Shown here one piece after another: positions 1 to 64,000 of a stretch of DNA of 64,000 bases. Every line of letters starts with the position of its first letter. Position 1 is the stretch's first letter. The stretch covers positions 1-64,000 of the forward strand of contig NEWT02000014.1 of the NCBI GenBank assembly GCA_002869925.2. The letters run 5' to 3'. The translations under genes and the position numbers were made by a program. The notes under the pieces are model-generated. The model saw nothing but the letters and a program-made list of their open reading frames with translations, was not told the DNA's origin and searched no databases. The stretch comes from Nitrospira sp. CG24A (lineage in GTDB: Bacteria > Nitrospirota > Nitrospiria > Nitrospirales > Nitrospiraceae).

Positions 1-1037
<1,037 letters not shown>

Positions 1038-1075
1038 ATTTGATGGCTGTCGCATGACAGCGTGGGAGAGTTGAG

Positions 1076-1225
1076 ATGCGAGAGATCATTGATTTGGCAT
1101 GCACGATCTGCAAACAGCGGAATTACTCCACTATGAAAAATAAGAAGAATGATCCGGATCGGCTGGAGCGAAATAAGTTCTGCAAGTTCTGCCGGAAACA
1201 CATTGCCCATAAGGAAGTGAAGTAG
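1076..1225 (+). CDS. rpmG: 50S ribosomal protein L33 (zinc-binding CxxC form)
   Basis: Own translation [49 protein letters not shown], 49 aa, below the ORF-track cutoff. Confidence 0.93.
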
Positions 1226-1264
1226 TTGGGTGGCCGGCTCAATGGTTGGGTTGCCAGCTGTCGT

Positions 1265-1339
1265 AGGGGCATGGTGTCAATGGTAGCACATCGGTCTCCA
1301 AAACCGAGAGTCTGGGTTCAAATCCTAGTGCCCCTGCCA
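1265..1339 (+). tRNA. trnW: tRNA-Trp (anticodon CCA), CCA end encoded
   Basis: AGGGGCA acceptor pairs with TGCCCCT; anticodon loop CTCCAAA; T-arm GGTTCAAATCC; followed by G-CCA. Lies between rpmG and secE, a common location. Confidence 0.93.
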
Positions 1340-1469
1340 AACGCTGGGTAGTGGATGGGTCAGGATCAATACCGACGGCAGATTGCGAGTCGCTCTGTGG
1401 CAAGCAGGGAAGTTGGGCGAGATGCGGGAGGGGAGCGGTCCTCTTTCTCAATGTGAATATGAGGAGCCC

Positions 1470-1664
1470 ATGTTCAAGAATTTTATAGGTTCCATTCAAG
1501 AATTCTTCAACGATGTGCGTGGAGAGTTAAAGAAAGTGTCGTTTCCGACGCGGGCGGAGACGATCGGGTCCACAACAGTGGTCATTGTCTTTTGCATCAT
1601 CATGTCCCTGTATCTGTCGTTCGTCGATTCGGTTCTTGTATGGGCCGTGAGCAAGATTCTATGA
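1470..1664 (+). CDS. secE: Preprotein translocase subunit SecE
   Basis: MFKNFIGSIQEFFNDVRGELKKVSFPTRAETIGSTTVVIVFCIIMSLYLSFVDSVL; GAGGAG RBS; directly upstream of nusG. Confidence 0.93.
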   Translation: MFKNFIGSIQEFFNDVRGELKKVSFPTRAETIGSTTVVIVFCIIMSLYLSFVDSVLVWAVSKIL

Positions 1665-1728
1665 GTCGGGTATCTGGATGTAAGGGCCGCTGATGACACG
1701 CAATCAACCAATGATCCGAGGGTAGGGC

Positions 1729-2265
1729 ATGGCAAAAAATTGGTACGTCATTCATACCTACGCAGGCTTCGAGGGGCGGGTGAAGACCAGCTTGCTGGAG
1801 CGGGCCAATCAGATGGGATTGGTGGAAAAGCTGGGACAGGTACTCGTGCCGACGGAGGATGTGATCGAGATCAAGGACGGCAAGCGCCGAACTTCTCGTC
1901 GGAAGTTTTTCCCGGGATATGTGATTGTGGAGTTGGAGTCTCCAGTCATCGATGAAACCCTGCAAATGATCAAGGAAACACCGAAGGTCACAGGGTTTGT
2001 CGGCGCCGGTGCGCAGCCCACTCCCTTGTCGATGGATGAGGTTGAGTCGTTACTCAAGCAGGTTGATGTGGGGGCAGCCGGGCCACGCGAACAGGTTAAA
2101 TTTATTAAGACGGATAATGTCCGGATCATCGACGGGCCCTTCCTCGGATTTAATGGTCTGGTGGACGAAGTGGATCAGGACCACGGCCGACTGAAAGTTC
2201 TGGTCAGTATTTTTGGGCGTTCCACTCCGGTGGAACTTGGGTTTTTGCAAGTAGAGCGGATTTAG
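1729..2265 (+). CDS. nusG: Transcription termination/antitermination protein NusG
   Basis: MAKNWYVIHTYAGFEGRVKTSLLERA...KFFPGYVIVEL...GPFLGFNGLVDEVDQDHGRLKVLVSIFGRSTPVEL. Confidence 0.97.
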   Translation: MAKNWYVIHTYAGFEGRVKTSLLERANQMGLVEKLGQVLVPTEDVIEIKDGKRRTSRRKFFPGYVIVELESPVIDETLQMIKETPKVTGFVGAGAQPTPLSMDEVESLLKQVDVGAAGPREQVKFIKTDNVRIIDGPFLGFNGLVDEVDQDHGRLKVLVSIFGRSTPVELGFLQVERI

Positions 2266-2302
2266 TCTTTGAAATGGTCGAACGTGCGTAGGAGTGTAGG
2301 AC

Positions 2303-2728
2303 ATGGCTAAGGAAGTTTCGGCGCAGATTAAATTGCAGATTCCAGCGGGGAAGGCAAATCCTGCTCCCCCGGTCGGGCCGTCGCTGGGGCAGCACGGTGT
2401 CAACATCATGGAGTTTTGCAAGCAGTTTAATGCAAAAACTCAGAAAGAGGGCGATAGCATCATCCCGGTGGTCATCACGGTCTATAAGGACCGGTCGTTT
2501 ACCTTTGTGATGAAAACTCCTCCGGCGTCTGACCTCTTGAAGAAAGCAGCTGGAATCATTAAGGGCTCTGGCGTGCCCCAGAAGGACAAGGTCGGCAAAA
2601 TTACAAAGGCGCAGTTGCGCGAGATTGCGCAAAAGAAATTGACGGACCTTAATGCTGTGGATCTCGAAGGCGCGATCAAGATTATTGAAGGGACGGCGCG
2701 CAGCATGGGAGTGGTGGTGCAAGGGTAA
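2303..2728 (+). CDS. rplK: 50S ribosomal protein L11
   Basis: [47 protein letters not shown]. Confidence 0.98.
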
Positions 2729-2789
2729 TCGAAACGGAGCGGGTGGGCGTCTGTACTCGTAAGTTGCGTTGGATGAAATGGAGAGTGCC

Positions 2790-3482
2790 ATGGGAAAGAA
2801 GATGAGAGCCGCAGTAGAAAAACTTGAGCCTCGGACCTATCCGTTGCGTGAGGCTGTCGAAGCAGTGAAGCGGTCGGCCTATACCAAGTTCGATGAATCC
2901 GTGGATTTGGCGCTTCGCTTAGGGGTCGATCCAAAACGGGCGGATCAAATGGTGCGTGGTACGACGTCGTTGCCGCATGGTACTGGAAAAAAGGTTCGAG
3001 TGCTGGTTTTTGCCAAGGGGGAGAAGGAACAGGAGGCACGCCAGGCCGGTGCCGATTATGTCGGGTCTGATGATCTGATGGAGAAGATCAAGGGTGGATG
3101 GATGGAGTTCGATTGCGCGATCTCGACGCCGGACCTTATGGCTGCTGTCGGGAAGCTTGGAAAGGCTCTGGGGCCTCGTGGGCTTATGCCCAATCCGAAG
3201 ACGGGGACTGTCACCTTTGAAGTCGGAAAAGCTGTGTCGGAAATTCGGAAAGGCCGAGTGGAGTACAAAGTTGAAAAAGCCGGGATCGTGCAAGTGCCTG
3301 TCGGGAAAGTGTCGTTTAAACCTGAGCAGTTGTATGACAACGCCGCAGCCGTTCTCGAAGCGGTGATCAAGGCAAAGCCTGCCTCGTGCAAAGGGCGCTA
3401 TCTGATGAGTGCGACCATCTCAAGTACGATGGGGCCCGGGGTAAAGCTCGATGCGATTGCGTTAGCCAAAGAGTGGAGTTAG
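2790..3482 (+). CDS. rplA: 50S ribosomal protein L1
   Basis: [19 protein letters not shown]...[16 protein letters not shown]. Start chosen at the internal ATG 2790. Confidence 0.96.
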
Positions 3483-3519
3483 TTGAGGTCTTGCCGCGCG
3501 GAAGGGGAAGGGTTCGATT

Positions 3520-4053
3520 ATGAATAAGGATGAGAAAGCAACGGCGGTGGCAGAGTTGACGGAGACGTTCGGTCGAGCACGGCTTGCCATCGTCACCGAA
3601 AGTGCCGGGCTTCCCGTCAACCAGGTGACGGAACTTCGCAAGCAATTGCGTGGTGCTAAAGCCGAATACATGGTCGTCAAGAATACGTTGGCTGTCCGTG
3701 CTGCGGGAGGTACGATCCTTTCCGGGGTGACGACCTACCTAAAGGGACCAACAGGCTTGGTGATCGGTTATGACGATCCGGTGCTTCCGGCTAAGATCCT
3801 TCGGGATTTTATTCTGGCGGAGAAGCGTGAGCAGAAGATTAAAATTACCATTGGTGTGCTGGAGGGTAAGGTCGTGCAGCCGGCTGAGTTGGCGGCTGTG
3901 GCGAAGCTGCCGAAAAAGGAAGTTCTCATTGCGATGTTGTTGTCGGCCATGCAGGGACCGGCGCGTGGCCTGGTATATACGCTCAGTGCAGTCTTGTCGA
4001 AATTTGTGAGAGTCATTGCAGCCATTCAAGACAAACGAAAAGGAGAAGGGGAT
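3520..4053 (+). CDS. rplJ: 50S ribosomal protein L10 portion of an uninterrupted L10-L12 reading frame (no stop codon before rplL)
   Basis: [43 protein letters not shown]...[16 protein letters not shown], then reads in frame into rplL ATG 4054. The continuous ORF is 3520..4452. Confidence 0.93.
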
Positions 4054-4452
4054 ATGTCAACGACCACGACGAAATTATCACAGGAAGACTTAATCAAGGC
4101 GATCGAGACGATGAGTGTGCTCGATTTGGCTGAGCTGGTGAAGGGGTTAGAGACCCGATTCGGTGTCACGGCTGCCGCACCGGTTGCCGCTGCGGCTCCT
4201 GCCGCAGGTGGTGGAGCGGCCGCGGCCGCTGAAGAGAAGACCTCCTTCGATGTTGTGCTTGTCTCGGCTCCTGCCGACAAGAAAATTCAAGTGATCAAGG
4301 TTGTCCGGGAACTCACCAGTCTCGGGTTGAAGGAAGCGAAGGATCTGGTCGAGGGCGCGCCAAAGCCCGTGAAGACTGGTGTCACGAAGGAAGAATGCGA
4401 CACCATGAAAAAGAAGCTCGAAGAAAGTGGCGCAAAGGTCGAGATCAAGTAG
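4054..4452 (+). CDS. rplL: 50S ribosomal protein L7/L12
   Basis: [38 protein letters not shown]...A-rich hinge...[21 protein letters not shown]. Own SD AGGAGAAGGGG just upstream of ATG 4054. Confidence 0.96.
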
Positions 4453-4510
4453 CTTCGAATCGACCAGTTTCTAGCATCTGTGTGTACCTGCTATAGGCGG
4501 GCGCTCAGAC

Positions 4511-8494
<3,984 letters not shown>

Positions 8495-8543
8495 CCCATT
8501 TGTGTGCCGGCCATAGTGGTCGGTATCAGAGGAGGTCACTACC

Positions 8544-12719
<4,176 letters not shown>

Positions 12720-12745
12720 TTTACGCATTCGGTGATTAAGAAGGC

Positions 12746-12774
12746 TTGACACCGCGATCAATGCTCATTACAAT
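12746..12774 (+). promoter_or_regulatory. Sigma70-type promoter for rpsL (TTGACA-N17-TACAAT)
   Basis: Perfect -35 TTGACA (12746-12751), 17-bp spacer, TACAAT (12769-12774) in the rpoC-rpsL gap. Confidence 0.7.
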
Positions 12775-12843
12775 CCACCGGCTTTGCACTTGAACAAATG
12801 AGTGCAACAGTCAAACCGTGCAGAAGATGAGAGTGATGTACTA

Positions 12844-13215
12844 ATGCCGACAATTAATCAGTTAGTCAGAAAAGGCCGCAAGCTGGCACACGCGAAAACG
12901 AAAAGCCCTGCGCTCAAATCCTGTCCGCAGAAGCGCGGCGTGTGTCTTCGTGTGTATACGTCAACGCCGAAGAAGCCGAACTCCGCGTTGCGTAAAGTCG
13001 CGCGTGTTCGATTAACGAACGGGATGGAAGTGACGACATACATCCCGGGTGTCGGGCACAACCTCCAGGAGCACTCCATTGTGCTTGTGCGCGGCGGCCG
13101 TGTAAAGGACTTGCCGGGTGTGCGTTATCACATCGTTAGAGGGGCGCTTGATGCTGTTGGTGTGGCGGATCGAAAACAGAGTCGTTCGAAGTATGGAGCG
13201 AAGCGGCCGAAGTAA
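12844..13215 (+). CDS. rpsL: 30S ribosomal protein S12
   Basis: [63 protein letters not shown]. Confidence 0.98.
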
Positions 13216-13253
13216 GCGTGAATCACCGTTGGTAACGAGAGAGTGAATGACAC

Positions 13254-13724
13254 ATGCCAAGGACTAGATTTTTAGATCATCGTGACCCCCTCCCTGATGT
13301 ACGATATCGCGATAAGCTCGTCGGGAAGTTTTTGAATATTTTGATGTCGGGTGGAAAGAAGAGCACGGCCGAGCGTATTTGCTACGGAGCGTTCGATGTG
13401 ATTCAGGAGAAAACTGGTAACGATCCACTCAAGGTATTTCGGTCAGCGATTGATAATGTGAAGCCGGTTGTTGAGGTGAAGTCCCGTCGAGTGGGCGGTG
13501 CTTCGTATCAGGTGCCGGTAGAAATTCGTCCGGCTCGCCGGATGTCGCTGGCGCTTCGATGGCTGGCGGAGTATTCGCGGACTCGCGGCGGTAAGAGTAT
13601 GCGAGAGAAGCTCGCGGCTGAGTTGCTGGATGCCTCGAACAATACGGGGGCGGCGGTGAAGAAGCGGGAAGACGTGCATCGAATGGCGGAAGCCAATAAG
13701 GCATTCGCGCACTATCGTTGGTAG
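13254..13724 (+). CDS. rpsG: 30S ribosomal protein S7
   Basis: [42 protein letters not shown]...[13 protein letters not shown]. Confidence 0.98.
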
Positions 13725-13738
13725 CGTCGTTCTGTGCT

Positions 13739-13810
13739 GCAGCTGGGCCGTGCTGCGACTCGCTTATGCGGGTGATTATTAAGTCGCAGCGTCTCACTGG
13801 CCCTGGCTGC
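13739..13810 (+). promoter_or_regulatory. Two-tier stem-loop in the rpsG-fusA intergenic region
   Basis: Inner perfect 9-bp stem GCTGCGACT (13752-13760)/AGTCGCAGC (13782-13790). Outer stem GCAGC.GGGCC (13739-13749)/GGCCC..GCTGC (13799-13810). Confidence 0.55.
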
Positions 13811-13836
13811 GGCATCTATATTTTTAGGGGAAGTAC

Positions 13837-15918
13837 GTGGCGCGTCAATCACCATTAGAGCTAACTCGGAACATCGGCATCATGGCTCACATTGATGCCG
13901 GGAAGACGACAACCACTGAGCGCATCCTCTTCTACACTGGGATCTCACACAAGATGGGTGAGGTTCATGAAGGTGCCGCGACAATGGATTGGATGGAGCA
14001 GGAGCGGGAGCGCGGCATTACAATTACGGCCGCTGCGACGACCTGTTTCTGGCGCGACCATCGCATCAATATTATCGATACTCCGGGCCACGTTGATTTT
14101 ACGATTGAAGTCGAACGGTCGCTTCGTGTGCTCGATGGAGCTGTGGCAGTGTTTGATTCCGTGCAGGGGGTTGAGCCGCAATCTGAGACAGTCTGGCGGC
14201 AGGCGGATAAGTATAATGTGCCGAGGATCGCGTTCATGAACAAAATGGACCGAATCGGCGCAGATTTTTATGCCAGCGTTCAGACGATGATCGATCGGTT
14301 GGGGGCGAATCCTGTTCCGATCCAAATCCCTATCGGTCGAGAGTCTGAGTATAAAGGGTCGATCGATCTCGTGACCATGAAGGCCTATGTATATGACGAT
14401 GAGACGCTCGGCGCTAAGTACATCGTCAAGGATATTCCTGCCGATCTACTAGACCGAGCCAAAGAATATCGAGATAAGATGCTGGATGCAGTTGCTGAGT
14501 TTGACGAGCAAGCCATGGACAAGTATCTCAATGGCCAACCCTTGACGGAAGAGGAAGTCCGCAGAGCTATTCGAGCTGGCGTGATTTCGATGAAGATGAC
14601 CCCTATTTTATGCGGGTCGGCTTTCAAGAATAAGGGTGTACAGCAGTTGTTGGATGGAGTTGTGGATTTCCTTCCGTCGCCACTTGATGTTGAATCAGTG
14701 ACCGGGATTGATCCGAATACCGAACAGGAAGTGAAGCGACGTCCGTCAGATAGCGAGCCGTTCGCAGCCTTAGCCTTCAAGATTATGACAGATCCGTTTG
14801 CGGGGCAGCTCACTTTTTTGCGGGTCTATTCGGGTACCCTGAAAACGGGAACGTCTGTCTCGAATGTAACGAAGGGGACAAGGGATCGCGTCGGACGCCT
14901 TCTGAAGATGCATGCAAACAAGCGGGAAGATATTGATGTCGCCTATGCGGGTGACATTGTTGCGGCCGTCGGACTAAAAGGGGCAACGACGGGAGACACG
15001 CTAGCAGATGAAAAACAGCCGGTTTTGCTCGAAGTGATGAAGTTTCCTGAGCCGGTCATTGCAATGGCGATTGAGCCAAAAACCAAACAAGATCAAGAGA
15101 AGATGGGGTTCGCCTTACAGAAGTTAGCGCAGGAAGATCCATCGTTCCGGGTGAAGACGGATGAAGAGACCGCGCAGACTATCATTGCTGGGATGGGGGA
15201 ACTGCATCTGGAAATCATCGTTGATCGCATGCTGCGTGAATTCAAGGTGGAGGCCAATGTCGGAAAGCCGGAGGTGGCCTTTCGGGAAACGATTCGCAAG
15301 AAGGCTGAAGCTGAGGCGAAATACATTAAGCAGACCGGTGGTCGTGGCCAGTACGGACATGTCGTGTTGACGGTCGAGCCTGCCGAATCAGGCAAGGGCT
15401 TAGAGTTCATCAATAAGACCGTCGGCGGCTCTATTCCGCGAGAATTCATCCCGGCGATCGAAAAGGGTGTGAAGGAGCGGCTTGATTCTGGCGTCATCGC
15501 GGGTTATCCGCTTCGCGATGTTCGGGTCATGGTGATTGATGGGTCGTTTCATGACGTCGACTCTAACGAAATGGCATTTAAAATTGCCGGCTCGATGGCA
15601 TTCGTCGATGCCTGCAAGAAAGCTGATCCTGTCTTGCTTGAGCCGATCATGAAGGTAGAGGTTGTGGTGCCTCAGGATTTTATGGGCGATGTGATCGGCA
15701 ATTTGAACGGTCGTCGTGGGAAGATTCAAGGCATGAAGGCGCGAGCGGCCGCTCAGGTCATCGATGCATCTGTGCCACTTAGCGAAATGTTTGGATATGC
15801 AACCGATCTTCGCTCTCGAACTCAGGGCCGTGCCACCTATAGTATGGAATTCGACCGATATGATCCGGTGCCCAGGCAGATTTCAGAGGCCATCATTGCC
15901 AAGTATCGGGGTGAGTAG
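13837..15918 (+). CDS. fusA: Elongation factor G
   Basis: GTG start; [24 protein letters not shown]...[46 protein letters not shown]. Confidence 0.98.
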
Positions 15919-15957
15919 TCGCATTGATTTTTGAGTGAGGACGGAAGGGAGCGAGGT

Positions 15958-17163
<1,206 letters not shown>

Positions 17164-17190
17164 AGATTGGTTGAATGAATAGAGGAATGC

Positions 17191-17505
17191 ATGGTTAAGG
17201 TTGAACAAAGAATCAGGATTCGGTTGCGCGGGTTTGATTATCGCGTCTTAGACCAGTCGGTAGCAGAAATCGTGGAGACTGTCCGCCGGAGCGGAGCAAA
17301 AATTGTAGGTCCCATTCCTCTTCCCACTCGCATTGAGAAGTTTACCGTTCAGAGTGCGACACATGCAGATAAGAAGGCTCGTGAGCAGTTCGAAATCAGA
17401 ACGCATAAGCGTTTGATGGACATCATGGACGCAACGCCTGAGACCATGGATTCCCTGATGAAGCTGAACTTGGCCGCCGGCGTGGATGTTGAGATTAAGC
17501 TTTAA
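17191..17505 (+). CDS. rpsJ: 30S ribosomal protein S10
   Basis: [50 protein letters not shown]. Confidence 0.97.
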
Positions 17506-17534
17506 GGGTCGATGCCTGACAAGGGACATTACGC

Positions 17535-18155
17535 ATGACGAATGGGTTATTGGGTAAAAAACTGGGGATGACCCAGATATTTGATGAGACGCGGTTTACG
17601 CCTGTGACCGTTATTGAGGCGGGGCCTTGCCGTGTGGTTACAATTAAGACAAAAGAGCGCGATGGCTATGAATCTGTCCAGTTGTCTTTTGGTGAGGTCA
17701 AAGAGCGTAAACTGTCCAAAGCCGAGTTGGGGCACCTCAAGAAAGCGGAGGCTCCAGCTACTCGTGTATTGAGAGAGTTTAAAAAAACTGGCGAGGTGAC
17801 CGTAGGACAGTCCATCAAAGTCGATATTTTCAAAAAAGGTGACTGGGTTGATGTCACTGGTATTTCGAAGGGAAAGGGCTTTCAGGGGGTGGTGAAGCGG
17901 CATCATTATGCCGGCGGCCCTGAGTCTCACGGATCTATGTTTCATCGTCATCCCGGTTCGATGGGAGCCAGCTCTTATCCTTCACGTGTCTGGAAAGGGA
18001 AGACATTGCCTGGGCATATGGGGGCGAAACAAATTACGGCCCAGCGATTGAAAGTGATTGATTCAAGACCTGATGAGAACTTGCTGTTTGTTCGAGGGGC
18101 AATCCCTGGTGCGGCAAATGGACTGATCATGGTGAGAAAGTCGAAGAAGGGGTAA
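17535..18155 (+). CDS. rplC: 50S ribosomal protein L3
   Basis: LLGKKLGMTQIFDE...GKGFQGVVKRHHYAGGPESHGSMFHRHPGSMGASSYPSRVWKGKTLPGHMG. Confidence 0.97.
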   Translation: MTNGLLGKKLGMTQIFDETRFTPVTVIEAGPCRVVTIKTKERDGYESVQLSFGEVKERKLSKAELGHLKKAEAPATRVLREFKKTGEVTVGQSIKVDIFKKGDWVDVTGISKGKGFQGVVKRHHYAGGPESHGSMFHRHPGSMGASSYPSRVWKGKTLPGHMGAKQITAQRLKVIDSRPDENLLFVRGAIPGAANGLIMVRKSKKG

Positions 18156-18784
18156 TGGGCATGCCCACGGTTGATGTCGTTGATTTAAAGAAACAAAAAG
18201 TTGGCTCTGTCGATCTTCCCGAGGAAGTGTTCGGCTGTAAGCCGCACTCCGCCTTAGTACATGAAGCCGTAGTGATGCAACGTGCCTGTGAACGTCAGGG
18301 CACGGCGTCGACATTGCGACGAGGAGAAGTGGCAGGGTCTGGGAAAAAGCCGTGGAAGCAAAAACATACTGGGCGGGCTCGAGCAGGGTCGATTCGTTCG
18401 CCGGTATGGCGGCATGGCGGATCGGTGTTTGGACCGAAGCCGCGTGACTACTCTTACAGCATGCCAAAAAAGAAGTATCGCGCAGCGCTTCAGAGCGCGT
18501 TGTCGGCAAAGTTGGCTGATGGGCAGGTGCTGATTGTGTCGAATCTGTCGTTGGCGCAACCCAAGACGAAACTGTTGGCCCAAGCGTTGTCTAATTTGGG
18601 GGCAGACGCGTATGCCTTGATTGTGGCAGGTGCCGGACATGCCGGGTTGGCTCAAGCTGCAGCGAATCTTCCTAACGTGTGTGTGGTGGGGCCTGAAGGA
18701 TTAAATGTGTATGACATTGTACGAGCTGAATTGATCCTGATTCTTGAGCGTGAGTTGACGCGGGTGAAAGAGGTCTGGTCATGA
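18155..18784 (+). CDS. rplD: 50S ribosomal protein L4
   Basis: VHEAVVMQRACERQGTASTLRRGEVAGSGKKPWKQKHTGRARAGSIRSPVWRHGGSVFGPKPRDYSY. TAATG overlap with rplC. Confidence 0.96.
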   Translation: MGMPTVDVVDLKKQKVGSVDLPEEVFGCKPHSALVHEAVVMQRACERQGTASTLRRGEVAGSGKKPWKQKHTGRARAGSIRSPVWRHGGSVFGPKPRDYSYSMPKKKYRAALQSALSAKLADGQVLIVSNLSLAQPKTKLLAQALSNLGADAYALIVAGAGHAGLAQAAANLPNVCVVGPEGLNVYDIVRAELILILERELTRVKEVWS

Positions 18785-19074
18785 AGGCGGGTCTCCATAA
18801 GATTCTATTGCAGCCTTTGTTGACGGAAAAAATTACGGCGATGAGGGAAGGCAACAATACGGTAGGCTTTCTCGTCCACCCCGATGCGAATCGTGTTCAG
18901 ATTAAGCAAGCTGTTGAGACATTATTGAAGGTCAAAGTCGAGCGTGTGAATGTGATGAATGTTCGTGGAAAGGTGAAGCGTCTTGGGCGTTTCTCCGGGA
19001 AACGATCGGATTGGAAAAAGGCCTTCGTTAAGCTTAAGCAAGGCGAAAAGTTAGAGCTGTACGAGAGCGCGTAG
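18781..19074 (+). CDS. rplW: 50S ribosomal protein L23
   Basis: [62 protein letters not shown]. Confidence 0.96.
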
Positions 19075-19123
19075 TAGACATTGCACCGGGCTGACCTCGG
19101 TGTGCTGGAAGGACGACTGTAGT

Positions 19124-19948
19124 ATGGGAATCAGAGTATACAAGCCGAGGACCCCGGGACGTCGCGGGATGACTGCGGTCACGACTGAAGAACTGTCAAA
19201 GAAGAGGCCGGAGAAGTCACTCACGTCATTCCGGCGCAGTACCGGAGCGCGGAATAATGATGGGCGGACGACAGTACGTTTTCGTGGAGGCGGACATAAG
19301 CGGCTCTATCGGAAAGTCGATTTCCGACGTGATAAAACCGGAATTCCGGGGACCATTGCTGCGCTCGAATATGACCCTAATCGGTCAGCCAGAATTGCTT
19401 TGGTGCATTACAAGGATGGTGAGAAACGTTATATTCTAGCCCCGGTTGGCTTGCAAGTAGGACATGTCGTGCAGTCAGGTGTGGGTTCTGAAGTTCGTAC
19501 GGGGAATGCGCTGCCCTTATCCAGCATGCCGTTGGGAACAACTATTCATAATGTGGAGTTGAAGCCTGGAAAAGGCGGGCAGCTGATTCGTAGTGCGGGT
19601 GGTGCGGCTCAGGTGATGGGACGTGATGGCGACTATGTACAGGTGCGGCTCAGATCCGGTGAAATGCGCAGAATCCTTTCAACCTGCATGGCCACTGTAG
19701 GACAGGTTGGCAATACGGATCATGAGAATATTAATGTAGGGAAAGCGGGCCGGGTTCGTTGGTTGGGCCGACGCCCGAATGTTCGTGGTGTTGTGATGAA
19801 TCCGGTCGACCATCCGCATGGCGGAGGTGAAGGAAAGTCTGGACAGGGAAATCCTCATCCGGTTTCACCATGGGGGTTACCGACCAAGGGTTACAAGACC
19901 CGGAACAACAAAGCAACGGACAAGTTCATTATTTCCCGCCGCAAGTAG
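19124..19948 (+). CDS. rplB: 50S ribosomal protein L2
   Basis: [17 protein letters not shown]...[40 protein letters not shown]. Confidence 0.98.
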
Positions 19949-19957
19949 GAGTACGCG

Positions 19958-20245
19958 ATGCCGAGGTCAGTAAGTAAGGGCGCATTTGTTGACGACCATC
20001 TGCTGGAAAAAGTGGAGCGGATGAATCAGAATAAGGATCGAAAGATCATTAAAACCTGGTCACGGCGGTCCACCGTTATCCCAGATATGATCGGACATAC
20101 GTTCGCAGTTCATAACGGAAAAAAGTTCATACCTGTCTTTGTGACGGAAAACATGGTCGGGCATAAGTTGGGCGAGTTTGCTCCGACCAGGTTTTTTAAA
20201 GGGCATGGGCATGCCAGGACAGAGAAGTCAGTGGCCCTCAAGTAA
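19958..20245 (+). CDS. rpsS: 30S ribosomal protein S19
   Basis: [22 protein letters not shown]...[53 protein letters not shown]. Confidence 0.98.
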
Positions 20246-20289
20246 GTGACAGACCGCGGTCTCGGTATACTCGATTGGATGGGAAGGTT

Positions 20290-20643
20290 ATGGCTGAAGC
20301 ACAAGCAGTTCTAAGGTTCGTACGTGTCTCTCCGAGGAAAGCGCGCCCGGTGATCGACTTGATCCGTGGGCAGCAAGTACCGATGGCGTTGGCAATGCTC
20401 AGAAATTTGCCGCGTCATGCTTCGAAGGTGGTCGAAAAGATTTTGCGGTCCGCTGTGGCTAATGCAGAGCAAAAGGAAATGGGCGACAGTGAATCGATGG
20501 TGGTGTCGAAGGCATTCGTTGATTGCGGGCCGACGTTGAAGCGGTTTCGGGCTCGATCCCAGGGGCGTGCAAATGCGATTCAAAAGCGTATGAGCCATAT
20601 TACGGTTGTGGTGTCGGCTGCGAGCATGAAGGAAAAGAAGTAG
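20290..20643 (+). CDS. rplV: 50S ribosomal protein L22
   Basis: [61 protein letters not shown]. Confidence 0.96.
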
Positions 20644-20699
20644 GTAGGGACGGCTAAGGGAACGGATTCATTTCTCGTCTGAGTGAGGCATAGGAAGTT

Positions 20700-21371
20700 A
20701 TGGGGCATAAGACACATCCGATCGGATACCGGCTAGGATATAACGTAACGTGGTCCTCTCGATGGTATGCCAGCAAAGATTATGCGAAGCTGCTCCATCA
20801 GGATATTAAGATTCGCAAGATGGTCAAACAGCGTCTCTTTCATGCTGGTGTGGCCAAGGTTGAAATCGAGCGATCGGGAGACCAGACGCGCGTCATTATT
20901 CACACCGCACGGCCAGGTATCATTATTGGTCGCAAGGGGGCTGAAGTCGATAAACTCAAGGCGGAGTTAGAGAAGACGTATTCCGGTCAGGTCTATATTA
21001 CGGTGAAGGAAATTAAGAAACCGGAACTGGATGCCCAGTTGGTGTGTGAAAACGTCGCAACTCAGTTGGAGAAGCGTGTTGCATTTCGCCGGGCGATGAA
21101 GCGAAGCGTGCAGTCCGCACTTCGTCTTGGTGCTCAAGGTATCAAGATTATGGTTGGGGGGCGTCTTGGTGGAGCGGAGATTGCCCGCTCAGAGTGGTAT
21201 CGCGAAGGCCGTGTCCCTCTCCATACTCTCAGGGCAGACATCGATTACGGGTTTGCTGAAGCTCATACAACGATGGGGCAAATTGGAATTAAGACTTGGA
21301 TTTATAAGGGGGAAGTACTTCCATTGCAACCTATCAATAAAGAATCAGCCTTTGACCGAAGGCTTGGGTAA
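20700..21371 (+). CDS. rpsC: 30S ribosomal protein S3
   Basis: [39 protein letters not shown]...[19 protein letters not shown]. Confidence 0.98.
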
Positions 21372-21385
21372 CTGAAGAGGGTATT

Positions 21386-21799
21386 GTGTTAGCACCAAAG
21401 AAAGTAAAGTTTCGTAAAATGATGAAGGGGCGTATGACCGGTAAGGCCTATCGTGGCGGTCAGATTACCCTTGGAGAGTTCGGTCTCAAGGCGCTTGAGC
21501 CGGGTTGGATTACCAGCAGGCAAATCGAGGCAGCGCGCATCGCGATCACTCGATGCGTGAAGCGTGGTGGCCAGGTGTGGACGAGAATTTTTCCTGATAA
21601 ACCGATTACCAAGAAGCCGGCTGAGACGAGAATGGGTAAGGGAAAAGGCAACCCGGAGTACTGGGTCGCTGTGGTTAAGCCTGGCCGTATTCTCTATGAA
21701 ATGGATGGTGTGACGCCGGAAGTTGCTAAAGAGGCATTCCGTTTAGCTTCGCATAAGTTACCCATTGCCACTAAGTGTGTGATCCGTGGTGAGTTTTAG
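21386..21799 (+). CDS. rplP: 50S ribosomal protein L16
   Basis: GTG start; [56 protein letters not shown]. Confidence 0.97.
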
Positions 21800-21839
21800 C
21801 ATTAATTGAACCAGACGCAGGGGCAAGGAGAGCATTTTC

Positions 21840-22061
21840 ATGGACTTGAAGGAGTTACGCCAGCTGACGGAGCCTGAGTTGGCGGAGAAGGGGCAGCAGC
21901 TCACGCAAGAACTTTTCAATCTTCGGTTCCAACTGGGAACAGGGAGGCTGGAAAACCCTATGCAAGTTCGTAAAACGAAGCGGTCCATTGCCAGGATTAA
22001 GACGCTTCAGCGCGAGCTGGTACAGGCTGGTCCAACTTCCACTACGGCGAAAGGGGCTTGA
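21840..22061 (+). CDS. rpmC: 50S ribosomal protein L29
   Basis: [55 protein letters not shown]. Confidence 0.95.
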
Positions 22062-22063
22062 GG

Positions 22064-22330
22064 ATGGGCGAATCAGAAAATAAACGGCGTGAGTGGGTTG
22101 GACGTGTGGTCAGTAATAAGATGAATAAGACCGTGGTTGTCGAAATTGAGCGCTCGGTTATTCACCCACTCTATCGGAAAGTGCTTCGTCGGGTCACCAA
22201 ATTCAAGGCCCATGATGAGGACAACGCCTGCAAGATCGGCGACCGTGTGCGCATGGTTGAAACAAGACCGATTAGTAAGGACAAGCATATGCGAGTGATT
22301 GAAGTTGTGGATAAGGGACGTAATGAATAG
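22064..22330 (+). CDS. rpsQ: 30S ribosomal protein S17
   Basis: [52 protein letters not shown]. Confidence 0.95.
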
Positions 22331-22368
22331 GTTGTCATTGGGTAAGGGATAGAGGGAAGACTCGAATT

Positions 22369-22737
22369 ATGATTCAAAGCTATACCTACATGGATGTGGC
22401 CGATAACTCGGGTGCCAAGCAGGCCATGTGTTTTCATGTGCTTGGGGGAACCAGGCGTCGGTACGCTTCTCTTGGAGACATTGTTGTTGTCGCGGTCAAG
22501 GAGGCGATTCCTGCAGCCACAGTCAAGAAAGGTGATGTGAGCCGAGCCGTGGTTGTGCGAACAACCAAGGAAGTGCGCCGGGAAGATGGTTCCTATATCA
22601 AGTTTGATCGGAATGCCTGTGTCTTGATCAATAAGGAAGGTGATCCGGTTGGAACTCGTATTTTCGGACCAATTGCGCGGGAACTACGGTGGAAAAAGTT
22701 CATGAAGATTATTTCCCTTGCTCCGGAAGTACTGTAA
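22369..22737 (+). CDS. rplN: 50S ribosomal protein L14
   Basis: [48 protein letters not shown]. Confidence 0.98.
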
Positions 22738-22756
22738 CGGGGATGGAGACGGCGAG

Positions 22757-23092
22757 ATGAGTAAGCAGGAGTTGAAAAAGAATCGAATTCGTAAGGGCGA
22801 TGTTGTGGTTGTGATTGCCGGACGTGATCGTGGTAAATCGGGGAAAGTGCTTTCGGTTGATTCTGGGGCGGGGAAGGTCGTGGTCGAAAAGGTGAATATG
22901 ATCAAGCGCCACACCAAACCGAATCAGAAGGTCAAGCAAGGCGGTATTCTCGAACGAGAAGCCCCTTTTGCCGTCTCGAATGTTATGTATCTGTGTCCTG
23001 TGACGCAGAAGCCGACCCGGCTTGGGGTGCGCACGCTTGATGGTGGCCGGCGGGTCCGGTTCAGTAAAAAATCGAACGACTCAGTCGAGTAG
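22757..23092 (+). CDS. rplX: 50S ribosomal protein L24
   Basis: [58 protein letters not shown]. Confidence 0.96.
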
Positions 23093-23107
23093 GAGTGAGG
23101 ACGCCGG

Positions 23108-23764
23108 ATGGCGAAGATTGAATCAGGAAAAGGTGGTAAATCGTCAGAGCGCCGTGTACCCAAGAAAAAAGAGGGGTCGTCGGCACCTCAGGCAGTTGAC
23201 CAGGGTAGTGATGAGTCGAAGTTCGCTCCGCGGATGCGCGAAACCTATCTGCAGAAGGTCGTTCCTGCGCTCATGAAAGAGTTCGGCTACAAAAACATCA
23301 TGCAAGTTCCAAAGCTTGAACGGATCGTGCTGAACGTAGGTATGGGTGAAGCGATTCAGAACGTGAAGCTGCTAGAAAGCGCCGCCGGAGAGCTGGGTGC
23401 AATTACAGGCCAAAAGCCTCTGATCACAAAGGCGAAGAAGGCTATTGCCTCCTTCAAGCTGCGACAAGGTATGCCGATCGGTACAAAGGTCACGTTGCGG
23501 AGCCGCAGAATGTGGGAGTTCTTTGATCGACTTGTGACATTGTCGTTACCACGAATTCGTGACTTTAGGGGCGTTTCGCCAAAGTCGTTTGATGGTCGAG
23601 GCAATTACACGCTTGGTCTTAAAGAGCAATTGATTTTTCCGGAGATTAAATACGACGAAGTTGCCTCGATCCATGGAATGGACATTACGATTGTCACGAC
23701 CGCGAGGACCAACGATGAAGGACGCGCACTGTTAAAGCATTTAGGAATGCCATTTCGGACGTAA
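23108..23764 (+). CDS. rplE: 50S ribosomal protein L5 with N-terminal extension
   Basis: Core [41 protein letters not shown]..., preceded by ~42 residues of basic, low-complexity sequence. Confidence 0.95.
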
Positions 23765-23785
23765 TGTCTAGCGAAGGAGTTGCTA

Positions 23786-23971
23786 GTGTCGAGATTAGCG
23801 CTAAGAAATAAATCAGCCATCAAGGCAAAGTTTCCGGTCAGGGACTATCACCGATGTGAGATTTGCGGGCGGGTGAGAGGGTTCTTGCGCCGGTTTCGTA
23901 TGTGTAGAATTTGCTTTCGGTTGCTGAGCCTGAAGGGTGAGATCCCTGGGGTTCGGAAGTCGAGTTGGTAG
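23786..23971 (+). CDS. rpsN: 30S ribosomal protein S14 type Z (zinc-binding)
   Basis: GTG start; [60 protein letters not shown], 61 aa with CxxC..CxxC. Confidence 0.95.
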
Positions 23972-24045
23972 GGCATCCATTTTTCGCGCCACCGGGCTGA
24001 TGATGGTCATCAGATTATTCGGCGAATGTTGGTGAAAGGGTTAGT

Positions 24046-24441
24046 ATGGTTACAGATCCCATTAGCGACCTGTTAGTACGATTGCAAAACGGACTTCGGC
24101 GGCGGCACGACACTGTTAGCGTTCCTGCCTCCCGTCTCAAACGTGAGATCCTTCGAATCCTCCAAAACCAAGGTTATATTCAGGGCGTTCAAGCTGAGGT
24201 CGAGGACGGACACCCTGTACTGAAGGTCCAGCTGCGCTATGTCGTAGAGGGGCAACCTATGGTGACAGGTATGCAGCGAGTGAGCAAGCCTGGTCGCCGT
24301 GTCTATGTAGGGATCAAAAATATTCCACGGGTCAAGAACGGCATTGGGATGGCGATTTTGTCGACCTCGAAAGGGCTGATGACAGATCAGGACTCTCGCC
24401 GTGCAGGACTGGGTGGGGAAGTGTTGTGCGCCGTATGGTAA
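24046..24441 (+). CDS. rpsH: 30S ribosomal protein S8
   Basis: MVTDPISDLLVRLQNGLRRRHDTVSVPASRLKREILRILQNQGYI...GIGMAILSTSKGLMTDQDSRRAGLGGEVLCAVW. Confidence 0.97.
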   Translation: MVTDPISDLLVRLQNGLRRRHDTVSVPASRLKREILRILQNQGYIQGVQAEVEDGHPVLKVQLRYVVEGQPMVTGMQRVSKPGRRVYVGIKNIPRVKNGIGMAILSTSKGLMTDQDSRRAGLGGEVLCAVW

Positions 24442-24496
24442 TGAGAAGAGCAAGCTGGGCGGTCATTGCGGCGGTGTCTAGAGGAGTGAGGCGTCG

Positions 24497-25033
24497 ATGT
24501 CGCGTATAGGAAAGAAGCCGATTGAAATTCCATCAGGAGTGGATGTCAAAGTTGCAGGGTCTATCGTATCTGTAAAGGGGCCGCTCGGGAAGATCGATTG
24601 GTCGCTGTCTTCTGGCCTGGGGGTTTCAATTGCGGGCGGACAGCTTGTGGTGAACCGATCGAATGAGGACCGTCAGGTCCGCGCCATGCATGGGTTAACT
24701 CGCGCAGAGCTGAGTAACATTGTTCACGGTGTGACAAAGGGGTATGAGCGTAACCTGGAAATCACTGGGGTTGGATATAAGGTTGCAGTACAGGGTCGAA
24801 CCATGAGTTTTAGTTTAGGCTATATCAATCCAGTTGTTTACCCAATCCCCGTTGGAATCGACGTGAAGGTGGACAAGCAAACGCTGATTAATGTGAAGGG
24901 CGCTGACAAACGATTGGTGGGTCAGGTTGCGGCGAATTTGCGATCCATCAAGCCTCCGGACGTCTATAAGCAAAAAGGTGTTCGTTATGCCGGGGAAGTG
25001 TTGCGCAAGAAAGCCGGAAAGACCGGGAAGTAG
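24497..25033 (+). CDS. rplF: 50S ribosomal protein L6
   Basis: MSRIGKKPIEIPSGVDVKVAGSIVSVKGPLGKIDW...KPPDVYKQKGVRYAGEVLRKKAGKTGK. Confidence 0.98.
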   Translation: MSRIGKKPIEIPSGVDVKVAGSIVSVKGPLGKIDWSLSSGLGVSIAGGQLVVNRSNEDRQVRAMHGLTRAELSNIVHGVTKGYERNLEITGVGYKVAVQGRTMSFSLGYINPVVYPIPVGIDVKVDKQTLINVKGADKRLVGQVAANLRSIKPPDVYKQKGVRYAGEVLRKKAGKTGK

Positions 25034-25041
25034 GGTGATGC

Positions 25042-25407
25042 ATGAATATTGCCGATAAAGCCAGTCAATTAACAAGACGAAAACAACGAGTGCGAAAGCG
25101 CGTGTTTGGAACGGCGGAACGTCCACGGCTCAATGTGTTTCGCAGTCGCTCCCATATCTATGCCCAGATCGTTGATGATCTCAAAGGTGCTACGTTAGTG
25201 GCCGCATCCTCCCAGGATAAGTCATTGCGTACATCGGTCAAATCTACCGGTAGCATTGAAGGTGCAAAAGCTGTCGGAAGGCTGTTGGCCGAACGGGCTA
25301 AGATCGCCAAGGTGCAAGCTGTGGTATTTGATCGTGGTGGTCGGATGTATCATGGGCGAGTCAAAGCGTTGGCTGAGGCATCGCGTGAAGGCGGGTTGCA
25401 GTTCTGA
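25042..25407 (+). CDS. rplR: 50S ribosomal protein L18
   Basis: [48 protein letters not shown]...[31 protein letters not shown]. Confidence 0.97.
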
Positions 25408-25466
25408 GTCAGACCTCGCTTCCGTTACGATATAAGGGCGAGGGGAACAAAGAGGAGAGATGATAG

Positions 25467-25976
25467 GTGCGAGTTAATCCAGATGAACTAAGCCTGAAAG
25501 ACAAGGTTGTGTTTATCAACCGGGTCGCGAAAGTCGTAAAAGGCGGAAAACGCTTTAATTTCTGTGCCTTAGTTGTGGTCGGCGATGGACAGGGATGGGT
25601 TGGGATTGGGAAAGGGAAAGCTGCTGAAGTACCTGTCGCAATCTCGAAGGCGGTCGAACAGGCCAAGAAAAACCTGGTGCACGTTTCCCTCACGTCCGGG
25701 ACGATTGCGCACGAGGTGCATGGGCTCTTCGGCGCCGAACATGTCCTTCTCAAGCCCGCAAAGAAGGGGGCAGGAATTATTGCCGGAGGCGCTGTCCGTG
25801 CGGTGGTTGAGGTTGCCGGTGTCCATAACATCATTGCGAAGACGCTCGGCCGTGGAAATCCGTTTAATACGGTTCGTGCCACGCTCAACGGTCTTTGCCA
25901 GCTCCGCAATGCTGAAGACGTTCTTAATATGCGTCGTACCCAGGTAGATGAGGTACAGAATAGGGTGAGAGTCTAA
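25467..25976 (+). CDS. rpsE: 30S ribosomal protein S5
   Basis: GTG start; LKDKVVFINRVAKVVKGGKRFNFCALVVVGDGQGWVGIGKGKAAEVPVAISKAVEQAKKNL. Confidence 0.97.
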   Translation: MRVNPDELSLKDKVVFINRVAKVVKGGKRFNFCALVVVGDGQGWVGIGKGKAAEVPVAISKAVEQAKKNLVHVSLTSGTIAHEVHGLFGAEHVLLKPAKKGAGIIAGGAVRAVVEVAGVHNIIAKTLGRGNPFNTVRATLNGLCQLRNAEDVLNMRRTQVDEVQNRVRV

Positions 25977-26185
25977 TGTCTACAGTGCAAACCACTATGG
26001 CTACCCCAAAGGGGTTTGTGATCACCTTACGGCGAAGCCCAATTGGCACACCGCAGAAACATCGGCTTGTGTTGAGTGGACTTGGCTTGAGGAAGATCAG
26101 GCAGAGGGTGACTCGTCCCAATACTCCACAAGTCAGAGGGATGATTGGAAAAGTCGGATATCTATTGGAAGTGCAGCCACAATGA
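25976..26185 (+). CDS. rpmD: 50S ribosomal protein L30
   Basis: FVITLRRSPIGTPQKHRLVLSGLGLRKIRQRVTRPNTPQVRGMIGKVGYLLEV. TAATG overlap with rpsE. Confidence 0.94.
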   Translation: MSTVQTTMATPKGFVITLRRSPIGTPQKHRLVLSGLGLRKIRQRVTRPNTPQVRGMIGKVGYLLEVQPQ

Positions 26186-26637
26186 ACTTACATGAGCTTG
26201 GTCCTGCAAAAGGATCCAGAAAGAAACGAAAGCGGATTGGCCGTGGCCCAGGTTCTGGCCATGGGAAAACGTCGGGGAAAGGGCATAAGGGTTTGTTGGC
26301 CAGATCCGGAGGTCGAAGCCGCCAGGCCGGAGGGTTTGAAGGTGGCCAGATGTCCCTTATTCGTCGAGTGCCGAAGCATGGATTTACCAATGTATTTCGC
26401 AAAGAATACTCGATTGTCAACCTGAAGAGCTTGGGTGACATGATGGTCACCGGTACCATCACACCGCAAGCATTGGTCGATGCCGGCTTGGTCAAGCGGA
26501 AGTCATTGCCGATCAAAGTTCTAGGAAACGGAGATCTTACGAAGGCGATTGTGGTGCAGGCCCACAAGTTTAGTAAGTCTGCAGAGGCAAAGATTCAAGC
26601 GGCTGGAGGGAGAGTCGAGGTCATTCCCGGTGTTTGA
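26182..26637 (+). CDS. rplO: 50S ribosomal protein L15
   Basis: MNLHELGPAKGSRKKRKRIGRGPGSGHGKTSGKGHKGLLARSGGRSRQAGGFEGGQMSLIRRVPKHGF. Confidence 0.97.
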   Translation: MNLHELGPAKGSRKKRKRIGRGPGSGHGKTSGKGHKGLLARSGGRSRQAGGFEGGQMSLIRRVPKHGFTNVFRKEYSIVNLKSLGDMMVTGTITPQALVDAGLVKRKSLPIKVLGNGDLTKAIVVQAHKFSKSAEAKIQAAGGRVEVIPGV

Positions 26638-27949
26638 GAGACTCCTGACCAGTTTTCAGAATATTCTTAAAATTCCCGAGTTACGTACCCGGATCCTCTT
26701 TACCATGGGGATGCTGGTGGTGTATCGGATCGGGGCGCATATTCCTACGCCTGGCATCAATGGCGAGGCCCTCTCAGAGTTTCTGCAAAAGGAAGGGGGC
26801 GCACTCCTCGGATTTTTAGATATTTTCTCAGGCGGATCGCTTTCACGATTGACGATCTTAGCGCTGGGCATTATGCCGTATATCAGTGCGTCGATTATTC
26901 TTCAGTTGCTGACCGTAGTTGTTCCGCATCTCACGAAGTTAGCCAAAGAGGGCGAGCGCGGCCGGAAAAAAATTATTCAGTACACTCGATTCGGGACCAT
27001 CGGGATTGCGCTCATTCAAGGATTTGGGATTGCCATCGGTCTCGAACAAATGAATAACGGCGCATTTGTGATGGATGCCGGATGGGGATTCCGTCTGATG
27101 ACGGTCATCACCTTGACGGCCGGTACCGGCTTTCTGATGTGGCTCGGTGAGCAGATTACCGAGAGGGGGATCGGGAATGGCATTTCCTTGATTATCTTCG
27201 CTGGAATTGTTGCGCGGCTACCCTCGGCTGTCGGGCAGACGTACAACCTGTATGAGATCGGTCAGTTGAATGCTTTCTTGTTGATTAGTTTGGCCTTGCT
27301 CATGGTCGTGGTGGTGGGTGCCATCGTTTTCCTGGAAAGCGGGAGGCGGAAAGTACCGGTTCAGTACGCAAAGCGGGTCATCGGACGCAGAGTGTTCGGC
27401 GGGCAGAGTACGCATATTCCACTGAAAATCAATACAGCAGGGGTGATTCCGCCTATTTTTGCATCGTCCATTATTGCATTTCCTGCGACGATCACCGGGT
27501 TTTTCGAGACGCCATGGATCAAGGATATCGGCGCGCAACTCGCGCCTGGATCGCTGCTATACACTCTGATGTATGTCGGTCTTATTCTGTTTTTCTGTTT
27601 CTTTTATACCGCCGTGGTTTTAAACCCAGTGGACATGGCGGACAATATGAAGAAGTACGGTGGATTCATTCCCGGGATTCGTCCTGGGGTGCGAACTTCT
27701 GATTATATTTATAAGGTGCTTACAAGAATTACGTTTGCCGGGTCGATCTACCTTGCGATCGTCTGTGTAATTCCTGAACTATTAATCTATAAACTAGGTG
27801 TGCCGTTCTATTTTGGCGGTACCTCGCTGCTGATCGTGATCGGAGTCGGTCTCGATACCGCACAACAGATTGAATCCCATATGCTCATGCGGAATTATGA
27901 AGGGTTTCTCGGCAAGGGCATGGCCCCCCTTCGTGGACGGAGCGGGTGA
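26630..27949 (+). CDS. secY: Preprotein translocase subunit SecY
   Basis: GTG start overlapping the rplO stop; FERLLTSFQNILKIPELRTRILFTMGMLVVYRIGAHIPTPGIN...GGTSLLIVIGVGLDTAQQIESHMLMRNYEGFL. Confidence 0.97.
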   Translation: MFERLLTSFQNILKIPELRTRILFTMGMLVVYRIGAHIPTPGINGEALSEFLQKEGGALLGFLDIFSGGSLSRLTILALGIMPYISASIILQLLTVVVPHLTKLAKEGERGRKKIIQYTRFGTIGIALIQGFGIAIGLEQMNNGAFVMDAGWGFRLMTVITLTAGTGFLMWLGEQITERGIGNGISLIIFAGIVARLPSAVGQTYNLYEIGQLNAFLLISLALLMVVVVGAIVFLESGRRKVPVQYAKRVIGRRVFGGQSTHIPLKINTAGVIPPIFASSIIAFPATITGFFETPWIKDIGAQLAPGSLLYTLMYVGLILFFCFFYTAVVLNPVDMADNMKKYGGFIPGIRPGVRTSDYIYKVLTRITFAGSIYLAIVCVIPELLIYKLGVPFYFGGTSLLIVIGVGLDTAQQIESHMLMRNYEGFLGKGMAPLRGRSG

Positions 27950-27959
27950 CGGGGAATCC

Positions 27960-28616
27960 ATGCGTGTGGTATTTCTTGGCGCACCAGGAGTAGGCAAGGG
28001 AACTCAGGCTGACCGTATTGCTGCGCAGTACCACGTGGCGAAGATTTCTACCGGTGATCTTCTTCGCGAGGCGGTTCGCACCCAGACCACACTGGGTCTG
28101 GAGGCAAAGAGTTATATGGATCAGGGGGGGTTGGTTCCTGATGCCGTGGTGATAGGGCTGGTACGGGAAAAGTTAGCTGATCCCAGTTGCGCGAATGGTT
28201 TTGTTCTAGATGGTTTTCCCAGGACGGTTCCGCAGGCGGAAGCTCTGGGTACCGTGTTGGTTTCAAAAGGGGTTACGCTGGATCGGGTTGTGAATTTTCA
28301 GGTTTCGCGTGAGGATGTTGTGCGGCGATTGAGTGGGCGCCGAAGTTGTCCAAAGTGTCAAGCCACCTTCCATGTAGACTTCGCCCCGTCTAAAATGGAT
28401 GGGATATGTGATCGGTGTGGTGAGCCACTCGTGCAGCGCAGCGATGATCGCCGTGAAGCCATTGAGACGCGATTGAAAGTCTATGATGAACAAACGGCTC
28501 CGCTCGTCCGCTATTATGATGAACGGCGGTTATTATTTCCGATGGATGCATCGGGCGGAGTGGATGTCGTGTTTCGGCATCTTTCACAGGAGCTTGCGCA
28601 GTACCAGGCGATATGA
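27960..28616 (+). CDS. adk: Adenylate kinase (zinc LID type)
   Basis: MRVVFLGAPGVGKGTQADRIAAQYHVAKISTGDLLREA...SCPKCQATFHVDFAPSKMDGICDRCGEPLVQRSDD. Confidence 0.97.
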   Translation: MRVVFLGAPGVGKGTQADRIAAQYHVAKISTGDLLREAVRTQTTLGLEAKSYMDQGGLVPDAVVIGLVREKLADPSCANGFVLDGFPRTVPQAEALGTVLVSKGVTLDRVVNFQVSREDVVRRLSGRRSCPKCQATFHVDFAPSKMDGICDRCGEPLVQRSDDRREAIETRLKVYDEQTAPLVRYYDERRLLFPMDASGGVDVVFRHLSQELAQYQAI

Positions 28617-29362
28617 TCATTCTCAAGACGCCGGATGAGATTGCGGTGATGGCTCAGGCGTCAAGAGTAGTGGCAGAGACATTGCAGATATTGCAGAAAG
28701 CTGTTCGACCGGGTATCACGACTGATGAGTTGGACCGTTTAGCCGAGGAAGAGATTCGATCGCGTGGTGCGCGGCCAGCGTTTAAAGGATATCGAAACTA
28801 CCCGAAGACGCTGTGTGCGTCGGTGAATGACCAGGTCGTTCATGGGATTCCCTCCAAGCGAGTGCTGAAAGAGGGAGATATCATCGGTCTCGACCTCGGG
28901 GCGATTGTCGGGGGTTTCTACGGAGATTCGGCGATCACGGTTGCTGTAGGACAGACGACCGAACGGAATGCACGCTTGGTTCAAATCACCGAAGAAGCCA
29001 TGTATTTAGGAATCAAACAAGCAGTGGTGGGGCAACGGTTGTCTGATATTTCGTCTGCGATTCAGCGGCACGTGGAGTCTTCAGGCTACTCGGTTGTGAC
29101 GGAGTTTGTCGGTCATGGGATCGGTCGGCAGTTGCATGAAGAACCGCAGGTGCCGAATTACGGGAAACCAGGGCAAGGGCCTCGGTTGCAGGCAGGGATG
29201 GTTCTTGCCATCGAACCGATGGTCAATATGGGCGGTGCAGCCGTCAAAGTTCTTGAAGATCGATGGACTGCGGTAACAGTCGATGGGAGTCTCTCGGCGC
29301 ACTTTGAACATACGATAGCCATTACGTCGAGTGGGCCACCCGATATTTTGAGCCAGCTCTGA
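28613..29362 (+). CDS. map: Type I methionine aminopeptidase
   Basis: MIILKTPDEIAVMAQASRVVAETL...GIPSKRVLKEGDIIGLDLGAIVGGFYGDSAITV...FVGHGIGRQLHEEPQVPNYG. Confidence 0.97.
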   Translation: MIILKTPDEIAVMAQASRVVAETLQILQKAVRPGITTDELDRLAEEEIRSRGARPAFKGYRNYPKTLCASVNDQVVHGIPSKRVLKEGDIIGLDLGAIVGGFYGDSAITVAVGQTTERNARLVQITEEAMYLGIKQAVVGQRLSDISSAIQRHVESSGYSVVTEFVGHGIGRQLHEEPQVPNYGKPGQGPRLQAGMVLAIEPMVNMGGAAVKVLEDRWTAVTVDGSLSAHFEHTIAITSSGPPDILSQL

Positions 29363-29411
29363 AGGAGACGCAAGCGCTGTGACGTGGTGTGGGGAGAAAG
29401 GATAGAGGTAC

Positions 29412-29630
29412 GTGCCAAAAGAAGATGTTATTGAGATACAAGGCACGGTAAACGAAACGTTGCCGAACGCGATGTTTCGTGTGTCGTTGGACAATGGCCA
29501 CAAGATCCTTGCGCATATTTCAGGCAAAATGCGTATGCACTTTATCCGTATTCTTCCTGGCGACAAGGTGACGGTGGAGTTATCGCCTTATGATCTGACA
29601 CGCGGTCGGATCACCTATCGGTTTAAGTAG
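29412..29630 (+). CDS. infA: Translation initiation factor IF-1
   Basis: GTG start; [71 protein letters not shown]. Confidence 0.97.
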
Positions 29631-29645
29631 GAGCGTGAACTGAAT

Positions 29646-29759
29646 ATGAAAGTGAGATCGTCTGTCAAGCCAATTTGTGCGAAATGTAAGGTGGTTCGGC
29701 GCAAAGGAGTGGTGCGAATTCTCTGCGAAAATCCGCGCCACAAGCAGCGTCAAGGATAG
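29646..29759 (+). CDS. rpmJ: 50S ribosomal protein L36
   Basis: Own translation [37 protein letters not shown], 37 aa, zinc CxxC form; absent from the ORF track because of size. Confidence 0.95.
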
Positions 29760-29856
29760 TGGTGCGCTCAAGAGTGGCGGGTGAACGCATCTGAGTCGTC
29801 GATGCGCACCCAACTCAGGCCGGTGAGTGTACGACAAGAAGAAGGTAGGAGGAACT

Positions 29857-30240
29857 ATGGCGCGTATTTCTGGAGTAGATTTGCCAAGAGAGAAACGGGT
29901 GGACATCGGCCTGACATACGTCTATGGGGTTGGGCGCGCATCCGCACTCTCTATCCTCGCCAAGGCTGGGATTGATGGAGCCATTCGTGTTAAGGATCTG
30001 AGCGAAGAGCATATCGTCAAGATTCGAGAAATTATTCAGGAGGGGCACCAGGTCGAAGGTGATCTGAGGAAAACCTTCTCGATGAATATCAAACGATTGA
30101 TTGATAGTGGTACGTATCGTGGCCTTCGCCATCGGAAGGGGTTGCCCGTCCGCGGTCAGCGGACCAAGACGAATGCGCGGACGAGAAAAGGCCGCCGCTC
30201 CGGTGTGGGAAGCAAGCCAAAGCCCCCGGCGCGTTCGTAA
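29857..30240 (+). CDS. rpsM: 30S ribosomal protein S13
   Basis: [40 protein letters not shown]...[24 protein letters not shown]. Confidence 0.97.
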
Positions 30241-30273
30241 TAACGTACAGCCGACATTTGAGTAGGGAGCCCT

Positions 30274-30657
30274 ATGAGCATTAAAAAAGGAAAGAAGAAA
30301 GAGCGCCGGATCGTGCAAAGCGGGGTCGCCCACGTCCAGGCGTCATTCAACAACACGATTGTCACGATTACCGACATGAGCGGCAACACAATTGTCTGGG
30401 CAAGTTCGGGGAACCAAGGATTCAAGGGTTCTCGAAAAAGTACGCCATTTGCCGCTCAGCGTGCTGGTGAAGCGGCTGCCAGGAAGGCGATGGAGAGCGG
30501 AATGCGCACAGTGGATGTCTATGTGAATGGCCCAGGGTCTGGTCGTGAATCGGCGATCAGATCTCTTCAGGCTGCTGGATTGAGGATCCATATGATTCGC
30601 GATGTGACCCCAATTCCACACAACGGATGCCGCCCACCTAAGCGGCGTCGTGTGTAG
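30274..30657 (+). CDS. rpsK: 30S ribosomal protein S11
   Basis: [46 protein letters not shown]...[18 protein letters not shown]. Confidence 0.98.
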
Positions 30658-30738
30658 TTCCGTATATCAAGAGATGTGAAGATACAAGATTTCTTGGGCG
30701 CACCATCATGGTGATGTCCGGTAACTGGAGGTAGAGCA

Positions 30739-31365
30739 GTGGCAAAGTATCGTGGCCCCGTTTGTCGGTTGTGTCGGCGAGAGGGTGAGAAGTTGTTCCT
30801 GAAAGGCTCACGCTGTATGACAGAAAAATGCGCCATCGAGCGACGGAGCTATCCTCCTGGACAGCATGGTCAAAAACGCCCGAGGAACTCAGAGTACAGT
30901 ACCCAGCTCAGAGAAAAACAAAAGCTACGCAGAATCTATGGCCTCATGGAATGCCAGTTCCGTGGCGTATTTGAGCGTGCGGAGCGCCAGTCCGGTATTA
31001 CCGGTGAAGTGCTCTTGCGGTTGCTGGAATGCCGGCTGGATAATGTGGCCTACCGACTCGGATTCGGCGCCTCGCGGAAAGAAGCCAGACAACTTGTGAG
31101 CCATGGACATTTGACCATGAATGGTCGGAAGATTAATGTGCCAGGCGCGCAGGTGAAGGCAGGTGACGTCATCAGCATTCGTGAGCGAAGTCGCACGTTG
31201 ATTTCGATCCAGGCCGCGTTAGATGCCGTTGACGGTCGAGGCATTCCTGAGTGGTTGGAGCTCGACAAGACAGCGTTTAAAGGCATGGTACGTGCGTTGC
31301 CGTCGAAAGACCAGATTTCGCTGCCAGTCAACGAGCAGATGGTGGTGGAGTTGTATTCAAGATAG
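30739..31365 (+). CDS. rpsD: 30S ribosomal protein S4
   Basis: GTG start; AKYRGPVCRLCRREGEKLFLKGSRCMTEKCAIERRSYPPGQHG...LRRIYGLMECQFRGVFERA. Confidence 0.97.
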   Translation: MAKYRGPVCRLCRREGEKLFLKGSRCMTEKCAIERRSYPPGQHGQKRPRNSEYSTQLREKQKLRRIYGLMECQFRGVFERAERQSGITGEVLLRLLECRLDNVAYRLGFGASRKEARQLVSHGHLTMNGRKINVPGAQVKAGDVISIRERSRTLISIQAALDAVDGRGIPEWLELDKTAFKGMVRALPSKDQISLPVNEQMVVELYSR

Positions 31366-31452
31366 AAGCGGACCTGGGGGAAGGGGAGTTAGTCTCTGCG
31401 GCAAACAAATGCTGATCAGGGGTTGGCTACTCGATGAGATGAAGGGGGAGTC

Positions 31453-32454
31453 ATGATTAAAGCGATGAAAGACTTTCAGATCCCGATGCGGGTGGAGGTC
31501 GACAAAGATACACAAAACCAAACGTTCGGAAGGTTTACCACAGAGGCCTATGAACGTGGGTTTGGGACGACGGTCGGTAATGCCTTACGGCGTGTACTGT
31601 TATCGTCGCTCACGGGTGCGGCAGTGACCACTGTGAAAATCGAAGGGGTCCTGCACGAGTTTTCCACGATTCCAGGCATCACGGAAGATGTCACCTCCAT
31701 TATTTTGAATGTGAAAGGGTTGCGGCTTGCTGTGCATACGGATAAGCCAAAGACGCTCCGTCTCAAAAAGAAGGGGCCTGGTGAAGCCAAGGGGTCCGAT
31801 ATTATTCACGATGCCGATGTGACTATTTTGACTCCGAACCTCCATATTGCCACGTTGGACAAGGATACCTCATTCGATATGGAAATGACGGTGAAGCATG
31901 GTCGAGGGTACGTGCCTGCCGAGCGTAACAAAGAGGAGGGGCTCCCGATTGGTGTGATCGCAATCGATTCGGTATTTTCACCCATCAAGCGTGTGAATTT
32001 TCACGTAGAGAATGCTCGTGTCGGTCGCATGACTGACTATGATAAATTGACCTTGGAAATCTGGACCGATGGGACCATCTCGCCTCGAGATGCCTTGTCT
32101 ACGGCAGCCAGCATTATGCGTGATCACATTGATATCTTTATCAATGCCGATGAGCGGGTGGAGGGACGTGCCGACCTCGGGGGTGATGAGGCACAACGTG
32201 AGGTCAATAAGCATCTGTTCCGTAGCGTCAACGAACTGGAGTTGTCTGTTCGTGCCGCAAATTGCTTGAAGAATGCGAACATCAAGACCATCGCCGATCT
32301 GGTCCAGAAGACAGAAGGCGAAATGCTGAGGACCAAGAATTTCGGCAAGAAATCGCTCAACGAAATTAAGGAAATCTTGACGGAGATGGGACTGGGGCTT
32401 GGCGTGAAACTTGATGCTGTGCAGCCGGTTGGTGGAAGTCCGAAGAGCGAGTAA
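31453..32454 (+). CDS. rpoA: DNA-directed RNA polymerase subunit alpha
   Basis: [55 protein letters not shown]-terminal [44 protein letters not shown] (as [13 protein letters not shown] in the ORF). Confidence 0.98.
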
Positions 32455-32472
32455 CGAAACAAGAGGGAACCC

Positions 32473-32895
32473 GTGCGTCATAGAAAAAATGGCAGACAGC
32501 TCGGACGACAGACCAAACATCGATGGGCGCTGTTCAGAAGTCTCGTGACCTCGCTCCTCGAACATGAGCGCATTGAGACAACTGAAGCGAAAGCAAAAGA
32601 AATTCGAGGATTCACGGATCGAATGATTACACTCGGCAAGGAGGGGACATTGCCGGCTCGGCGTCAAGCCCTTGCATTTATCAGAAGCAAGGAGGTCGTC
32701 TCCAAGCTATTCAGCGACGTGGCGACTCGATTTAAAGATCGCCAGGGTGGCTATACAAGGATGGTGAAAACCAGGCGCCGAATTGGGGATGCGGCAAAGC
32801 TCGTCGCGATTGAACTTGTCACGCGGCCGGATACAGTGCACGCAAAGAAATCTTCCCCTGGTGCATCGGCTCCTGCGAGTCCTGCTTCGAGCTAG
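32473..32895 (+). CDS. rplQ: 50S ribosomal protein L17
   Basis: [58 protein letters not shown]. Confidence 0.97.
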
Positions 32896-32986
32896 GGCTT
32901 CTGTTCGTCAGAGCGAGTTGCGCGTGTGATGCAGTATCATGTCTATCAGTTCTCTTTTCTTTTTCTTCACGAAGATCTATAGAATG

Positions 32987-33011
32987 CCCCGCTCTTAAGA
33001 GCGGGGTTTTT
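32987..33011 (+). terminator. Intrinsic terminator ending the ribosomal supercluster
   Basis: CCCCGCTC-TTAA-GAGCGGGG followed by TTTTT; perfect 8-bp GC-rich stem. Confidence 0.92.
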
Positions 33012-33056
33012 GACTCCATTGCTAGCGGGTAGACAATATCGGGCTTCCGGTATGCG

Positions 33057-33085
33057 TTTACTTGATATGGGGCTCATGCTACTAT
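33057..33085 (+). promoter_or_regulatory. Candidate sigma70 promoter for lptC (TTTACT-N17-TACTAT)
   Basis: Located just downstream of the terminator; moderate consensus match. Confidence 0.35.
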
Positions 33086-33130
33086 CGTGCCAGTCTGTAT
33101 CGTGTTGTTCACTTTGAAAACAGAGGCAAC

Positions 33131-33703
33131 GTGTGGCAACGCTCAGTGCGAAGAGGTTTATTAGCGCTGAGTGTGGTGTTAGCCTGTGTTCTTGTCTATT
33201 TGCTCGTGACCAATTCGACAATGGTTCTTGCGCCGACCACGGCTGCGCCAGGCTCCATGGACCCAGCTGATGCGAAGATTTCTCAATTTACATTCACTCA
33301 AACGAAGGGCGACACAGTTCAATGGAAAGTGCAGGCGCAAGAGGCACGGCTTTTTGAGCGGGATAGGCGGGCGACACTTCAGGTCGTCGCTGTCACGCTG
33401 TTCGGCAAGCAAGGAAAGGATATGACGGTCACTGGAGATGAGGGGACATTGAATACGGAGACGAAGGACTTTGTGCTCGCAAACCGATCAGAGCCTCTTG
33501 TCATTCGCACCGAGAGTGGGTATGTCATCTACACCAACCATCTTGCCTGGACTGATCAGACGAGAGAAATCCGCACGCATGATCCTGTCCGTATCGTTGG
33601 GCATGGATTAGAGGTGACAGGGCGTGGGTTACTGGGACATTTAGATCGCGAAGAGTTTGAAGTACTTGAGGATGTCCATGTGGATTTGGCTCCTGCTTCT
33701 TAA
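33131..33703 (+). CDS. lptC: LPS export ABC transporter periplasmic protein LptC
   Basis: N-terminal TM segment, FTQTKGDTVQWKVQAQEARLFERDRRATLQVVAVTLF...TVTGDEGTLNTETKDFVL; followed by lptA and lptB. GTG start inferred; ORF extends upstream to 33062. Confidence 0.82.
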   Translation: MWQRSVRRGLLALSVVLACVLVYLLVTNSTMVLAPTTAAPGSMDPADAKISQFTFTQTKGDTVQWKVQAQEARLFERDRRATLQVVAVTLFGKQGKDMTVTGDEGTLNTETKDFVLANRSEPLVIRTESGYVIYTNHLAWTDQTREIRTHDPVRIVGHGLEVTGRGLLGHLDREEFEVLEDVHVDLAPAS

Positions 33704-34259
33704 TCTGTTCCCGCTTGGGATGGCTTCATTAAGCGAGTCGGCTGAAGCAGCTATTCCCGATGCCGGTGCGGATCACACCGTCAGCACCACGATTACGGCC
33801 AAGAAGATGACCGTGAAAAATCAAGATAGCCAAGCTGTCTTTGAGGGTGCGGTCGTATTGACTCGTGGATCGTTACTGGTCTATTCCGATCGCATGGTTG
33901 TGATGTTCCGCACACAAGAGTTACCCTCTGGTGATATTCAGAAAGGGCATGAGGCTGTCAGGGGCAGCATCCCTTCGAGAGGGCCGGAGGCTGTACCAGC
34001 TGTGTCGAATCGTTCGGTCAACAGGATTGAGGCAACTGGACGAGTAAGAATTGAGAAGGATTCGGGGAGTGCCACCTGTGATAAAGCCATTTACTACCAT
34101 GATGGCGATAAGATTGTTCTCACCGGTGACCCGGTGGCTTGGGATAAGGGAACAAGGGTCAGTGGCAAACAAATCACGATGTTCTTGGCAGAGGATCGGA
34201 GTGTGGTCGAGGGCGGTTCGCATGTGCGGATCGAACCGGATGGAGGGGTGGCGAAGTGA
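33675..34259 (+). CDS. lptA: LptA/OstA-like LPS transport periplasmic protein
   Basis: Signal peptide, then ITAKKMTVKNQDSQAVFEGAVVLTRGSLLVYSDRMVVMF...IEATGRVRIEKDSGSATCDKAIYYHDGDKIVLTGDPVAWDKGTRVSGKQITMFLAEDRSVVEG. Confidence 0.88.
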   Translation, partial: SMWIWLLLLNLFPLGMASLSESAEAAIPDAGADHTVSTTITAKKMTVKNQDSQAVFEGAVVLTRGSLLVYSDRMVVMFRTQELPSGDIQKGHEAVRGSIPSRGPEAVPAVSNRSVNRIEATGRVRIEKDSGSATCDKAIYYHDGDKIVLTGDPVAWDKGTRVSGKQITMFLAEDRSVVEGGSHVRIEPDGGVAK

Positions 34260-35038
34260 TCGAGGCTGTTCAGGGAAATGCGCCACCGACCGGTCTCTCG
34301 ATAAAAAGGACGACGGGCGGTTGTTTACGTGCAGTAGGATTGGTGAAAAGTTTTCGTGGACGTAAGGTTGTAAAAGGCGTCTCAGTCGAAGTCCGTGCCG
34401 GTGAGGTTGTGGGCCTGCTAGGACCCAATGGGGCTGGCAAGACCACCATTTTTGACATGATTGTCGGCCTGTGCCAGCCTGATGAAGGAGCGATCTCGCT
34501 CGGGGAAGAGGCGATCACAGACCTGCCGATGTATAGACGGGCGCGCAAAGGAATTGGGTATCTTCCGCAAGAATCATCAGTGTTTCGACGGTTGTCCGTT
34601 GAGGATAATATTCTGGCAATTCTTGAGATGCTGGACTACTCTCGGACAGAGCGTCGCGACCGGGTTGATGCCCTTCTCAAAGAATTGGATCTTAGCCATA
34701 TTCGGACAAGCATGGCCTATGCGTTGTCGGGTGGTGAGCGTCGGCGGCTGGAGATTACACGGGCACTTGCGACGAGCCCTTCGTTCATGCTGCTCGATGA
34801 GCCCTTTGCCGGGATCGACCCGATTGCTGTCGCCGATATCCAACACATCATTACCCGATTGAAGGAGAAAGAGATCGGTATTTTAATTACCGATCACAAT
34901 GTTCAGGAGACTTTGTCCATCACAGATCGGGCATACATCATAAACGAAGGATTGATTCTTGAGGCTGGGTCCCCAGAATCGATCGTCAAGAGTGAAACCG
35001 CACGTGCGGTTTATTTGGGAGATCGGTTCAAGTTATGA
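34256..35038 (+). CDS. lptB: LPS export ABC transporter ATP-binding protein LptB
   Basis: Walker A GPNGAGKTTIFDMIVG, signature YALSGGERRRLEITRAL, Walker B FMLLDEPFAGIDP. Start ATG may be further downstream. Confidence 0.94.
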   Translation: MIEAVQGNAPPTGLSIKRTTGGCLRAVGLVKSFRGRKVVKGVSVEVRAGEVVGLLGPNGAGKTTIFDMIVGLCQPDEGAISLGEEAITDLPMYRRARKGIGYLPQESSVFRRLSVEDNILAILEMLDYSRTERRDRVDALLKELDLSHIRTSMAYALSGGERRRLEITRALATSPSFMLLDEPFAGIDPIAVADIQHIITRLKEKEIGILITDHNVQETLSITDRAYIINEGLILEAGSPESIVKSETARAVYLGDRFKL

Positions 35039-35057
35039 ATCTTAAGAGTGTGTGCGT

Positions 35058-36566
35058 ATGAAGCTCAGGCTTGACCTTCGGCTCAGTCAAAAACTGATTA
35101 TGACTCCCCAATTGCAGCAGGCGATTAAGCTGTTGCAGCTGTCGAGACTTGAACTCCAGCAGAGCCTCACTCAACATTTGATGGAAAATCCGCTCTTGGA
35201 GGATCTCCCTGCTGAGGCAGAGGATAGCGAGGCTGAGAGTCCGGAGGAAAAGGCGGAAGACGCGGTGGCGTCGGCAAACAGTGAGCCATCGAATGTGGAT
35301 GAGTCCACTCCGGAGGAACGAGACACTCCGGATGAAGCTTCACTGGGAGGGTGGGAAGAGTACTTTGACAGCGACCGTCGAGGGGGACCTGGGTCTCAGA
35401 CACCTTCGCAGGACGAGTTTCCTTCCTATGAACAAACCATGGCGAAAGCCACGTCCTTGGAAGACCATCTTCTTTGGCAACTGTCGTTTTCAGGTTTGTC
35501 GGGTCGTGCAAAGGAAATTGGGCGATTGATCATCGGAAACCTTGACGATGATGGGTATCTGCGCATGTCTCTCGCAGAGATGGTCGGAGGGACCGACTTT
35601 ACAGAAACAGAAGCGGAATCAGTCTTAAAGGATATCCAATGTTTTGATCCAACCGGTGTGGCGGCGCGAGATCTTGCGGAATGCCTACTCTTACAAATTG
35701 GGCATTTAGGGAAGAGTCCCATGGGGTCATTAGGGGCTCGGCCTGGCGCTTTGAAAGGATCGATCGTCGAAGCTATCGTCCAGCATCACCTGAAAGACTT
35801 GGAGAAAAAACAATATGCAAGGATCGCAAAAGCTTTAGGCGTCACAGTAGAAGAGGTTTTCCAAGCCACAAAGGTCATCGAAGTGCTTGAGCCAAAGCCG
35901 GGGCGACCGTTTGCGAATACTCAGAACTATGCGATTGTCCCTGATGTGTTTGTGAAGAAGAATGAAGGGGAGTGGATTGTGCTATTGAATGACGACGGAC
36001 TGCCACGCATGAGAATCAGTCCGTACTATAAACAATTGATGGGGCCTGGAGAGAACGGGTCAGCTGAGACCAAGGCCTATCTTGATGAAAAGCTTCGGGC
36101 TGCGCAATGGGTTATTCGCAGCATCGAACAACGGAATAAGACGATTGTCAAGGTGGTGTCGAGTATCGTGAAGTTTCAGGAGCAGTTTTTTGAAAAAGGT
36201 GTGCAGCACCTAAAGCCGTTAGTCCTTAAACAGGTGGCTGAAGATATAGGGATGCATGAATCGACCATTAGTCGTGTGACGGCGAACAAATATATGTATT
36301 GTCCGCAGGGAATGTTGGAACTGAAATTCTTCTTTAACGCCGGCCTGCAACGAGCAGATCAGCCTTCCGATATGATGTCGTCTGTGACAGTGCGAGAGAT
36401 GATTCGGAAAATGGTGGCGGAGGAGGATGCGAGCCACCCTCTGAAAGATGAAGAGATTGCGGCACGGCTGCTCTCACAGCAGGTTGTGATTGCCCGCAGA
36501 ACCGTGGCGAAATATCGGGCGGAAGAGCATATTCCCTCTGCCACTCAGCGGAGACGATTTTTTTAA
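35058..36566 (+). CDS. rpoN: RNA polymerase sigma-54 factor
   Basis: LRLSQKLIMTPQLQQAIKLLQLSRLELQQSLTQHLMENPLLE...HESTISRVTANKYMYCPQGMLELKFFF...RRTVAKYRAEEHIPSATQRRRF (RpoN box ARRTVAKYR). Confidence 0.97.
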   Translation: MKLRLDLRLSQKLIMTPQLQQAIKLLQLSRLELQQSLTQHLMENPLLEDLPAEAEDSEAESPEEKAEDAVASANSEPSNVDESTPEERDTPDEASLGGWEEYFDSDRRGGPGSQTPSQDEFPSYEQTMAKATSLEDHLLWQLSFSGLSGRAKEIGRLIIGNLDDDGYLRMSLAEMVGGTDFTETEAESVLKDIQCFDPTGVAARDLAECLLLQIGHLGKSPMGSLGARPGALKGSIVEAIVQHHLKDLEKKQYARIAKALGVTVEEVFQATKVIEVLEPKPGRPFANTQNYAIVPDVFVKKNEGEWIVLLNDDGLPRMRISPYYKQLMGPGENGSAETKAYLDEKLRAAQWVIRSIEQRNKTIVKVVSSIVKFQEQFFEKGVQHLKPLVLKQVAEDIGMHESTISRVTANKYMYCPQGMLELKFFFNAGLQRADQPSDMMSSVTVREMIRKMVAEEDASHPLKDEEIAARLLSQQVVIARRTVAKYRAEEHIPSATQRRRFF

Positions 36567-36857
36567 AGGGTGCAGAACTAATTTCAAGCCGGCCTTCTTC
36601 ATGTGGCGCACTGGTCGGCTGGTTGCAGAGAGGTTCTAGTAGGTGAGCAGATCGCTGAGACAGGATATCGCTCACCTCCTTGAATCATCGACGTGGTGGG
36701 GTGCCCCATAGTTTTCTGGAGCGTGCGAGATCTTCCCTCTCAAGCTGCATGTGTTGTGGGTTCCTATCAAATGTCTCCTCTAGTGTTGTAGATGCGTAGA
36801 TCTAACAATCATAGTTGAATCGCAGAAGGGCTGAGGTTGTTCAGCTTGAAAGGATAC

Positions 36858-37379
36858 ATGTCGATAAAAATTACCGGACGTCACCTCGTAATTACGTCGG
36901 CGCTTAGACAGCATGTAGAAAGTCGGTTCGAGCGGCTTGTGCGGTACGACGTGACGCTGACCCACCTGGAAGTAATTTTGGGTGTGAGCAAACTCCAGCA
37001 TCATGCGGAGGTTGTGTGTACGATGCAGGGGAGACGGATTCAAGCTAAAGCTTCGACACAGGAAATGTACGCGACGATCGACCAGCTTGTGGATCGATTG
37101 GCCACCCAGATACGAAAGTATAAGGAACGCCAGACCGACCATAAAGAACCGGTGAAGAGATTGGCTCGTAAGGCTCGAACCCCAGTTGCTCGTAAGGAAG
37201 ATGCTGAAGAGATGATCGAAGTCATTTGCCCCCCCAAGGTGATGTTGACTTTGGAGGATGCAAAACGCCGGCTCGACTCTCTGCCTGGTTCACTGGTGGT
37301 CTTCACGGCACGGTCTTCTGGAAAATTGCAAATTCTACAACGGCTCGATCGTGATCGAGTAGTCCTGATCGATCCGTAA
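36858..37379 (+). CDS. hpf: Ribosome hibernation promoting factor, long form
   Basis: MSIKITGRHLVITSALRQHVESRFERLVRYDVTLTHLEVILGVSKLQHHAEVVC plus C-terminal domain LTLEDAKRRLDSLPGSLVVFTARSSGKLQILQRLDRDRVVLIDP. Confidence 0.88.
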   Translation: MSIKITGRHLVITSALRQHVESRFERLVRYDVTLTHLEVILGVSKLQHHAEVVCTMQGRRIQAKASTQEMYATIDQLVDRLATQIRKYKERQTDHKEPVKRLARKARTPVARKEDAEEMIEVICPPKVMLTLEDAKRRLDSLPGSLVVFTARSSGKLQILQRLDRDRVVLIDP

Positions 37380-37392
37380 AGGGTAGGCGGGC

Positions 37393-38259
37393 ATGGCTGC
37401 GCTCAAGCTGGTCGTCATCAGCGGTCTTTCCGGCTCAGGGAAATCGCATGCGCTCAAGTGCTTTGAAGATGCCGGGTATTTCTGTATCGACAATTTGCCT
37501 CCCGCTATTCTGCCGACCTTTGTTGAGCTGTGTCATCAGCAAGGAGGGGAGATTAAGAATGTCGCGCTTGGAATCGATGTCAGGGAGCGCGTGTTCTTTT
37601 CCGACCTCGTGGGGGTTCTTGAGCGTGTGAAAGCGCTTGGGCATGCGGTTGAGTTAATATTCTTCGAGGCTCGCGAAGAGGTGCTAGTTCGCCGATTCTC
37701 GGAGTCCAGGAGGCCTCACCCACTTCTCCCGCATCTTCCGGTACTGGAGGGAGTACGAATCGAAAGGGAGCGCCTCGCAGACTTGCGGTGCCACGCCGAC
37801 CGGATTATCGATACGTCCGATCTGACGGTGCATGAGTTGCGAGAGTTATTGAGCCGGCAGTTTAGAGAGGAGGGGGCGCCGCGTCGATTAACCATTTCTC
37901 TCGTAACCTTCGGCTATAAGTTTGGTGTACCGTACGACATTGATCTTCTGTTCGATGTCAGATTTCTGCGGAACCCGTTCTTTATTCCTGACCTGAAACC
38001 ATTGACTGGGGAAGACTCACGGGTGAGGACCTATGTGTTGGCTGATCCGGACGCCGTTGCGTTCGTTGGGCAATTGGAAGGCTTCTTCAAGTTTCTCATT
38101 CCACTCTTTGAGCGAGAGCGTCGCAGTTATGTCAATGTTGGAATCGGTTGCACCGGAGGGCGTCATCGGTCCGTGGCGATTGCCGGCCGACTCCAGGAAA
38201 GTTTTTCAGTGCTCGGATACCAAGCGACGGTGACTCATCGCGATCTCAACAGGCAATAA
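37393..38259 (+). CDS. rapZ: RNase adapter protein RapZ (P-loop NTPase)
   Basis: LVVISGLSGSGKSHALKCFEDAGYFCIDNLPPAILPTFVEL...VNVGIGCTGGRHRSVAIAGRLQ. Confidence 0.96.
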   Translation: MAALKLVVISGLSGSGKSHALKCFEDAGYFCIDNLPPAILPTFVELCHQQGGEIKNVALGIDVRERVFFSDLVGVLERVKALGHAVELIFFEAREEVLVRRFSESRRPHPLLPHLPVLEGVRIERERLADLRCHADRIIDTSDLTVHELRELLSRQFREEGAPRRLTISLVTFGYKFGVPYDIDLLFDVRFLRNPFFIPDLKPLTGEDSRVRTYVLADPDAVAFVGQLEGFFKFLIPLFERERRSYVNVGIGCTGGRHRSVAIAGRLQESFSVLGYQATVTHRDLNRQ

Positions 38260-38339
38260 CACCTAGTCCTGCTCCGTACATCGCCCCGCACCCTACTCCT
38301 CGATTTCATCTCTCTGCCTGTGCGCGAAAAGCGATTTGC

Positions 38340-38367
38340 TTGACAGGTAGAGCGTATGGACTATAGT
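38340..38367 (+). promoter_or_regulatory. Candidate sigma70 promoter for the pilMNOPQ operon (TTGACA-N16-TATAGT)
   Basis: TTGACA at 38340-38345 and TATAGT at 38362-38367, in the rapZ-pilM gap. Confidence 0.6.
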
Positions 38368-38575
38368 TAGCATGTGTGATGTAGATCTGCACAAACTCTT
38401 ACAGTGGAGTACGGAATGGAAATCAGGACGCAGATGAATGGCAGGACATCTCCCGTGATGCATTCGTTCTTCAGTGCAAATACGAAGGTGGGGGTGCGGG
38501 CGTGAGTTGCAATCCACGCAGAATTTACAGAAAAACTTGTCTTGTGCGGATAGTCATGTACAGTCAGAGGCACAT

Positions 38576-39685
38576 ATGCTGAGTTCATTTAAAAGCCTCT
38601 CCGAAACCGACCTGTTCTCGATGTTCACCCCAAAACGGCAGCTCGTCGGGTTGGATATTGGGTCGAGCGGGATCAAGCTTGTCCAGCTGAAGGAAAACCG
38701 AGGTCGGTACGTTCTCCAGAAGTTTGGCTTTAAACCACTCGAACCGGAAGTCATCGTCGATGGTACGGTGATGGATGAAGGACGTGTGGTATCGGCGATC
38801 AAGGAATTGTTCGAAGAAACAAAGATTAAGGTGAAACAAGTGGCTGTATCGATTTCTGGCCATGCAGTCATCATTAAGAAGATTAGCTTGCCTCCAATGC
38901 CTGATGAGGAGTTGGAGGGGCAGGTACGGCTGGCTGCGGAGCAGTACATCCCCTTCGATATCAACGAAGTGAACATCGATTTCAGTGTGTTGCCATCCTC
39001 TGAAGCGGCGGGTGATGCACAGGGAGAGATGTCGATCATTCTGGTCGCGGCCAAAAAAGACAAGATTAATGAGCTGACTGAGCTCGTCAAAGGTGCGGGG
39101 CTGTTTCCGATCGTCATGGATGTCGATGCATTTGCGATCGAGAACATGCACGCAATCAACTATCCTGCCGCGCAAGAAGAGACGACCGCCCTCGTGAATA
39201 TTGGCGCCAGTGTTATGAATATCAATATTATTCGAGGCGGCACTTCCCTGTTCACACGTGACATTCCGATCGGGGGGAACCGTTATACAGAAGCCATTCA
39301 GCGTGAAATGAGCATGTCCTACGAAGAGGCGGAAGAAACCAAAAAGAGTGAGCGTTCGGCAGGGAGCAATCAGGCCGCGTTAACCACAGTTGTCGATAGC
39401 GTCAACGCCGAGGTGGCCTCAGAGATCGCACGGACCATCGATTATTTTAAATCCACGATGCCGGATGCCGATGTTCAGCAAGTTCTCTTGTGCGGAGGGG
39501 GAGCACAGGTCAAAGGCTTAGTGCCACAACTGAAGGATCGAATGCAGGCAGTGGTCGAGGTCGCGAACCCATTTGGTGAAATTGACACGTCAGGCGCCGG
39601 TTTGGATCAGGACACGTTGGCCGAACTGGCTCCGCTGGCCGCCGTCGGTGTTGGATTGGCACTGAGAACGGTAGGGGATCGATGA
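38576..39685 (+). CDS. pilM: Type IV pilus assembly protein PilM
   Basis: MFTPKRQLVGLDIGSSGIKLVQLKENRGRYVLQKFGFKPL...QVAVSISGHAVIIKKISLPPMPDEELEGQVRLAAEQYIPFDINEV. Confidence 0.94.
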   Translation: MLSSFKSLSETDLFSMFTPKRQLVGLDIGSSGIKLVQLKENRGRYVLQKFGFKPLEPEVIVDGTVMDEGRVVSAIKELFEETKIKVKQVAVSISGHAVIIKKISLPPMPDEELEGQVRLAAEQYIPFDINEVNIDFSVLPSSEAAGDAQGEMSIILVAAKKDKINELTELVKGAGLFPIVMDVDAFAIENMHAINYPAAQEETTALVNIGASVMNINIIRGGTSLFTRDIPIGGNRYTEAIQREMSMSYEEAEETKKSERSAGSNQAALTTVVDSVNAEVASEIARTIDYFKSTMPDADVQQVLLCGGGAQVKGLVPQLKDRMQAVVEVANPFGEIDTSGAGLDQDTLAELAPLAAVGVGLALRTVGDR

Positions 39686-40233
39686 TTCGCATTAACTTAT
39701 TACCGGGCCCCAAGGGGCATAAAGCGAAGCCTCAGTATGATGTCAGGGCGCAAGCTCTGCTAGGTGTGGGGATGCTGTTCATTACCCTGGTAGGGTGTTG
39801 GTGGTACTCGGCCTCACTCGACGAAGAGATCAACGCACGACAGACTGAAAAGATTGACAAGGAGAAGCAGGTCGCGCAGTTAAAGGAACAAGTGAAGAAG
39901 GTCTCCGATTTTGAGAGCCGAAAGAAAGTACTCGAAGATAAAAATCGTATTATTGATGAATTGGAAAAGTCACGTGTCGGCCCCGTGAAGGTACTCGACC
40001 ATGTCAGTCACAGTTTGGAGCCCTTGAAAGTGTGGCTCCTCAGAGTCGCTGTCACGGGGAAGGACATCGATCTTGAAGGTCGTGCTGCGACCAACGACGA
40101 CGTGGTGGAATTCGTGAACAACCTGCGTCGTACCGATTATTTTTCGAATATCAATCTTCAAGAAAGTCGGGCGGCAGTGGAGAATCAACTCAATATCTAC
40201 CAGTTTAAACTTGGTTTCCGTCTCAAAGGGTAA
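39682..40233 (+). CDS. pilN: Type IV pilus assembly protein PilN
   Basis: MIRINLLPGPKGHKAK..., single TM and coiled coil; order PilM-N-O-P-Q. Confidence 0.92.
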   Translation: MIRINLLPGPKGHKAKPQYDVRAQALLGVGMLFITLVGCWWYSASLDEEINARQTEKIDKEKQVAQLKEQVKKVSDFESRKKVLEDKNRIIDELEKSRVGPVKVLDHVSHSLEPLKVWLLRVAVTGKDIDLEGRAATNDDVVEFVNNLRRTDYFSNINLQESRAAVENQLNIYQFKLGFRLKG

Positions 40234-40235
40234 GA

Positions 40236-40865
40236 ATGATGAAGCTGCCTTCCATGAATCTTGAGCTATTGCGGTCGATCCCCTTGGTTCAGAAACTGGG
40301 GCTTCTCGTGATGGTTCTTGCCGGGATTATTGTCGGGTTCTATTACTATGTTGCTGAACCGAAATCTATGGAGATTGCAGGGCTTCAGGGAGCGATCGGC
40401 ACGCTCGACAGCGAGATTCAAACGTTGACCATTAAAGTCAAACATCTTGATGAGCTGATTGCGGCCAGTAAACAACTCGAGATTGAGCTTGCCAAAAAGC
40501 AAGAACGGCTGCCGCCTGAAGGGGAAGCCGTTATGCTGCTCAAGCAGGTATCAGACTTAGGTATTCGACTTGGGCTCGACATTAAGCTGTGGAAACCGAG
40601 TCCGAAGAGCGAAGATCCATCGAAGCTCTTTGTGCGGATGCCGGTGAACGTGGAGGTGTCCGGAGGGTACCATACCGCCGCGTTGTTTTTCGATCGAATC
40701 AACGCGATGCCTCGGATTGTGACTGTGTCAGGCCTCAAGATGGGTGCTCCAAAGTTTGAGAAGGGGCGTGTCGTCACACAGACGGTGTTCGATCTTGTCG
40801 CCTATGCAGCAACGGATGAGACTAAGTTGGTTGCAGCGGTCCCAGCAATTCCGCAGAGGAAATAG
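40236..40865 (+). CDS. pilO: Type IV pilus assembly protein PilO
   Basis: LEKLRSIPLVQKLGLLV-type TM, coiled coil, KKQERLPPEGEAVMLLKQVSDLGIRLGLDIKLW...GGYHTAALFFDRINAMPRIVTVSGLKM. Confidence 0.9.
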   Translation: MMKLPSMNLELLRSIPLVQKLGLLVMVLAGIIVGFYYYVAEPKSMEIAGLQGAIGTLDSEIQTLTIKVKHLDELIAASKQLEIELAKKQERLPPEGEAVMLLKQVSDLGIRLGLDIKLWKPSPKSEDPSKLFVRMPVNVEVSGGYHTAALFFDRINAMPRIVTVSGLKMGAPKFEKGRVVTQTVFDLVAYAATDETKLVAAVPAIPQRK

Positions 40866-40901
40866 GGTGCAAAGTCTTGGATGTGTGTGAGGCCATGAAC
40901 A

Positions 40902-41528
40902 GTGAATGCCATCTGTGAGAACCGGCGGTCGACCATGAAGACAACATGCATGATTCTGATTGGATGTGCTGGACTGCTCGTCGCAGTCGGCTCGGGCCTT
41001 GCTGAGACAAGTATGAGCGGCCATCTTCGACAGATTAGCCCAATGCGGCAGGACTCCCTCAAAGTCCCTTCTCTCAACGATGTGCCGAGGCACGCATCGT
41101 TTCCAGCTCCAACCGCGGCAGCCGGCGATGGGGATGTTCAACCAGTCGACCCCAATTCAATATTGGAATCGGTGGGTGCTCGCTCCTATGACCCTTCTGG
41201 GAGGCGGGATCCGTTCGCCCCGGTGTTGCAATTGTTGGGACTTGGACCGATCGATCCCACATTACCTCCGCTCCAACGTGTTGGACTTACGGAGATGAAT
41301 TTAATCGCCGTGATATGGGGGGCCTATGGCTATACGGCTATGGTTCAAACTCCAGATGGAAGCGGATATACGGTGCGTCGGGGAACGCGAATCGGTCCCA
41401 ACAATGGTGTGGTGAGCGCTGTGACGGAGAAGGGTATTGTGGTGCAAGAACGGTTTACAGATGTGTATGGGAGCAAACAGGAGCGGGAATATGTCAAGCT
41501 CCTTCACCCGAAAGAGGGCTCAGAATGA
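40902..41528 (+). CDS. pilP: Type IV pilus assembly lipoprotein PilP
   Basis: YDPSGRRDPFAPVLQL...LTEMNLIAVIWGAYGYTAMVQTPDGSGYTVRRGTRIGPNNGVVSAVTEKGIVVQERFTDVYGSKQEREYVKLLHP. Confidence 0.92.
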   Translation: MNAICENRRSTMKTTCMILIGCAGLLVAVGSGLAETSMSGHLRQISPMRQDSLKVPSLNDVPRHASFPAPTAAAGDGDVQPVDPNSILESVGARSYDPSGRRDPFAPVLQLLGLGPIDPTLPPLQRVGLTEMNLIAVIWGAYGYTAMVQTPDGSGYTVRRGTRIGPNNGVVSAVTEKGIVVQERFTDVYGSKQEREYVKLLHPKEGSE

Positions 41529-43462
41529 CACCTAAGCTGACCACGACAACATTTATTGGCGTACTCTCGGCGGTGGGAGCGCTCAGTGTCCCGATAGCCA
41601 TACCGTCGATAGAGGCGTCGACTGACGTCCCAGCTGTCGATTCAGTCTCGCCCTCGATCATTGAAGGCGATCTGGCGCAGACCCTGACTCGCCTCGATGT
41701 TCAACGGGGCACGAACGACATCCGGGTCATTATTTCCGGGGATGGAAGGCTGGCTCATGAGGTGGTACGTCTCGATGAGCGACGCCTCATGATCGATATT
41801 CCAGGAGTGGCTTCTGCCGTACATACGCCGGTCATATCGGTCAATCACCAGATGTTGAAGCAAGTGCGTCTAGGTTATCATGCCGATAGAGTACGGGTGG
41901 TATTGGATCTTACCGGTGCAGCAACATACTCGGTTGAATCGCAAGGTGCGAGTCTTATTGTGACGCTTCGAGAAGGTGCCGGTACGGATATAGGCGCAAA
42001 TGCTGGCTCTTACCGCAGTGAAACCGCCAAAGACACAAGGCCAGAGAATCCTATGCTGCTGCCGATCCAGGCGGATGCCGCTTCTCCGGTGGCCCATCGG
42101 GCAATGGCTGCGGTTCAGCGGTCTTCGACGAAGTTTCATGTGCGGCCTGTCCAGATGACGTCCGATCCAGATAGCAGTGAGAAAAGCACGCCAAAGGAAG
42201 ATTTGGTCGTTGGAGAGACCCGTTATGTCGGTCGGCGTATTTCGCTCGATTTTCAGCAGGCCGACATCAGTAATGTGCTACGCCTCATTGCTGAGGTCAG
42301 TGGTTTTAACATGGTGGTCGGTGAAGGGGTGAAGAGCAAGGTGACGATGAAGCTCGTGAGTGTGCCCTGGGATCAGGCACTCGATATGATTTTAAAAATG
42401 AATGGGCTAGGCAAGATCAGGCAGAGCAATATCTTGTGGATCGATACGCTGGCGAACATCGCCAAACAGCAAAATGAAGAGGCCCAGGCGAAGGATGCCA
42501 AGGTGAAAGCGGAAGAACTGGTTGATCGAGTATTCTATATTAGGAATCTGCAAGCGCAGGAACTCATGACTTCTCTTCGGCAGTATTTGAGCCCGAGAGG
42601 GTTGATGCAAATGAGCTTGGGCTCCAATGCCTTAATAGTCAGAGATACAGAAAGCAAGATTGGAGTGATGAAACAGCTGGTTGACGGCCTCGATCTTGAA
42701 GTGCCTCAAGTCCAAATCGAAGCGAGGATCGTGCAGGCGGATACGACCTATTCCCGTTCGCTGGGAGTTCAGTGGGGTATCCAAAATCTGAACCAGCTCG
42801 CGGGTAGTGGGGTGGCAAACTTCAGGACGGGTAATACGGGATCATTTGGAGCGCAAACATCGAATTTCCTGGTGAATCTTCCGGCTACAGTCGGTGGGTT
42901 GACGTCGACTCCCGGTGTCGGGTTCACGATCGGGAAAACCGATGGAGCGTTGTTGGATGTCCGGTTGTCGGCAGGTGAGTTGCTTGGACTGAGTAAAGTC
43001 ATTGCCGCACCCAAAGTCACGACCTTGGACAAGCGGGAGGCCAAGATCTCACAGGGAGAATCGATCCCGTTCCAGACGACCTCTCTCCAGGGAACACAGA
43101 CGACCTTTGTGGATGCGAATTTGGAACTGAATGTGACTCCTCAGATTACTTCGCGGGATCCCAAGGAAGTCGGCAAGCAGATTATGATGAAGGTTCGCGC
43201 CACGAGAAACGCTGTCGGCGCACGAAGCAATCCGGCCGGGCCTAGTATCGACCGACGCGAAGCCAATACTCAGGTCATCATCCGCGACGGTGAGACCATG
43301 GTGATCGGCGGGGTCTTTATCGATACGCAGAACAACAGCGTCGTTGGGATTCCCTATCTCTCACGCGTGCCTGTTTTGGGATGGCTCTTCAAACAAAAGA
43401 CTGAAGCTGTCGCGAAGCAAGAGCTGCTTATCTTCTTAACGCCTAGTATTGTCAAGAGCTAG
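41525..43462 (+). CDS. pilQ: Type IV pilus secretin PilQ
   Basis: AMIN-like N-terminus; RRISLDFQQADISNVLRLIAEVSGFNMVVGEGVKSKVTMKLVSVPWDQALDMIL...VPVLGWLFKQKTEAVAKQELLIFLTPSIV. Confidence 0.95.
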   Translation: MTPKLTTTTFIGVLSAVGALSVPIAIPSIEASTDVPAVDSVSPSIIEGDLAQTLTRLDVQRGTNDIRVIISGDGRLAHEVVRLDERRLMIDIPGVASAVHTPVISVNHQMLKQVRLGYHADRVRVVLDLTGAATYSVESQGASLIVTLREGAGTDIGANAGSYRSETAKDTRPENPMLLPIQADAASPVAHRAMAAVQRSSTKFHVRPVQMTSDPDSSEKSTPKEDLVVGETRYVGRRISLDFQQADISNVLRLIAEVSGFNMVVGEGVKSKVTMKLVSVPWDQALDMILKMNGLGKIRQSNILWIDTLANIAKQQNEEAQAKDAKVKAEELVDRVFYIRNLQAQELMTSLRQYLSPRGLMQMSLGSNALIVRDTESKIGVMKQLVDGLDLEVPQVQIEARIVQADTTYSRSLGVQWGIQNLNQLAGSGVANFRTGNTGSFGAQTSNFLVNLPATVGGLTSTPGVGFTIGKTDGALLDVRLSAGELLGLSKVIAAPKVTTLDKREAKISQGESIPFQTTSLQGTQTTFVDANLELNVTPQITSRDPKEVGKQIMMKVRATRNAVGARSNPAGPSIDRREANTQVIIRDGETMVIGGVFIDTQNNSVVGIPYLSRVPVLGWLFKQKTEAVAKQELLIFLTPSIVKS

Positions 43463-44101
43463 TGGGATGTAGGGAAAGTCAGCCAGCATACACAGTACCT
43501 TGCCTGGGTGGGTGAGTGTATTGCCTGAGCAAAACTCATCAGAACACAAGCTCACCAGTTAAACCCACACAGACCAGACTAACCAGATGCTCTATACAGA
43601 CTGGGTCGGTCTCCAACGTACCAGCCAATAACGGTTTGGCATACCCACGCAGTTTTTAGAACCTGCTAGGAACCGATATTTGAGTTCTCAATGGATGGGG
43701 GACTTACGAGTGGTGAACTTTCTCGGTTCATGCGCTATCTCAAGTCACCGGTATATTTACCAGCCTCCCGCCTATATCCCACATCATCGGTTTGTAATAT
43801 CTCAACGATTTTGTGCTTCGAGGCCAGATACGGACTTCAGTGGGCCTGGTTCCTCAAGAAGATGCAAGAGGCCTAATGAGGACATATCTGAGCTGTCGCA
43901 TGCGACCGTTCGCCATGGAGCGGCCCTGAAAACCTTCTAGTTTCCAGGCCGTTGTGATACCATCCTGCCATTGTCTGCCGATCGCAATTCATCATCACCA
44001 TCGGCAAAGTAGGCCATGAATCTGAGCGTTCCCAGCCACAAAGAATCGGATGTGGAGTTGGTGTATCAAGTCAGGAGGGGCGATCATTGAGCAGGGCTGG
44101 A

Positions 44102-45268
44102 ATGGGAGAACAGATTATACCGGTGGCCTTGGGGCCACGAAGCTACGACATCGTCCTGCATCCTGGCTTACTTTCGACAGTGGGCGACAGGCTGCATGCC
44201 ATTACGACCTCTCCGAAGATCGCGGTTGTGACAGATAGGCATGTGGCAAACCATTATCTTCACAAGACGCTCCGCTCGCTTCGCAAGGCAGGATACGACG
44301 CGACAGAAATTATCTTGCCACCGGGAGAGCGAACGAAGACGCTTGGAACAATTGCCAAGGTTCTCGACGCGTTAGCCAGGCATAAGTTCGAACGCCAATC
44401 ATTGTTGCTGGCTCTCGGTGGTGGAGTGATTGGCGATGTGACCGGTTTTGCTGCCGCGATTTATCAGCGAGGAATTCCGTTCGTGCAAGTGCCGACCACG
44501 CTTGTGGCTCAAGTCGATTCCAGTGTGGGAGGCAAAACCGGTGTGGACCATCGGTTGGGAAAAAATCTCATTGGAGCGTTTTATCAGCCGCGTGCAGTCT
44601 TGATTGACCCACTCACGCTGCGCACTCTTCCGGCCCGCGAATGGATTGCTGGTTTGGCCGAAGTGATCAAATACGGCATTATCGCCGACGAAGGATTCTT
44701 TGCTTTTCTGGAGCAAGAGATTTCCAGGCTGTTGAAATTGGAAAAAGAGCCGGTTCTCCAGGTGATTAAACGATCGTGCGAAATCAAGGCGGAAGTGGTT
44801 GCCGCTGACGAGCGGGAGTCGAACCGTCGTCGCGTGCTCAATTATGGTCACACGATTGGACATGCCCTGGAGGCACTCTCAGGCTATCGTGGGTTGATTC
44901 ATGGTGAAGCGGTGGGGATTGGGTTAGTGCAAGAAGCGGATTTGGCTTGCCATATGGGTCTCTGTGGGAGGGACGTGGTTGAACGGATCAGAACCCTGGT
45001 GCGGCGTGCCGGGCTGTCCGATCATGTTTCGCCGGCATCTTTTTCGCGCCTCTGGAGTGCCATGCAACATGACAAAAAGGTGGTTCGGGGGCAGGTCGTT
45101 GGAGTGTGGCCGGTCAAGATTGGGGAAGTGGTCATTAGACCAATCGAGGAGCAGGTGTGTGCCGAGTGGTTTCGGCGCATGCATGGCCGTGGGAACCGCG
45201 TATTGAGCGGCCATCGGCCAGGCAGTCTATCCGGCGAAAGGGTCTCACGCAAAGGTACGTCTCAATGA
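44102..45268 (+). CDS. aroB: 3-dehydroquinate synthase
   Basis: LGPRSYDIVLHPGLL...LLLALGGGVIGDVTGFAAAIYQRGIPFVQVPTTLVAQVDSSVGGKTGVDHRLGKNLIGAFYQPRAVLID. Confidence 0.97.
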   Translation: MGEQIIPVALGPRSYDIVLHPGLLSTVGDRLHAITTSPKIAVVTDRHVANHYLHKTLRSLRKAGYDATEIILPPGERTKTLGTIAKVLDALARHKFERQSLLLALGGGVIGDVTGFAAAIYQRGIPFVQVPTTLVAQVDSSVGGKTGVDHRLGKNLIGAFYQPRAVLIDPLTLRTLPAREWIAGLAEVIKYGIIADEGFFAFLEQEISRLLKLEKEPVLQVIKRSCEIKAEVVAADERESNRRRVLNYGHTIGHALEALSGYRGLIHGEAVGIGLVQEADLACHMGLCGRDVVERIRTLVRRAGLSDHVSPASFSRLWSAMQHDKKVVRGQVVGVWPVKIGEVVIRPIEEQVCAEWFRRMHGRGNRVLSGHRPGSLSGERVSRKGTSQ

Positions 45269-46530
45269 CGATGAAACGCACGCCATCTGTCGCGTATCTG
45301 CAACAGGCATTGCGGGAAAAAACACGCGAAGTCGATGTCCTCCATCGGATCTCTGCGTCGATCAGCAATCAATTGGATCTCGAAGCCATTCTTAAACATA
45401 TCGTCGACGTCGTCGTAGAAGTCACGAAGGCGGATGCCTGCCTCCTCTATCTATTGTCGGACAGTCAAGATGAACTCATTCTTCGCGCATCGAAAAATCC
45501 TCATCCCAAACTGATCGGTCGCATCACAATTGGATTAGGCGAGGGCATCACCGGGTGGGTGGCTCAGGAACGGACGCGTGTCGTCATCCCAAGCAATGCG
45601 AACGACGATCCACGGTTCAAGTTTTTTCATAACCTTCCGGAAGACCGCTATCAAGCATTTGTCTCTGTCCCGATCATGGCCAAAAAGGAAGTGGTCGGAG
45701 TAATCAATGTCCAACATAAGCGCCCCAAGCGTTATCAACATGATGAGATCGCGCTCCTTTCGACGATCGCCACTCAAGTTGGAGGAGCAATTGAAAATGC
45801 GCGGCTGTACGATCAAATGCAACGCAAAGCATTACAAGTAGAGACTTTGTCGCAGGTCTCGGAAACAGTGGCCTCCAATCGGTTGATCAAGGATGTTCTC
45901 CAGCTTCTTGTGACGATGACGGCGCAGATGATGAACTCGAAGATCTGCTCGATCATGCTGTTGGACGAAGCCAGCGGGGAATTGCGGATTGCGGCAACAC
46001 AAAGCCTCAGCGAGCAGTATCGCCGGAAGCCGAATCTTAAGATCGGGCAAGGCATTAGCGGGCGTGCCGTGAAAGACCGACGGTCGATCATTGTGCTCGA
46101 TGTGTCCACTGAGCGGGACTATATGTATCCGGATATGGCCAAGAAGGAGGGGCTGTGCTCTTTGCTTTCAGTCCCGATGATGGTGCGTGATAAGGCATTG
46201 GGCGTGATCAATAGCTACACGTCCGTTCCGCATGTATTCACCGGCGAGGAGGTCAAATTGCTTCAGGCCATTGCCAATCAGGCTGCCGTGGCTATCGAGC
46301 ATACGACTCTGATTGAGAAGTCTCATGAGATGCAGGAAGCCCTGGCGGTTCGGAAGCTTATGGAGCGGGCCAAAGGTTACCTGATGCGTTCGAAGAAGCT
46401 GACCGAAGAAGAGGCCTTCAAACTCATTCAGCGGCAAAGTATGGATTTTAGAAAGTCCATGCGAGAGATTGCTGAGGCGGTGCTTCTAGCTGGAGAACTC
46501 GATCAACGAGTTGAAAAGCAGCGTGGATAG
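45265..46530 (+). CDS. GAF-GAF-ANTAR domain regulator (putative RNA-binding antiterminator)
   Basis: Two GAF-like domains (LHRISASISNQLDLEAILKHIVDVVVEVTKADACLLYLL; ETVASNRLIKDVLQLLVTMTAQMMNSKICSIMLLDE). C-terminal ANTAR-like ALAVRKLMERAKGYLMRSKKLTEEEAFKLIQRQSMDFRKSMREIAEAVLL. ATGA overlap with aroB. Confidence 0.85.
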   Translation: MTMKRTPSVAYLQQALREKTREVDVLHRISASISNQLDLEAILKHIVDVVVEVTKADACLLYLLSDSQDELILRASKNPHPKLIGRITIGLGEGITGWVAQERTRVVIPSNANDDPRFKFFHNLPEDRYQAFVSVPIMAKKEVVGVINVQHKRPKRYQHDEIALLSTIATQVGGAIENARLYDQMQRKALQVETLSQVSETVASNRLIKDVLQLLVTMTAQMMNSKICSIMLLDEASGELRIAATQSLSEQYRRKPNLKIGQGISGRAVKDRRSIIVLDVSTERDYMYPDMAKKEGLCSLLSVPMMVRDKALGVINSYTSVPHVFTGEEVKLLQAIANQAAVAIEHTTLIEKSHEMQEALAVRKLMERAKGYLMRSKKLTEEEAFKLIQRQSMDFRKSMREIAEAVLLAGELDQRVEKQRG

Positions 46531-46582
46531 GTGTTATCAGCCAAGAACGTCCTCGGGCGTGGAAGGCTAAGAGGTTGAGGCG

Positions 46583-47494
46583 TCACTTTGGAGAGGTCGA
46601 GGGGGGCTGGCGTGTCCGTTCCGTCTCTTGCTCCGTCAGTTTCTTTTTGATTTCCTTCAACTCCTTCCGTAACTCGTCTAGATCGGCATCTCTTTGAGCA
46701 GAGTCTTCTTTCGCAGACTTCGAAGGTTGAACGGCAGTCGATCGCATGTCCGATCCCGTGGGCATTGTGGCAAGCTGGCTGTAGTCGATTACGAGAGTGG
46801 TGTCAGTTGAATGGGCCGTCCGATAACTATCGGGGCGCTTGGCGGATTCTGGAATGAAGTGTACTGTGCGATTGGCCAATCCTGTCGGATTGAATAGAGG
46901 CCGATCGGCTATGGTATTCGCGTCAGTCCGTTCTGTCCGTTGGCGATACCCGGTCAAGGTCAGATACAGCGACCGTTCATAACTGTAGAGGGAGCCTCCC
47001 GTTGCTTCTACGGATGCCCCTCTTCCCACCTGCTCTGACTCACACACGCCGGGGAACCGGACGTCCGACAAGCAAAAGACCGTTCCGGCAGATGGCGAGC
47101 GGGCCGGCGTGCCGTGTTTGACGATATGAAAGCCGACCTGCTGGTCCGACGCAGCTCTGGTGAGCCCTTCGACAAGAAGGGGCGCCAGGTACTCAACGTC
47201 GTCATCCCCAAACACTCGAATGGTCTCAGTCTTGTCTAAGGCGAGGTTTCCTACTCCTCCTCGTCCATCCTTGAGGATCACGCCGCGTAGAACTCGAGCC
47301 ATCGTATCCGACGATACTGTCATCGGGTGGGTGGCTTGAAAAGACCGATCGGGAATACGTTCCACAAACACCGCGCCGCGTTCGGACTTATGGATTGTGA
47401 TATCCAGATCAGGCTTGGACGCACAGGCAGACACGACCAGGGTCATCCCGGCTAGGAGGAGCAAGGCAAGTTGCGGACGATGAGACAAGGGCAA
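46583..47494 (-). CDS. Uncharacterised lipoprotein with C-terminal coiled coil
   Basis: Signal peptide and lipobox MPLSHRPQLALLLLAGMTLVVSACAS; C-terminal ELRKELKEIKKKLTEQE. Convergent with the upstream gene. Confidence 0.75.
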   Translation of the reverse strand: MPLSHRPQLALLLLAGMTLVVSACASKPDLDITIHKSERGAVFVERIPDRSFQATHPMTVSSDTMARVLRGVILKDGRGGVGNLALDKTETIRVFGDDDVEYLAPLLVEGLTRAASDQQVGFHIVKHGTPARSPSAGTVFCLSDVRFPGVCESEQVGRGASVEATGGSLYSYERSLYLTLTGYRQRTERTDANTIADRPLFNPTGLANRTVHFIPESAKRPDSYRTAHSTDTTLVIDYSQLATMPTGSDMRSTAVQPSKSAKEDSAQRDADLDELRKELKEIKKKLTEQETERTRQPPSTSPK

Positions 47495-47913
47495 TTCTCA
47501 AAGTGAATAGACGTTGCGAGTCTAGCATAGTTAGACAGAACGAGGACACCGGTAACATTCTTCAGATGCTGAGAGAGTTCTACTTGACAGGAGGACAAGA
47601 GACTCCGAATATAGGCCCACATAACTGTATGGGCTGAATATTGGACAACGACGTCCGACGATTCAGCCGGAATATACGAAGTGTAAGAAAAGGACAATGG
47701 CGTCCTGTCGGGATTGACAGAATGACCGGAAGGGCCTTTTCCTCTGCCACAGCATAGCCCTCCGCGGTCATTCCACGCATATCGAAACGAGCAGTCGTCA
47801 CCGGCATGAGCAGGACCATTCCCGTCGCCTGTTACGGGGAGCTTCACGCGAGCGAGCGAGTGAACGTCCCGGTCGTAACGTAATGAGTGCGGTGCAGTAA
47901 CGAGGCGAAAAGG

Positions 47914-50151
47914 ATGAATGACCATCCTGAGTCCAGAGATCCCAGGCCCTATTCTTGGCTGCCGATCCTTCTCGGTGTGCTGACGGTCGCCACGCTGAGC
48001 ATCGGCACAATCGCATTCCGCTACATTGAAACACGCATGGTTGCGACAGCAGGCGAAACCCTGGCCCAAACAGCCGCCGAAGTTTCGGACAAACTGGACC
48101 GATTTCTCTTTGAACGGCATGGCGATGTGTTGATGATGGCGAGGACATTCAGCGTGCAGTCATACAATCAGGAATTTCAGTCGGCCTATGTCGCCGGGCT
48201 GAGGGCCGCATACCCGGATTACATATGGATCGGCGCCACTGACGAACGAGGAAAGATTGTCGTCGCAACCGACCCGGCCACGGTAGGGCGTGATTACAGC
48301 GCCGAACCCTGGTTTCAGGCCGTGCGTGACGGGCAAGGGGTCCATATGGGGGACGTGGAGCCATTCGCTGTGATGGGCGGTCCTGACGCCATAGCCGTGA
48401 CGGCTTCCATCGCCGGACCGCGCGGAGAATTTTTGGGGGTCGTGACAACACGAGTGGGAATTCCTGGACTTGAAGACGTCATGACAAGAACGCTACTGGC
48501 ATTCCGGCAGCGAGAGGGATTTTGGGGAGCGCTGGAGTATCAGTTCCTGTCCGAGAAAGGAGTGGCCTTCATCGATTCGGATCTTGAGCATAAGGGTCAT
48601 GTCAATCTCAAACTACTCGGACTCCCGTCGGCGCTGTTACGAGAAGGCGCCTTGTCCGGATACATTGAAGAGGAGCATGAACATCGCCATGTGCCTGTTA
48701 TTACCGGCTATGCCAGGACCCAAGGCCTAGGTGATTATGAGGGTTTACATTGGACGGTGCTGATGCGTATGGATCGGCGCGATGTTCTGACGCCGATTCG
48801 GGAAGTCATCTGGAATCTTGGCTTGGCAGGGAGTGTCGTGGTGGTTCCGACGTTTGCGCTCTTGGTATGGACCGTCACACGTGTGAGAAGGGAATATCGG
48901 CGCGCGCAACAGGAGCGCGCGCTCGCCAGGGACGCTGAAGCATCCCTGCGAAAGAGCGAGGCGCATACGCGGAGTATCGTCGATCTGGCGCTCGATGGCT
49001 TCATCGGGATGGATACAGCGGGAATGATCACCGACTGGAACTTTCAAGCCGAAGAGATATTCGGCTGGTCCAGGCAAGAGGCAGTTGGGCGGCTCCTTGC
49101 AGCCACCATCATCCCGGCACAATATCGGGACGCCCACGAACAGGGATTGCGTCGTTTCCTTGCAACCGGCGTAGGACCGATGCTGAACACCAGGATCGAG
49201 ATCACTGGTGTCCATCGTGACGGACACGAGATTCCGATTGAACTAGCGATTTCGCCGTCCTTGGGACAGGGAGGCATTTACACGTTCAGTGCCTTCGTGC
49301 GTGATATTTCGGCACGAAAGCAGACGGAGTGGCAGAGCCGCATGCATGAAGAGGAACTGCAACGACTCAACGAGGCCTTGGACAGGCGTGTGCAGGCCCG
49401 CACGCAAGAGTTGGCCGCCGTCAACGATTCATTGGTTGCTGAAGTGACTGAGCGGATGCAGACCGAGGCGTCTCTTGAACAGAGCCGGCAGGCCCTGCAA
49501 AAGTTGGCGTTTCAGTTGTTACGCGTGCAGGAGGAAGAGCGGCGTCGTATCTCGCGTGATCTGCATGACGATATTAATCAGCAACTTGCGTTGCTTGCCA
49601 TGGATATCGAAGCCGTGGGACGGCAGCTCAATTTCTCCACGGACCATGTGGGCCAGGCTGTCAGAGAAATACAAGAGCGGGTGGTGGAGTTGTCCGATGT
49701 GGTGCGGCACCTGGCCTATCAGCTTCATCCGTCCATTCTCGATGATCTCGGGCTTCCGATTGCATTGCAGCGGCTCGTGGAAGATTTCACTGCTCGAAGC
49801 CGTATCCGGGGGAGCTTTGAGCACAAGAATATACCCGCAGCGGTCCCTCAGGAGATCGCGACCTGTCTCTATCGCATTACCCAAGAAAGTCTCAACAATG
49901 TGGTTCGCCATGCAGAGGCGTCTCAAGTCGATGTGGAGTTGACCGGGGCTCAATCTGAGCTGATCGTCACGATTACGGATAATGGAGTAGGATTCGACTC
50001 CGAACAATCTGGGCACGGATCGCATGGACTGGGGTTACTCGGCATGAAAGAGCGAGTCGCCTTGGTGCAGGGAGAATTACTGGTGAGTTCTGCTGTGGGG
50101 AAGGGAACGAGGGTGCAGGTAGCGGTGCTCGTTCCGGAGGGGGAGGTATGA
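47914..50151 (+). CDS. Membrane sensor histidine kinase (extracellular Cache-like + PAS + HisKA_3/HATPase, NarX type)
   Basis: Two TM segments flanking a Cache-like region (YIWIGATDERGKIVVATDPATVGRDYSAEPWFQAVRDGQG); PAS IVDLALDGFIGMDTAGMITDWNFQAEEIFGWSRQEAVGR; ERRRISRDLHDDINQQLALLAMDIEAV; NGVGFDSEQSGHGSHGLGLLGMKERV. Confidence 0.9.
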   Translation: MNDHPESRDPRPYSWLPILLGVLTVATLSIGTIAFRYIETRMVATAGETLAQTAAEVSDKLDRFLFERHGDVLMMARTFSVQSYNQEFQSAYVAGLRAAYPDYIWIGATDERGKIVVATDPATVGRDYSAEPWFQAVRDGQGVHMGDVEPFAVMGGPDAIAVTASIAGPRGEFLGVVTTRVGIPGLEDVMTRTLLAFRQREGFWGALEYQFLSEKGVAFIDSDLEHKGHVNLKLLGLPSALLREGALSGYIEEEHEHRHVPVITGYARTQGLGDYEGLHWTVLMRMDRRDVLTPIREVIWNLGLAGSVVVVPTFALLVWTVTRVRREYRRAQQERALARDAEASLRKSEAHTRSIVDLALDGFIGMDTAGMITDWNFQAEEIFGWSRQEAVGRLLAATIIPAQYRDAHEQGLRRFLATGVGPMLNTRIEITGVHRDGHEIPIELAISPSLGQGGIYTFSAFVRDISARKQTEWQSRMHEEELQRLNEALDRRVQARTQELAAVNDSLVAEVTERMQTEASLEQSRQALQKLAFQLLRVQEEERRRISRDLHDDINQQLALLAMDIEAVGRQLNFSTDHVGQAVREIQERVVELSDVVRHLAYQLHPSILDDLGLPIALQRLVEDFTARSRIRGSFEHKNIPAAVPQEIATCLYRITQESLNNVVRHAEASQVDVELTGAQSELIVTITDNGVGFDSEQSGHGSHGLGLLGMKERVALVQGELLVSSAVGKGTRVQVAVLVPEGEV

Positions 50152-50792
50152 GCAAGCCACGGGTTCTCTTGGCCGATGACCATACCCTGGTGTTGGAAGG
50201 ATTTCGAAAGCTGTTGGAGGATCGGTGCGAGATCGTCGGGGTGGCGGAAGATGGCCGTACGCTCCTTCGAAAGGCCTATGAGCTGAAGCCTGACATTGTC
50301 ACGCTCGATATCTCGATGCCCGAACTCAACGGTGTCGATGCTGCCAGGAAGTTAAAGAAGATTCTGCCTGACACCAAGCTGATCTTTGTGACGATGCACG
50401 CGGATCAGGCGTATGTGAACGAAGCCTTCAAGGCCGGCGCTTCCGGCTATCTACTCAAACGATCCGCCGGGACAGAATTGCTTCAAGCCGTCCAATCGGT
50501 CATGGATGGACAATGTTATGTCACCCCCTTGGTCGCAAAAGGTCTGGTGGAGTCGGCCATCACAAGAAAGATGCCTGCGGCTCTGACCGACAAACCCTTA
50601 ACCGGGCGTCAACGTGAAGTATTGCAGCTCGTGGCAGAGGGAAAGACGGTGAAGGAGATTGCGTCGGCCCTCACGCTCTCGCCAAAGACGGTCGAATTTC
50701 ATAAATCGCAGATTATGACGCTCCTCGATCTTCACACGACGGCGGAGCTTACAAAATACGCTCTTGTCCACGGCCTCCTCACATCGGAGTAG
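50148..50792 (+). CDS. NarL/FixJ-family response regulator (REC + LuxR-type HTH)
   Basis: RVLLADDHTLVLEGFRKLLE...PDIVTLDISMPELNGVDAARKL...LTGRQREVLQLVAEGKTVKEIASALTLSPKTVEFHKSQIM. Confidence 0.95.
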   Translation: MSKPRVLLADDHTLVLEGFRKLLEDRCEIVGVAEDGRTLLRKAYELKPDIVTLDISMPELNGVDAARKLKKILPDTKLIFVTMHADQAYVNEAFKAGASGYLLKRSAGTELLQAVQSVMDGQCYVTPLVAKGLVESAITRKMPAALTDKPLTGRQREVLQLVAEGKTVKEIASALTLSPKTVEFHKSQIMTLLDLHTTAELTKYALVHGLLTSE

Positions 50793-50856
50793 TCCCGTAC
50801 CTCTCGCCTGAACATCCGCACTCGTAGCAGAAAGGAACATAAAATAGGGGCTGGCT

Positions 50857-50897
50857 TCCCTAGGGATATTGTTTCATGTTCCTAGGGAGATCCCTAG
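50857..50897. promoter_or_regulatory. Cluster of palindromic operator-like sites (TCCCTAGGGA; TTCCTAGGGA; CTAGGGA-GA-TCCCTAG)
   Basis: TCCCTAGGGA at 50857-50866 is a perfect palindrome. CTAGGGA (50882-50888)-GA-TCCCTAG (50891-50897) is a perfect 7-2-7 inverted repeat. TATAGAT, a candidate -10, is at 50921-50927. Confidence 0.55.
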
Positions 50898-51115
50898 TGT
50901 GTTTGTTGTGCTTCTCGGCATATAGATACCGGCCATGGATTTGGTGATGGTTCGGTCCCGCCACTCTCAATCAAGTGGGGTGAATGGTGAGAGATACATG
51001 GGTGGAGAAGGGCTGGGGTGCGCACAATGGCGTGCGTCCGACGATGTCGTCGAGGTAAGTAAGCCCAGGATGCGTGAGCACTAGAATCTCAACAGGGCAT
51101 GGGAGGCTGTGACTT

Positions 51116-52408
51116 ATGAAGATCGATCTAAAGAGACGGTGGAAAATGTGTGCGGTGACTGGGGCCGCGATGGCGCTGGTGGCTGGGATGGCATCCACGG
51201 TCCCCAGTGCCTATGCCGGTGGCACGATCAAGGTTGACGACGACAAGTTTATTTCCATCGGAATGGGTACGCGTCTCAGTTTCAACGCGGTAGAAGATGG
51301 GTCAGCGAGCGGTGCGCAATACAGCAATAGTTTCGGTGTCAACAACGCTCGTATCTATATCAACGGCGGAATCCATAAATACGTGAAGTTCGCCTTCAAC
51401 ACCGAATGTTTTAACTGCGCGGTTGGCGGAGGTGGAAGTGCTGGAACTGGAGGTTCAAATCAATTCGGGAGGGATTCCAATATCGGCATACTCGACGCGA
51501 TCGGACAGTTCGAGTTTAATGAGCTCGTGAACTTCTGGGTCGGGCGTACCCTGGTGCCGACAGAGCGTGGTGAACTGAACGGTCCGTTCTACCACGCGGT
51601 GTTCGATGGGTTTAGGACCCCGTTTAACCAGGCCGATTTCAGCGGGAACTTTGGGGCAGGTGGGGCGGGTCTCTATGGCCGTGACAACGGCGCAGTCTTC
51701 TTCGGGAAAATTCATCCGGGCGGTACACATCTGCAATACGTCGCGTCGGTGTTCACGGGACTGCAGTCCAGCGCGACGGCAGGACCCAACCAAAGGAATA
51801 GCCTGAAGTACGCCGGACGTCTCACGTGGAACCTGCTCAACGATGAGTCGAATCCCGGGTACTACACCAGTGGTACCTACTATGGGGCAGCTGGTGATAT
51901 TTTAGCGCTTGCGGTAGGCGGAGAGTATCAGAATGCCGGTTCTGGTTCATTGGCAAATAAAAGCATCTTCGGGAGTGTCGTCACCGATCTCCTCTTTGAA
52001 AAAGTACTCCCGAACAACAATGGCGTGTTCACGGTCAACGCTGAGTTTAAACGGTATTGGGCACAGGATCTCGCCGCCTTCGGAAACGCGGATTGCTTTT
52101 GCATGTTTAGTGGAACGTCATGGACAGGGTACGCCTTGTATCTGTTTCCGCAGGAAGTCGGGATCGGAAGATTTCAGCCCTATGGAAGGTATACAGGCCT
52201 CAATAGTCAGTTCGCCGGCGCGCGCCAAGAGTTTGAACTCGGCATGAACTATGTCATTGCCGGCCACAATGCGCGCATCTCGACGTACTGGCGAACCGGC
52301 AACATCGGCGGCACCAGTACGTTCAACGGACAGAATTTGAACTACGCGCCCGGGTCGACAGGCCAGCATGTCGATTCGTTCCATGTGGCCTTACAGTTGC
52401 AGTATTAA
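51116..52408 (+). CDS. Outer-membrane porin (possibly an FmdC-like amide/urea porin)
   Basis: Sec signal peptide ending SAYA; GTRLSFNAVEDGSASGAQYSNSFGVNNARIYINGGIHKYVKFAFNTE; terminal aromatic residue (HVALQLQY). Adjacent to urtA. Confidence 0.75.
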   Translation: MKIDLKRRWKMCAVTGAAMALVAGMASTVPSAYAGGTIKVDDDKFISIGMGTRLSFNAVEDGSASGAQYSNSFGVNNARIYINGGIHKYVKFAFNTECFNCAVGGGGSAGTGGSNQFGRDSNIGILDAIGQFEFNELVNFWVGRTLVPTERGELNGPFYHAVFDGFRTPFNQADFSGNFGAGGAGLYGRDNGAVFFGKIHPGGTHLQYVASVFTGLQSSATAGPNQRNSLKYAGRLTWNLLNDESNPGYYTSGTYYGAAGDILALAVGGEYQNAGSGSLANKSIFGSVVTDLLFEKVLPNNNGVFTVNAEFKRYWAQDLAAFGNADCFCMFSGTSWTGYALYLFPQEVGIGRFQPYGRYTGLNSQFAGARQEFELGMNYVIAGHNARISTYWRTGNIGGTSTFNGQNLNYAPGSTGQHVDSFHVALQLQY

Positions 52409-52434
52409 AGGCTATTGAGGCAGTGGGTGGTTGT

Positions 52435-52530
52435 GATACGTCGCGGGAGCGGGAGCCATCTGATGAGATGGGAAGCGGCTGCGGCAACACACGGTGGTTC
52501 AGAAGAATGCTCGTGCGACGTATCCTTCTG
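52435..52530 (+). promoter_or_regulatory. Structured leader upstream of urtA
   Basis: GATACGTCGC (52435-52444) is perfectly complementary to GCGACGTATC (52515-52524). It encloses CCATCT-GATG-AGATGG (52456-52471). Alternative stem CAGAAG (52500-52505)/CTTCTG (52525-52530). Confidence 0.5.
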
Positions 52531-52574
52531 CCGATCTGACCTAACATCTATGTGTGAGTGAAAGGAGACTGATC

Positions 52575-53942
52575 ATGGCAACGAATACACCTAATGAGGT
52601 AAACCCGGTTGAACCGGGCGGTACCGCAGAGAGCGAGGCTGGCCCTTCGCGGCGTGAGCTTCTGGTTAAGGGAGGCAAGGTCGTAGCCGGCATCGGGGTT
52701 GCTGCCCTGCTCGGCAACTTGGGCAACTGGGCCCTGTCCTATGCGGCGGACAAGGAGCCGATCAAGATCGGTATCCTGCATTCGCTCAGCGGCACCATGG
52801 CGATCAGCGAAGTGTCGTTGCGCGACACCGTGATGATGGCCGTCGAAGAAATCAACGCGAAGGGCGGGGTGATGGGCCGGATGATCAAGCCGGTCATCGT
52901 CGATCCGGCCTCGAACTGGGATCTCTTTGCCGAGAAAGCCAAGCAGCTCCTGCTGCAGGATAAGGTCTCGGTCACCTTCGGCTGTTGGACCTCAGTCAGT
53001 CGCAAATCGGTATTGCCGGTCTTCGAGAAGAACAACGGTCTGTTGTTCTATCCCGTGCAGTACGAGGGAGAAGAATGTTCGCGCAATGTCTTCTACACCG
53101 GCGCCGCCCCGAATCAGCAGGCCGTGCCGGCGGTGGATTATCTGATGAGCAAAGAGGGCGGCGGATTCACGAAGTTCTATCTGCTCGGCACCGATTACGT
53201 GTATCCCCGCACCACCAATAAAATTCTGCGGGCGATGCTCCTGGCAAAGAAAGTCCCAGCGGACAAGATCATGGAAGAGTACACGCCGTTCCACCATCAG
53301 GACTACCAAACCATCTGCGGCAAACTGAAGAAATTTGCCGCCGGCGGAGGGGCTGCCGTGATCAGCACGATCAACGGTGACAGCAACGTGCCGTTCTACA
53401 AGGAGTTTGCGAACCAAGGTTTGAGGGCAGAAGATGCCCCGATCATGGCCTTCAGCGTGGCAGAAGACGAGCTGCGCGGAATGGACACATCCGCGTTGGT
53501 CGGTCATCTGGCAGCCTGGAATTATTATCAAAGCGTCGATACGCCGCAGAACAAGCAGTTCGTGGCGAATTTCAAGGCCTACTGCAAGAAGAACAATTTG
53601 CCAGACGGCGACAAGCGGGTCACGGACGATCCGATCGAAGCCGCCTATTTCGGCGTCTATATCTGGAAGCAAGCCGTCGAAAAGGCCGCATCGGCTGACG
53701 TCGACAAGGTCAGAAAAGCCGTCTATGGCAGCAAGTTCCTGGCGCCGGGCGGCGAGATCATGATGGATGCCGCCAATCACCACACCTATAGGCCGGTGCT
53801 CATCGGTGAGATATTGGCGGACGGGCAGTTCAAGGTGGTTTCCCGTTCGCCGGGGCTGGTGAAGCCGGAACCCTGGAGTGAATTTACGAATCCGGAAAAG
53901 GGCTGCGACTGGGTCGGTCATCAAGGGACCTATCAAAAATAG
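52575..53942 (+). CDS. urtA: Urea ABC transporter substrate-binding protein UrtA (Tat-like signal)
   Basis: SRRELLVKGGKVVAGIGVAALL signal; PIKIGILHSLSGTMAISEVSLRDTVMMAVEEINAKGGVMGRMIKPVIVDPASNWDLFAEKAKQLL. Confidence 0.93.
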   Translation: MATNTPNEVNPVEPGGTAESEAGPSRRELLVKGGKVVAGIGVAALLGNLGNWALSYAADKEPIKIGILHSLSGTMAISEVSLRDTVMMAVEEINAKGGVMGRMIKPVIVDPASNWDLFAEKAKQLLLQDKVSVTFGCWTSVSRKSVLPVFEKNNGLLFYPVQYEGEECSRNVFYTGAAPNQQAVPAVDYLMSKEGGGFTKFYLLGTDYVYPRTTNKILRAMLLAKKVPADKIMEEYTPFHHQDYQTICGKLKKFAAGGGAAVISTINGDSNVPFYKEFANQGLRAEDAPIMAFSVAEDELRGMDTSALVGHLAAWNYYQSVDTPQNKQFVANFKAYCKKNNLPDGDKRVTDDPIEAAYFGVYIWKQAVEKAASADVDKVRKAVYGSKFLAPGGEIMMDAANHHTYRPVLIGEILADGQFKVVSRSPGLVKPEPWSEFTNPEKGCDWVGHQGTYQK

Positions 53943-54052
53943 TCCGTCATGTGAGAGGGAGCGACTGATGTGCCCCCTCTCACGTGAGTGAGAAATACGG
54001 GTCACGGGACGAGAGGTCTACGTTATTCGTGTGTCTTGTTGAGGAGTAATTC

Positions 54053-55606
54053 ATGGTGATTTCTCTGGGGCGTACCCTTGTCGCGCTAGGTATCGTGGGA
54101 TTGCTCCTATTGTTCGAACCAAGCCGGGCGATCGCGGCGGATGGCCCTGTCTCCGCGCCTCCGACTGCTTCGGTAGAGCAAGCCCTTACTCAGGTTGCCA
54201 GCGAGGACGAATCAATCCGCCAGGCAGCTATTCGCCTCTTGATCGAACAGGGCGATGCCGGCCTGCTTCCGCGGCTGGAAGCGATCCGAGCCAATGCAAG
54301 CCGGAGCATCCGGCAGGCCATCAAGCCGCTCATGGATCTCCTCAAGAATCGAGCGAAACTCGCCAGCCCCGACAGCGACGTTCGCCGGTCGGCGGCGACA
54401 GATCTCGGTTCATCCGGTAATCCTTCGGCGATTGCATGGCTGGATGCCGCCAAGGTGAACGAGTCGAACAAGTGGGTGCGCTATACGATAGAAGAGTCTG
54501 CAGCGCTGCTCAGGCTCGCGTCGGGCGATCCATCGCTTAAAGTCGCGGCGGCCGAGAAGCTCGGCGAACTCCGCAGTGGAAATGCGGTGCCGGCTCTGAA
54601 AGCGCTGGTCGAGGCCGGCGCCGTCGCTGAGGCGACCGAACAGCAGAAGGTACTGGCGAAAACTGCCGACGCCGCGATTGACCGCATTGAAACCTGGGGC
54701 GATTGGGCGAATGCGATTGAAACGATCTTTCGCGGAATCAGCCTCAGTTCAATCCTCTTGATTATGTCGTTGGGCCTGGCAATTGTGTTCGGTTTGATGG
54801 GCGTCATCAATATGGCCCATGGCGAGTTGATGATGGTCGGCGCCTACGCCACGTTTGTCACGCAGCAATGTTTCACGGCCTGGTTTCCGCCAGATGTGTT
54901 TGACTGGTATTTTCCCGTGGCACTGCCGGTCGCGTTCCTTGCGGCCGCCGGCTCAGGATTCCTGCTGGAGACGACGGTCATCCGGTTTCTCTATGGGCGT
55001 CCGCTTGAAACCATGTTGGCGACCTGGGGCGTGAGTTTGGTTCTCATGCAGGCGGCCAGGGTCTATTTCGGCGACCTCACCGCCGTGGTTGCGCCAGGGC
55101 CGCTCAGAGGCGGCGCGCAAGTGTTGGTGGGGGTCTACCTGCCGTATAACCGCATATTCATCATCGCGCTCTCGATCGTCTGCGTGCTGGGGATTTACTT
55201 CGCGCTCTTTAAATCGAATCTCGGATTGCGCGTGCGGGCGGTGACGCAAAATCGAAATATGAGCGCCTGTCTCGGCATTCCGACCAGAAAAGTCGACTCC
55301 TATACCTTTGCGTTCGGGTCTGGGTTGGCGGGCATCGCCGGTTGGGCGCTCACGATGGTCGGGAACGTCGATCCGGGCCTCGGTCAGAACTATATCGTGG
55401 ATGCCTTTATGGTGGTGGTCACCGGAGGGGTTGGGAAACTGGCCGGTACGATCGTGGCCTCGCTGGGAATCGGCGGGTTGAACAAACTGATCGAGCCGGG
55501 GTTAGGCGCTGTGTACGGCAAGGTGTTGATCCTCGTGATGGTGATTCTGTTCTTGCAGTGGCGGCCGTCCGGTCTGTTTGCGATGAAGGGTCGCGATGCC
55601 GATTGA
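54053..55606 (+). CDS. urtB: Urea ABC transporter permease UrtB
   Basis: N-terminal HEAT-like region, then LSLGLAIVFGLMGVINMAHGELMMVGAYATFV...NYIVDAFMVVVTGGVGKLAGTIVASLGIGGLNKLIEP. Confidence 0.93.
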   Translation: MVISLGRTLVALGIVGLLLLFEPSRAIAADGPVSAPPTASVEQALTQVASEDESIRQAAIRLLIEQGDAGLLPRLEAIRANASRSIRQAIKPLMDLLKNRAKLASPDSDVRRSAATDLGSSGNPSAIAWLDAAKVNESNKWVRYTIEESAALLRLASGDPSLKVAAAEKLGELRSGNAVPALKALVEAGAVAEATEQQKVLAKTADAAIDRIETWGDWANAIETIFRGISLSSILLIMSLGLAIVFGLMGVINMAHGELMMVGAYATFVTQQCFTAWFPPDVFDWYFPVALPVAFLAAAGSGFLLETTVIRFLYGRPLETMLATWGVSLVLMQAARVYFGDLTAVVAPGPLRGGAQVLVGVYLPYNRIFIIALSIVCVLGIYFALFKSNLGLRVRAVTQNRNMSACLGIPTRKVDSYTFAFGSGLAGIAGWALTMVGNVDPGLGQNYIVDAFMVVVTGGVGKLAGTIVASLGIGGLNKLIEPGLGAVYGKVLILVMVILFLQWRPSGLFAMKGRDAD

Positions 55607-55615
55607 GAAAGGGAC

Positions 55616-55708
55616 GGGTGCAGCGCGAGTCCTTCCTTGCTCGCGGAACCCCCACGATGATGCGGTGGTCGTTCGACGCGCGCAGTGGAAAGGACTCGCG
55701 CCGCACCC
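55616..55708. repeat. Hairpin element copy A (variable arms + conserved core), urtB-urtC gap
   Basis: GGGTGCAGCGCGAGTCCTT pairs with AAGGACTCGCGCCGCACCC (1 mismatch). Core TTGCTCGCGGAACCCCCAC..GGTGGTCGTTCGACGCGCGCAGT. Confidence 0.75.
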
Positions 55709-55732
55709 TTGGGGAGTAGAGAGAAGACAACG

Positions 55733-56890
55733 ATGAGTGACGGAACAACAGACACGAATCGCAGTGGAGGTTTAGGCTTTGCAGTCGTAGGCGCCATTTT
55801 GCTCGTGGTCATGCCGCTCTTGAACCTCTTGCCGCCGGAAGATTCCTGGTTTCACCTCTCCGATTTCAGTCTGAACCGGTTCGGAAAATTTCTCGCCTTT
55901 GCGATATTAGCTCTCGGGCTCGATCTCATCTGGGGCTACACCGGCATCTTGAGCTTGGGGCAAGGAGTATTTTTCGGATTAGGCGCCTATTGCATGGGCA
56001 TGCACATGATGCTCACGATCGGAAAAGAGAGCGTCTATGGCAGCGATATGCCGGACTTCATGGTGTGGAACCAGGTCAAAGAGCTGCCGTTCTTCTGGAA
56101 GCCGTTCTATAGCTTTCCAGCTGCGGTCATTGGAGCACTCCTCGTGCCGATGGCATTTGCGTTAGTATTCGGGTTTTTCGCCTTCCGCAGCCGCATCAAA
56201 GGCGTCTATTTTGCGATCATTACACAGGCGCTGGCTCTCGCCGCCTGGCTGGTCTTCAACCGGAACGATACGAATCTCGGCGGCACGAACGGATTAACCG
56301 ATTTCAAGCAGGTGCTCGGGTATCGGCTCTCCGAGCCCGGTACGCAGCGGGCGTTATATGTTATTACCGTGCTCTGTCTCGGCGCGTCCTATCTCTTGTG
56401 CCAGTGGATCATTCGTTCGAGGGCCGGTCGGGTGCTGGTCGCTGTGCGTGATAGCGAAAAGCGCGTGGTCTTTTCCGGGTATACCCCGGCCAACTACAAG
56501 CTGTTCGTCTTTGTCGTATCTGCGGGCTTGGCTGGATTAGCAGGGTTGCTGTATGCCCCCCAAGTCGGCATCATCACGCCGGCGCAGATCGGGGTACTGC
56601 CGTCTCTTGAAATGGTCATTTGGGTGGCCGTGGGTGGCCGTGGCAGCCTGGCTGGGGCGGTCATAGGGGCCGTGAGCGTGAATTACGGCCGCAGTGTGCT
56701 CACGAATTATTTTCCTGAACTCTGGCCTTTCATGCTGGGCGGACTCTTTGTGTTGGTGGTGCTGTTATTCCCAGATGGGATGGTCGGCATGATTCGAAAA
56801 GGGAAGGATCTTCTGACTCGGCGTAAAGCTGGTGAAGAAAAGCCGATTGTGCCAAATCAGAAAGTAGTTGTGCCGGAGGGGAAGCGCTGA
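55733..56890 (+). CDS. urtC: Urea ABC transporter permease UrtC
   Basis: LGLDLIWGYTGILSLGQGVFFGLGAYCMGMHMML...GLAGLLYAPQVGIITPAQIGVLPSLEMVIWVAVGGRGSLAGAVIGA. Confidence 0.94.
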   Translation: MSDGTTDTNRSGGLGFAVVGAILLVVMPLLNLLPPEDSWFHLSDFSLNRFGKFLAFAILALGLDLIWGYTGILSLGQGVFFGLGAYCMGMHMMLTIGKESVYGSDMPDFMVWNQVKELPFFWKPFYSFPAAVIGALLVPMAFALVFGFFAFRSRIKGVYFAIITQALALAAWLVFNRNDTNLGGTNGLTDFKQVLGYRLSEPGTQRALYVITVLCLGASYLLCQWIIRSRAGRVLVAVRDSEKRVVFSGYTPANYKLFVFVVSAGLAGLAGLLYAPQVGIITPAQIGVLPSLEMVIWVAVGGRGSLAGAVIGAVSVNYGRSVLTNYFPELWPFMLGGLFVLVVLLFPDGMVGMIRKGKDLLTRRKAGEEKPIVPNQKVVVPEGKR

Positions 56891-56891
56891 G

Positions 56892-57668
56892 ATGGCCGAA
56901 CCAAGTTCCTTTCAAAATTCCATCATCTATCTCGATGGCGTGACCGTCGATTACGATGGCTTCAAGGCGTTGAACCACTTGACCTTCATGGTCGACTACA
57001 AGGAATTGCGCGTCGTCATCGGGCCGAATGGGGCGGGAAAGACGACGCTGTTGGATGTGATATGCGGGAAGACGAAACCAGCTGCCGGCCGTGTCGTCTT
57101 TGGCCAAGACAAGGAACTGACCGGGAAACATGCGGATGAAATCGTGAAGCTCGGCATCGGGCGAAAGTTCCAAGCGCCGTCCATCTATGGAAATCTGACC
57201 GTCTGGGAAAACCTCGACTTGTCGTTAAAACGGAGCAGCAAAGGCGTCTTCCCGACGTTGTTCGGAAAATCGACGGCGGAGGAACGGGCAAGGATCGAGG
57301 AAAATCTCGAAACGATCGGCCTGAAAGATTATGCGCATACCAGAGCCGGATCGCTGTCTCACGGTCAGAAGCAGTGGCTCGAAATCGGCATGGTGATTTT
57401 GCAAGATCCTTCGTTGCTCCTCGTCGACGAGCCGGTCGCGGGGATGACGGACAAGGAAACGGAACAGACGGGGCAATTGCTCCAATCGTTGGCGGAGAAG
57501 CACGCAATCATCGTCATCGAACACGATATGGAGTTCGTCCGGCAGATCGCCCGTATCGTGACGGTCTTGCACGAAGGCACCGTCATTTGCGAAGGCACCG
57601 TCGAGAAAGTGCAAGCGGACGCTCGCGTCAGAGAAATATATCTGGGCCGTCAAAAAGTGGCTCATTAG
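56892..57668 (+). CDS. urtD: Urea ABC transporter ATP-binding protein UrtD
   Basis: GPNGAGKTTLLDVICGKTKPAAGRVVFG...LSHGQKQWLEIGMVILQDPSLLLVDEPVAGMTDKETEQTGQLLQSLA. Confidence 0.94.
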   Translation: MAEPSSFQNSIIYLDGVTVDYDGFKALNHLTFMVDYKELRVVIGPNGAGKTTLLDVICGKTKPAAGRVVFGQDKELTGKHADEIVKLGIGRKFQAPSIYGNLTVWENLDLSLKRSSKGVFPTLFGKSTAEERARIEENLETIGLKDYAHTRAGSLSHGQKQWLEIGMVILQDPSLLLVDEPVAGMTDKETEQTGQLLQSLAEKHAIIVIEHDMEFVRQIARIVTVLHEGTVICEGTVEKVQADARVREIYLGRQKVAH

Positions 57669-57794
57669 CAGGATGCTGAAAAAGCCCGTCAGCGGCGTTC
57701 TCCCCTTGAACGCATCCTCAACGTACCCCAGAGGGTACGCCTCCGGTGCGTTCGGCGGCTGCGGCCTTGCTGACGGCCTTTTTGAGCATCCTGC
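57668..57794. repeat. Branched inverted-repeat element between urtD and urtE
   Basis: 26-nt terminal arms GCAGGATGCTGAAAAAGCCCGTCAGC/GCTGACGGCCTTTTTGAGCATCCTGC (24/26 complementary). Internal hairpins GCGTTC-N7-GAACGC (57696-57713) and CGTACCC-CAGA-GGGTACG (57722-57739). Confidence 0.85.
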
Positions 57795-57842
57795 GAGTTG
57801 CAAGCGCAGACCATCAGATTCTAAGGTTGTATAAATTTCGCT

Positions 57843-58553
57843 ATGCTGCAGCTTGACAAAATCAACGCCTACTACGGTGAAAGTCACATTCTTCGGGATG
57901 TGTCCTTTACCATCGACTCGGGTGAGGTGGTGTGTCTCATGGGCCGGAATGGTGTCGGTAAGACGACCACCCTGAAAGTATTGACCGGTCTCCTGCCTGC
58001 GAGATCGGGGCGGATGATGTTCGATGGGAAGGATGTCACGAAGGCGCCGACCGATCAGAGAGCGCGCAGCGGGTTGGCTTGCGTGCCGCAGGGGCGGGAG
58101 ATCCTTCCTCACTTGACGGTTCGTGAGAATTTGCTGCTCGGGTTCTGGGCGAGGTCGGACAAGCCGAACGGGACGGTCGAGAAGACCGCGTTCGACGAAG
58201 TCTACCACCTCTTCCCTAAGCTCACACAAATTCTCAATCGTCCGGGCGGTGTCCTGAGCGGCGGTGAGCAGCAGCAGTTAGCGATCGGCCGTGCGATCCT
58301 GTCGAATCCCAAGCTGCTCCTGCTCGATGAGCCGACTGAAGGCATTCAGCCTTCGATCGTGGACCAGATCGAAGACGTGATCATCGGATTCAAAAATCAG
58401 CGCCGGTTCGCCATTTTGCTGGTCGAGCAGGGGCTCCACTTTGCCGCTCGCTTGGCAGAGAAGTATGTGGTGATGGCGAAAGGGGCGGTGGTGGTGGCGG
58501 GAAAAAGTACTGAGTTGACAGCGGAACAGGTGAAGCAGTACTTGACGGTGTGA
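57843..58553 (+). CDS. urtE: Urea ABC transporter ATP-binding protein UrtE
   Basis: MLQLDKINAYYGESHILRDVSFTIDSGEVVCLMGRNGVGKTTTLKVLTGLL...LSGGEQQQLAIGRAILSNPKLLLLDEPTEGIQPSIVDQIEDVI. Confidence 0.94.
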   Translation: MLQLDKINAYYGESHILRDVSFTIDSGEVVCLMGRNGVGKTTTLKVLTGLLPARSGRMMFDGKDVTKAPTDQRARSGLACVPQGREILPHLTVRENLLLGFWARSDKPNGTVEKTAFDEVYHLFPKLTQILNRPGGVLSGGEQQQLAIGRAILSNPKLLLLDEPTEGIQPSIVDQIEDVIIGFKNQRRFAILLVEQGLHFAARLAEKYVVMAKGAVVVAGKSTELTAEQVKQYLTV

Positions 58554-58558
58554 TTTGA

Positions 58559-58655
58559 GGCCAGGGGACAGGAGCGTTCTCCTGCTCGCGCAACGCGCGG
58601 TCTCGGAAGACCCTCGTTGGACGCGCGCATTAGAGAACACTCCTGTCTCCTGGCC
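58559..58655. repeat. Hairpin element copy B, downstream of urtE
   Basis: 23-position stem GGCCAGGGGACAGGAGCGTTCTC/GAGAACACTCCTGTCTCCTGGCC (one wobble, one mismatch). Core TGCTCGCGCAACGCGC-GGTCT-CGGA-AGACC-CTCGTTGGACGCGCGCA. Confidence 0.8.
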
Positions 58656-58700
58656 CCACAGTTTCTCTCCCACCGTCTGGGAGGAACAAAAGGAGAGGAG

Positions 58701-58792
58701 GGGGTGGTCAGGATGACTTCTTTGCTCGCAGAACGCGCACGATCAGAATGTGCTCGTTCGATGCGCGCAGTTGAAGTCACCCCGACCACCCC
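58701..58792. repeat. Hairpin element copy C, downstream of urtE
   Basis: GGGGTGGTCAGGATGACTTC/GAAGTCACCCCGACCACCCC (18/20 paired). Core TTTGCTCGCAGAACGCGCAC..GTGCTCGTTCGATGCGCGCAG. Confidence 0.8.
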
Positions 58793-58889
58793 GTTACTAT
58801 TCTGGGCTTCCATTGAGTCGAGGAGCGAGGTTATGTTCCGAGCCATTGACCATTATCCATTGACCCTTGGCTATTGACGAGGCCTGGCC

Positions 58890-58979
58890 ATGCATCTGAC
58901 ACCGAGAGAACAAGAGAAGCTTCTGATCTATGTCGCGGCGAATTTGGCTAAGGAACGGAAGGCGCGTGGATTGAAATAA
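58890..58979 (+). pseudogene. ureA: Truncated remnant of urease gamma subunit (N-terminal 29 codons)
   Basis: ATG CAT CTG ACA CCG... = MHLTPREQEKLLIYVAANLAKERKARGLK*, matching the conserved UreA N-terminus, then stop and unrelated sequence. Confidence 0.82.
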
Positions 58980-59052
58980 CAGACCCTGGGATTCCAAGTC
59001 GTCTACCTGTTCTAAGAGCGGGAAGACAGTTATCGGTTGAATGGTGAGATGC

Positions 59053-59101
59053 CGCTCCCTTCGTGGACCAGTCCACGAAGGGAGCGCTTACTAGAAGCGC
59101 T
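59053..59101. repeat. Two overlapping, mutually exclusive hairpins upstream of amtB
   Basis: CGCTCCCTTCGTGGAC-CA-GTCCACGAAGGGAGCG (59053-59086) and AGCGCTT-ACTAG-AAGCGCT (59083-59101) share AGCG. Confidence 0.75.
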
Positions 59102-59258
59102 GACGACCATGTCGGCTCGGGCATGGCTGGTAGGCCGCGAGGGTTATGGTCGATTATTGTGAGTGGTGCAACAAGCAGTCAAGCCGCGAAGGGCTGAGTC
59201 CACGCGCTCAGCTCTCGCTGTGGGCAGACGTCGCAGCTCAGTCCTACGAAGAAACCTG

Positions 59259-59278
59259 CCCTGAGCGTAGTCGAAGGG
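59259..59278. repeat. CCCTGAGCGTAGTCGAAGGG short interspersed repeat
   Basis: Matches, from memory, a motif commonly seen in many bacterial genomes and mistranslated as CPERSRRG; seen here in spurious ORF 59146..59385. Confidence 0.6.
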
Positions 59279-59369
59279 GGAGCGTGAGACAACCAGGGGG
59301 GCCGCTCAGAACAATCCAACGCGCGTATTGTCAACCTCGTCCTGAACCAGGGGATGAAAGGATACAAAT

Positions 59370-60731
59370 ATGTCATCGCATATGATGAGCAGTATGAAGA
59401 AGATTCTGCCGGTCCTCCTGATCTGCTGTACCGTCATGTTGGTGGGAGGGATGGTTCTCAATGTGTCGGATGTCGCAGCAGAAGATGCCGCACCGGCTGT
59501 ACTCAAGGTCGATACGGGAGACACCGCATGGATCCTTGCCTCCTCGGCGCTGGTGATGATGATGACGTTGCCGGGACTGGCGCTCTTTTATGGTGGACTC
59601 ACCAGGCAAAAAAATATCCTGAGTACGGTGTTGCATAGCTTTATCTGTCTCTGTCTCGCCAGCATCGCGTGGGTGTTGTTCGGATACAGCCTTTCTTTTG
59701 GCCCCGATGTCGGTGGGTTCATCGGGAACTTCGATTGGGCATTCTTGCGAGGGGTAGGAGCTGATCCTCATCCCGTCTATGGTCCCACGCTTCCCCACGA
59801 AGTCTTCATGATGTACCAGATGATGTTCGCCGCCATTACCCCGGCGCTGATGACGGGGGCTATTGCGGAACGCATCAGGTTCTCCTCCATGCTGTGGTTT
59901 CTCGGCATCTGGTCGATCGTGGTGTACTATCCTGTCTGCCATTGGATTTGGGGAGGCGGATGGCTGGCGCAGATGGGCGCATTAGACTTTGCCGGTGGCG
60001 CAGTCGTGCACGTCAGTTCTGCCACGTCTGCCTTGGTCGCCTGTATTATGCTTGGAAAGCGCATGGGCTATCCGAACACTCCTATGCCTCCGCATAATCT
60101 CCCGATCATGTTGTTGGGCGCGGGTCTGCTCTGGTTCGGCTGGTTCGGGTTCAACGCGGGCAGTGCGTTGGGTGCGAATGGGCTGGCGGCCAGCGCCTTC
60201 GTGGCGACCCACATCGCAGCCTGTGTCGCGACGGTGGTCTGGATGCTGATCGAGTGGGCGCATCGCGGGAAGCCCACGGCGCTCGGTTGTGCGACCGGAG
60301 CCATCGCTGGTTTGGCTACCATTACTCCTGCTGCCGGGTTTGTGGGGTTGTTCGGAGCGATCATGATCGGCATCGCGGCTGGAATTGTCTGTTATATCTG
60401 TGTCAGCATCCTGAAGCCGGCCTTGGGTTTCGACGATTCGCTCGATGTGGTGGGGGTTCACGGTGTGGGCGGAGCGCTCGGCCTCGTTGGGGCAGGTTTA
60501 TTTGCGTCGAAGGCGATCAATGCTGCCGGGAACGATGGGCTGTTCTTTGGCAATCCAAAACTCTTGATGGTTCAGCTCCTCATGATCGGCGCGGTAGCGG
60601 GCTTTTCTATGATCTGTACCTGGATTATTCTTAAAATAATCGACGTGGTTATGGGCCTGCGTGTGACGCAAGATGAAGAACAAGAAGGCTTGGATGTCAG
60701 TCAGCACGGTGAGAAGGCCTATCACGTTTGA
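59370..60731 (+). CDS. amtB: Ammonium transporter
   Basis: DTAWILASSALVMMMTLPGLALFYGGLTRQKNILSTVLHSF...GGAVVHVSSATSALVACIMLGKR...GVHGVGGALGLVGAGLFA; N-terminal signal peptide. Confidence 0.95.
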   Translation: MSSHMMSSMKKILPVLLICCTVMLVGGMVLNVSDVAAEDAAPAVLKVDTGDTAWILASSALVMMMTLPGLALFYGGLTRQKNILSTVLHSFICLCLASIAWVLFGYSLSFGPDVGGFIGNFDWAFLRGVGADPHPVYGPTLPHEVFMMYQMMFAAITPALMTGAIAERIRFSSMLWFLGIWSIVVYYPVCHWIWGGGWLAQMGALDFAGGAVVHVSSATSALVACIMLGKRMGYPNTPMPPHNLPIMLLGAGLLWFGWFGFNAGSALGANGLAASAFVATHIAACVATVVWMLIEWAHRGKPTALGCATGAIAGLATITPAAGFVGLFGAIMIGIAAGIVCYICVSILKPALGFDDSLDVVGVHGVGGALGLVGAGLFASKAINAAGNDGLFFGNPKLLMVQLLMIGAVAGFSMICTWIILKIIDVVMGLRVTQDEEQEGLDVSQHGEKAYHV

Positions 60732-60775
60732 GACATGGCCCATGGTACAATCGACGAAACAATCGTGCGAGCAGT

Positions 60776-63925
<3,150 letters not shown>

Positions 63926-63950
63926 ATCGGGCGTATTAAGGAGGACTGGA

Positions 63951-64000
63951 ATGAATCCCCGCGAGGCACTGGAGTTTGCGAAGAAGCACAAAATACAGAT
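63951..64000 (+). CDS. glnA: Probable glutamine synthetase type I, start only (truncated by window end)
   Basis: AGGAGG-type RBS, then MNPREALEFAKKHKIQ; position after glnB-glnD fits. Confidence 0.7.
   Translation, partial: MNPREALEFAKKHKIQ

Follow-up and report, generated by a model that had tools for sequence, protein, structure and literature searches.

A nitrogen-metabolism cluster comprising ure, urt, nadE, glnB, glnD, and an ammonium transporter has been described in Nitrospira (Koch et al. 2018, PMC6311188). Within the Nitrospirales, most members are described as urease-positive, natural urease-negative ones exist (PMC12342949), and the portions of the literature covered by our search mention no urease-lacking clade B comammox. 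The presence or absence of urease in comammox metagenome-assembled genomes (MAGs) is used to argue niche differences. Our window, the whole stretch of 64,000 nucleotides analyzed here (positions 1 to 64,000 of contig NEWT02000014.1 from Nitrospira sp. CG24A), resembles the cluster of Koch et al. in that its left part, urtABCDE, and its right part, amtB-glnB-glnD, are intact, but differs from it in lacking the middle, from codon 30 of ureA through nadE to a porin gene. The genome shares the absence of urease genes with the natural urease-negative Nitrospirales; however, while 10 of the 11 ureA-negative congeners that we tested keep nadE (the eleventh being 71% complete), this genome is without it.

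Host genome and features of the locus

Judged by its sequence, the genome is that of a metagenome-derived, clade B-type comammox Nitrospira, i.e. a complete nitrifier: amoA is present (PF02461, E=2e-92) and the nearest loci belong to clade B-type MAGs (RSF6, RSF11, RSF48, Rifle clade B, and CG24E), a placement that follows from nearest kin and not from a tree. The genome is 95% complete, and eight stretches of exactly 100 N in the 397 kb sampled mark it as a scaffolded assembly. The RSF MAGs of Palomo et al., which stem from rapid sand filters, were produced by IDBA-UD co-assembly of Illumina short reads, many binners, and re-assembly, with reference-guided scaffolding by MeDuSa (PMC8751384). 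From its kinship to these MAGs and its 100-N gaps, we infer that the MAG studied here came from the same pipeline or study. The features at the right end of the window are as follows.

51116–52408, + strand: outer-membrane porin-like gene adjoining urtA (430-aa ORF, no Pfam match; 58–95% identical homologues precede urtA in several clade B loci)
52554–53942, + strand: urtA, substrate-binding protein of the urea ABC transporter, intact (TIGR03407, 575 bits vs cut-off 493; dN/dS 0.065 vs RSF6)
54053–55606, + strand: urtB, permease, intact (TIGR03409, 391 bits vs cut-off 250)
55685–56890, + strand: urtC, permease, intact (TIGR03408, 449 bits vs cut-off 296)
56868–57668, + strand: urtD, ATPase, intact (TIGR03411, 363 bits vs cut-off 304)
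57843–58553, + strand: urtE, ATPase, intact (TIGR03410, 305 bits vs cut-off 286; protein >99% identical to that of RSF6)
58890–58979, + strand: 5' fragment of ureA, codons 1–29 and a TAA formed by the junction (PF00547, NCBIfam; synonymous-only differences from RSF6)
58977..58978, no strand: junction, with the relatives' ureA to the left and the relatives' DNA upstream of amtB to the right
58980–59015, + strand: end of a BBP2-type porin gene, the last 11 codons (QTLGFQVVYLF) and the stop (precedes amtB in relatives; PF07642 in the full-length porin genes of the RSF6 and RSF11 loci, L143 and L144)
59053–59087, + strand: strong hairpin with a 15-bp stem, between the porin stop and amtB (z −6.5; also in relatives, as inverted matches)
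59370–60731, + strand: amtB, ammonium transporter, intact (TIGR00836, 465 bits; PF00909)
60834–61172, + strand: glnB, P-II regulatory protein (PF00543)
61169–63925, + strand: glnD, P-II uridylyltransferase (gene order shared with relatives)

All five subunits of the transporter score above the NCBIfam cut-offs for urea transport, giving a complete UrtABCDE. The dN/dS ratios of the urt genes all fall between 0.01 and 0.17 and were uninformative as a sign of relaxed selection. The hairpin is a possible terminator, which would lie between urt with the ureA fragment and amtB. Dispersed repeats of two families occur in the intergenic DNA of this region. One, of about 130 bp, lies between urtD and urtE (57665–57794), has dozens of copies in the genome (at least 95 matches, both strands counted), and is present also between the ure genes of relatives; the other consists of palindrome-like repeats of about 47–60 bp (58583–58629 and 58719–58776), with roughly 20 matches in the 397 kb sampled.

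A ureA fragment joined to the end of a porin gene

The translation of 58890–58979 (+ strand) is MHLTPREQEKLLIYVAANLAKERKARGLK, corresponding to codons 1–29 of ureA with a stop directly after them. The fragment matches the Urease_gamma profile PF00547 at E=2e-9 over positions 1–29 of 99, positions 30–99 being absent, and the NCBIfam models of the urease gamma subunit at 1e-9 to 1e-10 with scores below the NCBIfam cut-offs; given these values, it is no chance match. The initial annotation, which read this stretch as a UreA N-terminus and noted that urt and ure clusters are often adjacent, is upheld as to the peptide, and relatives do have urt-ure at this place. The 29 residues are identical (29/29) in RSF6 and three other relatives, where the same codons begin a full ureA of about 100 aa, and the fragment lies directly downstream of urtABCDE just as ureA does in the Nitrospira urt-ure clusters of relatives. 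What sets the window apart from UreA (PF00547, TIGR00193) and from those clusters is the lack of ureA codons 30–100 and of ureBCFGD, so that it carries no functional urease gene. Between the fragment and RSF6 there are eight base differences in seven codons, and all seven codon differences are synonymous. The remnant is thus undecayed, which fits an omission from the assembly, or a deletion too young for changes to have gathered.

A separate conserved small protein, named in the initial annotation among the findings that would overturn its reading, is an extremely unlikely identity for the 29-aa ORF. In favor of that identity, the frame is open from a start codon and relatives conserve its sequence; however, in the relatives inspected, the same codons run on into ureA, which is full-length unless a contig end cuts it, and the stop in the window arises exactly at the breakpoint. 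We therefore rejected this candidate.

Alignment to relatives shows that the window tracks their ureA to 58975–58977, placing the breakpoint within one or two bases of the position 58976 proposed earlier, and that from 58978–58983 onward it tracks the DNA upstream of amtB. The sequence up to amtB, first taken to be unrelated, is in fact 87–89% identical to that of the closest relatives from 58978. The right side of the junction opens within the 3' codons of a porin gene (CAG ACC CTG GGA TTC CAA GTC GTC TAC CTG TTC TAA), and both breakpoints thus fall inside coding sequence, that of ureA and that of the porin gene. The junction is essentially blunt, contains no Ns, and lies outside the palindromic repeats that had been suggested as mediators of a deletion. 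Within 300 bp of the two points, the longest direct match in the five relatives is 8–9 bp and does not sit at the breakpoints. Since no longer match exists there and the palindromic repeats lie elsewhere, a repeat-mediated mechanism is unsupported, and we rejected it.

The segment present in relatives

The comparison relatives are G007/RSF6 (L143), G028/RSF11 (L144), G019, G020, and G025. All five carry, on one contig each, the order urtABCDE-ureABCFGD-nadE-several genes-porin(s)-amtB-glnB-glnD, with urt, ure, nadE, amtB, glnB, and glnD in one orientation. Downstream of nadE, a gene for a protein of unknown family lies on the opposite strand (5/5 relatives); the genes that follow nadE include a eukaryotic-type carbonic anhydrase in RSF6, RSF11, and G020, and a DUF2490 protein, recognized by a Pfam match in RSF6 and by similar ORFs in RSF11, G020, and G025. 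One or two BBP2 porins directly precede amtB. The window has both ends of this gene order and none of the middle. The missing stretch, which extends from codon 30 of ureA to the last codons of the porin before amtB and includes ureBCFGD and nadE, measures 12,585 bp against RSF6, 13,851 bp against RSF11, and 12.3–14.2 kb over the five relatives. Thus, of the originally proposed deletion of ureABC-DFG after about 29 codons, the absence of the genes stands, the extent has to be widened to include nadE and everything up to the porin, and a genuine deletion is doubtful.

In a further clade B-type MAG (G013, locus L036), the interval is broken by contig ends, one after codon 48 of ureA and one in amtB, and nadE is missing, which suggests that the urtE-amtB interval is hard to assemble. 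In G027 (C3:31000-50900, L147), amtB occurs at the same locus as two overlapping partial copies flanking glnB-glnD, either through rearrangement or through assembly duplication. A plasmid search with the flanking intergenic DNA gave no match.

Urease and NAD synthesis in the assembled genome

The fragment at 58890–58979 is the sole PF00547 match in the whole genome (3.36 Mb, 40 contigs), and the assembled genome has no match to UreC (PF00449). A query of UreA, UreB, UreC, UreF, UreG, UreD, and NadE from a close relative, together with two proteins encoded further downstream there, recovered only the ureA fragment and unrelated paralogues, with no match to ureBCFGD; UreC, UreB, and the accessory genes of a functional urease operon were not found in the assembly. 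A DNA search with the segment missing relative to RSF6 returned, among 40 of 289 candidates, only the ~130-bp dispersed repeat and no unique part, the protein search being the stronger negative of the two. Intact ureABC are thus absent at this locus and were not found elsewhere in the assembled genome, and the idea that Urt feeds a urease encoded elsewhere finds no support inside the assembly.

NadE is likewise missing from the entire assembly. PF02540 has just a few weak matches, which we identified as GuaA (GMP synthase), LarE, and MnmA and rejected as a second NAD synthase; a full-length NadE query found only two nitrilase-type proteins at 27–30% in this genome. The assembly encodes NadA, which is the quinolinate synthase of de novo NAD synthesis, and no enzyme of the NAPRTase family (PncB or NadV) was found in it. 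To our knowledge, the cell as assembled would have no route to NAD. An NAD synthase profile match was obtained in all 14 control genomes, and NadE is found in 29 of 31 congeners; the two without it are 71% and 75% complete, and every congener more than 75% complete has it. No other NadE is assembled in our genome, of which about 5% is unseen.

Gap-less omissions in sister MAGs

As a control for artefacts, we compared the window's contig with contigs of the two nearest MAGs, RSF6 and RSF11. RSF6 joins two points that lie 1,803 bp apart inside rpoB (window 4747–6549). RSF11 lacks 3,001 bp that begin at the end of rpoB and reach into rpoC (window 8348–11348) and a further 1,669 bp across rpsK-rpsD-rpoA (window 30530–32198). 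None of the three joins contains Ns, and the skipped rpoB/rpoC DNA was not found anywhere in the RSF6 and RSF11 bins. These joins must be assembly artefacts in public reference genomes, because no cell can lose the genes that they cut. The same type of join thus occurs in essential genes of both sisters. The omissions resemble the ureA-porin junction of the window in being blunt and free of Ns, in keeping the flanking order, in affecting essential genes, and in that the omitted rpoB/rpoC DNA does not turn up elsewhere in the bin; they differ in size (1.7–3.0 kb vs about 13 kb in the window) and in the genes concerned, although they fall in the same contig stretch. The joins in rpoB and rpoB/rpoC (window 4511–12719) are located at about position 3384 in L195 (G007:C47) and about position 27928 in L200 (G028:C32).

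Discussion

We consider it probable that the assembly omits about 13 kb, from codon 30 of ureA to the end of the porin gene, and abuts the flanks. The middle segment with urease and nadE would have been left unassembled or not binned, two contig ends would have been abutted in reference order, and the living organism would presumably still have urease and NadE. The ureA-porin join would then have arisen as the joins in the sister MAGs did. Such an omission accounts for the absence of an essential gene, for the preserved order, and for the undecayed fragment, and has its precedent in the sister MAGs. True loss of urease is doubtful because the missing segment holds nadE, no other NAD synthase is assembled, and NadA is kept, and because gap-less omissions of this type run through rpoB and rpoC in the sister MAGs. 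The ureA fragment with its missing neighbors is probably not a biological feature. A few observations weigh against omission. The weak points are that the junction contains no Ns and its longest shared direct match is 9 bp, and that in a genome 95% complete a 13-kb piece is usually assembled and binned. A de Bruijn assembler is not expected to make such a junction without a shared k-mer unless some reads span it. In addition, rpoB/rpoC and the ribosomal genes are uninterrupted elsewhere on the contig, and collinearity with relatives largely holds to about 72 kb.

That urease (and NAD synthase) was truly lost here, with Urt serving another purpose and NAD obtained via precursors from neighbors or through an unseen NadE, is quite unlikely in our judgment. 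One form of biological explanation, a genuine recent deletion with nadE (and perhaps the ure genes) in the ~5% of the genome that is unassembled, either because the segment moved or because an unrelated nadE was acquired, so that Urt was kept and urease lost or relocated, would account for a precise, N-free junction lacking repeat homology, as expected for end-joining. The region has been described as flexible in Nitrospira (PMC6311188), and the rearranged amtB copies of G027 lie at the same locus. We nevertheless regard it as unlikely, as it would require relocation to the small portion that escaped assembly, no coding DNA of the segment was found in the assembled part, and both ureA and urt are undecayed. 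Taken at face value, with intact urt and no UreC, NadE, or NAPRTase-family enzyme, the assembly describes a urease-negative comammox that has lost urease together with nadE, imports urea or another small amide, and relies on neighbors for NAD precursors. This is very unlikely, given the NAD synthase matches in every control genome and the presence of NadE in all the more complete congeners, and given that the retained NadA would be part of a pathway leading nowhere. Loss of NadE in a free-living autotroph would be extraordinary. There is a similarly small chance that the window records a deletion variant in a mixed population, where the assembler followed the junction and other cells keep the segment. 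Such a variant would account for the lack of both Ns and shared k-mers at the junction, and in sand filters, coexisting comammox species show notable microdiversity (PMC8751384), if the sample was of that kind; however, a variant lacking nadE should not persist, and one would expect a contig break at the branch if an intact variant were common.

Omission of the segment by the assembly would have a practical consequence, as a 95%-complete MAG would be counted as a comammox that lacks urease and has an orphan urea transporter. Were the loss true, it would be surprising to find a chemoautotroph that carries an orphan urea transporter and lacks NAD synthesis. Before the loss of a trait is claimed, it is cheap to check whether a neighboring essential gene has gone along with the trait gene.

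In G020 (C9:2-2421 and 10605-16499), the two parts of a split rpoB/rpoC lie apart on a single contig and overlap by 126 bp, the pattern of a wrongly circularized contig. For the last 7.4 kb of the contig that holds our window (L102, G000:C6, beyond contig position 72327), the corresponding RSF6 contig gave no match reaching 300 bp; genes for a sigma-54-type regulator and a TPR protein lie there.
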